Part shown: positions 1-34,160 of the stretch, one piece after another | How the letters are laid out: every line of letters begins with the position of its first letter | How positions within the stretch are numbered: the stretch's first letter is position 1 | IMG/VR virus record: IMGVR_UViG_3300025110_000055 | Coordinates: 1-34,160 of that record | DNA length: 34,160 bases | Source of the DNA: a virus | Reading direction: 5' to 3' (one strand) | The notes under the pieces: generated by a model | Database searches by the model: none | Told to the model about the DNA's origin: nothing | What the model saw: only the letters and a program-made list of their open reading frames with translations | Made by a program: the position numbers and the translations under genes

Positions 1-221
1 CTATCACTTGCTATAGCTTGTTTCATGTAAAGTAAAATAACTGTTTGTATAGATTCTTTAAATGCTTGTGCTTGTGCTTTCACCATAGGATCAGCATGAT
101 CACTTATACTAACAATTTTATTTACTATTCTTTCAGTCCAATATTCAGGACTTAAACCTTTATTTTGTGTAGTTTCTACAACTACATCACCTATTGTTGA
201 TTCTACATCTACAGTAAACAT
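1..221 (-). CDS. Partial phage protein of unknown function, cut by left window edge
   Basis: The frame starts at an ATG at 221 and stays open to base 1, giving at least 73 residues (begins MFTVDVESTIGDVVVETTQN). The start shares one base with the stop of the upstream neck gene (TAATG), which suggests translational coupling. The visible part is soluble with a helical-looking second half (DPMVKAQAQAFKESIQTVIL). It lies downstream of the neck genes in the leftward structural transcript, so a virion or assembly role is likely but not shown. I do not recognise a named family. Confidence 0.7.
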   Translation of the reverse strand, partial: MFTVDVESTIGDVVVETTQNKGLSPEYWTERIVNKIVSISDHADPMVKAQAQAFKESIQTVILLYMKQAIASD

Positions 222-862
222 TATGTCCTTTGTGTTCTTACTACATCATCTCTGTAAGTATCAACTGTATTATCACCTTCACCAAGATTTTTTAATCTTA
301 CTAAGGATTCTAAAAATCTTTTTTCATACATAGACATCATATCTGGATCACCTTTCATATATACATATGATTCAAGTAATGTTCCATATAATAAAGCATT
401 TTTTGCATTAGTTGAAAGCCATGTTGTCCCACTATCTGCACCTGCTGTTATTGATGTTGGTCTATAAAAATAATGTAGCTCAACAGCTAAATCAGCATTT
501 GGTGTTGGTCCTACTATAAAAGTTGTATCATCAAACAATCCATAGTGTTTTGGTAATCCAGTAATAGATGAATTTGGATATGCTTCTCTAATAAAATTTA
601 CATCCTTATACATTAAAAATGTTTGTTCACTAGAACTTGTAAATGATAATGAAAAGTTATCTAAAAAATCAGAGGGTGTTGCAAGATACTGATTTCCCGA
701 TGTTAATGTACCGCTTACATTTTTTCTAAAAACAGGTAGGTTAATAGTTTTTAATATTCTTTCTTCTGTTTGTTCAATTAATTTAGGCAAGTCTGAAACA
801 AATTGTGTTTCTGTATTTTGTAAATAATTTTGTACTAAACTTTTTAATTCTGAATATGTCAT
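221..862 (-). CDS. Head-tail adaptor/neck protein (SU10-adaptor-like)
   Basis: This 213-aa protein probably forms part of the neck ring joining portal to tail. It has an N-terminal helical part (residues 1-40, with LIEQTEERILKTINLPVFRK), a beta-rich middle with GTLTSGNQYLATPSDFLDNF and KDVNFIREAYPNS, the signature TFIVGPTPNADLAVELHYFY near residue 120, then SGTTWLSTNAKNALLYGTLL and a C-terminal helix. From memory this pattern matches adaptors of the phage SU10/kuravirus type found in many marine podoviruses. Its ATG overlaps the upstream stop by 4 nt (ATGA). The position after another neck-like protein fits the role. The family assignment is recalled, not searched. Confidence 0.75.
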   Translation of the reverse strand: MTYSELKSLVQNYLQNTETQFVSDLPKLIEQTEERILKTINLPVFRKNVSGTLTSGNQYLATPSDFLDNFSLSFTSSSEQTFLMYKDVNFIREAYPNSSITGLPKHYGLFDDTTFIVGPTPNADLAVELHYFYRPTSITAGADSGTTWLSTNAKNALLYGTLLESYVYMKGDPDMMSMYEKRFLESLVRLKNLGEGDNTVDTYRDDVVRTQRT

Positions 863-1659
863 GTGTTAATAGTACCCCCCATACCTGAGTGGTTAGTGCA
901 ATAATAATATAATGTTGGAGCACCAGATGCTACTTCTATTTGTGTGTATGCACCTGAACTTCCGGGTGTTCCATTCGTTGTTACTCCAGTTGTATATTCT
1001 GAACCACCACCATGCGTACCATCTGATGTAGTAGAAATTCTTAAAGGATGACTACTGTTACTACTATCTGATTGATCAAATCTATAACTTTGTCCTTCTA
1101 CTAAATTTAATGTTGCTGCTCTACTACCATTTATATAAAAGTAATTAGAACCATAATAACTAGCTACTGTAACTGTATAAGTAGTATAAGATGATGCAGG
1201 AGTTGAAATAGTTACCGATCCTACACTTGTTGTTCCAGTAACTGCTGTTGGAGTTGCTGTATCGGCTGGTGCTGGAGTCGGTGCTGGAGTTGGTGCTGGA
1301 GTTGGAGATGGTGATGCTGCTACTACTCCTGATAAAGTTATATTACCTAACTCACCTCTTATATCTAAACCAACTGTTTTTGAACCTAAAGCTGTTATAC
1401 CGCCACCTACAGGATCAAAAGCAAAAAGTCTTGCTGATGCTTCTTCACCTGTATCTACTCTTGCATCATATAATGCTTGTGGATCAATGGTAGATACCCT
1501 ATTAACATCAAACTGTGGTTGATCTGGATCATAACACTCAGGACAAACTCTTAAACCATTTCTAGTTTTGTTTTCAACCTCATACCTTAATTCTTTTAGT
1601 TTATATGTAAATCCACATCTATCGCATATTCCTAATGCTTTTCTACCTTGAGCATACAT
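859..1659 (-). CDS. Virion-associated protein with N-terminal zinc ribbon and C-terminal cupredoxin-like domain
   Basis: The protein is 266 aa when started at the ATG at 1659, one base after the upstream stop. The frame extends further only to a TTG, which I reject. Residues 10-45 hold two CxxC pairs (Cys12/15 and Cys39/42), a zinc-ribbon pattern. Residues 116-138 are a Pro-Ala-Thr linker with TPAP repeats. Residues 165-266 are beta-rich and end in YYYCTNHSGMGGT. His204, Cys254, His257 and Met260 reproduce the ligand set and C-terminal clustering of type 1 copper sites. It sits among neck genes, so I infer a virion appendage or accessory protein. Copper binding is inferred from the motif only. 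Confidence 0.65.
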   Translation of the reverse strand: MYAQGRKALGICDRCGFTYKLKELRYEVENKTRNGLRVCPECYDPDQPQFDVNRVSTIDPQALYDARVDTGEEASARLFAFDPVGGGITALGSKTVGLDIRGELGNITLSGVVAASPSPTPAPTPAPTPAPADTATPTAVTGTTSVGSVTISTPASSYTTYTVTVASYYGSNYFYINGSRAATLNLVEGQSYRFDQSDSSNSSHPLRISTTSDGTHGGGSEYTTGVTTNGTPGSSGAYTQIEVASGAPTLYYYCTNHSGMGGTINT

Positions 1660-1660
1660 A

Positions 1661-2353
1661 CTAATTATAAAAACTATAAGGAACAAATCTTACTGATGCT
1701 CTTTCTCTATCAGCATCACTAACTTCATTCCACAATTCTAAATATCTTTGTTTTAACATTGGTATTCTTGGCATAGCTTTTTCTTTCTTACAAGCTATAT
1801 TATAAGCTAAACCATAAGTCATACATGGTATATACCTTGTTGGCACTCCAGCATTATTAGAAGCTGGCTCTCCGGTATCTTCTATTTTTTTAATATAGTA
1901 ATAATGACAAGTATAAGTTTCTGCACCATCAGGAGTATTCCATAGTGTTAAAGTAGGAAATGTAACTCCTTTATCTAAATAATATAAACTAGGTTTACCT
2001 TTAGATAATTTATTAGCTATATGTGTATATTCACTTACAGAGATTCTTCTAAGATTTTGATCAAATTGTTTTGATGTATCACTAGCATCTGTTCTTATAA
2101 AGGCTTCTACTATTTCTAAAACATCAGTGCCTAAATTATAAGATGATGTACCTTCAGTTAATGCTTGTGTGCCTTCTGTTATTGAAAATAAATTAGTGCC
2201 TTTGTTTTGCCACTCTAAAAATAATAAATCTAAAGCTCGTCTAGCTGTTCTGTAATCATAGCCTGAACGCATTTCTAGTCCGCATAACTCGTATGCTTCT
2301 TCAATAATATCAGATAAATCTAAATTAAATGCTGTTGTACCGCTACTTGCCAT
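1661..2353 (-). CDS. Putative head-tail connector / neck structural protein
   Basis: This 230-aa protein has the pattern LDLSDIIEEAYELCGLEM, then GYDYRTARRALDLLFLEWQN, an SEYTHIANKLSKGKPSLYYL segment, LTLWNTPDGAETYTCHYYY, and a C-terminal VPTRYIPCMTYGLAYNIACK helix. From memory it resembles a podoviral connector family encoded next to the adaptor. The ATG at 2353 has a good upstream ribosome site (TTAGGAG) and overlaps the end of the preceding small basic gene by 11 nt. The role is inferred from family resemblance and from its place directly before another neck protein. Stopper, nozzle and tail-tube functions cannot be separated from sequence alone. Confidence 0.65.
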   Translation of the reverse strand: MASSGTTAFNLDLSDIIEEAYELCGLEMRSGYDYRTARRALDLLFLEWQNKGTNLFSITEGTQALTEGTSSYNLGTDVLEIVEAFIRTDASDTSKQFDQNLRRISVSEYTHIANKLSKGKPSLYYLDKGVTFPTLTLWNTPDGAETYTCHYYYIKKIEDTGEPASNNAGVPTRYIPCMTYGLAYNIACKKEKAMPRIPMLKQRYLELWNEVSDADRERASVRFVPYSFYN

Positions 2354-2630
2354 GCTGTCTCCTAATAGCTTCTTTGCCTTTTTTAAAAATACTTACTACT
2401 TGATTCTTACCCATAACTTTAGCTCTTTGCTCTCCAACTGTAAGTATTTGTATTTTACGAGCAAAAGGTTTTTTAATTTTTTTTACTTTTGCAACTGTTG
2501 CTCTAGCATCAGCAGGGGTAGCAAATTTAATTCCTACAGTATCTTTTGGATTTTCATCAGTATATAACCTACGACCAGAGCCTTTAGGTTTTTTACCTGT
2601 TCCTTTTATTGGGTCTTTTTTTCTTTTCAT
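2343..2630 (-). CDS. Small basic protein (DUF5872-like?)
   Basis: This 95-aa, strongly basic protein starts MKRKKDPIKGTGKKPKGSGR and continues with LYTDENPKDTVGIKFATPAD, an ARATVAKVKKI helix and an IQILTVGEQRAKVMGK segment. The first 20 residues look disordered and the rest folded. It resembles a small conserved family in marine phages and some large viruses that I recall as DUF5872, with limited certainty. It belongs to a run of lysine-rich genes between the virion protein genes and the neck genes. A nucleic-acid-binding or packaged virion role fits the charge but is inference. Confidence 0.6.
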   Translation of the reverse strand: MKRKKDPIKGTGKKPKGSGRRLYTDENPKDTVGIKFATPADARATVAKVKKIKKPFARKIQILTVGEQRAKVMGKNQVVSIFKKGKEAIRRQHGK

Positions 2631-2706
2631 TTGTTCTATGTGGAACTTTTTTTCTTTTTGATGCTGGAGCTTTTAATGTGCTTTGTCTAAAAGCAGACCT
2701 AGACAT
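2593..2706 (-). CDS. 37-aa highly basic micro-protein
   Basis: A short ORF (MSRSAFRQSTLKAPASKRKK and onward) starts at an ATG sharing one base with the stop of the upstream gene (TAATG at 2704-2708). It ends 38 nt inside the next gene in another frame. More than a third of its residues are Lys or Arg. The coupled start and the lack of any other gene in the 75-bp gap 2631-2705 support it. Its short length, low complexity and long overlap leave real doubt. Alternatively this is a spacer whose coding potential is incidental. Confidence 0.4.
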   Translation of the reverse strand: MSRSAFRQSTLKAPASKRKKVPHRTNEKKKRPNKRNR

Positions 2707-3017
2707 TACCATTTAACTTTATCTGCCCAATAAGCTGCTGACATTTTACCCTTCTTAATGTTCTTACCATGCCTAGCTTTAAAAGATTTTCTTTTAGCTT
2801 TCATGCGTTTAGATTCACCTTTTTTGGGTTTACCAGCAGTTCCTGATAATGTTCCAACCTTTTTGCCTTGCTGACCAAACCTAATAGTTTTTATCTTGTC
2901 GCCTTCTTTTGCGACAACTATATGAGATTTTTTAGGATGATTTGGGGTACGCTTTGGTTTGTTGTACCCCGAAACACCTGCTCGTTTTAATCTCGAGTCT
3001 TTAGAAGCTCGGCTCAC
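2706..3017 (-). CDS. Conserved basic phage protein (DUF6321-like)
   Basis: This 103-aa basic protein begins with a GTG and ends with AAYWADKVKW. It shows KRAGVSGYNKPKRTPNHPKK, then SHIVVAKEGDKIKTIRFGQQ, a glycine/lysine-rich linker, and KSFKARHGKNIKKGKMSAAY. I recall this arrangement as a family widespread in marine phages (DUF6321), with unknown function. The HIVVAKEGDKIKTIRFG stretch looks like a small beta unit and the flanks look disordered. The GTG start is the first possible one, 6 nt after the upstream stop, with a weak AAGG site. The genes on both sides are also basic. Confidence 0.7.
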   Translation of the reverse strand: MSRASKDSRLKRAGVSGYNKPKRTPNHPKKSHIVVAKEGDKIKTIRFGQQGKKVGTLSGTAGKPKKGESKRMKAKRKSFKARHGKNIKKGKMSAAYWADKVKW

Positions 3018-3023
3018 TAATTA

Positions 3024-3158
3024 CTAAACCTTACCGCCAGTTTTCTTTTTAATGACTTCATTGAAAGTAGGAGTCATAGAACCTTTCTTCATTTTTGATG
3101 AATACTTAGTAGCTTTTCTTCCACCTCTCATTTTTGAGGAATATTTAGATTTTTTCAT
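3024..3158 (-). CDS. 44-aa basic micro-protein with repeated KYSSKM motif
   Basis: This ORF starts with an ATG overlapping the stop of the upstream gene by 4 nt (ATGA) and ends 6 nt before the next GTG, so it fills the gap exactly. The product contains a near-duplicate, KYSSKMRGGRKA then KYSSKMKKGS, about 13 residues apart, and a TPTFNEVIKKKTGGKV tail. The precise coupling on the upstream side argues that it is translated. I do not recognise a family. The charge and neighbours suggest it belongs to the small basic protein cluster. Confidence 0.55.
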   Translation of the reverse strand: MKKSKYSSKMRGGRKATKYSSKMKKGSMTPTFNEVIKKKTGGKV

Positions 3159-3373
3159 TTCTTTACCTTTTTTGTTGTTGATTTTTTAGCAGGAGCTTTT
3201 TTAGCAGCAGTTTTTTTAGCAGGGGCTTTCTTAGCTTTAGGCTTTAATTCCTTTAGCATAGCGTCAGCTTCCTTTTCTCGCATAGGACCAGCTACTAGTT
3301 CTTCTCCATTCCAAATTAAAAATGCCGGATCACCATTAACAAAGTATCCGTTTTCTTCTTTTTTATAAGACAT
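3155..3373 (-). CDS. Small protein with histone H1-like Lys/Ala tail
   Basis: This 72-aa protein has two parts. Residues 1-45 look folded (NGYFVNGDPAFLIWNGEELV, then AGPMREKEADAMLKELK). Residues 46-72 are a repetitive tail of Lys, Ala, Pro and Thr (KAPAKKTAAKKAPAKK units) like bacterial histone H1-type proteins. Such tails bind DNA non-specifically in other proteins, so DNA condensation or packaging with the genome is possible but unproven. It has an AAGGTG ribosome site before the ATG at 3373 and couples to the following micro-gene through ATGA. Confidence 0.65.
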   Translation of the reverse strand: MSYKKEENGYFVNGDPAFLIWNGEELVAGPMREKEADAMLKELKPKAKKAPAKKTAAKKAPAKKSTTKKVKK

Positions 3374-3381
3374 AATTCACC

Positions 3382-3792
3382 TTAGTCGTAAGATTTAATA
3401 CAATGCAATACGATAAGATATGTATCTCCAGAACTATGTCCTGTAGTTGTAAGATTAATATCTCCGTTTTTGCCTGAACCTGATGTGTTTTGTAATCCAC
3501 CAAAAGGTGAAAAGTCTAAAACGCCATCAGCACTTGGGTTTAATTCTATACACAATGTATCTGATGATGCGTTCCAAAATAAACCTATCTTAGTAAATCC
3601 TAAAATAGAATAATAAACCTTTTGTAACTTTACACCAGAACATGCTTTACCATCTAGTGAACTAACTTTTAATCCGCTTACATCAACTTTAGCGACAGCA
3701 CTTTCACCAGTGCCATCGCTAACATTTGTAAGTTGGACTATAAAATCTTTATCACTATCAATGATAGTTGTAGATGTTACTGCGTCAGCCAT
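3382..3792 (-). CDS. Putative virion structural protein
   Basis: This 136-aa, beta-rich, acidic protein has the segments FIVQLTNVSDGTGESAVAKV, a VYYSILGFTKIGLFWNASSD stretch, LDFSPFGGLQN and GDINLTTTGHSSGDTYLIVL. I recall similar proteins annotated as virion structural proteins next to capsid and tail genes of marine phages. It follows the 194-aa virion protein with a 2-nt gap, so they are likely co-translated. There is no signal peptide or membrane segment. A head decoration or tail-surface role is possible. The exact role is unknown. Confidence 0.6.
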   Translation of the reverse strand: MADAVTSTTIIDSDKDFIVQLTNVSDGTGESAVAKVDVSGLKVSSLDGKACSGVKLQKVYYSILGFTKIGLFWNASSDTLCIELNPSADGVLDFSPFGGLQNTSGSGKNGDINLTTTGHSSGDTYLIVLHCIKSYD

Positions 3793-3794
3793 TA

Positions 3795-4379
3795 TTAACT
3801 AAAGCTATGAGAAACAGTGCCATCACCAAAGACATGACCATTAAGAAGCCATATAGCATCTGTAATAGCTACACATCTAATATGACCGCCAATAAAACGA
3901 CCATCAGTATCTGCATCCATAGTTAATCTATAATCAGCAGCAGCAGGAACATTCCATCCAGCAGTGTCAATATCTTCATTAAGAGCTACTACGCTTCCTA
4001 ATTCATCTTTATCAAGCTGAAATACCATTCCTTGAAAAGTATCTGCACTAGAAGCACCTTGTAAAATAAAAGAACCTGTAAATGTAGTACCTATATGAAA
4101 TTCATAAAACAGTCCAGCAGCAGCAGCAGGTAAAGTTACTGTAATACCAGCAGCCCTATTCAAGCTAAAGATAGTTCCAGATTGTGCTGTAGTTGGAGTG
4201 TATGTTGCATCAGTAATGCTAGTAACAGGAAATAAATTGTTAAGTGTTCCTGTTGTACTAATATTACCACTTGTATCAACATCCAGATTAGTTGTAATTG
4301 CACCGGTTGTTGAGTTTTTAGTGATTTGTTCAAAACCACCTTCGGACCTAACGGGTCCATTAAAAGTTGAGTTTGCCAT
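3795..4379 (-). CDS. Putative virion structural protein, first gene after the capsid terminator
   Basis: This 194-aa protein starts MANSTFNGPVRSEGGFEQIT. The N-terminal part (residues 1-50) is rich in Thr, Asn, Gly and Ser. A beta-rich domain follows with ITVTLPAAAAGLFYEFHIGT, FQLDKDELGSVVALNED and GGHIRCVAITDAIWLLNG. The STFNGPVRSEGGF opening recurs in marine phage virion proteins as far as I recall. The ATG has a good GAGGAA ribosome site. It lies 115 bp beyond the capsid gene, past an intrinsic terminator, so it needs read-through or its own promoter. Fibre or decoration roles are possible. Confidence 0.55.
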   Translation of the reverse strand: MANSTFNGPVRSEGGFEQITKNSTTGAITTNLDVDTSGNISTTGTLNNLFPVTSITDATYTPTTAQSGTIFSLNRAAGITVTLPAAAAGLFYEFHIGTTFTGSFILQGASSADTFQGMVFQLDKDELGSVVALNEDIDTAGWNVPAAADYRLTMDADTDGRFIGGHIRCVAITDAIWLLNGHVFGDGTVSHSFS

Positions 4380-4398
4380 AATTTCCTCACGAAAATAA

Positions 4399-4440
4399 GT
4401 TCTACTGTCTTGGCTTGTCTGCTAGGTCAGTCTGTAGAAC
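4399..4440 (-). repeat. 7-bp inverted repeat in leader of the second structural group
   Basis: GTTCTAC at 4399-4405 pairs with GTAGAAC at 4434-4440 around a 28-nt interior. It lies between the terminator at 4463-4487 and the ribosome site of the gene starting at 4379, so it would be in the 5' leader of that transcript. It may fold as a hairpin or be an operator. A chance match is possible because the arms are short. Confidence 0.35.
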
Positions 4441-4462
4441 AATTAAAAATATCCTAGATACG

Positions 4463-4487
4463 AAAAAAGGGGAGCTATTGCTCCCCT
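4463..4487 (-). terminator. Intrinsic terminator after the major capsid gene
   Basis: On the minus strand a 7-bp GC-rich stem (GGGGAGC / GCTCCCC, bases 4469-4475 and 4480-4486) with a 4-nt loop, extendable by one A-T pair, is followed by six T's. This is a textbook Rho-independent terminator. It lies a few bases downstream of the capsid stop codon and divides the leftward structural genes into two transcription groups. Confidence 0.85.
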
Positions 4488-4493
4488 AAAAGT

Positions 4494-5432
4494 TTAGCTT
4501 GATCCGGGTGATCCGTAAATACCAAGAGGATCAGATACACCAAATGAGTATCTTTCTCTTGCTTTATATCTCACATTACCGGTATCAAAATCACCATCCA
4601 TAGAAGTTTCCATGCCTGTTCTATTGAAATGTTTCATTCCATTAGGAACATCAGTGATTATGAAGAAAGCATTAGTGTCGGTTAAATAATGATTAACCAT
4701 GTAACCTTCAGGTATAGCCCCGTTAGTTACGATAGCATTTACATCATTATCTGATGAGCCAACTCTAAACTGAGACTCTAAAAGTCTTGTCGCTGTAAAC
4801 TGCAATGCAGAAGGAACGATAAGTCTTCTAGGTCTAGCTGCAATCTTAAGACCTCTTTGATCTTTAAAAGCTGCAATTTCAATAATCGCATTTTCTAAAG
4901 AAGTTTCATTAAGGTCTGCTGCTGTGCTAGGTCTGTTAGAGTTTTTACCCCCATCCACTAATGGATGTCCATCACCGCCAGTTACACCATCACCATCTGC
5001 TGTAAACAAGTTTACTCCGTCTCCAGATTGGAAACTATTTGTAAACCCATTGTTAAGAGGATTTACAGCTTTCACTTGTTTAGTGTAAGCCATAGCTCTT
5101 GCTAGTGCTTTAGTGTATCTTGCAGATAAAGAATCATATAGATTATCTTCTATAGCTTCTTCTGTAATTGCAAAACCTAAAGCAATGGTTTCATGGTTAT
5201 ACCTTGCTGTAAAGCTCTCTTGTGCTGAATCATAAGTGATTGCAGAACCTTCGTCTTTAACAACCGCCTGACCAAATCCACTTAACTGAACTTCTTCTTC
5301 GAATGAACGATCTGAATTTTCAGTCTCATAGATCATGGTGTGCTCGTCTTCGTACTTTTCATACTCCATCCCAAACAAAGCGTTAAGTCCGGGTAGGAGT
5401 TCTTTTAACATTTGTGCTCTTGAAATAGCCAT
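4494..5432 (-). CDS. Major capsid protein
   Basis: This 312-aa protein builds the phage head shell. It starts MAISRAQMLKELLPGLNALF and contains EEEVQLSGFGQAVVKDEGSA, an ETIALGFAITEEAIEDNLYD segment near residue 85, SARYTKALARAMAYTKQVKA, a loop region rich in Gly and Asp (about 130-165), and PRRLIVPSALQFTATRLLES. The pattern matches capsid proteins I recall from marine podoviruses; an HK97 fold is expected. There is no prohead protease motif or long N-terminal delta domain, which fits the separate scaffold gene upstream. A strong AGGAG site precedes the ATG. The position after scaffold and decoration genes and before a terminator supports high expression. Confidence 0.85.
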   Translation of the reverse strand: MAISRAQMLKELLPGLNALFGMEYEKYEDEHTMIYETENSDRSFEEEVQLSGFGQAVVKDEGSAITYDSAQESFTARYNHETIALGFAITEEAIEDNLYDSLSARYTKALARAMAYTKQVKAVNPLNNGFTNSFQSGDGVNLFTADGDGVTGGDGHPLVDGGKNSNRPSTAADLNETSLENAIIEIAAFKDQRGLKIAARPRRLIVPSALQFTATRLLESQFRVGSSDNDVNAIVTNGAIPEGYMVNHYLTDTNAFFIITDVPNGMKHFNRTGMETSMDGDFDTGNVRYKARERYSFGVSDPLGIYGSPGSS

Positions 5433-5446
5433 ATTATTCTCCTAAA

Positions 5447-6025
5447 TTAAACGCCAGTTGTGTTATCGAGTTGATGTCCAACATTAAATTTAACGATGAC
5501 ATCGGTGAAAGAATCACCAACAGAACTATCTGGTCCATCTATGAACTGCATAATTCTAAGTGGTAATGTATTGGTTGTAGCAATGGTAGATGAATCTACA
5601 GCATTTTTACTACGACCAATCGTAGTGCTTCCTGCGGTTTGAACCACAGCAACATTGTTACCTAAAGCTGTCTGTGCAAGAGAAGCGTCTCCTTGCATTT
5701 TCATTTCTAGGTAAGGATCATCAACAACATACGCACTAATATCATCTGCTGCTAATGAAGCAGGAAATGTTTGTGAGAATGTTTTTTGATTTGTATTTGG
5801 ATCAGTGTATGAAACACCTACAAATACTCCTATGGGAGTTAATGAAGTAGTACCGGTGTCTTTTTCAACTGTACCGGCAGATACTATTTTCACAAAATCT
5901 CCATAGAATATAGCAGTACCATAACCAGAGGCTATTTTGTAATGTCTAACTTTTCCTGTAAAGGAACCACTAGAGCTAATACAACCTACTGGCTCGGCAC
6001 CCATTGGGGTAGCTGAACTAGCCAT
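5447..6025 (-). CDS. Putative head decoration/stabilisation protein
   Basis: This 192-aa, beta-rich protein directly precedes the capsid gene with a 14-nt gap carrying a strong AGGAG site. The segments KVRHYKIASGYGTAIFYGDF, GVFVGVSYTDPNTNQKTFSQ and DDISAYVVDDPYLEMKMQGD recur in a marine phage head-associated family I recall. No membrane segment or enzyme motif is present. Gene order (scaffold, accessory, this protein, capsid) suggests a cement or decoration protein. Direct evidence for capsid binding is lacking. Confidence 0.6.
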   Translation of the reverse strand: MASSATPMGAEPVGCISSSGSFTGKVRHYKIASGYGTAIFYGDFVKIVSAGTVEKDTGTTSLTPIGVFVGVSYTDPNTNQKTFSQTFPASLAADDISAYVVDDPYLEMKMQGDASLAQTALGNNVAVVQTAGSTTIGRSKNAVDSSTIATTNTLPLRIMQFIDGPDSSVGDSFTDVIVKFNVGHQLDNTTGV

Positions 6026-6078
6026 TTATATTCTCCTATAAAGAGGTTAAATAACAGCCCTAAATAAAATATTAAGTG

Positions 6079-6561
6079 TTACTTAGAGCCACCAAATGTA
6101 GTCCTACTTTTGCGATCTGGTTTTAACAGAGGCATTCGTGGATCATTTTCTTTTAAATAATTGTTGTCCACAGCTTCCATTTGGTCTGCAGCAGCTTGTC
6201 TGTAGTATTCATCTCTTTGCTGCATAAGCTCTTTTGGAGCTTTACAAAGTAATAAACCACCTACTTCTAAGTTGCCTTTTTTCGCCCATTCAGAATCCAC
6301 ATCAGATACTAATTTTAATTCAGGATGATCTTCTGCTTTTACAGGTTCCCATCCTTCTCTAAATTTAGCACTAACATTAGTGTTATTAGCTTGACCTAAA
6401 ACACTTGTAGCTATCCACCTAAATACCCATCCATCTTGCGGTGTAGGGCTAGGTAGTTTTGATTGTGGTTCCCAACTTTGGGGTCTTGCAGAAGCCTCTC
6501 TGGATTCTGTTTCTCTTGCTGCTCTAGTAACTTCTTCGGTTACTTTATTTTCATCTGCCAT
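6079..6561 (-). CDS. Conserved head-region protein of unknown function
   Basis: This 160-aa protein starts at an ATG sharing one base with the scaffold stop (TAATG). Residues 1-40 are polar and probably disordered. The middle has GWVFRWIATSVLGQANNTNV and SAKFREGWEPVKAEDHPELK, then KKGNLEVGGLLLCKAPKELM and a helix with QQRDEYYRQAAADQMEAVDN. The WEPV motif and position are familiar from marine phage head operons, but I know no assigned function. Tight coupling to the scaffold suggests an assembly role, perhaps as a second scaffold factor or minor head protein. Confidence 0.6.
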   Translation of the reverse strand: MADENKVTEEVTRAARETESREASARPQSWEPQSKLPSPTPQDGWVFRWIATSVLGQANNTNVSAKFREGWEPVKAEDHPELKLVSDVDSEWAKKGNLEVGGLLLCKAPKELMQQRDEYYRQAAADQMEAVDNNYLKENDPRMPLLKPDRKSRTTFGGSK

Positions 6562-7616
6562 TATTTATTCTCCGTTTTTGCGAGTTGTTTGGCGTACTGT
6601 TCTGGTGTTATACCCAACCGCCTTGCGAGGGACACTTGGGTTGCTGTTAACTGTACTTTGCGAGGCATAGCACCATTATTTCTTGTTGCAGGTGCTACGA
6701 CATTCGAGGGTTTTTTAGAGATCACAGTTTCTGCTTCTTCTTGAATTTCTTCAGGTTCAGCAGCTACAGCATTATCTTTGCTCTCTAAAACTTTAAAAAT
6801 CTGTTCTTTGCCTTTATTAATCCTATCATAATATTCATCAGAATTTGGATGAATACCATCTTGTTCAATTAATTTTTTATGTAACCCCATGATATAACCA
6901 GTAGCTTCTTCATAATCAGGATGTTGAAACCATGTGTTTTCTTGCAACCATTTAGTTGATCTAGGATCAATAGGCACTTGTGGTTGCTGAGGTTGTTGAA
7001 CAGGTTGCTGTATCTGTTGTTGAGCAGCTTCCTGTTGTCTTTGATAATAAGCTAATTTATCAGAAGCAGATTTCTTATCAACTTGTGCTGCAAGAATCTT
7101 TTCATTTGCCTCTAACATTTTATCTGTATTACCAGCTTCATAAGCATCTTTAAACTCAGCTTTTGCTTGTTCTAACTCAGCACTAGACTTAGCTGTGATT
7201 TGTCCTAACAAGGCTTCTTCACCTTTATTAATTAAAGCTGAAAGTCTTTTGTTTTCACTTTGAACATTTGTAGCATAAGCTACAGCTTCTTCTCTTACTC
7301 GTTCTGCTGCTTCTTTTGCTCGTCTTTCTTCGTGAAACTCATACTTGATTTTATCAATGCGTTTCTGAACTTTATCGTTGATGCCTTCTATTTCTTCTTC
7401 TACATCATTAGATGAAGTTTCAGACTTAGGTGGCTTACGATCTTCAGGTGGTCTATCATCAATGATTTCTACTTGAAGGTCAGAATTGTTTTCTTCAGGA
7501 GCATCTTTATCTTTACCGATTTGATGTTTTACTCCAAAGAATTTTTCTTCTCTTGAAGTTTCTACAGGTTGTTTTATCTGTTCAACTTCTTGATTTGCGG
7601 TATTATTTTCAGACAT
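6561..7616 (-). CDS. Scaffolding protein
   Basis: This 351-aa, acidic, mostly helical protein probably templates procapsid assembly and then leaves. Residues 1-75 are polar and disordered. About 75-200 is a long charged coiled coil (DKVQKRIDKIKYEFHEERRA and following heptads). About 195-215 is a Gln/Pro-rich linker (QQIQQPVQQPQQPQ). A small domain follows with STKWLQENTWFQHPDYEEAT, and the C-terminal basic helix contains TATQVSLARRLGITPEQYAK, a likely capsid-binding end. The architecture and the place between portal and capsid genes fit phage scaffolds well. It is separated by 1 nt from the GroES-like gene. Confidence 0.75.
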   Translation of the reverse strand: MSENNTANQEVEQIKQPVETSREEKFFGVKHQIGKDKDAPEENNSDLQVEIIDDRPPEDRKPPKSETSSNDVEEEIEGINDKVQKRIDKIKYEFHEERRAKEAAERVREEAVAYATNVQSENKRLSALINKGEEALLGQITAKSSAELEQAKAEFKDAYEAGNTDKMLEANEKILAAQVDKKSASDKLAYYQRQQEAAQQQIQQPVQQPQQPQVPIDPRSTKWLQENTWFQHPDYEEATGYIMGLHKKLIEQDGIHPNSDEYYDRINKGKEQIFKVLESKDNAVAAEPEEIQEEAETVISKKPSNVVAPATRNNGAMPRKVQLTATQVSLARRLGITPEQYAKQLAKTENK

Positions 7617-7617
7617 A

Positions 7618-8007
7618 TTAAATTACCTTTACTATTCCTCTTGGGTCTTGGACAACAGCTTCTACGCTGTCGTCATTGATTAAACGAAATTCTTTTCCGT
7701 GCACTTTAAATCTAGTGCCAGAATAAGAACGCATAATAATCCAATCGCCCTTTTCACAATAAGGACCATTTGGAAATCTGTTCTCATCTTTATAACAATC
7801 ATCACCCATTTCTAAAACGAATCCTACAATAGAACCAACTTCTTCGACTCTACGAGTTTCAGATGCCTTAATGATTCCACCTTTGGTAGCTTCTTCAATT
7901 TCAGGTAATGCGATTAGAATTTTGTACCCCTTCGGAATAGGGAGTTGTTTTGCTTTGTCTGTTGCTTCAACCTTTTTTGGTTGAATATCTTTTGCAGGTT
8001 TTGTCAT
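7618..8007 (-). CDS. GroES-like co-chaperonin
   Basis: This 129-aa protein shows the GroES (Cpn10) pattern: KGYKILIALPEIEEATKGGI where the first strand and mobile-loop region lie, GSIVGFVLEMGDD, CEKGDWIIMRSYSGT, and FKVHGKEFRLINDDSVEAVV matching the YxGT...I/L-G-E-E-Y...D-I-A-V ending of GroES. It carries an N-terminal lysine-rich extension and an insertion around residues 75-85. By analogy with T4 gp31 it could cap the host GroEL chamber so that capsid protein folds. Its position directly before scaffold and capsid genes supports this. GroEL binding is inferred. A strong AGGAG site precedes the ATG. Confidence 0.75.
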   Translation of the reverse strand: MTKPAKDIQPKKVEATDKAKQLPIPKGYKILIALPEIEEATKGGIIKASETRRVEEVGSIVGFVLEMGDDCYKDENRFPNGPYCEKGDWIIMRSYSGTRFKVHGKEFRLINDDSVEAVVQDPRGIVKVI

Positions 8008-8021
8008 GTTTTCTCCTGTGC

Positions 8022-8050
8022 ACTAGATTAGGTCTAGGTCCTTGCGTCAA
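8022..8050 (-). promoter_or_regulatory. Candidate sigma70-like promoter for groES-scaffold-capsid genes
   Basis: On the minus strand TTGACG (8045-8050) and TCTAGT (8022-8027) are separated by 17 bp and lie just upstream of the GroES-like gene. The -35 box matches 5 of 6 and the -10 only 4 of 6. The -35 lies in a 14-bp dyad, CGTCAATTTTGACG (8045-8058), which could be an operator. The site overlaps the end of the gene upstream. Confidence 0.35.
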
Positions 8051-8247
8051 TTTTGACGATTTACTATTTCTAGTAGATCGAGTATATCTCTTTCTACTAA
8101 GGCAAGTCCAGATATTACACCTGTTAAATATCTGTATTCCTCAAAACTTTTACATCCACCACCGGATAAGTGATCAGCATGTTCATTCATATGCTCACGA
8201 ATCTTTTTCTGTATAGCTTCTACTATATTTTCAGTTGATCCACTCAC
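8047..8247 (-). CDS. Small conserved phage protein, unknown function
   Basis: This 66-aa protein has two likely helices around a glycine turn: ENIVEAIQKKIREHMNEHAD, then HLSGGGCKSFEEYRYLTGVI and SGLALVERDILDLLEIVNRQ. I recall the pattern DHL-GG-KSFEEYxYLxGxIxGLALxEREILDL in small proteins next to portal genes in several phages. The function is unknown. Its ATG overlaps the portal stop by 4 nt (ATGA), so it is probably coupled to portal translation. A head-assembly helper role is conceivable but unsupported. Confidence 0.65.
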   Translation of the reverse strand: MSGSTENIVEAIQKKIREHMNEHADHLSGGGCKSFEEYRYLTGVISGLALVERDILDLLEIVNRQN

Positions 8248-10679
8248 TCGTTATCCAGTAATGTTTCTGCTATGTCTTTACCTATCTTAGCACCTTCTAT
8301 TTGTTCTTTGCTAGATATTTTTTTACTTTCTGTAGCAGCTTTTAATCCTATGTTAGCACCAGCTATGCGTTCTTGTGAAGCTATTCTTTCTTTTTCAACT
8401 TCAGTGGTCGCTTTAGATTTTTCTAAATCAAGAGCAATTCTTTCTGCATCAGCTTTCATTTTTCTCTGTACTTCAGCTTGTCTAATGTCTAACTCTCTTT
8501 CTCTTTGCTGTATTACAGGGTCTTCTAGTTGCTCTCTAATTTCTTCTTGTCTTTCATCTGCTTGGCTTGAAGCTAAGACTCTTTCAGCAGCTTCAGATAC
8601 AAGCTCTGATAAACGCAGTTCAATATCTTCTGGTAGCGGTTCATCAGGTGGTGGCAATGGTGCACCAAGTTGTTTTTCAATTTCTTTACGATATTGAAAG
8701 GCTATGTGTTCTGTTACATGTTCTGTAAATGCAGCTAAGATAGCGTTAGCGTTAGGGCTTTGTCCTACCATCTCTCTCATCTTAGGATCATTTATAGCAG
8801 CCATGTGAACTTTAATATGTGCTTCGTGATCCTGATACATAAATGCTTTAACAGGTTTTCTGTTTAGCATGTTCATGTTTTCTGATACCGGATCAGTAGG
8901 TGCTATCTCAGTTTCAAGTGGAACAATCTTATCTGCATCTCTAATACCTAACACATCAAGCATCTGTCTGTGGAGTTCTTCCATGTTATACATTTGCGGT
9001 GCTTGTTGTGATAACTGTAGTGCAGCTTGATACTGCATAATCTTTTGTGCTTTAGTAGAAGCATTAGGATCAGATACTGGTATTACATCAACTCTGCCAT
9101 CAAAATCTTCTTTCAATAGTTCTTTACCCTTTATGTTATAAGGATATTCAGTAGGTCCAAAGTCATAAATTATTTTAGATAATATTCTTAATTCATGTTT
9201 CATTGAGTTATGAATCCTGCTTTGTACTGATCCAATAACTTTTAACGACCTTTCTAACAATGCGAGTGTAGTGCCGACTGGAGCCTGATTATTCATGTCA
9301 GAGACTTTCATATCAGCTAAAGAAGCAAATCTTCTACCTTCTTCTACAATGTTTTGTAAAAGGGAGTATAAGGTAGTAGATGGTTCTTTATAAGGGAGAA
9401 AAGTAATATTATCTTTTATAGCACCACCCGGCACATCCACATCACGAAACTCTCCGGGCATGATAGGAGTATCATCACCCTTAATTCTTAAACCTCTTGA
9501 TTTTAAACCACCCGGCAAGTTAGATAATGTACCTGCATCTACGAGTTGTCTTAATAAACTTGTAGCAGACTTAGCTATGCCACCTATTAAGTGAACCAAT
9601 CCAAATCCATAAAATCCCATTCCGGGTAAGTATTGATAGTGAACAAAGTGTTGTCTGCGTTTCTTTAATGGATCATCTTCAATAAAGTTTCTGCGAATCG
9701 CTAATATTTTATTTGATTGATAATCTAAAGTAATAACATAAGGCAATGCTATGCCTGTTACTTTCCCATCTTTTCTATCTTCAAAACCTTTTAAATCTAA
9801 ATCAACCATCATTTCTAATATCGTATGACGATTATCATTTTCGTAAGTTTGTCTTTCGCCTGTTAGTTCGTTGTATTTAGACTGAATGTTTGTTAAATCA
9901 TCTGAGGGTTCTTGTAAATCTACATCTTTGTAAAAACCTATGACCTGTAATTTTTTAATATCATTGGTGCTTTTTTTCATTATGTGTGTAGCACGATCAC
10001 AAGTTGTTAAATCAGATGCACCATAACTTACAACAAAGTCTTCTGCTGGTACAAACATACTTGCAGGTCTGTCTAACATAGGATCAAAATAAATTTTTCT
10101 AAATGCAGAACCTGCTAGTGGTAAATTAAATAACAGCTTTTCTGTTTCAGTTCGATACTCTGTCATTTTGTCTGTCAGCAAATAGTTTAAATAATCTTTA
10201 ACCCTGACAGATTGATCTTGGCTTTCTTGATCTATTGAACCAACAATCCTAACATCAACAGGACCTTTAGCTGGAAATATCTCAGTAATGGTTTCGGCTT
10301 GAAACCTTACAACTGATTCTGTAAGCAATGGATGAAATACACCACAAGCACCCTGCCAAGGCAAAGTTCTTTCTTCTATCTTTAATCCTAGCTGGTCTAA
10401 ACCTTTAGTATAAGTTTGTTCCCAATCTTTGCGTGATTCTTTATCAGAATTAAAATACTGTATTAGCTCTGACGCTAATACTTCTAGTTCACCATCTTCC
10501 ATGAACTCAGCTATGTTGTCGTCAAAGTTTGGAGTGCCAAATTCAGCACCTTCTTCAAAATCTATAATCATTCCCCCATCTTCGGTCAATACTGCGACCT
10601 CATCAGGGTTAGTTACTAAAACTTCTAAAGGAGAATCTTTAACTATCTTGTCTGGGGTTTTTAATGGTTTTTCTGCCAT
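8244..10679 (-). CDS. Portal protein (P22-type, large)
   Basis: This 811-aa protein should form the dodecameric DNA channel at the head vertex. Residues 1-60 are acidic. The core includes KDWEQTYTKGLDQLGLKIEE, LPWQGACGVFHPLLTESVVR, PLAGSAFRKIYFDPMLDRPA, FVHYQYLPGMGFYGFGLVHL, and LVDAGTLSNLPGGLKSRGLR, which are typical of large podoviral portals. After about residue 640 a long helical, charged extension follows (ERELDIRQAEVQRKMKADAE and similar heptads to the end), resembling the barrel helices of P22-like portals. The order terL, small gene, portal supports the call. It is preceded by a good TTAGGAG site. Confidence 0.88.
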   Translation of the reverse strand: MAEKPLKTPDKIVKDSPLEVLVTNPDEVAVLTEDGGMIIDFEEGAEFGTPNFDDNIAEFMEDGELEVLASELIQYFNSDKESRKDWEQTYTKGLDQLGLKIEERTLPWQGACGVFHPLLTESVVRFQAETITEIFPAKGPVDVRIVGSIDQESQDQSVRVKDYLNYLLTDKMTEYRTETEKLLFNLPLAGSAFRKIYFDPMLDRPASMFVPAEDFVVSYGASDLTTCDRATHIMKKSTNDIKKLQVIGFYKDVDLQEPSDDLTNIQSKYNELTGERQTYENDNRHTILEMMVDLDLKGFEDRKDGKVTGIALPYVITLDYQSNKILAIRRNFIEDDPLKKRRQHFVHYQYLPGMGFYGFGLVHLIGGIAKSATSLLRQLVDAGTLSNLPGGLKSRGLRIKGDDTPIMPGEFRDVDVPGGAIKDNITFLPYKEPSTTLYSLLQNIVEEGRRFASLADMKVSDMNNQAPVGTTLALLERSLKVIGSVQSRIHNSMKHELRILSKIIYDFGPTEYPYNIKGKELLKEDFDGRVDVIPVSDPNASTKAQKIMQYQAALQLSQQAPQMYNMEELHRQMLDVLGIRDADKIVPLETEIAPTDPVSENMNMLNRKPVKAFMYQDHEAHIKVHMAAINDPKMREMVGQSPNANAILAAFTEHVTEHIAFQYRKEIEKQLGAPLPPPDEPLPEDIELRLSELVSEAAERVLASSQADERQEEIREQLEDPVIQQRERELDIRQAEVQRKMKADAERIALDLEKSKATTEVEKERIASQERIAGANIGLKAATESKKISSKEQIEGAKIGKDIAETLLDNE

Positions 10680-10687
10680 TTAATCTC

Positions 10688-10876
10688 CTAATGTAATATT
10701 TTATTATCATCTAATTCTTTATCTATAATATCTTGCAATATTTCTGTAAGTTCGCCACACACTTTTAAATTTTGTTCTTCTGCTATAAGAATTGCAGAAT
10801 CAAATGAATCAGCATGAATATTTGGTCCTTCATACTCTTTGTCATTATAAATAAAAGATGTAAGATAAATTTTCAT
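10688..10876 (-). CDS. Small phage protein between terminase and portal, unknown function
   Basis: This 62-aa protein begins MKIYLTSFIYNDKEYEGPNI and continues HADSFDSAILIAEEQNLKVC, a beta-hairpin then helix arrangement, ending in an acidic tail. The YxGPNIxADSFxxA pattern recurs in short phage proteins I have seen, without known function. The start shares one base with the terL stop (TAATG) and the portal start follows 8 nt after its stop, so the three genes form a tight unit. Confidence 0.6.
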   Translation of the reverse strand: MKIYLTSFIYNDKEYEGPNIHADSFDSAILIAEEQNLKVCGELTEILQDIIDKELDDNKILH

Positions 10877-12435
10877 TAATAATAATTTGCTTCTCTAGGG
10901 GGCAAGTCTTCCTCTGGTTCATCAGATTCTAAACCAATAAAACCACCTTGTCTAAATCTTATCAGTGCTTGTGTAGATGAATCTACTAAATCGTCATGGT
11001 CTCCAGATGGGAAAGAAGCAAATTCTTCAATCACTTCTTCTGCAAACTTCCTCTCTGGAGCCCACACGATTCCGGATGCAAATAAATCTGCAACCGCATT
11101 AACCCTAGCTATTTTATCGTTTCCACGACTAGGGGTGTATTCTGAAACTGGTATTCCCATTTGTCTTAGTTCAAAGATTAAAGGCATTCCTGCTGCTTTG
11201 GCTTCTACAATAAATGCTTCAGGTTGCCACTCTTGATACATTTCAAAGGCTCGTTTTTTTAAATCAGGAAACTCAAGCCGTTCTTTGTAAGCATCTAATA
11301 AAATTACTTGTGGTTGTGTAACTCCATGATCATCGGGTTGATAAAAAACACCCCATGTTGTACAAGCTGAAAAGTCAGAACGCTGTGTTTTTAAAAACGC
11401 AGTATCCCATGACTGTATAATAAAATCGCATTGTGGTGGATAATCTTGTTCCCAGACACGCCACCATTCTCTTTTAATGATAGCTGATTCTTCTGCGGTA
11501 GGGTTCTGCTGATATTGAGCAGACCATTTAGCTAAAGGCAGTTCTGCTCTTAGCTTTTCTAATTCTTTAATATCCCAAAACTCTTGCCACAAACTTCTAC
11601 CTGAGGGCAAGATAGCAGGGAACTCTATAACTTCCCATTCATCAGAACCATCTCTTTGTGCAGAGGCTTTAAGTATTTGTCCTGTTAAATCTCGTTTATG
11701 CCATCTTGTCATTACGATAATAATCGCACCACCCGGCTGTAAACGCTGTCTTGGTCCAGAGGTATAATACTCATAGACCTTATCAAAGACAGAGGGATCG
11801 TTGCTTTGTCCCTCTTGTTCAGAGTGTGGATCATCTATGATTAACAAGTCCGCACCTTTACCGGTTACAGCACCGCCCACACCAATCGCAAAGTATTCTC
11901 CGCCCTTATTGGTATTCCAGCGACCTGCTGCTTTAGAATCAGATTGTAATCCTACATCCGTAAAAACTTTCTTATAGTCTTCTGAGCCGACAAGGTTTCT
12001 AACCTTACGACCAAACCCCACAGCTAATTCTGCGGTGTGAGCAACCTGAATGATCTTCTTCTCAGGGAAACATCCTAGAAACCATGCAGGTAATAAATAA
12101 GATGCAAACTCAGACTTAGTATGACGAGGGGGCATATTAATAATTAAACGCTTTAACTTACCCTCTTTAACTCTATTGAAAGCATCAGACATAATCTTGT
12201 GGTGATGTCCTTCAATAAAAGCCACCCACATTTCTTTTACAAAAGACAGAAAGCTATCTTTACAACCTTCTTTAATCTTAGCCCTCTCGTACTCTGAGAG
12301 AAGCTCTAAGAGCATCTTTTGTTGTTCTATGGGTAATTGACTTAGTTTGCTTAAATCAAACAATGGTGGCACCTCATCTTCTGTTGAGAAATATACATGT
12401 GTGTAAGGAGTATGTATGACCAGACAAAGTGCCAC
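10876..12435 (-). CDS. terL: Terminase large subunit (ATPase and nuclease)
   Basis: This 519-aa protein drives DNA into the head and cuts it. The N-terminal motor shows LIINMPPRHTKSEFASYLLP (Walker A-like, with Thr where many terminases have Gly, near residues 101-109), IQVAHTAELAVGFGRKVRNL and Walker B DLLIIDDPHSE near 200. The RNase H-like nuclease shows IQSWDTAF (Asp344), FIVEAKAAGMPL (Glu411) and GDHDDLVDSSTQAL near 485. The start is a GTG at 12435 with an AGGA site 7 nt upstream. Later starts would remove conserved-looking N-terminal helices. Four palindromic operator-like sites lie just upstream. Confidence 0.9.
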   Translation of the reverse strand: MALCLVIHTPYTHVYFSTEDEVPPLFDLSKLSQLPIEQQKMLLELLSEYERAKIKEGCKDSFLSFVKEMWVAFIEGHHHKIMSDAFNRVKEGKLKRLIINMPPRHTKSEFASYLLPAWFLGCFPEKKIIQVAHTAELAVGFGRKVRNLVGSEDYKKVFTDVGLQSDSKAAGRWNTNKGGEYFAIGVGGAVTGKGADLLIIDDPHSEQEGQSNDPSVFDKVYEYYTSGPRQRLQPGGAIIIVMTRWHKRDLTGQILKASAQRDGSDEWEVIEFPAILPSGRSLWQEFWDIKELEKLRAELPLAKWSAQYQQNPTAEESAIIKREWWRVWEQDYPPQCDFIIQSWDTAFLKTQRSDFSACTTWGVFYQPDDHGVTQPQVILLDAYKERLEFPDLKKRAFEMYQEWQPEAFIVEAKAAGMPLIFELRQMGIPVSEYTPSRGNDKIARVNAVADLFASGIVWAPERKFAEEVIEEFASFPSGDHDDLVDSSTQALIRFRQGGFIGLESDEPEEDLPPREANYY

Positions 12436-12444
12436 AAACTTTTC

Positions 12445-12516
12445 CTAGTATTAAACTAGATAGTATTAAACTATATAAATTAAAACTTAGTTTTAAACTA
12501 GCTAGTATAATACTAG
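12445..12516 (-). promoter_or_regulatory. Four 15-bp palindromic operator-like sites upstream of terL
   Basis: Four sites share the form nTAGTnTnAnACTAn: 12445-12459 (CTAGTATTAAACTAG), 12460-12474 (ATAGTATTAAACTAT), 12487-12501 (TTAGTTTTAAACTAG) and 12502-12516 (CTAGTATAATACTAG). Sites 1-2 abut exactly, sites 3-4 abut exactly, and the pairs are 12 bp apart. They fill the gap between the LexA-like gene and terL. Paired dyads usually indicate cooperative repressor binding. The same motif recurs upstream of the primase gene. The binding protein is unknown. Confidence 0.7.
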
Positions 12517-12554
12517 TTGATCTGCCGATAGCTCTCCCTATTATGTGCATAGTT

Positions 12555-12809
12555 TCACATCTTCACTTGTTCGTCAATACCTGAGTCAAATTTTTTAAAA
12601 GGACTTTTCCTTGTGCTCATCACAGTACGCCACTTATTAGGTTGCATAGTAACCCACCCATTATCTTCTAATCTTTTTAACATAGCGTGTACTGTGCTCT
12701 TAGATGATATACCTAGCGTATAAGCTAAAGCATCTAGTGATGGTCCACAATTAAATTCTTCCCAGTATGCTTCTATCGCTTCTAATAACTTTAATTGTTT
12801 GTTTGTCAT
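12555..12809 (-). CDS. LexA-like winged-helix DNA-binding protein without peptidase domain
   Basis: This 84-aa protein matches the N-terminal DNA-binding domain of LexA: TNKQLKLLEAIEAYWEEFNC, then GPSLDALAYTLGISSKSTVH (recognition helix) and AMLKRLEDNGWVTMQPNKWR (wing). LexA's serine/lysine self-cleavage domain is absent, so this protein cannot be inactivated by RecA-stimulated autocleavage. It lies between terS and terL, directly beside four palindromic sites that it may bind. Its own upstream region carries a LexA-type GTTC-N7-GTTC box. The ribosome site is weak. A transcriptional repressor is most likely, though the targets are inferred. Confidence 0.75.
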   Translation of the reverse strand: MTNKQLKLLEAIEAYWEEFNCGPSLDALAYTLGISSKSTVHAMLKRLEDNGWVTMQPNKWRTVMSTRKSPFKKFDSGIDEQVKM

Positions 12810-12840
12810 AGTATATATGTATGGGGTCTATGGGACCCAC

Positions 12841-12855
12841 GAACATTATACGAAC
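12841..12855 (-). promoter_or_regulatory. Alphaproteobacterial LexA-type box over a TATAAT -10 element
   Basis: On the minus strand the sequence is GTTCGTATAATGTTC, an exact GTTC-N7-GTTC direct repeat, the published LexA (SOS) box of alphaproteobacteria. The seven spacer bases contain a perfect TATAAT hexamer, so binding would occlude a promoter. It lies 32 nt upstream of the LexA-like gene start. The -35 region (around TGGCTT) is weak. Host LexA, the phage LexA-like protein, or both could bind. Confidence 0.6.
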
Positions 12856-12977
12856 ATTCTAAAAAAAAAGCCATCTTTTAGTAGGTCGGAAAAGAAAAAA
12901 GGGGGTACCCCTATGAAAATTATGAAATTATATGTGCAAAATAGTATGTACCCTACAGTCAAACAAAAAATAATATT

Positions 12978-13013
12978 GGGGGGTTGGGGGGGAGTGGGGT
13001 TATATTAATGGGG
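12978..13013 (+). repeat. G-run cluster with G-quadruplex potential
   Basis: Runs of 6, 7, 4 and 4 G's (12978-12983, 12986-12992, 12996-12999, 13010-13013) are separated by 2, 3 and 10 nt, in an otherwise AT-rich genome. This fits an intramolecular quadruplex on the plus strand. It lies in the 229-bp gap 12810-13038 between terS and the LexA-like gene, which also contains the palindrome GGGGTACCCC (12902-12911). No convincing gene is present in the gap. A packaging-site, transcription-pausing or replication role is speculative. Confidence 0.6.
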
Positions 13014-13038
13014 TTTTGCGTGATAGTGAGTGCTTACT

Positions 13039-13509
13039 TTAATTGCCAAACATTTGCTGTATCTTTTGTTCTAACTCAATCCTGATCTCATCACTCGTCT
13101 TATCATTGGTTATGCTTTCCACTCTCTCTGTGAATAGTGCCACCTCTGAAACCTTGCCTAGCAATTCCAAAGCCCTGATTCTCGCTGATTCGTTGTTGTT
13201 TGTATTAGTAGCCTCTGCTTGTAGCTGTTCCATGATGAACTGTCTTAGAGAGATAGCTGAGGTGACTGCATAATCGTTCTTACGCTTAATTCCTTGCTGT
13301 ATCCTTTGGGAGACCTTAGGGTTGCTCATTAACTTACTAGCCTCTGTCCATATGCTACTGTCTTTCATATTCTCTACGCTGTAAGCATCTCTGTATGATT
13401 CACTTGCAGTCTTACCTGAGATGACACCCTGACAAAACTTTTCCTGCTTAGGAGTAAGCCCTGATATGTTAGCTACTTTGTTCCCTGATTTATCCTTATC
13501 TTTACTCAT
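13039..13509 (-). CDS. terS: Terminase small subunit
   Basis: This 156-aa protein should recognise phage DNA and present it to the large subunit. It shows the Terminase_2-type N-terminal HTH pattern ISGLTPKQEKFCQGVISGKT followed by ASESYRDAYSVENMKDSSIW and TEASKLMSNPKVSQRIQQGI, then a helical oligomerisation region and a C-terminal acidic helix (DEIRIELEQKIQQMFGN). It is the first gene of the leftward block. A 16-bp palindrome lies 7 bp before the ATG where early rightward genes carry the same element. No strong Shine-Dalgarno is visible, so translation may be modest. Confidence 0.82.
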   Translation of the reverse strand: MSKDKDKSGNKVANISGLTPKQEKFCQGVISGKTASESYRDAYSVENMKDSSIWTEASKLMSNPKVSQRIQQGIKRKNDYAVTSAISLRQFIMEQLQAEATNTNNNESARIRALELLGKVSEVALFTERVESITNDKTSDEIRIELEQKIQQMFGN

Positions 13510-13516
13510 ATCTATG

Positions 13517-13532
13517 TATTAACGAATTAATA
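13517..13532 (-). promoter_or_regulatory. TATTAAC-type palindrome upstream of terS
   Basis: TATTAACGAATTAATA has arms TATTAA/TTAATA. In minus orientation it is followed by CATAGATATG, the same arrangement as the palindrome-leader-ATG units of the rightward genes at 15269, 16637, 18776 and 19650. It is probably an operator or promoter element shared by divergent early and packaging genes. Confidence 0.5.
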
Positions 13533-13656
13533 TTTAATTTTTTTTACTTGCCCTATGTTAGTGATTACTATCGTTTAATCCTTATTATCCGCTTACTTCG
13601 TAAGCAACACAAGTATTGGTGGCGAACATTGGTAGAAAATAATTAACATTTTTTAC

Positions 13657-13684
13657 TTGATATTTGTGGGGTAGTCTATATATT
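13657..13684 (+). promoter_or_regulatory. Rightward sigma70-like promoter
   Basis: TTGATA (13657-13662) and TATATT (13679-13684) are separated by 16 bp; both boxes match 5 of 6 consensus bases. Transcription would start near 13691, just at the edge of the less AT-rich structured region, and run into the early gene block. It is the best-matching promoter seen in the window. Confidence 0.55.
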
Positions 13685-14130
13685 AGGTCTTGTGTTTGGG
13701 GTTGTCGGCTCTTTTGCCCCCTCTCTAAACCGCCCATAGTGGGACTGCTTTTGTCCCCTAGAGTGAGGTTCGCAACGATACTTCACTATGTTGGTTGCCT
13801 AGAGCGATCAACGAGACTAGGGACAATACCGCAACGAGGTAAACTAGGAATCCTCACCACGAAAAATCCGGACTTCAAGTCTTTGTGCGTTTACCTAGTG
13901 TCCTGAGAGTGTTGGTCTTGGTGGCTCAATACTGCGATTGTTGGGTGAGTAGCGTTTCCCCCCTCGCAAGTTTTTAAAGCTGACTTGATTCCCTCTGAAC
14001 ACAAAACAGGGTGTGTCAACGATAAGACGATCTTTGATTGTCTTTGATGTGCTAAGGATTGCGGTGTAGCGTGGCTTGTCTCTAGGGGCTAACTTGTGGC
14101 GTGTGTAGTGATCTGATCCCATGTTGAATT
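13685..14130 (+). ncRNA. Candidate structured non-coding RNA / long structured leader
   Basis: About 440 bp without a convincing gene, visibly richer in G and C than its surroundings. Complementary segments on the plus strand include GGGAC/GTCCC (13741-13745, 13753-13757), AGTGAGG/CTTCACT (13762-13768, 13781-13787), a nested set GGACA/TGTCC (13821-13825, 13899-13903) enclosing GGTAAAC/GTTTACC (13838-13844, 13889-13895) enclosing CACGAAA/TTTGTG (13858-13864, 13882-13887) enclosing GACT/AGTC (13871-13874, 13878-13881), and an 8-bp hairpin at 14024-14044. A sigma70-like promoter points into it. No match to a known RNA class or tRNA is claimed. A minus-strand 75-codon ORF in its right half is an alternative reading. 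Confidence 0.4.
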
Positions 14131-14143
14131 GTCTTGATAAACA
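14127..14143 (+). repeat. Leader repeat, copy 1
   Basis: AATTGTCTTGATAAACA, followed by AAAGGAGTAA, precedes the gene starting at 14158. An identical 17-bp copy followed by the same ribosome site occurs at 14552-14568 before the next gene. It is probably a shared translation-leader or promoter element (TTGTCT or TTGATA could act as a -35). Confidence 0.5.
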
Positions 14144-14157
14144 AAAGGAGTAATCAT

Positions 14158-14487
14158 ATGAAAAATTATAAAGAAATCTTTATTTCCCCTGCTAAGGATG
14201 GGTTTGGAATTGAATGTTTAGCTGATGGGGAAACTCATTATTTAGGTAGATGTCCAATAACAATATGTTCTTGGTTGCAAGTGCATGATGTTCAATCAGC
14301 AACTCATTCATCTTGTATGGAATTTGCGACTGAGTATGGATTCAAAAATAATGATGATGCTTTGGAACTTTGGAACAAAGCATGGGATAGATATTTAAAT
14401 AAATTAGAAACACGAAAAGCTAACGCTGTCGCTGTTAAAACATTTAGCAACTTGCAAACAAATTATTCACCTTATGGAGTGAGTTAA
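14158..14487 (+). CDS. Early phage protein, unknown function
   Basis: This 109-aa soluble protein is the first gene of the rightward early block. I place the start at the ATG at 14158 because an AAAGGAG site lies 8 nt upstream; a longer in-frame TTG start lacks one. It begins MKNYKEIFISPAKDGFGIEC and has a helical middle (SSCMEFATEYGFKNNDDALE) then LWNKAWDRYLNKLETRKANA. I do not recognise a family. Early position in the transcript suggests a host-takeover or regulatory role, but nothing in the sequence proves this. Confidence 0.6.
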   Translation: MKNYKEIFISPAKDGFGIECLADGETHYLGRCPITICSWLQVHDVQSATHSSCMEFATEYGFKNNDDALELWNKAWDRYLNKLETRKANAVAVKTFSNLQTNYSPYGVS

Positions 14488-14509
14488 ATCAACTGATGAG
14501 CAACACAGA

Positions 14510-14532
14510 TCAAGGGGCTTTATGCCCCTTGA
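14510..14532 (+). repeat. Strong GC hairpin without U-tract after first early gene
   Basis: CAAGGGGC (14511-14518) and GCCCCTTG (14524-14531) form an 8-bp stem with a 5-nt TTTAT loop, extendable by a T-A pair. It lies 23 bp after the stop codon. No T run follows on either strand, so an ordinary intrinsic terminator is doubtful. Transcript processing or 3'-end protection is an alternative. Confidence 0.6.
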
Positions 14533-14551
14533 GTGGTGGCGAAACAATGTA

Positions 14552-14568
14552 AATTGTCTTGATAAACA
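14552..14568 (+). repeat. Leader repeat, copy 2
   Basis: Second exact copy of AATTGTCTTGATAAACA. An extra TATAAACA is inserted before AAAGGAGTAA compared with the first copy. It precedes the gene starting at 14589. Confidence 0.5.
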
Positions 14569-14588
14569 TATAAACAAAAGGAGTAAAT

Positions 14589-14786
14589 ATGAGTGATTTT
14601 GAAAAAGTGATGAAGATTGTTGAGGATAAAGCGTTCTCAAAAATCAATGGTGTTGCGGTTGATCTGTTCACCGCAAGTTTCATTAAGTCTGTTTACGATA
14701 ATGTGAACGATAAAAATAAGAAGTGCATGGAAGTTATGAGTATCGCTAACTTAATTGGTGTGGCTCAAACTTTAATGGCTAAATAA
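14589..14786 (+). CDS. Small conserved phage protein, unknown function
   Basis: This 65-aa protein reads MSDFEKVMKIVEDKAFSKIN, then GVAVDLFTASFIKSVYDNVN and ends with a helix (EVMSIANLIGVAQTLMAK). The KINGVxVDLFTAS...VYD pattern is familiar from short proteins in marine phage genomes. No function is assigned that I know of. It has a strong AAAGGAG site and shares its 17-bp leader with the preceding gene. Two or three helices are likely and no membrane segment is convincing. Confidence 0.6.
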   Translation: MSDFEKVMKIVEDKAFSKINGVAVDLFTASFIKSVYDNVNDKNKKCMEVMSIANLIGVAQTLMAK

Positions 14787-14800
14787 CTAAAGGTGTAAAT

Positions 14801-14986
14801 ATGAAAATTAAAAATTATGAAGTAAAAGTAAAGGTAGTAGAAATTCACTATTTAAGTATAGATGCTGAAAATAAGGAAGATGCTATGGAACAAGCTGTAA
14901 GCTATGGAGTTAATTCTTCTGATGCACATTCTACAGATGTTGAGGCAATATCTGTAAAGGAGATTGGTAAATATGACAACAATTAA
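14801..14986 (+). CDS. Small phage protein, unknown function
   Basis: This 61-aa acidic protein begins MKIKNYEVKVKVVEIHYLSI followed by DAENKEDAMEQAVSYGVNSS. It looks like a beta-alpha-beta unit in which the V-E-x-HYLxI strand leads into an A-x-x-EDAMxxA helix, a layout seen in many short phage proteins of unknown role. It follows the previous gene by 14 nt with an AAAGGTG site and overlaps the next gene. Confidence 0.5.
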   Translation: MKIKNYEVKVKVVEIHYLSIDAENKEDAMEQAVSYGVNSSDAHSTDVEAISVKEIGKYDNN

Positions 14987-15263
14987 AAATTTAGAGTGGA
15001 AAATTAAAGTTCTTAATGAACATACGAACAATCCTGTTGAGACTTACACAGTAGATAAAAAATCTAAAGATATAAAAGCCAATATAGGAAATTATCATTT
15101 ATATAGAGCCTATGGTAGTTTTGCTTTACATCAAATTTGTAATGAGGGTGGCGGAACAACTGACATATTTAGTTTAACAACTAAAAAAGAACTTTATGAT
15201 CTGATTTCCTCAATGATTGAGGGTATAAAAATTGGAAAAAACTGCATCATAAGAAATTTATAA
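14973..15263 (+). CDS. Early phage protein, unknown function
   Basis: This 96-aa protein starts at the ATG at 14973, which has AAAGGAG 10 nt upstream; an in-frame TTG at 14964 is too close to that site. It overlaps the previous gene by 14 nt. It begins MTTIKNLEWKIKVLNEHTNN and contains GNYHLYRAYGSFALHQICNE and a GGGTTDIFSLTTKKELYDLI segment leading to a C-terminal helix. It looks like a small alpha/beta fold. I recognise no family. The coupling suggests co-expression with the preceding gene. Confidence 0.5.
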   Translation: MTTIKNLEWKIKVLNEHTNNPVETYTVDKKSKDIKANIGNYHLYRAYGSFALHQICNEGGGTTDIFSLTTKKELYDLISSMIEGIKIGKNCIIRNL

Positions 15264-15268
15264 TCAAC

Positions 15269-15284
15269 TATTAACTAGCTAATA
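15269..15284 (+). promoter_or_regulatory. TATTAAC-type palindrome, leader of 15299 gene
   Basis: TATTAACTAGCTAATA, with one mismatched pair in the dyad, lies 14 nt upstream of the ATG at 15299 and is followed by TTTAAGGAGTATGT. It shares the arrangement with copies at 16637, 18776 and 19650. Confidence 0.5.
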
Positions 15285-15298
15285 TTTAAGGAGTATGT

Positions 15299-15448
15299 AT
15301 GAAAGCTAAAAAAATAAATAAGAAAACCAAGTGGAAACCAAAAAAGAAATTCACTAACAAAAAGCCTAAGATTACATCTATGTCTATCGCTATGAATAAA
15401 GCAATAGATAAGGCTTTAGCCAAATTAGTGAATGAAGAATACGCTTAA
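15299..15448 (+). CDS. 49-aa lysine-rich micro-protein
   Basis: This short ORF begins MKAKKINKKTKWKPKKKFTN and ends with a helix (SIAMNKAIDKALAKLVNEEY). The first 24 residues are mostly Lys and probably disordered or nucleic-acid binding. It has the strong leader unit (palindrome plus AAGGAGTAT) typical of other early genes, which supports real expression. An ATG 4 nt earlier gives only a 4-codon frame. The function is unknown. Confidence 0.6.
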   Translation: MKAKKINKKTKWKPKKKFTNKKPKITSMSIAMNKAIDKALAKLVNEEYA

Positions 15449-15474
15449 AATCTTTTAGGGTGGAGAGTGTAAGA

Positions 15475-15511
15475 GTGTGTGAGGGTTTTTCCTTTTGTTG
15501 CCCTCGCACAC
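15475..15511 (+). repeat. 11-bp hairpin before the AAA ATPase gene
   Basis: GTGTGTGAGGG (15475-15485) pairs with CCCTCGCACAC (15501-15511), one T-G wobble, 15-nt loop; it can extend by two more pairs. It lies in the 166-bp gap 15449-15614. No T run follows. The rest of the gap holds no gene. Confidence 0.6.
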
Positions 15512-15583
15512 TTGCCCTGTACTGTCGTATAGCATGGTAGCTATGCCTGAATGAGATACCTCGAAACAGTATTCGTTTAGTTT

Positions 15584-15599
15584 TATTAATGTTTCAATA
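15584..15599 (+). promoter_or_regulatory. Degenerate TATTAAC-type element before the AAA ATPase gene
   Basis: TATTAATGTTTCAATA matches the outer TATT/AATA arms only. The spacing (15 nt to the ATG) and the following ATATAGGAGTATGT leader match the better copies, so I count it as a weak member. Confidence 0.3.
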
Positions 15600-15614
15600 C
15601 ATATAGGAGTATGT

Positions 15615-16598
15615 ATGAAAGCAACACAGCTAGAGAAATCCTTAGCTAATCTCATTGCTATCAATCAACCTGCCTTTATTTGGGGCGGTGTTGGTATTGG
15701 TAAGTCTGAGATTGTGCATAAGGTAGCGGATTCGCTAGGCTTTGCGGTTCGTGATGTGAGGGTGGCTTTACTTGATCCTGTTGATCTGAGGGGCGTTCCC
15801 TCTGTTGAAAATGGGACTACTAAGTGGAATCCGCCTGTATTTTTACCAACAGAAGATGAACCCAAAACTCTTTTGTTTTTAGATGAATTACCGCATGGTA
15901 GCCCATCTGTTCAAAATGCTCTGTTCCAATTAATCAAGGACAGACAATTAGGTGAATACACTTTGCCTGAATCAACTGTCATTGTGAGTGCCGGTAATAG
16001 GCTACAAGATAGAGCAGGGGCGAACAGGGTTAATACTGCATTGGGTGATAGATTTATTCACCTTAACTTAGAGCCTTGTCCTGAGGAGTGGGTATCATGG
16101 GCTTTGGGTAGTGGTCGCATTATCCCTGAGGTTATTAACTACATTAGATACAGACCTGAGAATATCTTTGTGTTTGATACTAATGCACAAGTTAATACTA
16201 CCCCTCGTTCTTGGGAGTATGCCTCTAGGATACTTGATAATAATCCTGATGCTGACATAGAGCAGGAATTATTAGCAGGGACTATTGGTGAGGGTATTTC
16301 TGCTGAATTGGTTGGTTATCTTCGAACATGGAGAAAGCTACCATCAATGGAGACTATCCTGAAAAACCCTGAGAAGATTAATCTCGATTCTGATCCTGCG
16401 GTTATGTATGCGGTATGCGGTATTGTCGCTAGGAAAATGACTAAAGAAAACATTGGGAAGTTTGTAGATTTTCTAAAAACTTTACCTGATGAGTTTGCAG
16501 TATTGTGTATGAGTGATGCAACAACAATGAACCCTGATCTTAAAAAGACCAAAGCGTACATTGATTTTGATGTTGCATATCAAGACATAACATTATGA
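15615..16598 (+). CDS. MoxR-like AAA+ ATPase
   Basis: This 327-aa AAA+ ATPase has Walker A GGVGIGKSE (residues 24-32), a DVRVALLDPVDLRGVPSVEN segment typical of MoxR-type loops, Walker B TLLFLDELPHG (near 85-95), SVQNALFQLIKDRQLGEYTL, sensor 1 VIVSAGNR (near 122-129) and a likely arginine finger in ALGDRF. MoxR proteins work as chaperone-like remodelers with VWA-domain partners. Here a metallopeptidase-VWA gene lies two genes downstream in the same operon, an arrangement also known in cellular genomes. The target in the infected cell is unknown. It carries the palindrome-GGAGTAT leader. Confidence 0.82.
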   Translation: MKATQLEKSLANLIAINQPAFIWGGVGIGKSEIVHKVADSLGFAVRDVRVALLDPVDLRGVPSVENGTTKWNPPVFLPTEDEPKTLLFLDELPHGSPSVQNALFQLIKDRQLGEYTLPESTVIVSAGNRLQDRAGANRVNTALGDRFIHLNLEPCPEEWVSWALGSGRIIPEVINYIRYRPENIFVFDTNAQVNTTPRSWEYASRILDNNPDADIEQELLAGTIGEGISAELVGYLRTWRKLPSMETILKNPEKINLDSDPAVMYAVCGIVARKMTKENIGKFVDFLKTLPDEFAVLCMSDATTMNPDLKKTKAYIDFDVAYQDITL

Positions 16599-16624
16599 TC
16601 TATGGGGGCTTTTGCCCCCTAGAT
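16598..16624 (+). repeat. 11-bp GC hairpin after the AAA ATPase gene
   Basis: ATCTA, a bulged T, GGGGGC, TTTT loop, GCCCCC, TAGAT (16598-16624). This is one of the most stable stems in the window. It starts at the stop codon of the ATPase gene. The bases after it (ACCAACG) are not a U-tract. Confidence 0.65.
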
Positions 16625-16636
16625 ACCAACGATAAC

Positions 16637-16652
16637 TATTAACCAATTAATA
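16637..16652 (+). promoter_or_regulatory. TATTAAC-type palindrome before the 292-aa partner gene
   Basis: TATTAACCAATTAATA, with intact TATTAA/TTAATA arms, sits 22 nt before the ATG at 16675 and is followed by ATATAGGAGTATG. It is preceded by AACTA as in the copies at 15269, 18776 and 28885. Confidence 0.5.
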
Positions 16653-16674
16653 TATAAATATAGGAGTATGTTTT

Positions 16675-17553
16675 ATGGCTACTAAGCTAAATGAAAAAGC
16701 TATTCTGATCAAAGTCAATCTCAAAAAATGGGGTGGAACTAAGGTCGATAAAGGCTTATCTGAAGAAATTGCCGATAAGCATGGTGTTCTAGCTAAACAT
16801 TTTTCTGTGTCCAAAAAGCTAACGAACAGTCAAAACTTAAAAGAGATCAAAAAGATTGATGGTCTTATTAGGACTGACTGTATCTATAGCGGTGCAGGAT
16901 ACAGGGGTTTTTGTCATGCTTGGGATAATCAAGGTACATACCTTTTGCCTGTTGATGCAAAAGCGAAGTTTGAAAAAAGGTTCGCTGAGTATCGTGATGC
17001 AAGGGAATTGTATGTGAGGGACTTTGTTAAAGAGTATCCTGATATTATAGATGAGGCTAAGGATAATCTTGGTTCAACTTTTGATATATCAGACTTTCCC
17101 TCGCTTGATGATATTAAAGATTGTTTCTCATGCGAAGTGATCAAAAGCCCAATACCTAATACAGATGATATTAGAGTTAATCTATCTAAAGATGAGATAG
17201 ACGAACTCAAGTCTAATGCTCAACAAGAGCATGATGCTAAATTATCTGAGATCACCGGTGCGGTGGTTGATAAAGTGCAGGGTGTTTTAGGACACTTCTC
17301 TGAAAAGATTAAGAGTGGTGAAACATTTAGAGATTCAACGATTGATAAAGTTATTGATCTCTGTGATGTATTGCCTGATCTTAATATTGCAGGAGATTCT
17401 AAAATTCACAATGCACATCAAGAACTCATGGACATTTTTGTGGGTAATGATGTCAATGCTAATACCTTGAGAGAGGATAAAGATAAAGCTAATGAGATCG
17501 CAAGTAAGACAGATGAGATACTTGATGATCTAGGGGGGTGGCTCAATGACTAA
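16675..17553 (+). CDS. MoxR/VWA-module partner protein, unknown function
   Basis: This 292-aa protein lies between the MoxR-like ATPase and the metallopeptidase-VWA gene and overlaps the latter by 8 nt. It begins with AILIKVNLKKWGGTKVDKGL, has GLIRTDCIYSGAGYRGFCHA and DNQGTYLLPVDAKAKFEKRF, then a long, acidic, mainly helical region to the end. The conserved-looking N-terminal half with a Lys-Trp-Gly-Gly motif resembles unknown proteins found beside MoxR-VWA genes (perhaps DUF3150-like, recalled weakly). The helical part could bridge ATPase and VWA partner. No catalytic motif is evident. Confidence 0.6.
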   Translation: MATKLNEKAILIKVNLKKWGGTKVDKGLSEEIADKHGVLAKHFSVSKKLTNSQNLKEIKKIDGLIRTDCIYSGAGYRGFCHAWDNQGTYLLPVDAKAKFEKRFAEYRDARELYVRDFVKEYPDIIDEAKDNLGSTFDISDFPSLDDIKDCFSCEVIKSPIPNTDDIRVNLSKDEIDELKSNAQQEHDAKLSEITGAVVDKVQGVLGHFSEKIKSGETFRDSTIDKVIDLCDVLPDLNIAGDSKIHNAHQELMDIFVGNDVNANTLREDKDKANEIASKTDEILDDLGGWLND

Positions 17554-18721
17554 TAAGATAATGCCTGAAATGATTAAGGCTCGAACTGAATTAGTTTTGA
17601 AGTATCCTTTCTTTGGCAAACTTGCTCTAGGTCTTGAACTTGTTGAATCAGATAAATTTGACACTATGGCGACAGATGGACAACGCTTGTACTACAACAG
17701 GGAATGGGTAAAAACCATTACCCATCAAGAGAGGGTAGGAGTTATAGCCCATGAGGTACTTCATGTTGTTTCTAAACACCATCTCCGCAGGGGCAAAAGA
17801 GATGCCTACTATTGGAATGTGGCAGGAGATTATGTCATTAATGATATTCTGCTAGAAGATGGTTTCATCTTGCCTGAGGGTGGATTACATAATCCTGAAT
17901 ATGCAAGTATGCAAACTGAAAAAGTTTATGATCTTGTTTATCAAGAATCAAAAAACGATTCCGGTGATGATGCTAATGGTGGTGATGGTGATGGTGATGA
18001 TAGTGGTGATGGCAAAGCCCCATCTTGGGGTGAGGTCATAGATGCTGTCAATGATGATGGCGGTTCACTATCAGATGCGGACATTAAAGAACTTGAGAGA
18101 GAGATTAATGTTAGCGTTCTCCAAGCTGTTCAATCTGCTAAAGGTATAGGTGGCAAAAGTTCTGCTTTCCAAAAGATGATTGAATCAATTAAGCAGGATA
18201 AGGTTGATTGGGAAGATGTCTTAGCTAATCATATGTTAGATAATCTAACCCCATGCGATTACAACTTTAACAATCCTGATAGGAGATTTATCTATCAAGA
18301 TATGTATCTGCCTAGCGTTGAAAAAGAACCAAATCAAAACATAGCTATTGCTATTGATACTAGCGGTTCTATTTATGAGGACACTAAAGCTATGTTCTTA
18401 GATGCTATCAACAATATTATTACAGTAGGCAAGCCAAACAAGGTTAGTCTGATTTATTGTGATGATCATGTTCAAGAAGTTAAGACATTCTATAAGGGTG
18501 AAAAGATTACCTTAGATCACTTATGGGGTGGTTGTACTGACTATGAGCCTGTATTCAAATACATAGATAAAGAGTTAGACAATGATGTTTCTTACTTGGT
18601 TTATCTTACAGATGGGTATTGTTATTGCGATAGATTAGTAGAGCCTGACTATCCGGTGATATGGGCTACTACTGAAACATCTAAGTATTTTACTTTTGGG
18701 GATATAGTAGATGTCGAATGA
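17546..18721 (+). CDS. Metallopeptidase-VWA fusion (DUF2201-like), MoxR partner
   Basis: This 391-aa protein combines two domains. Residues 1-130 form a putative zinc peptidase: VGVIAHEVLHVVSKHHLRRG (HExxH at 69-73 with His78) and YYWNVAGDYVINDILLEDG, as in DUF2201 N-terminal domains. Residues 137-156 are a Gly/Asp-rich linker. Residues 263-391 form a VWA-like domain with the MIDAS motif AIAIDTSGSI (Asp271), GGCTDYEP near 328 and TDG at 355-357. All metal-binding positions look intact. With the MoxR-like ATPase it forms a plausible protein-remodelling or cleaving machine. Its role in infection is unknown. Confidence 0.8.
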   Translation: MTNKIMPEMIKARTELVLKYPFFGKLALGLELVESDKFDTMATDGQRLYYNREWVKTITHQERVGVIAHEVLHVVSKHHLRRGKRDAYYWNVAGDYVINDILLEDGFILPEGGLHNPEYASMQTEKVYDLVYQESKNDSGDDANGGDGDGDDSGDGKAPSWGEVIDAVNDDGGSLSDADIKELEREINVSVLQAVQSAKGIGGKSSAFQKMIESIKQDKVDWEDVLANHMLDNLTPCDYNFNNPDRRFIYQDMYLPSVEKEPNQNIAIAIDTSGSIYEDTKAMFLDAINNIITVGKPNKVSLIYCDDHVQEVKTFYKGEKITLDHLWGGCTDYEPVFKYIDKELDNDVSYLVYLTDGYCYCDRLVEPDYPVIWATTETSKYFTFGDIVDVE

Positions 18722-18746
18722 CATTGCTATTCGTTGGTAAACAGTT

Positions 18747-18769
18747 TGCTTGTTCTGTCAAAACAAGCA
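18747..18769 (+). terminator. Hairpin after the VWA gene, possible weak terminator
   Basis: TGCTTGTT (18747-18754) pairs with AACAAGCA (18762-18769), 7-nt loop, followed by TTTAACTATT. The T run is short, so termination may be partial. It directly precedes the palindrome at 18776. Confidence 0.45.
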
Positions 18770-18775
18770 TTTAAC

Positions 18776-18791
18776 TATTAACTAATTAATA
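18776..18791 (+). promoter_or_regulatory. TATTAAC-type palindrome before 18805 gene
   Basis: TATTAACTAATTAATA has perfect outer arms and ends 13 nt before the ATG at 18805, followed by CATAGGAGTATTT. It belongs to the repeated leader unit. Confidence 0.5.
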
Positions 18792-18804
18792 CATAGGAGT
18801 ATTT

Positions 18805-19125
18805 ATGAAATATAAAAATCAAGAAGTTAAAAATGTAAATCATCTAGCGAAAACATTAATACTACATACCATTGTTGATCTCGAAGATAAGGTTTACAAA
18901 AATGCTTTTGGTGGTTTAGATATTAGAAGTGATATAGCTAGACAAGTTCTTAAAGACAATGAGGGTTTTGAGGTTAGCGAATTAGAGACTGAACTACTAA
19001 TCAAAACTATAAAATTTGAAGTAGCTAAAGTGTTAGGCAAATTAGAAAATCAAACAGGCATTGATACAGGTTTAGTAGCTAGAAACAATCAAGGTTTTGT
19101 AGATAAAAACTCTTACTTAAAATGA
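18805..19125 (+). CDS. Early phage protein, unknown function
   Basis: This 106-aa protein is mostly helical and soluble: KNVNHLAKTLILHTIVDLED, then FGGLDIRSDIARQVLKDNEG and SELETELLIKTIKFEVAKVL. It has a full palindrome-GGAGTAT leader and its stop overlaps the next micro-gene start by 4 nt (ATGA). I recognise no family and see no DNA-binding or enzymatic motif. Confidence 0.55.
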   Translation: MKYKNQEVKNVNHLAKTLILHTIVDLEDKVYKNAFGGLDIRSDIARQVLKDNEGFEVSELETELLIKTIKFEVAKVLGKLENQTGIDTGLVARNNQGFVDKNSYLK

Positions 19126-19262
19126 GTGCAACTATACAAACTGAAAAGTTAAAAAAATTTATTGCATGGTTGGAAACCTGCAAATTCAAATACACCATAT
19201 CATCAATGCAAGGTGGCTTTGTCCATGTTAAATTTTTTATTGATGATGAAAAACTAAACTGA
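19122..19262 (+). CDS. 46-aa micro-protein coupled to the preceding gene
   Basis: The ATG overlaps the upstream stop by 4 nt (ATGA), and the product reads MSATIQTEKLKKFIAWLETC followed by KFKYTISSMQGGFVHVKFFI and a short acidic tail. A helix followed by a beta-hairpin is likely. The junction type is the same as other real gene pairs here, and without it a 170-bp gap would be left empty. The function is unknown. Confidence 0.6.
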   Translation: MSATIQTEKLKKFIAWLETCKFKYTISSMQGGFVHVKFFIDDEKLN

Positions 19263-19295
19263 TTTTTTATTTGTATTAGAGGAAGAAAAAGTGAT

Positions 19296-19562
19296 ATGAC
19301 TAATATAAATAAAAACTCTATCCCTGAGATAGAGAGGGGTATTCCACTACCTAGCAACAGAAAAAGTGGTTGGTCTTTAACTGTAAGCAAAATGTCTGAG
19401 GGAGATTCAATAGTAGTAAAAAACTATACTGAATTGAACAAAATGAGAAGTGCTTTGACTAGAGCAGGTTGGGGTTCAAGTGCTACGGAACTTGAAAATC
19501 AAACCTTTAGAGTATGGAAAGTTAAAAAAAGATTCCATAAGGCTCAACTAAAAAAACAGTAA
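19296..19562 (+). CDS. DUF7303-like small protein, paralogue A
   Basis: This 88-aa protein reads SIPEIERGIPLPSNRKSGWS, then LTVSKMSEGDSIVVKNYTEL, NKMRSALTRAGWGSSATELE and ends with an NQTFRVWKVKK strand. The layout 'IPxP ... MxxGDSxxV ... helix ... RVWxxK' is a common short phage and bacterial family that I recall as DUF7303, with no known function. The gene at 24011 encodes a divergent paralogue. The ATG at 19296 is supported by a GAGGAA site, somewhat far upstream. A basic C-terminal tail extends past the family core. Confidence 0.6.
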   Translation: MTNINKNSIPEIERGIPLPSNRKSGWSLTVSKMSEGDSIVVKNYTELNKMRSALTRAGWGSSATELENQTFRVWKVKKRFHKAQLKKQ

Positions 19563-19613
19563 AGCCACAACTCACCTGTCCCTAGAGTGTGAGTATAAAG
19601 AGAGAGTAGGGGT

Positions 19614-19646
19614 AAGTTGGTAGTCTTACACAAAAAACTACCACTT
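19614..19646 (+). repeat. 10-bp hairpin before 19681 gene
   Basis: AAGT, bulged T, GGTAGT (19614-19624) pairs with ACTACCACTT (19637-19646). A second stem, ACTCAC/GTGAGT (19570-19575, 19589-19594), lies just upstream. Both are in the 118-bp gap after the stop at 19562. No T run follows the larger stem. Confidence 0.5.
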
Positions 19647-19649
19647 AAA

Positions 19650-19665
19650 CATTAACTGATTAATA
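19650..19665 (+). promoter_or_regulatory. TATTAAC-type palindrome before 19681 gene
   Basis: CATTAACTGATTAATA, with one changed outer base, ends 15 nt before the ATG at 19681, followed by TATAGGAGTATATAT. It belongs to the repeated leader unit. Confidence 0.5.
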
Positions 19666-19680
19666 TATAGGAGTATATAT

Positions 19681-20076
19681 ATGAGAAATAGAGAACTCTT
19701 AGAGAGTGCAACTAAAAATATTATTGGTATCTGCAATGACATCTATACACAAATAGATAGAGGCACAAAAGATACTGATGATATGACAGAGTGTGATTGG
19801 GAACTAGTAGGTTTATTCAACAAGCTAGTAGCGATCAATCAAAAAAACTTAGATGCTTTGTATCCTGATAGAGAGGCAGGTGAACCTAAGTATTTAAGGT
19901 TTAAGTTTGCCAATGAGAATGGCGATATAAAATACCCAACAATAAAACTTAGTTCTGATATAGCAAAAACAAATGATGAGTTTTGTGATAATACTAAAGA
20001 TGTATGGGTTGAGGATACTAACAATAAACATGAGGGCGAAGTGGCTCTTATGTTTGCAAATTTATTTAACAAGTAA
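19681..20076 (+). CDS. Early phage protein, unknown function
   Basis: This 131-aa acidic protein starts MRNRELLESATKNIIGICND, has a helical first half (CDWELVGLFNKLVAINQKNL) and a beta-containing second half (YLRFKFANENGDIKYPTIKL), ending in a helix (GEVALMFANLFNK). It carries the palindrome leader with a GGAGTAT ribosome site. No family is recognised. The neighbouring genes downstream are co-oriented with 9-nt or shorter gaps, so they are likely one transcript. Confidence 0.55.
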   Translation: MRNRELLESATKNIIGICNDIYTQIDRGTKDTDDMTECDWELVGLFNKLVAINQKNLDALYPDREAGEPKYLRFKFANENGDIKYPTIKLSSDIAKTNDEFCDNTKDVWVEDTNNKHEGEVALMFANLFNK

Positions 20077-20085
20077 GGAGTAATT

Positions 20086-20271
20086 ATGGATAAAACAATA
20101 GAAGTATTTATTAAAAATAACTATGGCAATGATCTTGTATATCCTAAGTGTGCTAGTGCTGTTATGTTCGCTAAACTTAGCGGACATAAAACTCTAACAC
20201 CACATACAATTAAAGTGTTAAAGGATATGGGATTTACTATCAATGTAGTTTCTGAGGTGGATACATTATGA
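20086..20271 (+). CDS. Small conserved phage protein, unknown function
   Basis: This 61-aa protein reads MDKTIEVFIKNNYGNDLVYP, then KCASAVMFAKLSGHKTLTPH and TIKVLKDMGFTINVV. The pattern YGNDLxYPxxxxAxxFAxLxGxKTLTxHxIxxxKxxGF recurs in short proteins of unrelated phages, from memory, without known role. It has a clear AAGGAG site and overlaps the next gene by 4 nt (ATGA). Confidence 0.65.
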   Translation: MDKTIEVFIKNNYGNDLVYPKCASAVMFAKLSGHKTLTPHTIKVLKDMGFTINVVSEVDTL

Positions 20272-21008
20272 GTTTAGTCAAATACAGTTATCCCATAACT
20301 ACATCACATGAACTAGGCTATAAAAAGATTGAGGACTTTCTTATTCCTGAGGGTGATTATAGAGCGTGTTTAGATGCTTATCATAAAGTGCCTAATGCAC
20401 CTAGTCATTCATGTGTTAGGTGTGATCTTAATTGGTCTAATGGCTTTCCCCATTATCACAATCAATCAGCTACTATTCATGCTGATTATAAAAAATTGGT
20501 AGAGTTATTAGGTAAGCCGGTAAAGATTCCTAAATCTATTTTTAAAGATCAGAGAAAATATAACAAGATATTTTATAACAGAGATACTTGTGTTGCTTTG
20601 GCAACATACCCTGAACTATCAGATGTTATGTGGTTAGGCTATCTTGACGATAGAAAATATAAAGGCAGGACTGCTAAAGACCATTTTCTTATTCGTGATC
20701 TTGGTGTGGGAAAAAATGCCTACGATTACTATCATGGATATGGAGATCAAGAACAAGCTGAACTAAATCAAAATCAATTAGACAGTTTGTTTAGTGGTTA
20801 TATAGCCCCTGTTTTAAAAAGTGGTCTTGCAGAGATAAAAAAGGCATGGAAAAGTATTGATGAAAAATATAATTTTCCTGAGCCTGATAATCTTAAACTA
20901 CCTGACATTAAATCTTGGAGTATATCTTGCTACAGGAAAGATGGTGATCCCAAAAGAAGATCAGCAATAGAGATAGCTGAAGTATTAAAACAATTTATTG
21001 AGGAGTAA
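20268..21008 (+). CDS. Phage protein of unknown function, 246 aa
   Basis: This soluble protein contains AHKVP-like and cysteine-bearing segments early (PSHSCVRCDLNWSNGFPHYH, a CxxC with nearby His that might bind metal), then KKLVELLGKPVKIPKSIFKD, a CVALATYPELSDVMWLGYLD segment and FLIRDLGVGKNAYDYYHGYG. The C-terminal third is helical. I recognise no family. The start overlaps the preceding stop (ATGA). The metal-binding idea is speculative because only two cysteines are paired. Confidence 0.55.
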   Translation: MSLVKYSYPITTSHELGYKKIEDFLIPEGDYRACLDAYHKVPNAPSHSCVRCDLNWSNGFPHYHNQSATIHADYKKLVELLGKPVKIPKSIFKDQRKYNKIFYNRDTCVALATYPELSDVMWLGYLDDRKYKGRTAKDHFLIRDLGVGKNAYDYYHGYGDQEQAELNQNQLDSLFSGYIAPVLKSGLAEIKKAWKSIDEKYNFPEPDNLKLPDIKSWSISCYRKDGDPKRRSAIEIAEVLKQFIEE

Positions 21009-21010
21009 TT

Positions 21011-21223
21011 ATGAAAATATATATTGCAATAAACTATTCAGATGGAGATTCCATTCCTCATGGTTTTACTAGTAAAAGAAGAATGTTAAAAGAGGCAAAT
21101 GCTGATGATTGGGTGGTTGAAGAACCTATTGAGTTTGATCTTACTAAAGTAGGTGTAATTAGAGCAATGGAAAAAATCTCAATGATTTGCGGAAATACAA
21201 TAGATATAACAATAGGAAATTAA
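21011..21223 (+). CDS. Small phage protein, unknown function
   Basis: This 70-aa protein reads MKIYIAINYSDGDSIPHGFT, then SKRRMLKEANADDWVVEEPI and EFDLTKVGVIRAMEKISMIC. It follows the previous gene by 2 nt with a GAGGAG site. The fold is probably alpha/beta. The K-R-x-M-L-K-E-A motif after a strand recalls other short phage proteins, but no function is known to me. Confidence 0.5.
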   Translation: MKIYIAINYSDGDSIPHGFTSKRRMLKEANADDWVVEEPIEFDLTKVGVIRAMEKISMICGNTIDITIGN

Positions 21224-21234
21224 TAGGAGTAATT

Positions 21235-21405
21235 ATGAAACTAAAGAAACCCCCTGAGCCTAAGGGATATGTGACAACTCGTATGCCACATAAACTTAGG
21301 CAGGAAATACAAAGTATCGCTGATACTAACAGGCGAAGTTTATCATCACAGATAATCTTTATGCTTGAACAACAGATTGAATTGCAAGAGAGCAAGAATC
21401 TTTAG
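21235..21405 (+). CDS. Arc-like ribbon-helix-helix DNA-binding protein
   Basis: This 56-aa protein (start at 21235 with TAGGAG 6 nt upstream; a longer frame without a ribosome site is rejected) shows YVTTRMPHKLRQEIQSIADT followed by NRRSLSSQIIFMLEQQIELQ. This is the Arc/Mnt pattern: a short beta strand with alternating residues, helix A, an N-R-S-L-S-S turn and helix B. Arc-type dimers bind tandem half-operators and repress phage promoters. It is the last gene of the rightward early block and a candidate binder of the 15-bp or 16-bp palindromes, though that link is inferred. Its 3' end overlaps a convergent leftward gene. Confidence 0.75.
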   Translation: MKLKKPPEPKGYVTTRMPHKLRQEIQSIADTNRRSLSSQIIFMLEQQIELQESKNL

Positions 21406-21874
21406 ACTTATCTAAGTCTGAATGATAAAGGGAATTGGAGACTACATTTAGCCCCAATTTTAAGAGGTGTATATCTGATTCCCTTTTGATTTTATTTTCC
21501 ACAATGACACCCATCAAGTGAGTGAATAGTGCCGAATCATGGTAAACAAACATTTTACTTACTTTCCTTAACAGCAACGATCTGAGAAGTTTATTACTAG
21601 AATTTTTCATATCGGTTTGCTTCCCTGAATAATTCAAATTCAAACCCCCCTGAAATATCCCTGACTTGACACACACATTTAAAACATATTCACCTGCTTG
21701 GTGTTGATGCTTATCTATTAACTCGTTAATAAATAAATCATCAATGATATGTTGAGTAATATTCCTTGCTCGTAAATACTTATTTCCTAAATCCTCTATG
21801 ACAAACTTATGTTTATCATGCAGGTATTTATTACCTAAGTCTGTAGATTTAAAAGTTCCAATCGTATTCTTCAA
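21359..21874 (-). CDS. Phage protein of unknown function downstream of primase
   Basis: I place the start at a TTG at 21874 with GAGG nearby; a longer frame begins at a GTG at 21907 inside the primase gene. That gives 171 aa. A near-duplicate DLGNKYL occurs twice, about 18 residues apart (STDLGNKYLHD and IEDLGNKYLRAR), with FINELIDKHQHQAGEYVLNV and a helical C-terminal half. It overlaps the primase end by 26 nt and the convergent RHH gene by 47 nt. Without it 443 bp would be empty. A regulatory role is possible; I recognise no family. Confidence 0.5.
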   Translation of the reverse strand: MKNTIGTFKSTDLGNKYLHDKHKFVIEDLGNKYLRARNITQHIIDDLFINELIDKHQHQAGEYVLNVCVKSGIFQGGLNLNYSGKQTDMKNSSNKLLRSLLLRKVSKMFVYHDSALFTHLMGVIVENKIKRESDIHLLKLGLNVVSNSLYHSDLDKSKDSCSLAIQSVVQA

Positions 21875-23603
21875 TTTTATTATCCTCTGTTGCCTCTGAA
21901 TATACACCTGTTGGGGGGTAGTAGTCTAGTTTCGTCACACCCTGTTTACCCACCCACTTAAACCTACACTTCCATGTATGTATCTCTACATCTGTTCCCT
22001 CTCCTCTATGAACAGTAAGCCCTACATCTGCTTTGGAGAACCATGATGCTGAACCTGATATAGAATATCCTGTAGGCGGATTGATCTTGCCATCTGCATT
22101 TGGATAGAGTTTATGAGGGTGAGCGACAAACCAAACATGACAGTCATGGGCTTTAGCAAAGCGTGTAATCTTGGTAAGCATCTGAGAAATACTATCTGTT
22201 TCACTAAATGATTTATCCATTTCTATATAGTTATATGGATCAATGACTATTCCCCTACAACCCATCTGTCTGACAGCACCTATGCTTTTTTCAATGATGC
22301 TATCCATAGTGGCAGGTTCGCCATCTAGGTAATCAATAAAGATAAAGTGTTCCTCAATAAACTTGAGTGCATTGTCTCTTTCATCTTCATTCATTCTTTT
22401 AGTAGCCCCTGTAAAGAATGGTTTGTCGATATACTTTTCAACCAATTTTGCAATGTGTAAATCCGGTGGATTCTCAAAAGAACAAACCGCAAACTTCCAA
22501 CCCTCATTCTTAGCAAGGTTCATCATAATCATATCTATAAACTCAGACTTACCTGAACTTGGTATGCCTGTCACAACTGACAACTGCCCCCCTGCAATCT
22601 TAAACAATTCATCTACATTAGAATATCCTGTTGACACACCCTGCATAAAACCCTTGTCGTATAAATCAATGACTGAATTTTCATAGTGGTTAGACTTATA
22701 CAATCCTGAAAGTGGATATGGCTCTGCATCAGCAATAACCTGTTGCAGTTTCTCGCACCCCCCTTCAATCAGACAATCATTAGCATCCTTGTATTCACTA
22801 GGGATAGAGGCAATCCACACTTTATTTTTTCCTATTCGTCTAGCTAATTCTTCTGTTAAAGACTTACCTGCATCATCATTATCACAGCATAAGACTATCT
22901 TCTTAGCCTTGTCCAACTTCTCACTTGCGTTCCAAACATACTGAAACTTTTTATCTTCACTAGGATCAATCTTGTTGTTGTTTACTTTCATCACCGCACC
23001 ATTAGGTACAGACACCGCCCCCTCGATTCCTGCCTCAGCAAGTGCTAGTGCATCAAACTCCCCCTCACAAATAACTATTAACTCGTTAATGTTTATCTTG
23101 TCTAATCCAAAGAATGTCCTAGCTGAACCCTCTTGAGTAAAGTTTTTTCCCTCTAATGTTCTCCATTTGACCGCATAGACCTTATCTTCTTTGTAATATG
23201 GAAACCCGACACCGGTAGCATTGCCAACTCCGTTGAACCCTCTACTATCAAAGTAAACTCCATATTTTTTAGCTGTATCCTCTGATATACCCCTATCTTT
23301 AAGGAATTTTATTTGATGTTTGTTATACACTACTCCGGAGTTAGGTGTTATCTCTTTTGCCACAGATATAGGTGTTGGCTCTGTTATCTTTTTTGTTTTT
23401 GTTGTTGTTGTTGTTTGGTTCATGTTTACTACTCCTGATAATTGACAATGCCAACATTGATATAAAATTTTATCGCTATCCCTTGTCAACGATAAAGTCT
23501 TTTGATTCTTTTTTTTCCGGTGTGGTGAACAAGCAGGACATTCAATCCTCTTGTTCTGTTGATCAGCAAGATATTCTGAATTTATTATGTGATCTAATTG
23601 CAT
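21849..23603 (-). CDS. Primase-helicase (T7 gp4-like)
   Basis: This 584-aa replication protein has an N-terminal zinc-binding unit (Cys22/25 and Cys50/53), a TOPRIM domain with VICEGEFDALALAEAG (Glu180) and CCDNDDAGK (Asp241, Asp243), and a DnaB/gp4-type helicase with Walker A GIPSSGKSE (346-354), Walker B RGIVIDPYNYIE (Asp455) and an HVWFVAHPHK loop near 490-498. It should prime lagging-strand synthesis and unwind DNA at the fork. It lies leftward within an otherwise rightward region. Its AAGGAG leader and upstream palindromes suggest separate control. No DNA polymerase is present in this window. Confidence 0.88.
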   Translation of the reverse strand: MQLDHIINSEYLADQQNKRIECPACSPHRKKKNQKTLSLTRDSDKILYQCWHCQLSGVVNMNQTTTTTKTKKITEPTPISVAKEITPNSGVVYNKHQIKFLKDRGISEDTAKKYGVYFDSRGFNGVGNATGVGFPYYKEDKVYAVKWRTLEGKNFTQEGSARTFFGLDKININELIVICEGEFDALALAEAGIEGAVSVPNGAVMKVNNNKIDPSEDKKFQYVWNASEKLDKAKKIVLCCDNDDAGKSLTEELARRIGKNKVWIASIPSEYKDANDCLIEGGCEKLQQVIADAEPYPLSGLYKSNHYENSVIDLYDKGFMQGVSTGYSNVDELFKIAGGQLSVVTGIPSSGKSEFIDMIMMNLAKNEGWKFAVCSFENPPDLHIAKLVEKYIDKPFFTGATKRMNEDERDNALKFIEEHFIFIDYLDGEPATMDSIIEKSIGAVRQMGCRGIVIDPYNYIEMDKSFSETDSISQMLTKITRFAKAHDCHVWFVAHPHKLYPNADGKINPPTGYSISGSASWFSKADVGLTVHRGEGTDVEIHTWKCRFKWVGKQGVTKLDYYPPTGVYSEATEDNKIEEYDWNF

Positions 23604-23623
23604 TTACATACTCCTTATATATA

Positions 23624-23677
23624 CTAGTATTAAACTAATACTAATACTAGTTATAAACTAGCCTAGTATTTAACTAG
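23624..23677 (-). promoter_or_regulatory. Three operator-like 15-bp palindromes upstream of the primase-helicase
   Basis: Sites with the same form as upstream of terL: 23624-23638 (CTAGTATTAAACTAA), 23647-23661 (CTAGTTATAAACTAG) and 23663-23677 (CTAGTATTTAACTAG), plus a half-site CTAATACTAG at 23641-23650. They lie between the primase start and the end of the next leftward gene. Recurrence at two distant leftward promoters argues for one shared regulator. Confidence 0.65.
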
Positions 23678-23937
23678 TGATTAATTACTTCTCTTTGCCA
23701 AGCCATACCATTAATAGCAGATATAATATCCTCAGATATTTTTTTTCTATCTTTAGAATTTATTAACTTTAATAATGATTCCCTCAGGTGTTGAGGATTT
23801 AGATTAGCCTGTAAACAAATTTCTTCAAAGTCAACTGAACCAAACCAATCAAACGCTTTATAAACTTTTTTTTCATCACTACTAGCTGAATCTCGAATAG
23901 CTTGAATGATTACTTGCATATAAAGTTTTTGATTCAT
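23674..23937 (-). CDS. Small phage protein, unknown function, possibly DNA-binding
   Basis: This 87-aa protein reads MNQKLYMQVIIQAIRDSASS, then KAFDWFGSVDFEEICLQANL and NPQHLRESLLKLINSKDRKK. The 'WF/L..DF...C..A.L.P..LR' pattern is a recurrent feature in short proteins of temperate and lytic phages. Its role is unknown; a helical DNA-binding protein is plausible. It is leftward, starts just before the divergent promoter at 23960, and its end overlaps the third palindrome upstream of the primase. Confidence 0.55.
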   Translation of the reverse strand: MNQKLYMQVIIQAIRDSASSDEKKVYKAFDWFGSVDFEEICLQANLNPQHLRESLLKLINSKDRKKISEDIISAINGMAWQREVINH

Positions 23938-23959
23938 TTAATAAAAATTTATTTAACAT

Positions 23960-23987
23960 TTGTATTTAATACAAAAATGAATATAAT
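23960..23987 (+). promoter_or_regulatory. Rightward promoter with dyad operator for the recombination block
   Basis: A perfect TATAAT lies at 23982-23987. The upstream TTGTAT (23960-23965) is a -35 candidate at 16 bp spacing, matching only 3 of 6. The -35 and spacer contain a perfect dyad, TTGTAT-TTA-ATACAA (23960-23974), a likely operator. It drives the block starting at 24011, which has AAGGAG before its ATG. Confidence 0.55.
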
Positions 23988-24010
23988 TTCAATGGTAAGG
24001 AGTTATATAG

Positions 24011-24295
24011 ATGTATAAAATTGAAAAGGACATACCTGTTCCCCCTGCAAGAACTAATATTTCTAAGGCAGACAGTAAACTTAAAGACATACTAGAAACA
24101 CTAAGAGAACTTGAGATTGATCATTGTTTTCTTATACCTATGAGTGTTGATGATTTAAAAGATAAGAGAGAAGTTAATGTGCTGAGAAGTAAGATTGCTT
24201 ATGCTAAAAGAATATTAAAGCACAGAGAAAAAAACAATATACAACTAACATCAAGAGAAGAAAAGTTAGGTCTTAGAGTATGGCGAATCAAATAA
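24011..24295 (+). CDS. DUF7303-like small protein, paralogue B
   Basis: This 94-aa protein opens the rightward recombination block. It reads MYKIEKDIPVPPARTNISKA, then a helix, CFLIPMSVDDLKDKREVNVL, RSKIAYAKRILKHREKNNIQ and ends in KLGLRVWRIK. It shares with the 19296 gene the IPxP opening, a middle strand, a helix of likely basic character and the RVWRxK ending, so the two are probably paralogues. The function is unknown. Its end overlaps the nuclease start by 16 nt. Confidence 0.6.
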   Translation: MYKIEKDIPVPPARTNISKADSKLKDILETLRELEIDHCFLIPMSVDDLKDKREVNVLRSKIAYAKRILKHREKNNIQLTSREEKLGLRVWRIK

Positions 24296-25167
24296 CCAAT
24301 AACCATAACTTACCTCAGACTTTAGTTAATTTAGCTGAGAGAAGAAACTATACAAGGGGCAAGTCTGATAGATCAATCACACAACTTATTGATTCTCCAA
24401 GAGTATCTATTTTGAGAATGGCTAACGATAATAAAATTCAAGAAGATGTTATAGATACTTTTTGGGCGAACTTAGGTAGTGCATTGCATCACATAACAGA
24501 GAAAGGTGCAGACGATAAACACATAGTAGAAGAAAGATTATTTTTAGAGATAGAGAATTGGACTGTTAGCGGTGCTATTGATGTGCAAAGAATAGAAGAT
24601 GATAACTCTATTACTGTAATGGATTATAAGTTTACTTCTGTTTGGGCGGTTAAGAATCCTAAGCTAGATTGGGAGAGGCAACTTAATTGCTACGCTTACC
24701 TAGTGCATGAATGTAAGGGCAAAGAAATTAAAGAACTTCAGGTCATTGCTTTTCTAAGAGATTGGAATAGAAACAACGCAAAAAGAGATCAATCATATCC
24801 GCAACAACAAATAATGGTAGTGCCTATAAAACTATGGTCATACGAAGAACAGAGAAACTATTTAAAAGATAGGACTATAAAGCACAGAGAGGCTTTACAA
24901 GACTATGCTTTTGAAAAAGGTATGTCTGAGTGTAGCCCTGAGGAAAGATGGCAGAGAGAGGACACCTACGCAGTTAAAAAGAAAAAGAATATTAGGGCAT
25001 TAAAAGTATTTGATAATGTGGAAGATGCAAATAAATTAGCTAAAGAGAAAGGTGATGAGTATGAGGTTGAAGAACGAATAGGTATTCCGGTTAGATGTGT
25101 AGATAACTATTGCAAGGTTAATACTTGGTGCGAACAATACAAACAATGGCAACAAGACAATGAATGA
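24280..25167 (+). CDS. PD-(D/E)XK nuclease, RecB/Cas4-like
   Basis: This 295-aa protein has the RecB-type core: GSALHHITEKG (His, near 67), WTVSGAIDVQRIE (Asp near 105), ITVMDYKFTSV (D-x-K near 119) and WERQLNCYAYLV (QxxxY near 138). The C-terminal part has cysteines in MSECSPEERW and in RCVDNYCKVNTWCEQY, reminiscent of the iron-sulfur cluster of Cas4/AddB nucleases, although spacing differs. It probably resects double-stranded ends to feed the ERF protein encoded two genes downstream. Alternatively it degrades host DNA. Catalytic residues appear intact. Confidence 0.78.
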   Translation: MANQITNNHNLPQTLVNLAERRNYTRGKSDRSITQLIDSPRVSILRMANDNKIQEDVIDTFWANLGSALHHITEKGADDKHIVEERLFLEIENWTVSGAIDVQRIEDDNSITVMDYKFTSVWAVKNPKLDWERQLNCYAYLVHECKGKEIKELQVIAFLRDWNRNNAKRDQSYPQQQIMVVPIKLWSYEEQRNYLKDRTIKHREALQDYAFEKGMSECSPEERWQREDTYAVKKKKNIRALKVFDNVEDANKLAKEKGDEYEVEERIGIPVRCVDNYCKVNTWCEQYKQWQQDNE

Positions 25168-25381
25168 ACTTGAATCAAAAATAATTGGAATGTTAAAAAC
25201 ATTTGGAGACTATGGCATTGAGAACATAACTCTATCTTTAGATGAAAAAGAAAAACACATACTCATAGAAGATAGATCAAACCCATTTATTATTACCACA
25301 AAAAAATTGACACTAGATCAGTTTGTTTGTAGTGATGTAAAGATGTTAATTCAAATAGTAAGGAGTATAAAAAATGACTGA
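25160..25381 (+). CDS. Small phage protein between nuclease and ERF genes
   Basis: This 73-aa protein reads MNELESKIIGMLKTFGDYGI, then ENITLSLDEKEKHILIEDRS and TLDQFVCSDVKMLIQIVRSI. It looks like helix, beta-hairpin, helix. It overlaps the nuclease by 8 nt and the ERF gene by 8 nt, so all three are tightly coupled. I recognise no family. A helper role in recombination is inferred from position only. Confidence 0.55.
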   Translation: MNELESKIIGMLKTFGDYGIENITLSLDEKEKHILIEDRSNPFIITTKKLTLDQFVCSDVKMLIQIVRSIKND

Positions 25382-26006
25382 TATTAACGATAAACTTATT
25401 GGGGCTTTAATCAAAGCACAAAGCGAAATGACTTTTGCCTCAAAGACAGGGACTAACCCACACTTTAAGAGTGGCTATGCCCCTTTGGAAACTGTAATTG
25501 ATGCGGTTAAAAACCCTCTCAATGACAATGGCATTTTCTATTTGCAGAAAGTGTATCTTGCTGAGGGTGGACAATGCGTAGAGACTGAGTTTCATGGTCA
25601 TGGTGGAGTTATTAAAGCAGGGAGAGTGTATGTTCCTGCTGACAAACAAACACCTCAGGGATATGGGAGTGCCTTAACCTATGCGAAAAGGTATTCACTT
25701 ATAACTGCTTGTGGTTTACCTAGTGAGGATGATGATGGCAATAGTGCTGAATCTAATTACAAAGCTAAACCAAAAGCAAAACCTAAAGCTGAACCAAAAC
25801 AAAACAAGCAAGACGATAGTGAGGCTAATGTTTTGTATGAGGCTTTATCAATGGGAGTAAGCGGAAGTAGTAGCATGGAATCGCTAAAAGAAAATTGGAA
25901 AGCTAACCAAGATGCTATTAAAAAATTAGAGAACTCTAATTTAGATGTTTACAACAAGTTAATTAAACTAAAAGACGACAAGAAAAAGGAGTTAGAAAAT
26001 GTCTGA
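25374..26006 (+). CDS. erf: ERF-family single-strand annealing protein
   Basis: This 210-aa protein anneals single strands in phage recombination. The ERF core shows IGALIKAQSEMTFASKTGTN, HFKSGYAPLETVIDAVKNPL, NDNGIFYLQKVY, and the signature TPQGYGSALTYAKRYSLITA followed by CGLPSEDDDGNS. After residue 128 a Lys/Pro/Ala linker (KAKPKAKPKAEPK) leads to a C-terminal helical region (SMESLKENWKANQDAIKKLE) that may bind partners. It has an AAGGAG site 9 nt from the ATG and overlaps the SSB-like gene by 8 nt. The pairing with a RecB-like nuclease and SSB makes a complete recombination module. Confidence 0.85.
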   Translation: MTDINDKLIGALIKAQSEMTFASKTGTNPHFKSGYAPLETVIDAVKNPLNDNGIFYLQKVYLAEGGQCVETEFHGHGGVIKAGRVYVPADKQTPQGYGSALTYAKRYSLITACGLPSEDDDGNSAESNYKAKPKAKPKAEPKQNKQDDSEANVLYEALSMGVSGSSSMESLKENWKANQDAIKKLENSNLDVYNKLIKLKDDKKKELENV

Positions 26007-26370
26007 TTATGCAAACAAGCCTAAGGCTACAGGTAATATATTCAAGAACGGATATAAGAATAAACAAACACACCCTGATTACAAAAGCACGATAACCATT
26101 CCTGCTGAACTGTTAAGGGATATGGTTGAGTTTATTAAACAAGATACTAGGAGAGAAAAGGGAGTGGACTTATCTATTGCCATGTGGAATAGAGTTTCTA
26201 AGAACCCCAATCCTAAAACCGGAGATCATACACCTTATCTTTATACTGTTGTAGAAATAGATAACTATAAGAGTGATAAAGAAAAGGCTCAACAAGAGGC
26301 AACTGATAGTGTCAACGCTGAGGCTAGTGTTAAAACAGATTCATTTGATGATGAAGATGTCCCATTTTAA
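25999..26370 (+). CDS. Single-stranded DNA-binding protein (SSB-like, acidic tail)
   Basis: This 123-aa protein has a conserved-looking core with KATGNIFKNGYKNKQTHPDY, KSTITIPAELLRDMVEFIKQ and HTPYLYTVVEIDNYKS, and ends FDDEDVPF. The acidic tail with terminal Pro-Phe is the hallmark of SSB proteins that recruit replication partners. The core is not a clear OB-fold match by eye, but I recall similar proteins next to ERF or nuclease genes in marine phages. It is probably the phage SSB, acting with ERF and the primase-helicase. Confidence 0.65.
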   Translation: MSDYANKPKATGNIFKNGYKNKQTHPDYKSTITIPAELLRDMVEFIKQDTRREKGVDLSIAMWNRVSKNPNPKTGDHTPYLYTVVEIDNYKSDKEKAQQEATDSVNAEASVKTDSFDDEDVPF

Positions 26371-26616
26371 ATGAGCATGAATATTAATATTAAAACACAA
26401 CATGATGCAGACTTGTTATACGAAAAGCTATCGCATGAAATGGCAGACGAAGTTATCTATCAAGATGGAGAGGCAACGGAACAACAAGCTAAAGCCACAT
26501 ATTTATATTGGTTAGATAAAGCTAAACAAATAGAGAAGTTAGGATTTAAACCTACTATAGATAGTGATGTTTTCTTTCCTGTAGGTCATGTTCCTACAGG
26601 GTGGAATAAAAGATAA
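26371..26616 (+). CDS. Small phage protein, unknown function
   Basis: This 81-aa protein starts directly at the base after the SSB-like stop. It reads INIKTQHDADLLYEKLSHEM, then ADEVIYQDGEATEQQAKATY and FFPVGHVPTGWNKR. A second ATG two codons downstream is an alternative start. The first two thirds look helical. No family is recognised. Confidence 0.5.
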   Translation: MSMNINIKTQHDADLLYEKLSHEMADEVIYQDGEATEQQAKATYLYWLDKAKQIEKLGFKPTIDSDVFFPVGHVPTGWNKR

Positions 26617-26643
26617 AAATTAAATATTAAGGAGTTAATTATT

Positions 26644-26997
26644 ATGTCAACATATTACAGACCAACAAAACCAATATCGCTAGAAGATATTAAAAAAAAT
26701 AAAAGTCTTAAACTTCAAGGTTTTAAGATTGTAAATGATGAAGATGGACAATACTTTTTATGTAAATCATGTTTACATTTTGCAACAGATAGCAATAACA
26801 ATGTAATAGATTTATTTAGATACAACATCAATAACGCTAATGATGTATTAGAACCTTTATCTATAGAGTTTGGAGTGGACTTCATTAGTGAGTATGAAGA
26901 TGAATACCACGATCTAGCAAGTAGTGAAACACCTGTTATGACTTTCAACTTTGCTGATTTAATAGATTCAACTTCAGCAAAACAGGAGAATGTATGA
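26644..26997 (+). CDS. Phage protein of unknown function
   Basis: This 117-aa acidic protein begins MSTYYRPTKPISLEDIKKNK and contains QGFKIVNDEDGQYFLCKSCL, a CxxC that could be part of an incomplete zinc site, and EFGVDFISEYEDEYHDLASS. An AAGGAG site precedes the start with a rather long spacer. Its end overlaps the next gene by 4 nt (ATGA). No family is recognised. Confidence 0.5.
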   Translation: MSTYYRPTKPISLEDIKKNKSLKLQGFKIVNDEDGQYFLCKSCLHFATDSNNNVIDLFRYNINNANDVLEPLSIEFGVDFISEYEDEYHDLASSETPVMTFNFADLIDSTSAKQENV

Positions 26998-27302
26998 ATA
27001 GATTAATAGAAGTAGTTAAATCTGTAGAAGATGATATGGAAGAAAGAGACTTTGTAAACTTTTGGACTAGCTATAAATTGTTAATTGAGCAACTTAAATC
27101 TAAGGGCAGGAACAATGCTCATTATGATTTAATAAATTATTTAGAGTTATGCAATGATCAAGGGGATATGTGGGATACATCTGCTCGTTGGATTGAAGAA
27201 GATATGGCAGAGAATCCTGAGGAATATACCCCCAAACATCTTAGAAATTTGTCTGAGGAAAAGGTAGATACTTTAAGGGAGATACATAAGCCTCGTTCAT
27301 AA
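26994..27302 (+). CDS. Phage protein of unknown function, helical and acidic
   Basis: This 102-aa protein reads MNRLIEVVKSVEDDMEERDF, VNFWTSYKLLIEQLKSKGRN and contains MWDTSARWIEEDMAENPEEY. It is predicted mainly helical. Its start and stop both couple to neighbours (ATGA upstream; stop shares a base with the HNH gene start, TAATG). No family or catalytic motif is visible. Confidence 0.5.
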   Translation: MNRLIEVVKSVEDDMEERDFVNFWTSYKLLIEQLKSKGRNNAHYDLINYLELCNDQGDMWDTSARWIEEDMAENPEEYTPKHLRNLSEEKVDTLREIHKPRS

Positions 27303-27646
27303 TGAAAAATAGATTAAGAAGTGAACGCTATCTGAAACATATCAGGCAGTTTCCATGCTTGATATGTGGCAAGGTTGGTGTCCATGCTCATCATTTACGA
27401 CACGCAGATTACAAGGGTTGGGGATTAAAAAATGGAGATCAATGGGCAGTACCATTATGTGCAGAGCATCACATGGATTGTCATAGAACCGGCAAAGAGA
27501 AAATGTGGTGGGCTATGAATGGTGTAGATGGGTTGGCTTGGGCGGAGAATACTTTTAATGAATGGCAGGGAGAAACAATACCTGATAAGTATCAAGCTAT
27601 AACTAGTGATAACGCAGATTACTTTGAACAAGATGAGCAAGGGTAG
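27302..27646 (+). CDS. HNH-type (treble-clef) endonuclease, DUF968/Ref-like
   Basis: This 114-aa protein has FPCLICGKVGVHAHHLRHAD, GLKNGDQWAVPLCAEHHMDC and HRTGKEKMWWAMNGVDGLAW. The CxxC, the His pair (AHH) and the later C-x2-HH and H make a zinc-stabilised HNH fold, similar to recombination-associated nucleases such as DUF968 or Ref/YbcO proteins. It probably cuts structured or RecA-bound DNA. It lies within the recombination block and not near the terminase, so a role in packaging is less likely. The key His and Cys residues are present. Confidence 0.72.
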   Translation: MKNRLRSERYLKHIRQFPCLICGKVGVHAHHLRHADYKGWGLKNGDQWAVPLCAEHHMDCHRTGKEKMWWAMNGVDGLAWAENTFNEWQGETIPDKYQAITSDNADYFEQDEQG

Positions 27647-27767
27647 TAAAAGACGACCTGAAAAGGGAACGCAGTATCAAGATAATTGGGAAAAGATTTT
27701 TGGTAATAAAAATAGTGAGGAGAAAAAATGCAAGACTATGAAACGCAGTATGAAAAAGCAACGATAA
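27633..27767 (+). CDS. 44-aa conserved basic micro-protein
   Basis: This ORF overlaps the HNH gene by 14 nt and the next gene by 40 nt. The product begins MSKGSKRRPEKGTQYQDNWE and continues with KIFGNKNSEEKK. The pattern 'GKGSxRRP ... Y..NW..IFG' is a recurring motif in small phage proteins in my memory, which is the main reason to accept it despite the overlaps. The function is unknown. Confidence 0.6.
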   Translation: MSKGSKRRPEKGTQYQDNWEKIFGNKNSEEKKCKTMKRSMKKQR

Positions 27768-28192
27768 ACTTTGAGGGAGTTAAGATTGCCATGAGGCAAG
27801 ATAAGAATGGATACATTCTAACTTTGTCTGTTCACCCTAACGAAGTGCCTGAGAGTTTGTTAAGGGATTGGGTAGGCTCTAGGTATCAAGTAGCTATGGT
27901 TCAAATAGGAGATGATGAGATGCCGGTTGTTCCCAAGAATAAAACTGAGGGTGAAAGGTATGTAGCAAAAGCAGGATTGCTTTGTAGGGAGAGGGAGTTT
28001 CAATTATTTATTGCAGATAGAAACAACATACCTGAAAGTATGGTAGAAGATTTTAATAGCGATAACTGTGCTGAATGTTTAAGGAGAGAGTTAGGCATTG
28101 ACAGTAGATCAGAACTCATGGAAAACAAAGAGGCTAGACAACAATTAGATATGATTATCTTAGACTATGGCAAATCACAATGGGCGAAGTAA
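27728..28192 (+). CDS. Conserved phage protein, unknown function
   Basis: This 154-aa protein has an N-terminal beta-rich half, VKIAMRQDKNGYILTLSVHP, then NEVPESLLRDWVGSRYQVAM and VQIGDDEMPVV, and a helical C-terminal half with KAGLLCREREFQLFIADRNN and CAECLRRELGIDSRSELM. I recall similar proteins in marine phages as a conserved hypothetical family with 'VKIAMRQDKxGxxLTLSxHP'. No catalytic signature is seen. A GAGGAG site supports the start, and the end overlaps the next gene by 13 nt. Confidence 0.6.
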   Translation: MQDYETQYEKATINFEGVKIAMRQDKNGYILTLSVHPNEVPESLLRDWVGSRYQVAMVQIGDDEMPVVPKNKTEGERYVAKAGLLCREREFQLFIADRNNIPESMVEDFNSDNCAECLRRELGIDSRSELMENKEARQQLDMIILDYGKSQWAK

Positions 28193-28530
28193 TAGATAAG
28201 ACTAAGCTGAGGTGGTGGGCTTGGCATAAGAAAAACCCTAAAGTGTGGGTGTTGTTTCAGAAGTTTACTTTTGAGGCTATTAGGTCAGGCAGGAAACATT
28301 ATTCTCATTGGGCTATAATGCAGAGGATAAGATGGGAGACTGATATTGTGACGAAAGGTAATCCTTTTAAAATATCAAACGATTTTATAGGTTATTACGC
28401 TAGATACTTTATACATAGTTATCCTGAGCATAAAGACTTCTTTATAACTAAACCATTAAAACATGAGAGGGGGAACAATGAAGAAGAACAAAAAGAAAAT
28501 AATACCCATGAAGAAATCATGTGTGGTTAA
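28180..28530 (+). CDS. Conserved phage protein, unknown function
   Basis: This 116-aa protein is rich in aromatic residues: RWWAWHKKNPKVWVLFQKFT, then FEAIRSGRKHYSHWAIMQRI, RWETDIVTKGNPFKISNDFI and ARYFIHSYPEHKDFFITKPL. This 'NPxVWxLFxxFTxxAIxxGxxHYSxxxIxxRIRWxT' pattern occurs widely in phages and prophages in my memory but has no established function. The basic, aromatic surface might suit nucleic-acid binding. The acidic C-terminal 20 residues overlap the next ORF in another frame. Confidence 0.65.
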   Translation: MGEVIDKTKLRWWAWHKKNPKVWVLFQKFTFEAIRSGRKHYSHWAIMQRIRWETDIVTKGNPFKISNDFIGYYARYFIHSYPEHKDFFITKPLKHERGNNEEEQKENNTHEEIMCG

Positions 28531-28615
28531 TCTTCCTATAGGAATTGAGAAAGAAAAATTTAAAAAGAAAGGTTTTATTTTAACTGCATGGAAACGCTTG
28601 AACGCATCATACTAG
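28478..28615 (+). CDS. 45-aa basic micro-protein
   Basis: This short ORF begins MKKNKKKIIPMKKSCVVNLP and ends ILTAWKRLNASY. The start has a GAGAGGGGGA site. It overlaps the previous gene by 53 nt and the next by 28 nt, each in a different frame. These overlaps make it less certain; the strong ribosome site and the otherwise unfilled 57-bp gap support it. Confidence 0.4.
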   Translation: MKKNKKKIIPMKKSCVVNLPIGIEKEKFKKKGFILTAWKRLNASY

Positions 28616-28770
28616 AAACAGATGAAGATGAGTATTCAATCTCAACTTCTATCATAAGGGCTAGGACTTTCTCAGGGGCGGAAAAGAAACTAAAAGATCA
28701 AGATGTTCAAGCGATCATCAAAATATCTAACGGCTCATTCATGGTGTTCTACCATGAAGAAGATCAATAA
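28588..28770 (+). CDS. Small acidic protein, last gene of the rightward block
   Basis: This 60-aa protein reads METLERIILETDEDEYSIST, then SIIRARTFSGAEKKLKDQDV and QAIIKISNGSFMVFYHEEDQ. An alpha/beta fold is likely. No good Shine-Dalgarno is seen, so translation may depend on coupling with the overlapping ORF. It is followed by a 135-bp gap before the convergent giant gene, which holds a small stem (CCAGC/GCTGG near 28792-28806), a hexamer repeat and a palindrome, but no clear terminator. Confidence 0.5.
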   Translation: METLERIILETDEDEYSISTSIIRARTFSGAEKKLKDQDVQAIIKISNGSFMVFYHEEDQ

Positions 28771-28835
28771 ACTTATACACCCAGCGTATTGCTGGTAACC
28801 CCAGAAGCTAACTTAAAAATAAATTAAAACCGCAT

Positions 28836-28859
28836 AAGCTCAAGCTCTAGCTCAAGCTC
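28836..28859. repeat. Tandem hexamer AAGCTC, four copies
   Basis: AAGCTC, AAGCTC, TAGCTC, AAGCTC occupy 28836-28859 in the gap between convergent genes. It is a short simple repeat, possibly a by-product of slippage. Confidence 0.6.
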
Positions 28860-28884
28860 ACACAAAAAAAAATTATTATATAAC

Positions 28885-28900
28885 TATTAACCGGTTAATA
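28885..28900. promoter_or_regulatory. Perfect TATTAACCGGTTAATA palindrome between convergent genes
   Basis: A perfect 16-bp palindrome of the same family as the early gene leaders, again preceded by AACTA. No gene start or ribosome site follows in either direction: the giant leftward gene ends 6 bp away. An operator-type function independent of translation is therefore likely for this copy. Confidence 0.55.
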
Positions 28901-28905
28901 TTTAA

Positions 28906-31900
28906 TTATCTCTGGACTGCCTCTGGTATTATATCCTGCAATATAGTTTTTCTAACTAAAGGAATTTGTTTTGATTTTAGAAGTTCATTCTTTGCTGATT
29001 GCAATTCAACAAGCTGATTTCTTTTCTGATCTGGCGTAAGAGTTTGACTGTTTATAATTATAGCCTCTGCATTTCTAATCTCTTTTAATTGATCTGAAAT
29101 ATTTTGCAGGTCTTTTTGCAAGTCTTTAAGTAAATCGTAGTATTCAAACCGATATTCTTTAGCCATGCCTATTGCAAATGTATCACCTCTATCCACAACA
29201 TCATCTTCTAGTTTTCTAAATGATTGCACTAGATCATCTGTCATGCCTTTAAGATCATAGAATTGATTTTCAATACCACGCCCCTCAGGTGGTAAAGTAA
29301 ACGCCCCAATAACCGGAAGCTGATCGACACGCAAACTAGCCCTCTCTGATCCTGTTAAGCCCTCTCTTAACATAGAATCAACACCTTGCACTAAATATGT
29401 TCCCATTGATCCTGAGTATCCACGAATAAGATTTTCTACATAAAGAGGACTTATATTCATTTGATCTCCTACTACTCTTGAAAGTGTGTCTGTGCTTGGT
29501 CGGTAAGCTAGGTCGTCTGTGCCTTCTAAGTAGGTCGGTATTATTTTTCTACCTGTAAAAAAATCATAATTAAAATAATTTTCTATTAATGGTTCTACCA
29601 ATGTAGGTGGTGTAATAGAAAGTGTATGGAAGATATTTCTTGTTAAGTTATCAGCTACATCTTTACCTGCTATATCATCCATAGTGTAAGCTAAAAGTCT
29701 TTCGGGAATAGTAAATGCAAGTAACCCTACTTCAAATGGCTTAGGTAAAGCAATTGTTTCTCCTGTTAGTTTTTTGCTGCCCGGCATAATTATATAATTA
29801 TCTTTAATTTCATCAGGTGCTTCTTTATATTCTTCACTATCTCTAACTAATAAATAGTAATAAGGTACTAAAGACATTAACCCTGCAAATCTAAGGAACA
29901 CACTTTTTAATCTTTTGGCTGGTGATAAACCTCTACCTATACCATACTTGCCTGTTAAACCTCTGTAAAAAACATCAAGCCCTTGTATTCTTGGATTTAA
30001 AAACATGGTTGTTTGTGCAAGATATTGAAACCATTTAGCATTACCACGCCTTGTAAAGTTTAAAACTTCCATAGCTTGAAATATAGCTTCTGCTTCATTA
30101 CCTGTTCTTTTAAGTGCATCTTTATAAACAGCTACTCTTGTAGCTGCATCAGTAATTGCTGTTCCTTGTCCTAATATTTCCCAAACTTTTGCAAGAGTAT
30201 CAAAAGGTGCCATTGCTATTTTTTTAACTGTTGATCTTTGTTTTTTAATTTCTTTTTTATACAAGTTGTTTACTAACTTTTCTGTTGTATCTATTTGTCT
30301 AACACCTTGATCGTATCCTGTAATAACACCTGCATCTCTTAACTGTTTAAATTCTTTTGGCAAATTACCTGTAGTTAAACCAACAGCTATGCTTACTGTT
30401 TCTTTTAAAGAACTAATAATAGGAGTATAGTTTGCACCACTTAAAGTCCATGCTGATACTGAGTCTCTAAGTATTTGTCTAAACCAAAAGTCAGGCAGTC
30501 TTGTAATAAGATCAGATACTACTTGTTTTGTTCCTCGTAATGCACTTGTAAATAAACCCATTGGTGCAAAATCTCCACCTGTCATTATAGTAAAAGCATT
30601 AAAGTAATCAGGATCATCAACTTTCCATGATGTAGTTTTACCATTTACTTTTACTTGCACTATGTTTGGTCCTTTAACATTACCTTTAACTTGTTCTGCT
30701 ACACCTAAAATTTGTAAGTTACGCATGACTCTATTAGCTGCAACATTCTTCATACCTAAGTTTATTGCTGCTCTAAGATTGTTTGTTATGCCTGTAATTG
30801 GATCAACAATATCTTTTTCTTCACTACCTTTTGCTCTTTTAAATGGTGTGATAGATAAACCTTGTAATATCTTAGGACCTTTAAATCCTTCCATGCCTTC
30901 AAGCGGTCTGTAAAAAGGTATGTAATCTGATGTCTCCATCCAAATCTTACCTGTTTTTTCATCTAAAACTCCTGTATCTATAAGGAATCTAACAATGTGT
31001 GAGTTCCATGTTTGATACTGATCAATCATAGTTTCTAATTGTTCATAATCTTTTAATGCTTTTTCTGCATCTTTTTTATCTTGTGCAGTTATCTTTACTT
31101 TTCTACCTTCTGCATCAAATCTAGTTTCTCTTTGTACTCTTAATACAGCTTGAAAAGCCCAAAGCATATTGGGATTATTAATGGCTTCTTTAAATATTTC
31201 GTATGGTGCTACGATAGGTTGACCATCTTGAGGCGATACATCAACAACTGTGGTGTAACCTTTTTCTTTGTTATATACAGGAACACCTCTTAAAAAAGAT
31301 TGTTGAAATATATCTCCTGATCTATCTGAATGATATAAAGCTGCTGCTGCTGATACAGATGCAGATAACATTTCATCACCAACACCAGATATTTCTCCTG
31401 CAACATAATCTGTATCTGCTAATCTTGCATACTGATCTAGTATTTCTTGTCTAAAACCTAATGGATTCCAAAAACCTTTTAATGTTTCTAAAACTCTTTG
31501 ACCTACAGTTACATCATCAGGTGTAATATCTCTAACAGTTAAGCGTTGAACTATTCTTTCTGTTTCTGGTTTTAATGGTTTACCACTATTTTTAAAAGAA
31601 TATTTAATCTTATTATCTTGACCTATATCGCTAAGAATAAAATTAATATCAGCAGACTCTGCTGAGGGTGTATTTTTTATATCCTCTTGTGCTTTAACTG
31701 CTGCTGCTACAGCATCAGGGTTTGCCCCTGTATTAATAACAGGTCTTACACCTGCATCTATTGACTTTTGTTTTTCAGCTTCTGCTTTTTGAAGGAGTCG
31801 TTTTGTTTCTCTGCTTTGTTCTTGGTCTTGTTGAATACTAAGTTCATCATTGCCAACTCCAATTCTTCTTCTTTCTGCAAGGTACTGATATGATTCTGTG

Positions 31901-34160
31901 GTATCTTCTTCAAGTGTTTGTTCTCCTACACCAAAATTATTATTTATAAATACAAAACCGGTGCCACGATATTCAAAGTTATCTTTTAAATAATTGTATG
32001 TATCTCTTGGTGTATTTTCAACATCAATTAAATAACTGCTAGGTATGTATCTTCCTGTTGCAACAAATCTATTTAAAACTCTTGTAGCAGCAGAATTAAA
32101 ATCTGCATCTACTAATACAATATCTACATCATAATTATAATCATCTTGCAGTTTATATATAAGTTTATCTAAAGATTTAACTTTATTAGTTCCACCAACT
32201 TTAGGTATAACTATGTTATCACCTTTACTTAATTGATCTTCTAAAACTTGTTGAGATAAAAAACTAGATTCTACAGCTACAGCATTTGCACCTAAACCAT
32301 TTCCAAACTCAGGTAATATTTTTTTTGCATCATCTGAATCTACTATTGCTGCACCAATTTTTTTAGCAATTTTTTCTGCAAAATGAGATTTACCTGATGC
32401 TGGTAAACCTATAGCTATTACTGCTTTACGATCTTGATTAACAATTCCTTTAGCATAAGACTCAGCTTTTCTAATTAGTTGTGGTACATATTTATTTTCT
32501 CTAGCTTTTAATTCTTCATCAAAATATAAATCAGATTTAATTTCTCCGTTAACATTTTTTGCAGTTTCTTCTTGATTAAATACCCTTAACTCTGCTTCTT
32601 GTAATGCTGAATCAGTAAGCAACTTTATAAGTTCATTACGATTTAATCTTTTGTTAGAAAGTTTTTTTAATTTAGCTTCTAACTGTCTAACTAATAAATT
32701 ATAAACATCATCAGTTGCAATCTCTGTATTTATTGTAGGACCTGCTGGATTACCTGTAGCACCCATAATAAAATTAATGCTGTTTTCATCTAGTATGTCT
32801 TTTGCTTGATCTTTAATTGTTTTAATTCTGTGATAAAGCTGTTGTTTAAATCTAGGTCCTAATCTTTCAATGGGGCGACCAACTTCAATTAAATCTTTTT
32901 TATTAACTAATAATTCTGATTCATTAAAAAATTTATATTCTTTACCTAAACTACCTGTTACATCAAAATCATAACCACCAGTCATTATAGGATTTATATA
33001 AGCTAAGACTTTATCTTTAGGTATTATGTATTCAATAATGCTACCATCTTCTGCATATATACCTTCTTCTACTTCTTCACGGGCATCTATTTCTGGAGAT
33101 TCACCAAAAACTATATCATCTATATCTTTACGAGAAAATTGTTCTGCTACTGTGCGATTAAATGTTACAGGCACAACATCATATTCATCTTGAATATTGC
33201 CACCACGATAAACTACTATTTGTTCTGGAAAATTACTTAGTGTTTCTCTAGTAATAGAATTAATATCTTCTTGTAATTGTTCTACTGTGTTTATACTCCA
33301 GCCATCTAAACCAAGTGTATCTATAAAATAATTTTCATCATTTTCTAAAATAGCAGCTATTGAATCTGAACCATCTTCTTGTGCTTGTCTTATTACTCTA
33401 TCTATTAATGGTTGTCTTTCTTTATCGTAATCACTATATTTATCTTTAAGAGACTGCCAAGTAATAGGTACTGGTCTGCCATCACTAGTAATATCTTTAA
33501 GTCGTGTTACTAGTGAAAGTTCTCTTTCAGGAGTAATTCTACCCTCTGTTCTGACTAGACTATATTTGGTAGTGGATTGTGGTAAAACTGGATCAACAGG
33601 TATTACTGCTGGTTGTTTTGATACTATGGCATTTTTACTTACACCAAATAATCCTTTGTTTTTATAAGGGTTAGATATTGTAGGATTGTTTCTTAAATTA
33701 ATTAAATCAGGGTGAAACAATACATCACTAAAATTTAAATTAAATCCTCTTATTTGATGTGGATTACCTGATATAGAATGATATTGACTGTCTCCTAATT
33801 GTGCTGCTTTAATAGCCTCACCTCTATTATCATATGCTATTGCTACTGTATCTCCAGTAGGAATATCGCCTACAAAATAAAATGTTTTTATGCCATTAGA
33901 TTTATTGTTAGCTTCTTTTCTTAATAATACTTGTGTTGCGTTATAAGCTACTTGACTTATTTCATTTAAATTATTTTTATCTGCTGTTGGAAATCTTCTT
34001 TTAACTAAGTATTCATTTAGAACATTAGAACTTTGATACATAAGATTTGTCCATGCACTCATGTCTTCACTAAACTCATTATTTTCTACACCCATAATAT
34101 ATTCTGTGTATATTCTTGGTGGCTTAGTAAGTAAGTCTTCTCTAAATTTATACTTTAAAC
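28906..34160 (-). CDS. Giant polyvalent protein: ADP-ribosyltransferase, P-loop kinase and LPD38-like parts (partial)
   Basis: At least 1750 codons. An internal ATG at 34095 gives 1729 aa, but the frame stays open to the window edge and no ribosome site precedes that ATG, so the gene probably starts outside. Numbering from that Met: residues 280-400 show the R-STS-ExE plan of ADP-ribosyltransferases (VVYRGGN, VTFNRTVAEQF, FFNESELLV); 555-720 show a zeta-toxin-like kinase (AIGLPASGKSHFAEKI, VDSDDAKKILPE); about 1050-1500 resembles LPD38 of polyvalent proteins (PDFWFRQILRDSVSAWTLSG); the C-terminal 100 residues are coiled coil. Such proteins are thought to be ejected with the genome and act on host targets. 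Injection and activity are inferred. Confidence 0.75.
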   Translation of the reverse strand, partial: LKYKFREDLLTKPPRIYTEYIMGVENNEFSEDMSAWTNLMYQSSNVLNEYLVKRRFPTADKNNLNEISQVAYNATQVLLRKEANNKSNGIKTFYFVGDIPTGDTVAIAYDNRGEAIKAAQLGDSQYHSISGNPHQIRGFNLNFSDVLFHPDLINLRNNPTISNPYKNKGLFGVSKNAIVSKQPAVIPVDPVLPQSTTKYSLVRTEGRITPERELSLVTRLKDITSDGRPVPITWQSLKDKYSDYDKERQPLIDRVIRQAQEDGSDSIAAILENDENYFIDTLGLDGWSINTVEQLQEDINSITRETLSNFPEQIVVYRGGNIQDEYDVVPVTFNRTVAEQFSRKDIDDIVFGESPEIDAREEVEEGIYAEDGSIIEYIIPKDKVLAYINPIMTGGYDFDVTGSLGKEYKFFNESELLVNKKDLIEVGRPIERLGPRFKQQLYHRIKTIKDQAKDILDENSINFIMGATGNPAGPTINTEIATDDVYNLLVRQLEAKLKKLSNKRLNRNELIKLLTDSALQEAELRVFNQEETAKNVNGEIKSDLYFDEELKARENKYVPQLIRKAESYAKGIVNQDRKAVIAIGLPASGKSHFAEKIAKKIGAAIVDSDDAKKILPEFGNGLGANAVAVESSFLSQQVLEDQLSKGDNIVIPKVGGTNKVKSLDKLIYKLQDDYNYDVDIVLVDADFNSAATRVLNRFVATGRYIPSSYLIDVENTPRDTYNYLKDNFEYRGTGFVFINNNFGVGEQTLEEDTTESYQYLAERRRIGVGNDELSIQQDQEQSRETKRLLQKAEAEKQKSIDAGVRPVINTGANPDAVAAAVKAQEDIKNTPSAESADINFILSDIGQDNKIKYSFKNSGKPLKPETERIVQRLTVRDITPDDVTVGQRVLETLKGFWNPLGFRQEILDQYARLADTDYVAGEISGVGDEMLSASVSAAAALYHSDRSGDIFQQSFLRGVPVYNKEKGYTTVVDVSPQDGQPIVAPYEIFKEAINNPNMLWAFQAVLRVQRETRFDAEGRKVKITAQDKKDAEKALKDYEQLETMIDQYQTWNSHIVRFLIDTGVLDEKTGKIWMETSDYIPFYRPLEGMEGFKGPKILQGLSITPFKRAKGSEEKDIVDPITGITNNLRAAINLGMKNVAANRVMRNLQILGVAEQVKGNVKGPNIVQVKVNGKTTSWKVDDPDYFNAFTIMTGGDFAPMGLFTSALRGTKQVVSDLITRLPDFWFRQILRDSVSAWTLSGANYTPIISSLKETVSIAVGLTTGNLPKEFKQLRDAGVITGYDQGVRQIDTTEKLVNNLYKKEIKKQRSTVKKIAMAPFDTLAKVWEILGQGTAITDAATRVAVYKDALKRTGNEAEAIFQAMEVLNFTRRGNAKWFQYLAQTTMFLNPRIQGLDVFYRGLTGKYGIGRGLSPAKRLKSVFLRFAGLMSLVPYYYLLVRDSEEYKEAPDEIKDNYIIMPGSKKLTGETIALPKPFEVGLLAFTIPERLLAYTMDDIAGKDVADNLTRNIFHTLSITPPTLVEPLIENYFNYDFFTGRKIIPTYLEGTDDLAYRPSTDTLSRVVGDQMNISPLYVENLIRGYSGSMGTYLVQGVDSMLREGLTGSERASLRVDQLPVIGAFTLPPEGRGIENQFYDLKGMTDDLVQSFRKLEDDVVDRGDTFAIGMAKEYRFEYYDLLKDLQKDLQNISDQLKEIRNAEAIIINSQTLTPDQKRNQLVELQSAKNELLKSKQIPLVRKTILQDIIPEAVQR

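Follow-up and report, generated by a model that had tools for sequence, protein, structure and literature searches.

The window analysed here, 34,160 bases long, is a virus record from IMG/VR. On its minus strand the genes run in the order terminase small subunit (terS, 13039-13509), an 84-residue LexA-like gene (12555-12809), terminase large subunit (terL, 10876-12435) and head genes that include portal and major head protein, in agreement with the original prediction, which had placed the LexA-like gene between terS and terL. The first ~25 residues of TerL are not conserved and its true start may lie further in. No lysogeny gene was seen in the window. A GroES-like (Cpn10) gene lies at 7618-8007 and an ERF-family recombination gene at 25374-26006; on the plus strand, genes for an AAA ATPase, a DUF3150-like protein (below cut-off) and a DUF2201 metallopeptidase/VWA protein stand in a row at 15615-18721. 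About 600 bases upstream of terS (13520-14140) are highly conserved in relatives, with only a 75-residue ORF predicted in part of them. This stretch matched no Rfam family, the fold of one 361-base part was not unusual (z -0.82), and an Rfam search of the whole window gave no match.

The 84-residue ORF matches the Pfam LexA DNA-binding domain (PF01726; E 4.8e-10, 39.5 bits, cut-off 23.7), and the Pfam search found no Peptidase_S24 match in it; a SAR11 LexA used as control has both domains. The gene had been described as a LexA DNA-binding-domain homologue without the self-cleavage domain, and this description holds. AlphaFold2 predicts a winged helix with a mean pLDDT of 73 and a tail disordered from residue 65, and the best PDB matches of this model are LexA. 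Identity with SAR11 LexA is 29% over 63 residues, and the recognition helices, SSKSTVH in the phage protein and SKSGIH in SAR11 LexA, have S-K-S-x-[VI]-H in common. Of the two parts of a LexA repressor, the protein has the N-terminal winged-helix domain and lacks the C-terminal S24 domain for self-cleavage and dimerisation. It answers to the description of a truncated LexA of the type of gp6 in Bacillus phage GIL01, a phage-encoded DNA-binding domain alone, with LexA boxes (by motif) in promoters.

Upstream of this gene, GTTCNNNNNNNGTTC is present just once in exact form across the window (12841-12855, minus strand, where it reads GTTCGTATAATGTTC). A -10 hexamer, TATAAT, is read within it (12845-12850, minus strand), and the ATG of the 84-residue ORF lies 31 bases downstream of the box end. 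The exact box with its internal TATAAT had been predicted at this place. GTTC-N7-GTTC is printed as the alphaproteobacterial LexA motif in the portions of PMC8565304 and PMC12700426 consulted, which bears out its assignment to that family of sites, as do the SAR11 sites described below. No conserved -35 was seen by eye in aligned 80-base stretches from the closest relatives, and a promoter-pair listing for the window has no entry at the box. The window's own copy of the repeat extends to 9 bp (AATGTTCGT twice), more than the host motif requires, and its final two bases are not conserved among relatives. Two other candidates were rejected. The near-box TTTCTACCAATGTTC (13624-13638, minus strand, ~115 bases before terS) has the second-best half-site score in the window, 14.2, and was set aside because its first GTTC is found in no aligned relative and its spacer is variable. 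A GGGTC-N5-GACCC palindrome just past the box is not conserved in relatives and was rejected as an operator. Upstream of the box, at 12978-12999, the plus strand has a run of G tracts, seen as C tracts when the coding strand is read, which persist as C-rich runs in both groups of relatives described below.

In a first scan of 11 related loci, the box was present in all ten that had a gene start. A wider alignment (A3) covered 63 loci, of which 60 were used, the three lacking a gene start being left out, and these form two groups divided by one split on the tree. Group A comprises 34 loci with the 84-residue protein and the helix SSKST. All 34 carry the exact 15-mer, at -45 to -49 from the ATG save in one locus (L345, -164), and their proteins are 67-100% identical, differing by up to 33%. 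The 80-base alignment took 33 of the 34 sites (L358 was too short) and contained 22 distinct stretches, in which 18 contiguous columns (AATGTTC-GTATAAT-GTTC, AATGTTCGTATAATGTTC, 12841-12858 on the minus strand) are invariant. In the flanks of this footprint 4 of 62 columns are invariant, with a mean identity of 62% and a lowest of 31%. In L345, which shares a contig with L005, the box and the LexA-like gene are separated by a small inserted ORF, and the box-bearing promoter therefore heads a two-gene unit there. The 18-base footprint was also seen in five viral contigs outside the clade (L415, L404, L407, L412 and L417). In L415 (60% GC; 3830-4640) it has an XRE-type regulator gene on one side and an Arc-like gene on the other, and the matches of this contig include Mesorhizobium, Sinorhizobium and Rhizobium phage records.

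Group B comprises 26 loci whose proteins, of 130-156 residues, have the same domain with a charged tail and the helix SSRST; Peptidase_S24 was absent from the three longer group B proteins tested. A search of related phages for the box had been proposed as a check, with absence in close relatives as the refuting result. The box was found in every close relative (those with the 84-residue form), so that the proposal stood up to this check, and was missing at the homologous promoter of group B, where none of the 26 loci has the strict box in the 108-250 bases upstream that were read. Most group B loci retain TTCGTATAATG at this promoter, with half-sites in 11-bp phase of the form TTTC-N7-GTAT-N7-GTTC or TTTC-N7-GTTT-N7-GTTA. 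A strict GAAC-N7-GAAC, with three spacers, was found in the gap between terS and the LexA-like gene in 16 of 16 testable group B loci, the other ten of the 26 holding only 108-358 bases upstream. It lies 315-401 bases upstream of the LexA-like gene within a conserved 22-base stretch, GAACA...ATTGAACGTTCAAT, and does not overlap that gene's promoter. The strict boxes stand at different sites in the two groups, and a LexA-type repeat has thus been kept in the same gap in both. The group B strict box scores 9.2 on the SAR11 half-site matrix described below, which counts against reading it as a SAR11-type site. A recurrent second GTTCTTAGATTGTTC-like copy, of the type GTTCTTAG..TTGTTC, was noticed in G078-G080, G088, G091 and G092 of group B, ~1 kb from the terS-side box and probably in the 5' part of terL.

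More distant relatives lack the gene. Among 42 loci with TerL 58-64% identical, none has a LexA-like gene in the 122-1500 bases upstream that were examined, and one has the box, far upstream. This survey used 68 of 80 loci, most of those dropped having little upstream sequence; of the 26 loci whose TerL is at least 78% identical, eight have no more than 278 bases upstream, too few to tell whether the gene is there. The nearest TerL sequences are those of 023Pt_psg01, HTVC027P, DSL-LC04 and HTVC023P (54-57% identical). These four phages, cultured or sequenced, are without a LexA-like gene, and no box was found in them except one unplaced copy in HTVC027P. The predicted alphaproteobacterial host is likely, and SAR11, which the nearest cultured pelagiphages infect, is the likely host group of this uncultivated phage. 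The portal, however, is equally close to Planktothrix/Synechococcus phages and to pelagiphages, and the best primase match is the cyanophage group, so that these two proteins resemble cyanophage-type records at least as much as pelagiphages.

SAR11 genomes, located by a 16S pattern, were examined for their own LexA sites. A LexA-domain match was present in 49 of 58 genomes sampled from SAR11's order, with S24 present in the one LexA tested. GTTC-N7-GTTC precedes lexA in 36 of 36 parsed loci (37 were given; L243 was left out) and umuD in 7 of 7 (L203-L209, L156-L164 and L234-L261 cover lexA, umuD and recA). The strict box was absent before recA in 7 of 7, though PMC12753301 reports, in the text available, recA induction. 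Across the 58 genomes the motif is not enriched, at 8-23 copies each, mostly below the reversed pattern. The half-site consensus of the SAR11 lexA and umuD sites is AATGTTCT, with which the phage half-sites agree at 7 of 8 consensus positions. The base after the first GTTC is T in 44 of 44 SAR11 sites and G in the phage, the first half-site being AATGTTCG in every group A locus; after the second GTTC it is T in 42 SAR11 sites, and in the 34 group A loci G in 10, T in 22 and A in two.

Scored by a 23-bp SAR11 matrix in which spacer and flanks also count, the phage site reaches 0.65 bits, and the best chance match was higher in 100 of 100 random sequences. On a half-site matrix, chosen after the 23-bp result was seen, the window box is the best pair at 11-bp spacing, with 17.2 bits; 8 of 200 random sequences did as well. 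SAR11 host sites span 14.1-24.6 bits on this matrix, and the GTTCT-ending version found in relatives reaches 20.9 bits, equalled by none of 200 random sequences. The commonest SAR11 lexA site (20 bases) was searched for in viral contigs and not found. Going by these scores, we read the group A box as a good, imperfect SAR11-type site or as a site for another alphaproteobacterium. According to PMC2864753, SAR11 lexA, recA and mucA group in a cluster associated with late iron stress, and PMC12753301 reports that infection by HTVC027P, a distant relative of the window phage, raises host recA, lexA, umuD and umuC in SAR11; both statements are limited to the portions of these papers at hand.

A second type of element, the dyad TAGT-N5-ACTA, is clustered at two places in the window. 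Four copies lie between the LexA-like gene and terL (12446-12515; starts at 12446, 12461, 12488 and 12503), and three lie just upstream of the primase-helicase gene (21849-23603), at 23625-23676. Random sequences had a mean of 1.0 dyads and at most two within 80 bases (500 trials). Both clusters recur in two relatives. Dyads were found in all 15 LexA-like-bearing records tested (1-10 each); in 13 relatives lacking the gene the count is 0-3 per record, with no clustering. Strict dyads beside terL are absent in 11 group B loci, among them G078, G079 and G080, which have a dyad pair elsewhere in the record. Since the LexA-like protein is the sole regulator recognised in the window, it is the prime candidate for the reader of these dyads. 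The co-occurrence of gene and dyads is one in which group membership and dyads have a common history.

The interpretation first offered for this locus is thus partly supported: the motif, its conservation and the missing protease speak for it, and the loss of the strict box at the group B promoter, the divided verdict of the two SAR11 matrices and the cyanophage-like portal and primase hold it back. Our preferred reading, in which our confidence is evenly poised, is that the box is a LexA-family operator lying over the -10 of the promoter for a protease-less phage LexA regulator, and that it is most likely gated by host LexA. Counting against this reading are the low score on the 23-bp matrix, the missing box at the group B promoter, the four cultured or sequenced relatives without the gene, SAR11 recA without a strict box, the lack of enrichment of the motif in SAR11 genomes, and the 11 group B loci with no strict dyads beside terL. 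Candidate readers of the box are host LexA, the phage protein, or both. A bare GTTC-N7-GTTC is expected 0.55 times per window by chance and at least one copy arose in 41 of 100 shuffles, so the presence of the motif alone is not significant, as a functionless chance match would have it. The box is more than chance because it is conserved in 34 of 34 loci with the 18-base block invariant, and given the 22 distinct 80-mers this conservation in practice refutes an accidental origin, to which we attach almost no weight. The block could also be conserved as a strong promoter core only, its GTTC repeats being incidental. The TATAAT within it is indeed kept in most of group B, where the GTTC repeats are not; against this, AATGTTC and GTTC are kept around the -10 and no -35 region is, and such sequences are needless for a bare promoter, making this account unlikely.

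The more serious competitor is that the box is the operator of the phage LexA-like protein only, in a negative autoregulation in which host LexA is uninvolved and the likeness to an SOS box was inherited with the DNA-binding domain from a LexA that read GTTC. This explanation is as simple as gating by host LexA, and we regard it as a real possibility, though the less probable of the two. Gene and site are linked, the site accompanying the 84-residue form in 34 of 34 loci and the gene being found in 0 of 42 distant relatives. The operator changes with the protein: the helix SSKST goes with GTTC-N7-GTTC and SSRST with other half-sites. The 9-bp repeat of the window likewise exceeds the host motif, its last two bases not being kept in relatives. 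Yet the change of helix and operator counts as one event because it occurred once on the tree. The strict box of group B lies off its own gene's promoter, and the half-sites fit the SAR11 consensus in 7 of its 8 positions, which also tells against a purely phage-specific operator.

Under gating by host LexA, we propose the following scheme. In the undamaged cell, host LexA most likely occupies the box. Infection or damage would activate RecA, and host LexA would be removed from the box. The uncleavable phage protein would then accumulate and may bind the same box as an autoregulator. It would act, whether by repression or by activation, on other, later promoters, for which the TAGT-N5-ACTA dyads preceding terL and the primase-helicase gene offer the most plausible route. 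The scheme would resemble that of GIL01, in which host LexA is paired with gp6, a truncated homologue of LexA. That the box is kept almost unchanged before a shortened LexA gene, next to the packaging genes, suggests that a probably marine, uncultivated phage family reads the DNA-damage state of its host. A bolder version, which we hold as doubtful, has one operator serve two LexA proteins: on the promoter of the uncleavable mimic made by an abundant marine phage, host LexA would serve to gauge damage, and the mimic, reading the same box, would take over the promoter and might silence host SOS genes such as lexA and umuDC while RecA, induced by infection, destroys host LexA. If so, the phage would make a damage-triggered lock on the host SOS response, with the timing of late genes linked to it.

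Should either protein bind the box, an apparently non-temperate, probably marine phage would make a regulator depend on how its host responds to DNA damage, the truncated LexA being the downstream actor. The combination of LexA with a truncated LexA, known from a tectivirus of Gram-positive bacteria, would then also seem to have arisen, or spread, more broadly. The 18-base footprint and the single change in group B offer a sharp, cheap handle on operator-protein co-evolution.

The literature found on pelagiphages and LexA, as far as its available text goes, contains no description of such a LexA-type switch, and a search joining prophage, LexA, SOS box and phage promoter yielded no publication. 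The phages nearest by TerL, of HTVC023P type (PMC9599517 and PMC12753301, in the parts available), share a GroES-like gene with the window phage; the portion of PMC9599517 consulted lists GroES in the HTVC023P-type core and does not mention LexA. The four records of this type that were compared lack a LexA-like gene, whereas the window phage has one. Alphaproteobacterial phages are also described, in the accessible part of PMC9437464, as carrying CtrA sites, through which a host regulator likewise sets the timing of lytic genes. That case concerns a different host regulator, and the comparison involves no phage-encoded homologue; the same source reviews phages that exploit LexA.

The alphaproteobacterial LexA regulon, as far as it is set out in the sources seen, has the same direct repeat, as a single box per promoter that overlaps a promoter element, and in SAR11 the repeat is on lexA and umuD. 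The present box differs from this regulon in being phage-borne, in standing before a protease-less homologue and in having G, not T, after the first GTTC. On the coding strand the phage site reads GTTC..GTTC, whereas those of SAR11 lexA and umuD read GAAC..GAAC. The nearest known case is GIL01, for which we draw on the available portion of PMC6182141. Its system includes host LexA, which keeps phage promoters repressed, gp7, and gp6, which turns on the late promoter from its own palindrome. Like the present phage, GIL01 joins a phage-encoded truncated LexA (DNA-binding domain only) with host LexA boxes, the likeness being drawn from the description of gp6. GIL01 is a temperate tectivirus of Gram-positive bacteria with palindromic LexA boxes, whereas the box of the window phage is a direct repeat. 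In GIL01, gp6 is expressed from P1 and exerts its effect at P3, whereas here the box sits on the promoter of the truncated LexA gene itself, next to the terminase genes. The own palindromic operator of gp6 at the late promoter finds its possible counterpart in the TAGT-N5-ACTA dyads before terL and the primase gene, for which the LexA-like protein is the candidate reader.

Follow-up and report, generated by a model that had tools for sequence, protein, structure and literature searches.

Does the noncoding stretch that separates two divergent gene blocks of a marine bacteriophage specify an RNA of its own, and if so, what might such an RNA do? The stretch lies in a 34,160-base IMG/VR virus record, analysed here over its whole length and referred to as the window. 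It is bounded on one side by terS, the terminase small subunit gene (13039-13509, minus strand; PHROG 51, E = 7.8e-20), and on the other by early genes on the plus strand, the first of which (gene 1, 14158-14487) encodes a 109-aa protein without a PHROG match and without a Pfam match above cut-off. A preliminary description, made from the letters of the DNA, had pointed out a differing base composition, and this is borne out by a G+C content of 0.43-0.46 between 13600 and 14199 versus about 0.36 upstream and 0.28-0.38 downstream, i.e. about ten points above the flanks. It had also held that there is no convincing gene. Both open reading frames named there (plus strand 13664-13906 and minus strand 13895-14122) are interrupted by stops or frameshifts in homologues, in some cases already within the clade of the window itself (clade 1); no reading frame of the region is conserved across homologues, and for the minus-strand frame, a conserved coding signal in which had been named as evidence against an RNA, none was found. 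As the following data show, positions 13691-14127 of the plus strand are a conserved structured noncoding RNA that heads the early operon, divergent from terS. Large structured RNAs described from phages are few, and their functions have yet to be assigned.

To collect homologues we used terS and the early ATPase gene as baits, together with three DNA patterns taken from the RNA itself. The RNA was found on 15 IMG/VR contigs representing about 11 distinct RNA sequences, which fall into clade 1 (the window, L003, L005 and L007), clade 2 (L009-L014 and L016) and an independent member, L135, whose RNA is 91% identical to that of the window. L135 was found later through another motif and played no part in building the structural model. 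Counts were made on an alignment of 11 rows, of which at most ten are independent, L010 and L012 having the same RNA sequence. No DNA match to the RNA was obtained in GenBank phages, and a search of GTDB genomes with two RNA-derived patterns gave no match; contig L106, matched by one pattern, was discarded as a chance match in GC-rich coding sequence. The nearest cultured relatives by TerL (54-59%) are phage 023Pt_psg01, Pelagibacter phages HTVC027P and HTVC023P and phage DSL-LC04, and a covariance model of positions 13733-13903 (R1) found no match in the terminase regions of cultured relatives (L111-L114). The family is small and narrow. In each member whose contig extends that far, terS adjoins the RNA, a linkage that is partly by construction because most homologues were found through terS. 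The same neighbourhood would suit an RNA linked to packaging or the terminase, with a use comparable to that of phi29 pRNA; given the origin of the linkage, an early-type promoter that would be unexpected for such a role and the lack of any matching Rfam family, we consider this very improbable.

The energy predicted for folding one sequence by itself is unremarkable (z = -0.42) and uninformative, so that any structure required comparative proof. A search for helices kept across the clades yielded 72 two-sided pair positions on the plus strand; the minus strand gave 33, and alignments with shuffled columns gave 8-23. The model chosen comprises 74 pairs in 14 helices and one pseudoknot. On the aligned homologues 99.0% of its cells are paired, two-sided changes occur at 31 of the 74 pairs and the covariation score is 0.478 versus 0.07-0.12 in controls with slid partners; sliding the partners by one to three columns left 40-49% of cells paired and 2-5 two-sided pairs. 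As most two-sided changes separate the two clades, the independent events are fewer than these cell counts. Moreover, the model was built from the alignment rows themselves, for which reason the test on L135 weighs more: this member retains 72 of the 74 modelled pairs, among them four compensated pairs of the pseudoknot. G-U pairs account for 21% of the modelled pair cells, and since they would mismatch on the other strand they signal an RNA on the plus strand. A DNA-level element mimicking an RNA, such as a replication origin or packaging site, might be suggested by a noncoding position between divergent blocks, beside terS, and by good conservation that also extends upstream of the promoter; with compensation that is strand-specific (72 versus 33) and this share of G-U pairs, we regard it as extremely unlikely. 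The support for the fold is unusually good for so small a family, with the pseudoknot confirmed in an independent member. The covarying pairs that the preliminary description had named as a test of its proposal are present, and with strong covariation, no Rfam match and no coding signal its central claim, that a structured phage RNA not described before precedes the early genes, is supported.

The RNA spans about 437 nt of the plus strand, its 5' end predicted from the promoter and its 3' end taken as the last base of helix P11. A 5' stem, P0, is proposed outside the 74-pair model at 13693-13731 (outer strands 13693-13700/13724-13731); it is partly compensated between the clades (GGG/CUC, AAG/CUU, GGA/UCC), and GUUU/AAAC is replaced by GUUC/GAAC in L135. 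The long-range helix P1 (13739-13742/13857-13860) shows two-sided changes at three of four pairs and is 100% paired, and P2 (13751-13757/13820-13826) shows them at four of seven pairs with 97.4% paired. They are followed by hairpin P3 (13761-13786, apex UUCGCAACGA; two of four pairs two-sided, 90.9% paired), whose register shifts between clades, by hairpin P4 (13789-13813, apex GUUGCCUAGAGC; two of nine, 100% paired) and by hairpin P5 (13836-13855; three of four, 100% paired). The loop of P5 joins the pseudoknot, in which it pairs with the strand just before P7 (13843-13848/13894-13899). In the aligned sequences the pseudoknot strands read ACUAGG/CCUAGU, ACUGGG/CCCAGU or ACUGGA/UCCAGU, while L135 has ACAGAA/UUCUGU where the window has ACUAGG/CCUAGU. 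Hairpin P6 (13870-13882), with a UUCAA loop and adjoining the invariant GAAAAAUCCG, carries two-sided changes at three of four pairs, with as many as four types of pair at a single position.

The middle domain is closed by P7 (13900-13905/14007-14012; two of six pairs two-sided) and P8 (13909-13913/13998-14002; one of five), both 100% paired. It holds the proposed hairpin P9 (13943-13960), read from the alignment and L135 and bearing a conserved GURGCG loop, and hairpin P10 (13967-13987; 98.5% paired), in which the outer pair is C-G, G-U or U-A. The 3' domain (14016-14127) contains the invariant CUCUAGGGGCUAA together with P11 (14016-14020/14123-14127, two of five two-sided in this outer part, plus 14049-14051/14120-14122), P12 (14056-14062/14108-14114; four of seven) and P13 (14069-14072/14099-14102; two of four). 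In addition, a 7-nt complement between CCUAGAG (13798-13804) and CUCUAGG (14080-14086) might allow a loop-loop contact; given the number of possible loop pairs it is likely to be due to chance, and its nearly invariant bases give no covariation.

The pairings proposed earlier fared unequally on the homologues. The GACT/AGTC inner hairpin (13871-13881) is strongly supported, and the hairpin at 13762-13787 recurs in both clades as P3, with partial support. The three outer nested pairings were rejected: GGACA/TGTCC loses one pair in all clade 2 sequences, GGTAAAC/GTTTACC does not vary in its middle and has one pair broken in three sequences, CACGAA/TTTGTG is without any compensatory change, and P1, P5, P7 and the pseudoknot explain these bases better. 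Furthermore, the hairpin proposed at 13741-13757 competes with P1 and P2, and that at 14024-14044 is confined to clade 1, being missing from clade 2 and L135.

The proposed Rfam search yielded no match at the gathering threshold in the window, nor did the RNA itself give one at E up to 5, so no family matches it; weak matches to SSRC30, SNORD60, preQ1-II and STnc50, seen across two thresholds, were dismissed as chance. GOLLD and ROOL RNAs, to which the RNA had been likened, often lie near tRNA islands, and an RNA-only multimer (nanocage) is a trait of the class. Such a setting is lacking here, as neither ARAGORN nor Rfam detected a tRNA or tmRNA anywhere in the 34 kb of the window. GOLLD and ROOL are large pseudoknotted noncoding RNAs of phages and prophages with unknown function, ROOL measuring 659 nt and many GOLLDs over 800 nt (PMC12286853). 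They are thus larger than the 437 nt found here, and the window RNA differs also in its place at the head of an early operon, beside terS and hammerhead motifs. The likeness therefore holds in general terms, for a large, pseudoknotted, phage-borne RNA, and goes no further for want of an Rfam match and of a tRNA in the window. Among the titles and abstracts listed by a search of open-access full texts, no account of such an RNA was found.

A sigma70-type promoter, TTGATA-16-TATATT (13657-13684, plus strand; 10/12 matches), predicts transcription from near 13691. It had been called the best sigma70-like promoter of the window; six other sites equal it with 10/12. Measured from the RNA core (CCCATA), promoter-like hexamers lie 47-48 nt 5' in clade 1 and in L135, and about 70 nt 5' in clade 2, the distance being fixed within each clade. 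No plus-strand intrinsic terminator was found at or after the RNA 3' end and no promoter-like site between the RNA and gene 1, so the two are probably co-transcribed. This, and a gene 1 ribosome binding site at most 25 nt from the last helix, would be compatible with a cis-acting 5' leader of the early mRNA, either a ligand- or protein-sensing riboregulator or an mRNA-stabilising element. The RNA stays, however, while the window, L007 and L135 each have another first reading frame behind it. This speaks against a leader specific to one gene, and the constant regulated gene expected of a riboswitch or attenuator is lacking; moreover, the conserved structure closes with P11 (14127) ahead of the ribosome binding site and no terminator/antiterminator pair was seen. 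We regard a leader role as unlikely.

Further hints as to the role of the RNA come from hammerhead motifs. Between genes 1 and 2, a descriptor scan identified a consensus type I hammerhead motif on the plus strand (14488-14563) with a CUGANGA, GAAA and UH core and three stems, where 0.04 matches are expected per dinucleotide-shuffled window. Its stem I is formed by 14488-14492/14559-14563 and stem III by 14545-14548/14553-14556, the core by CUGAUGA (14493-14499) and GAAA (14541-14544), and cleavage is predicted after 14558. Rfam hammerhead models gave no match on 14470-14600 at E up to 10, and they score above gathering in related phages. In clade 2 the hammerhead core is retained, with stems I and III replaced. 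The substrate strand of this motif, AAUUGUC/UUGAU, recurs without change where the RNA ends (14127-14138, plus strand; candidate cleavage after 14133), the copies starting at 14127 and 14552. The repeat occurs in all clade 1 phages checked and is also recorded for L005, L007 and L081. A hammerhead directly abutting the RNA in the window was rejected, as the descriptor finds no complete one there; the catalytic strand that would match sits behind gene 1, about 0.35 kb past the RNA. An exact repeat of the substrate would in principle let a single catalytic strand pair at either copy; duplication of a leader sequence would account for the repeat equally well. Directly behind the RNA, clade 2 and L135 have hammerhead-like three-way junctions whose cores are non-consensus, with insertions, and Rfam gives no match for the clade 2 junction. 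Core insertions strongly slowed cleavage in other natural hammerheads (PMC3088659), which makes the activity of these junctions doubtful; their resemblance to hammerheads is suggestive only.

More distant phages, whose TerS is about 50% identical (L017-L028 and L125-L128), carry noncoding RNAs of another sequence in the same slot. The eight examined (L020, L025, L027, L028 and L125-L128) measure 225-520 nt and lie beside terS, with stable predicted folds and a promoter-like site in front, and compensated pairs occur among the four that could be aligned. They share with the window RNA the slot, the promoter-like site and a noncoding, structured nature with compensated pairs, but are not detectably homologous to it by sequence or by covariance model R1; two of them gave no DNA match in GenBank phages. 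In four of the eight (L025, L027, L125 and L126) a consensus type III hammerhead stands behind the RNA, L028, L127 and L128 have a hammerhead-like sequence there that was seen by eye and not flagged by the descriptor, and none follows the RNA of L020. Type II hammerheads occur between early genes of these relatives, and additional type III hammerheads lie deeper in the early regions of L126 (2957-3015) and L127 (2188-2246, minus strand). Upstream of terS, L020 and L025 carry a hairpin unit like CAGCTTAGTGGAGCGATCCTATGCTG twice within the 520-nt operon-head RNA. The presence of another RNA in the slot of a neighbouring lineage makes the slot worth surveying in phage genomes.

The reading we favour, and to which we give an even chance, is that of a discrete immediate-early structured noncoding RNA which forms the first unit of a ribozyme-processed early transcript and acts in trans. 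Host RNA polymerase would start at the promoter at 13657-13684 once the phage DNA enters, and the first 437 nt or so would fold into the several domains and P5-loop pseudoknot supported by covariation. Self-cleavage of the hammerhead type, for which the motifs described above speak, would then split the RNA from the downstream mRNA. The basis for such a release is, in the distant relatives, the type III hammerhead directly behind the RNA and, in the window, the GUC site at which the RNA ends, the same in sequence as the substrate of the hammerhead that lies 0.4 kb further on. Once freed, the RNA may act in trans early in infection, with a host machine or a phage protein as its most likely binding partner. 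Against this reading stand the lack of an intrinsic terminator that would define the 3' end, the absence of a complete hammerhead abutting the RNA in the window, the non-consensus cores of the junctions in clade 2 and L135, and the small and narrow family. We suggest more tentatively that the slot as a whole is a conserved device for a ribozyme-released immediate-early RNA effector; in this phage one core might serve two identical sites that flank gene 1. The link to hammerheads suggests a concrete use of the ribozyme by phages, the freeing of a noncoding RNA from an early transcript, and the promoter of the RNA is defined and its 3' end open to test. Perreault et al. (2011) described hammerheads between genes of phage operons and proposed that these cut long transcripts into gene-length mRNAs (PMC3088659). 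The intergenic hammerheads of the present operon resemble those clustered prophage motifs, with the difference that the first unit here would be a structured noncoding RNA, not described in the passages of that study considered.

A structured RNA immediately behind an early promoter is also known from phage HK022, whose put RNA, about 70 nt long with two stem-loops, needs no tether to the transcript in order to act (PMC9378689). The window RNA, placed directly behind an early sigma70-type promoter and ahead of a long operon, might likewise be a nascent-RNA antiterminator that stays on RNA polymerase and allows read-through of early-operon terminators. As untethered put RNA works (PMC9378689), such a role is compatible with downstream hammerheads, and later cleavage of the transcript would make no difference. 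The two RNAs are, however, unlike in size and architecture, about 70 nt with two stem-loops as opposed to about 437 nt with several domains, 14 modelled helices and a pseudoknot, and we hold antitermination to be rather improbable.

Several observations were made on the surroundings of the RNA. Upstream of its promoter, the noncoding stretch 13584-13640 is strongly conserved in clades 1 and 2, with an identity of about 82% in its best block, and carries the inverted repeat GCTTACTTCGTAAGC and CGAACATTGGTAGAAAAT. On the far side of terS, an 84-aa protein (12555-12809, minus strand) has a LexA-type DNA-binding domain (Pfam E = 4.8e-10), and between the two genes lies a G-rich run, ggggggttgggggggagtgggg (12978-12999), that could form a G-quadruplex. 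The LexA-like gene is adjoined by a GAAC-N7-GAAC direct repeat (12841-12855), which we take to be of the alphaproteobacterial LexA box type; a single match is about the chance expectation. At the end of the window, a 1729-aa reading frame occupies 28906-34095 of the minus strand. Furthermore, the palindromic motif ACTATTAACNNNTTAATA was matched 14 times, counting both strands and allowing up to two mismatches, versus 0.37 expected, at positions 13515, 15267, 16635, 18774, 19648, 21714, 23074, 26625 and 28883. Several copies stand immediately 5' of a ribosome binding site, and the set looks like a group of operators or phage promoters.
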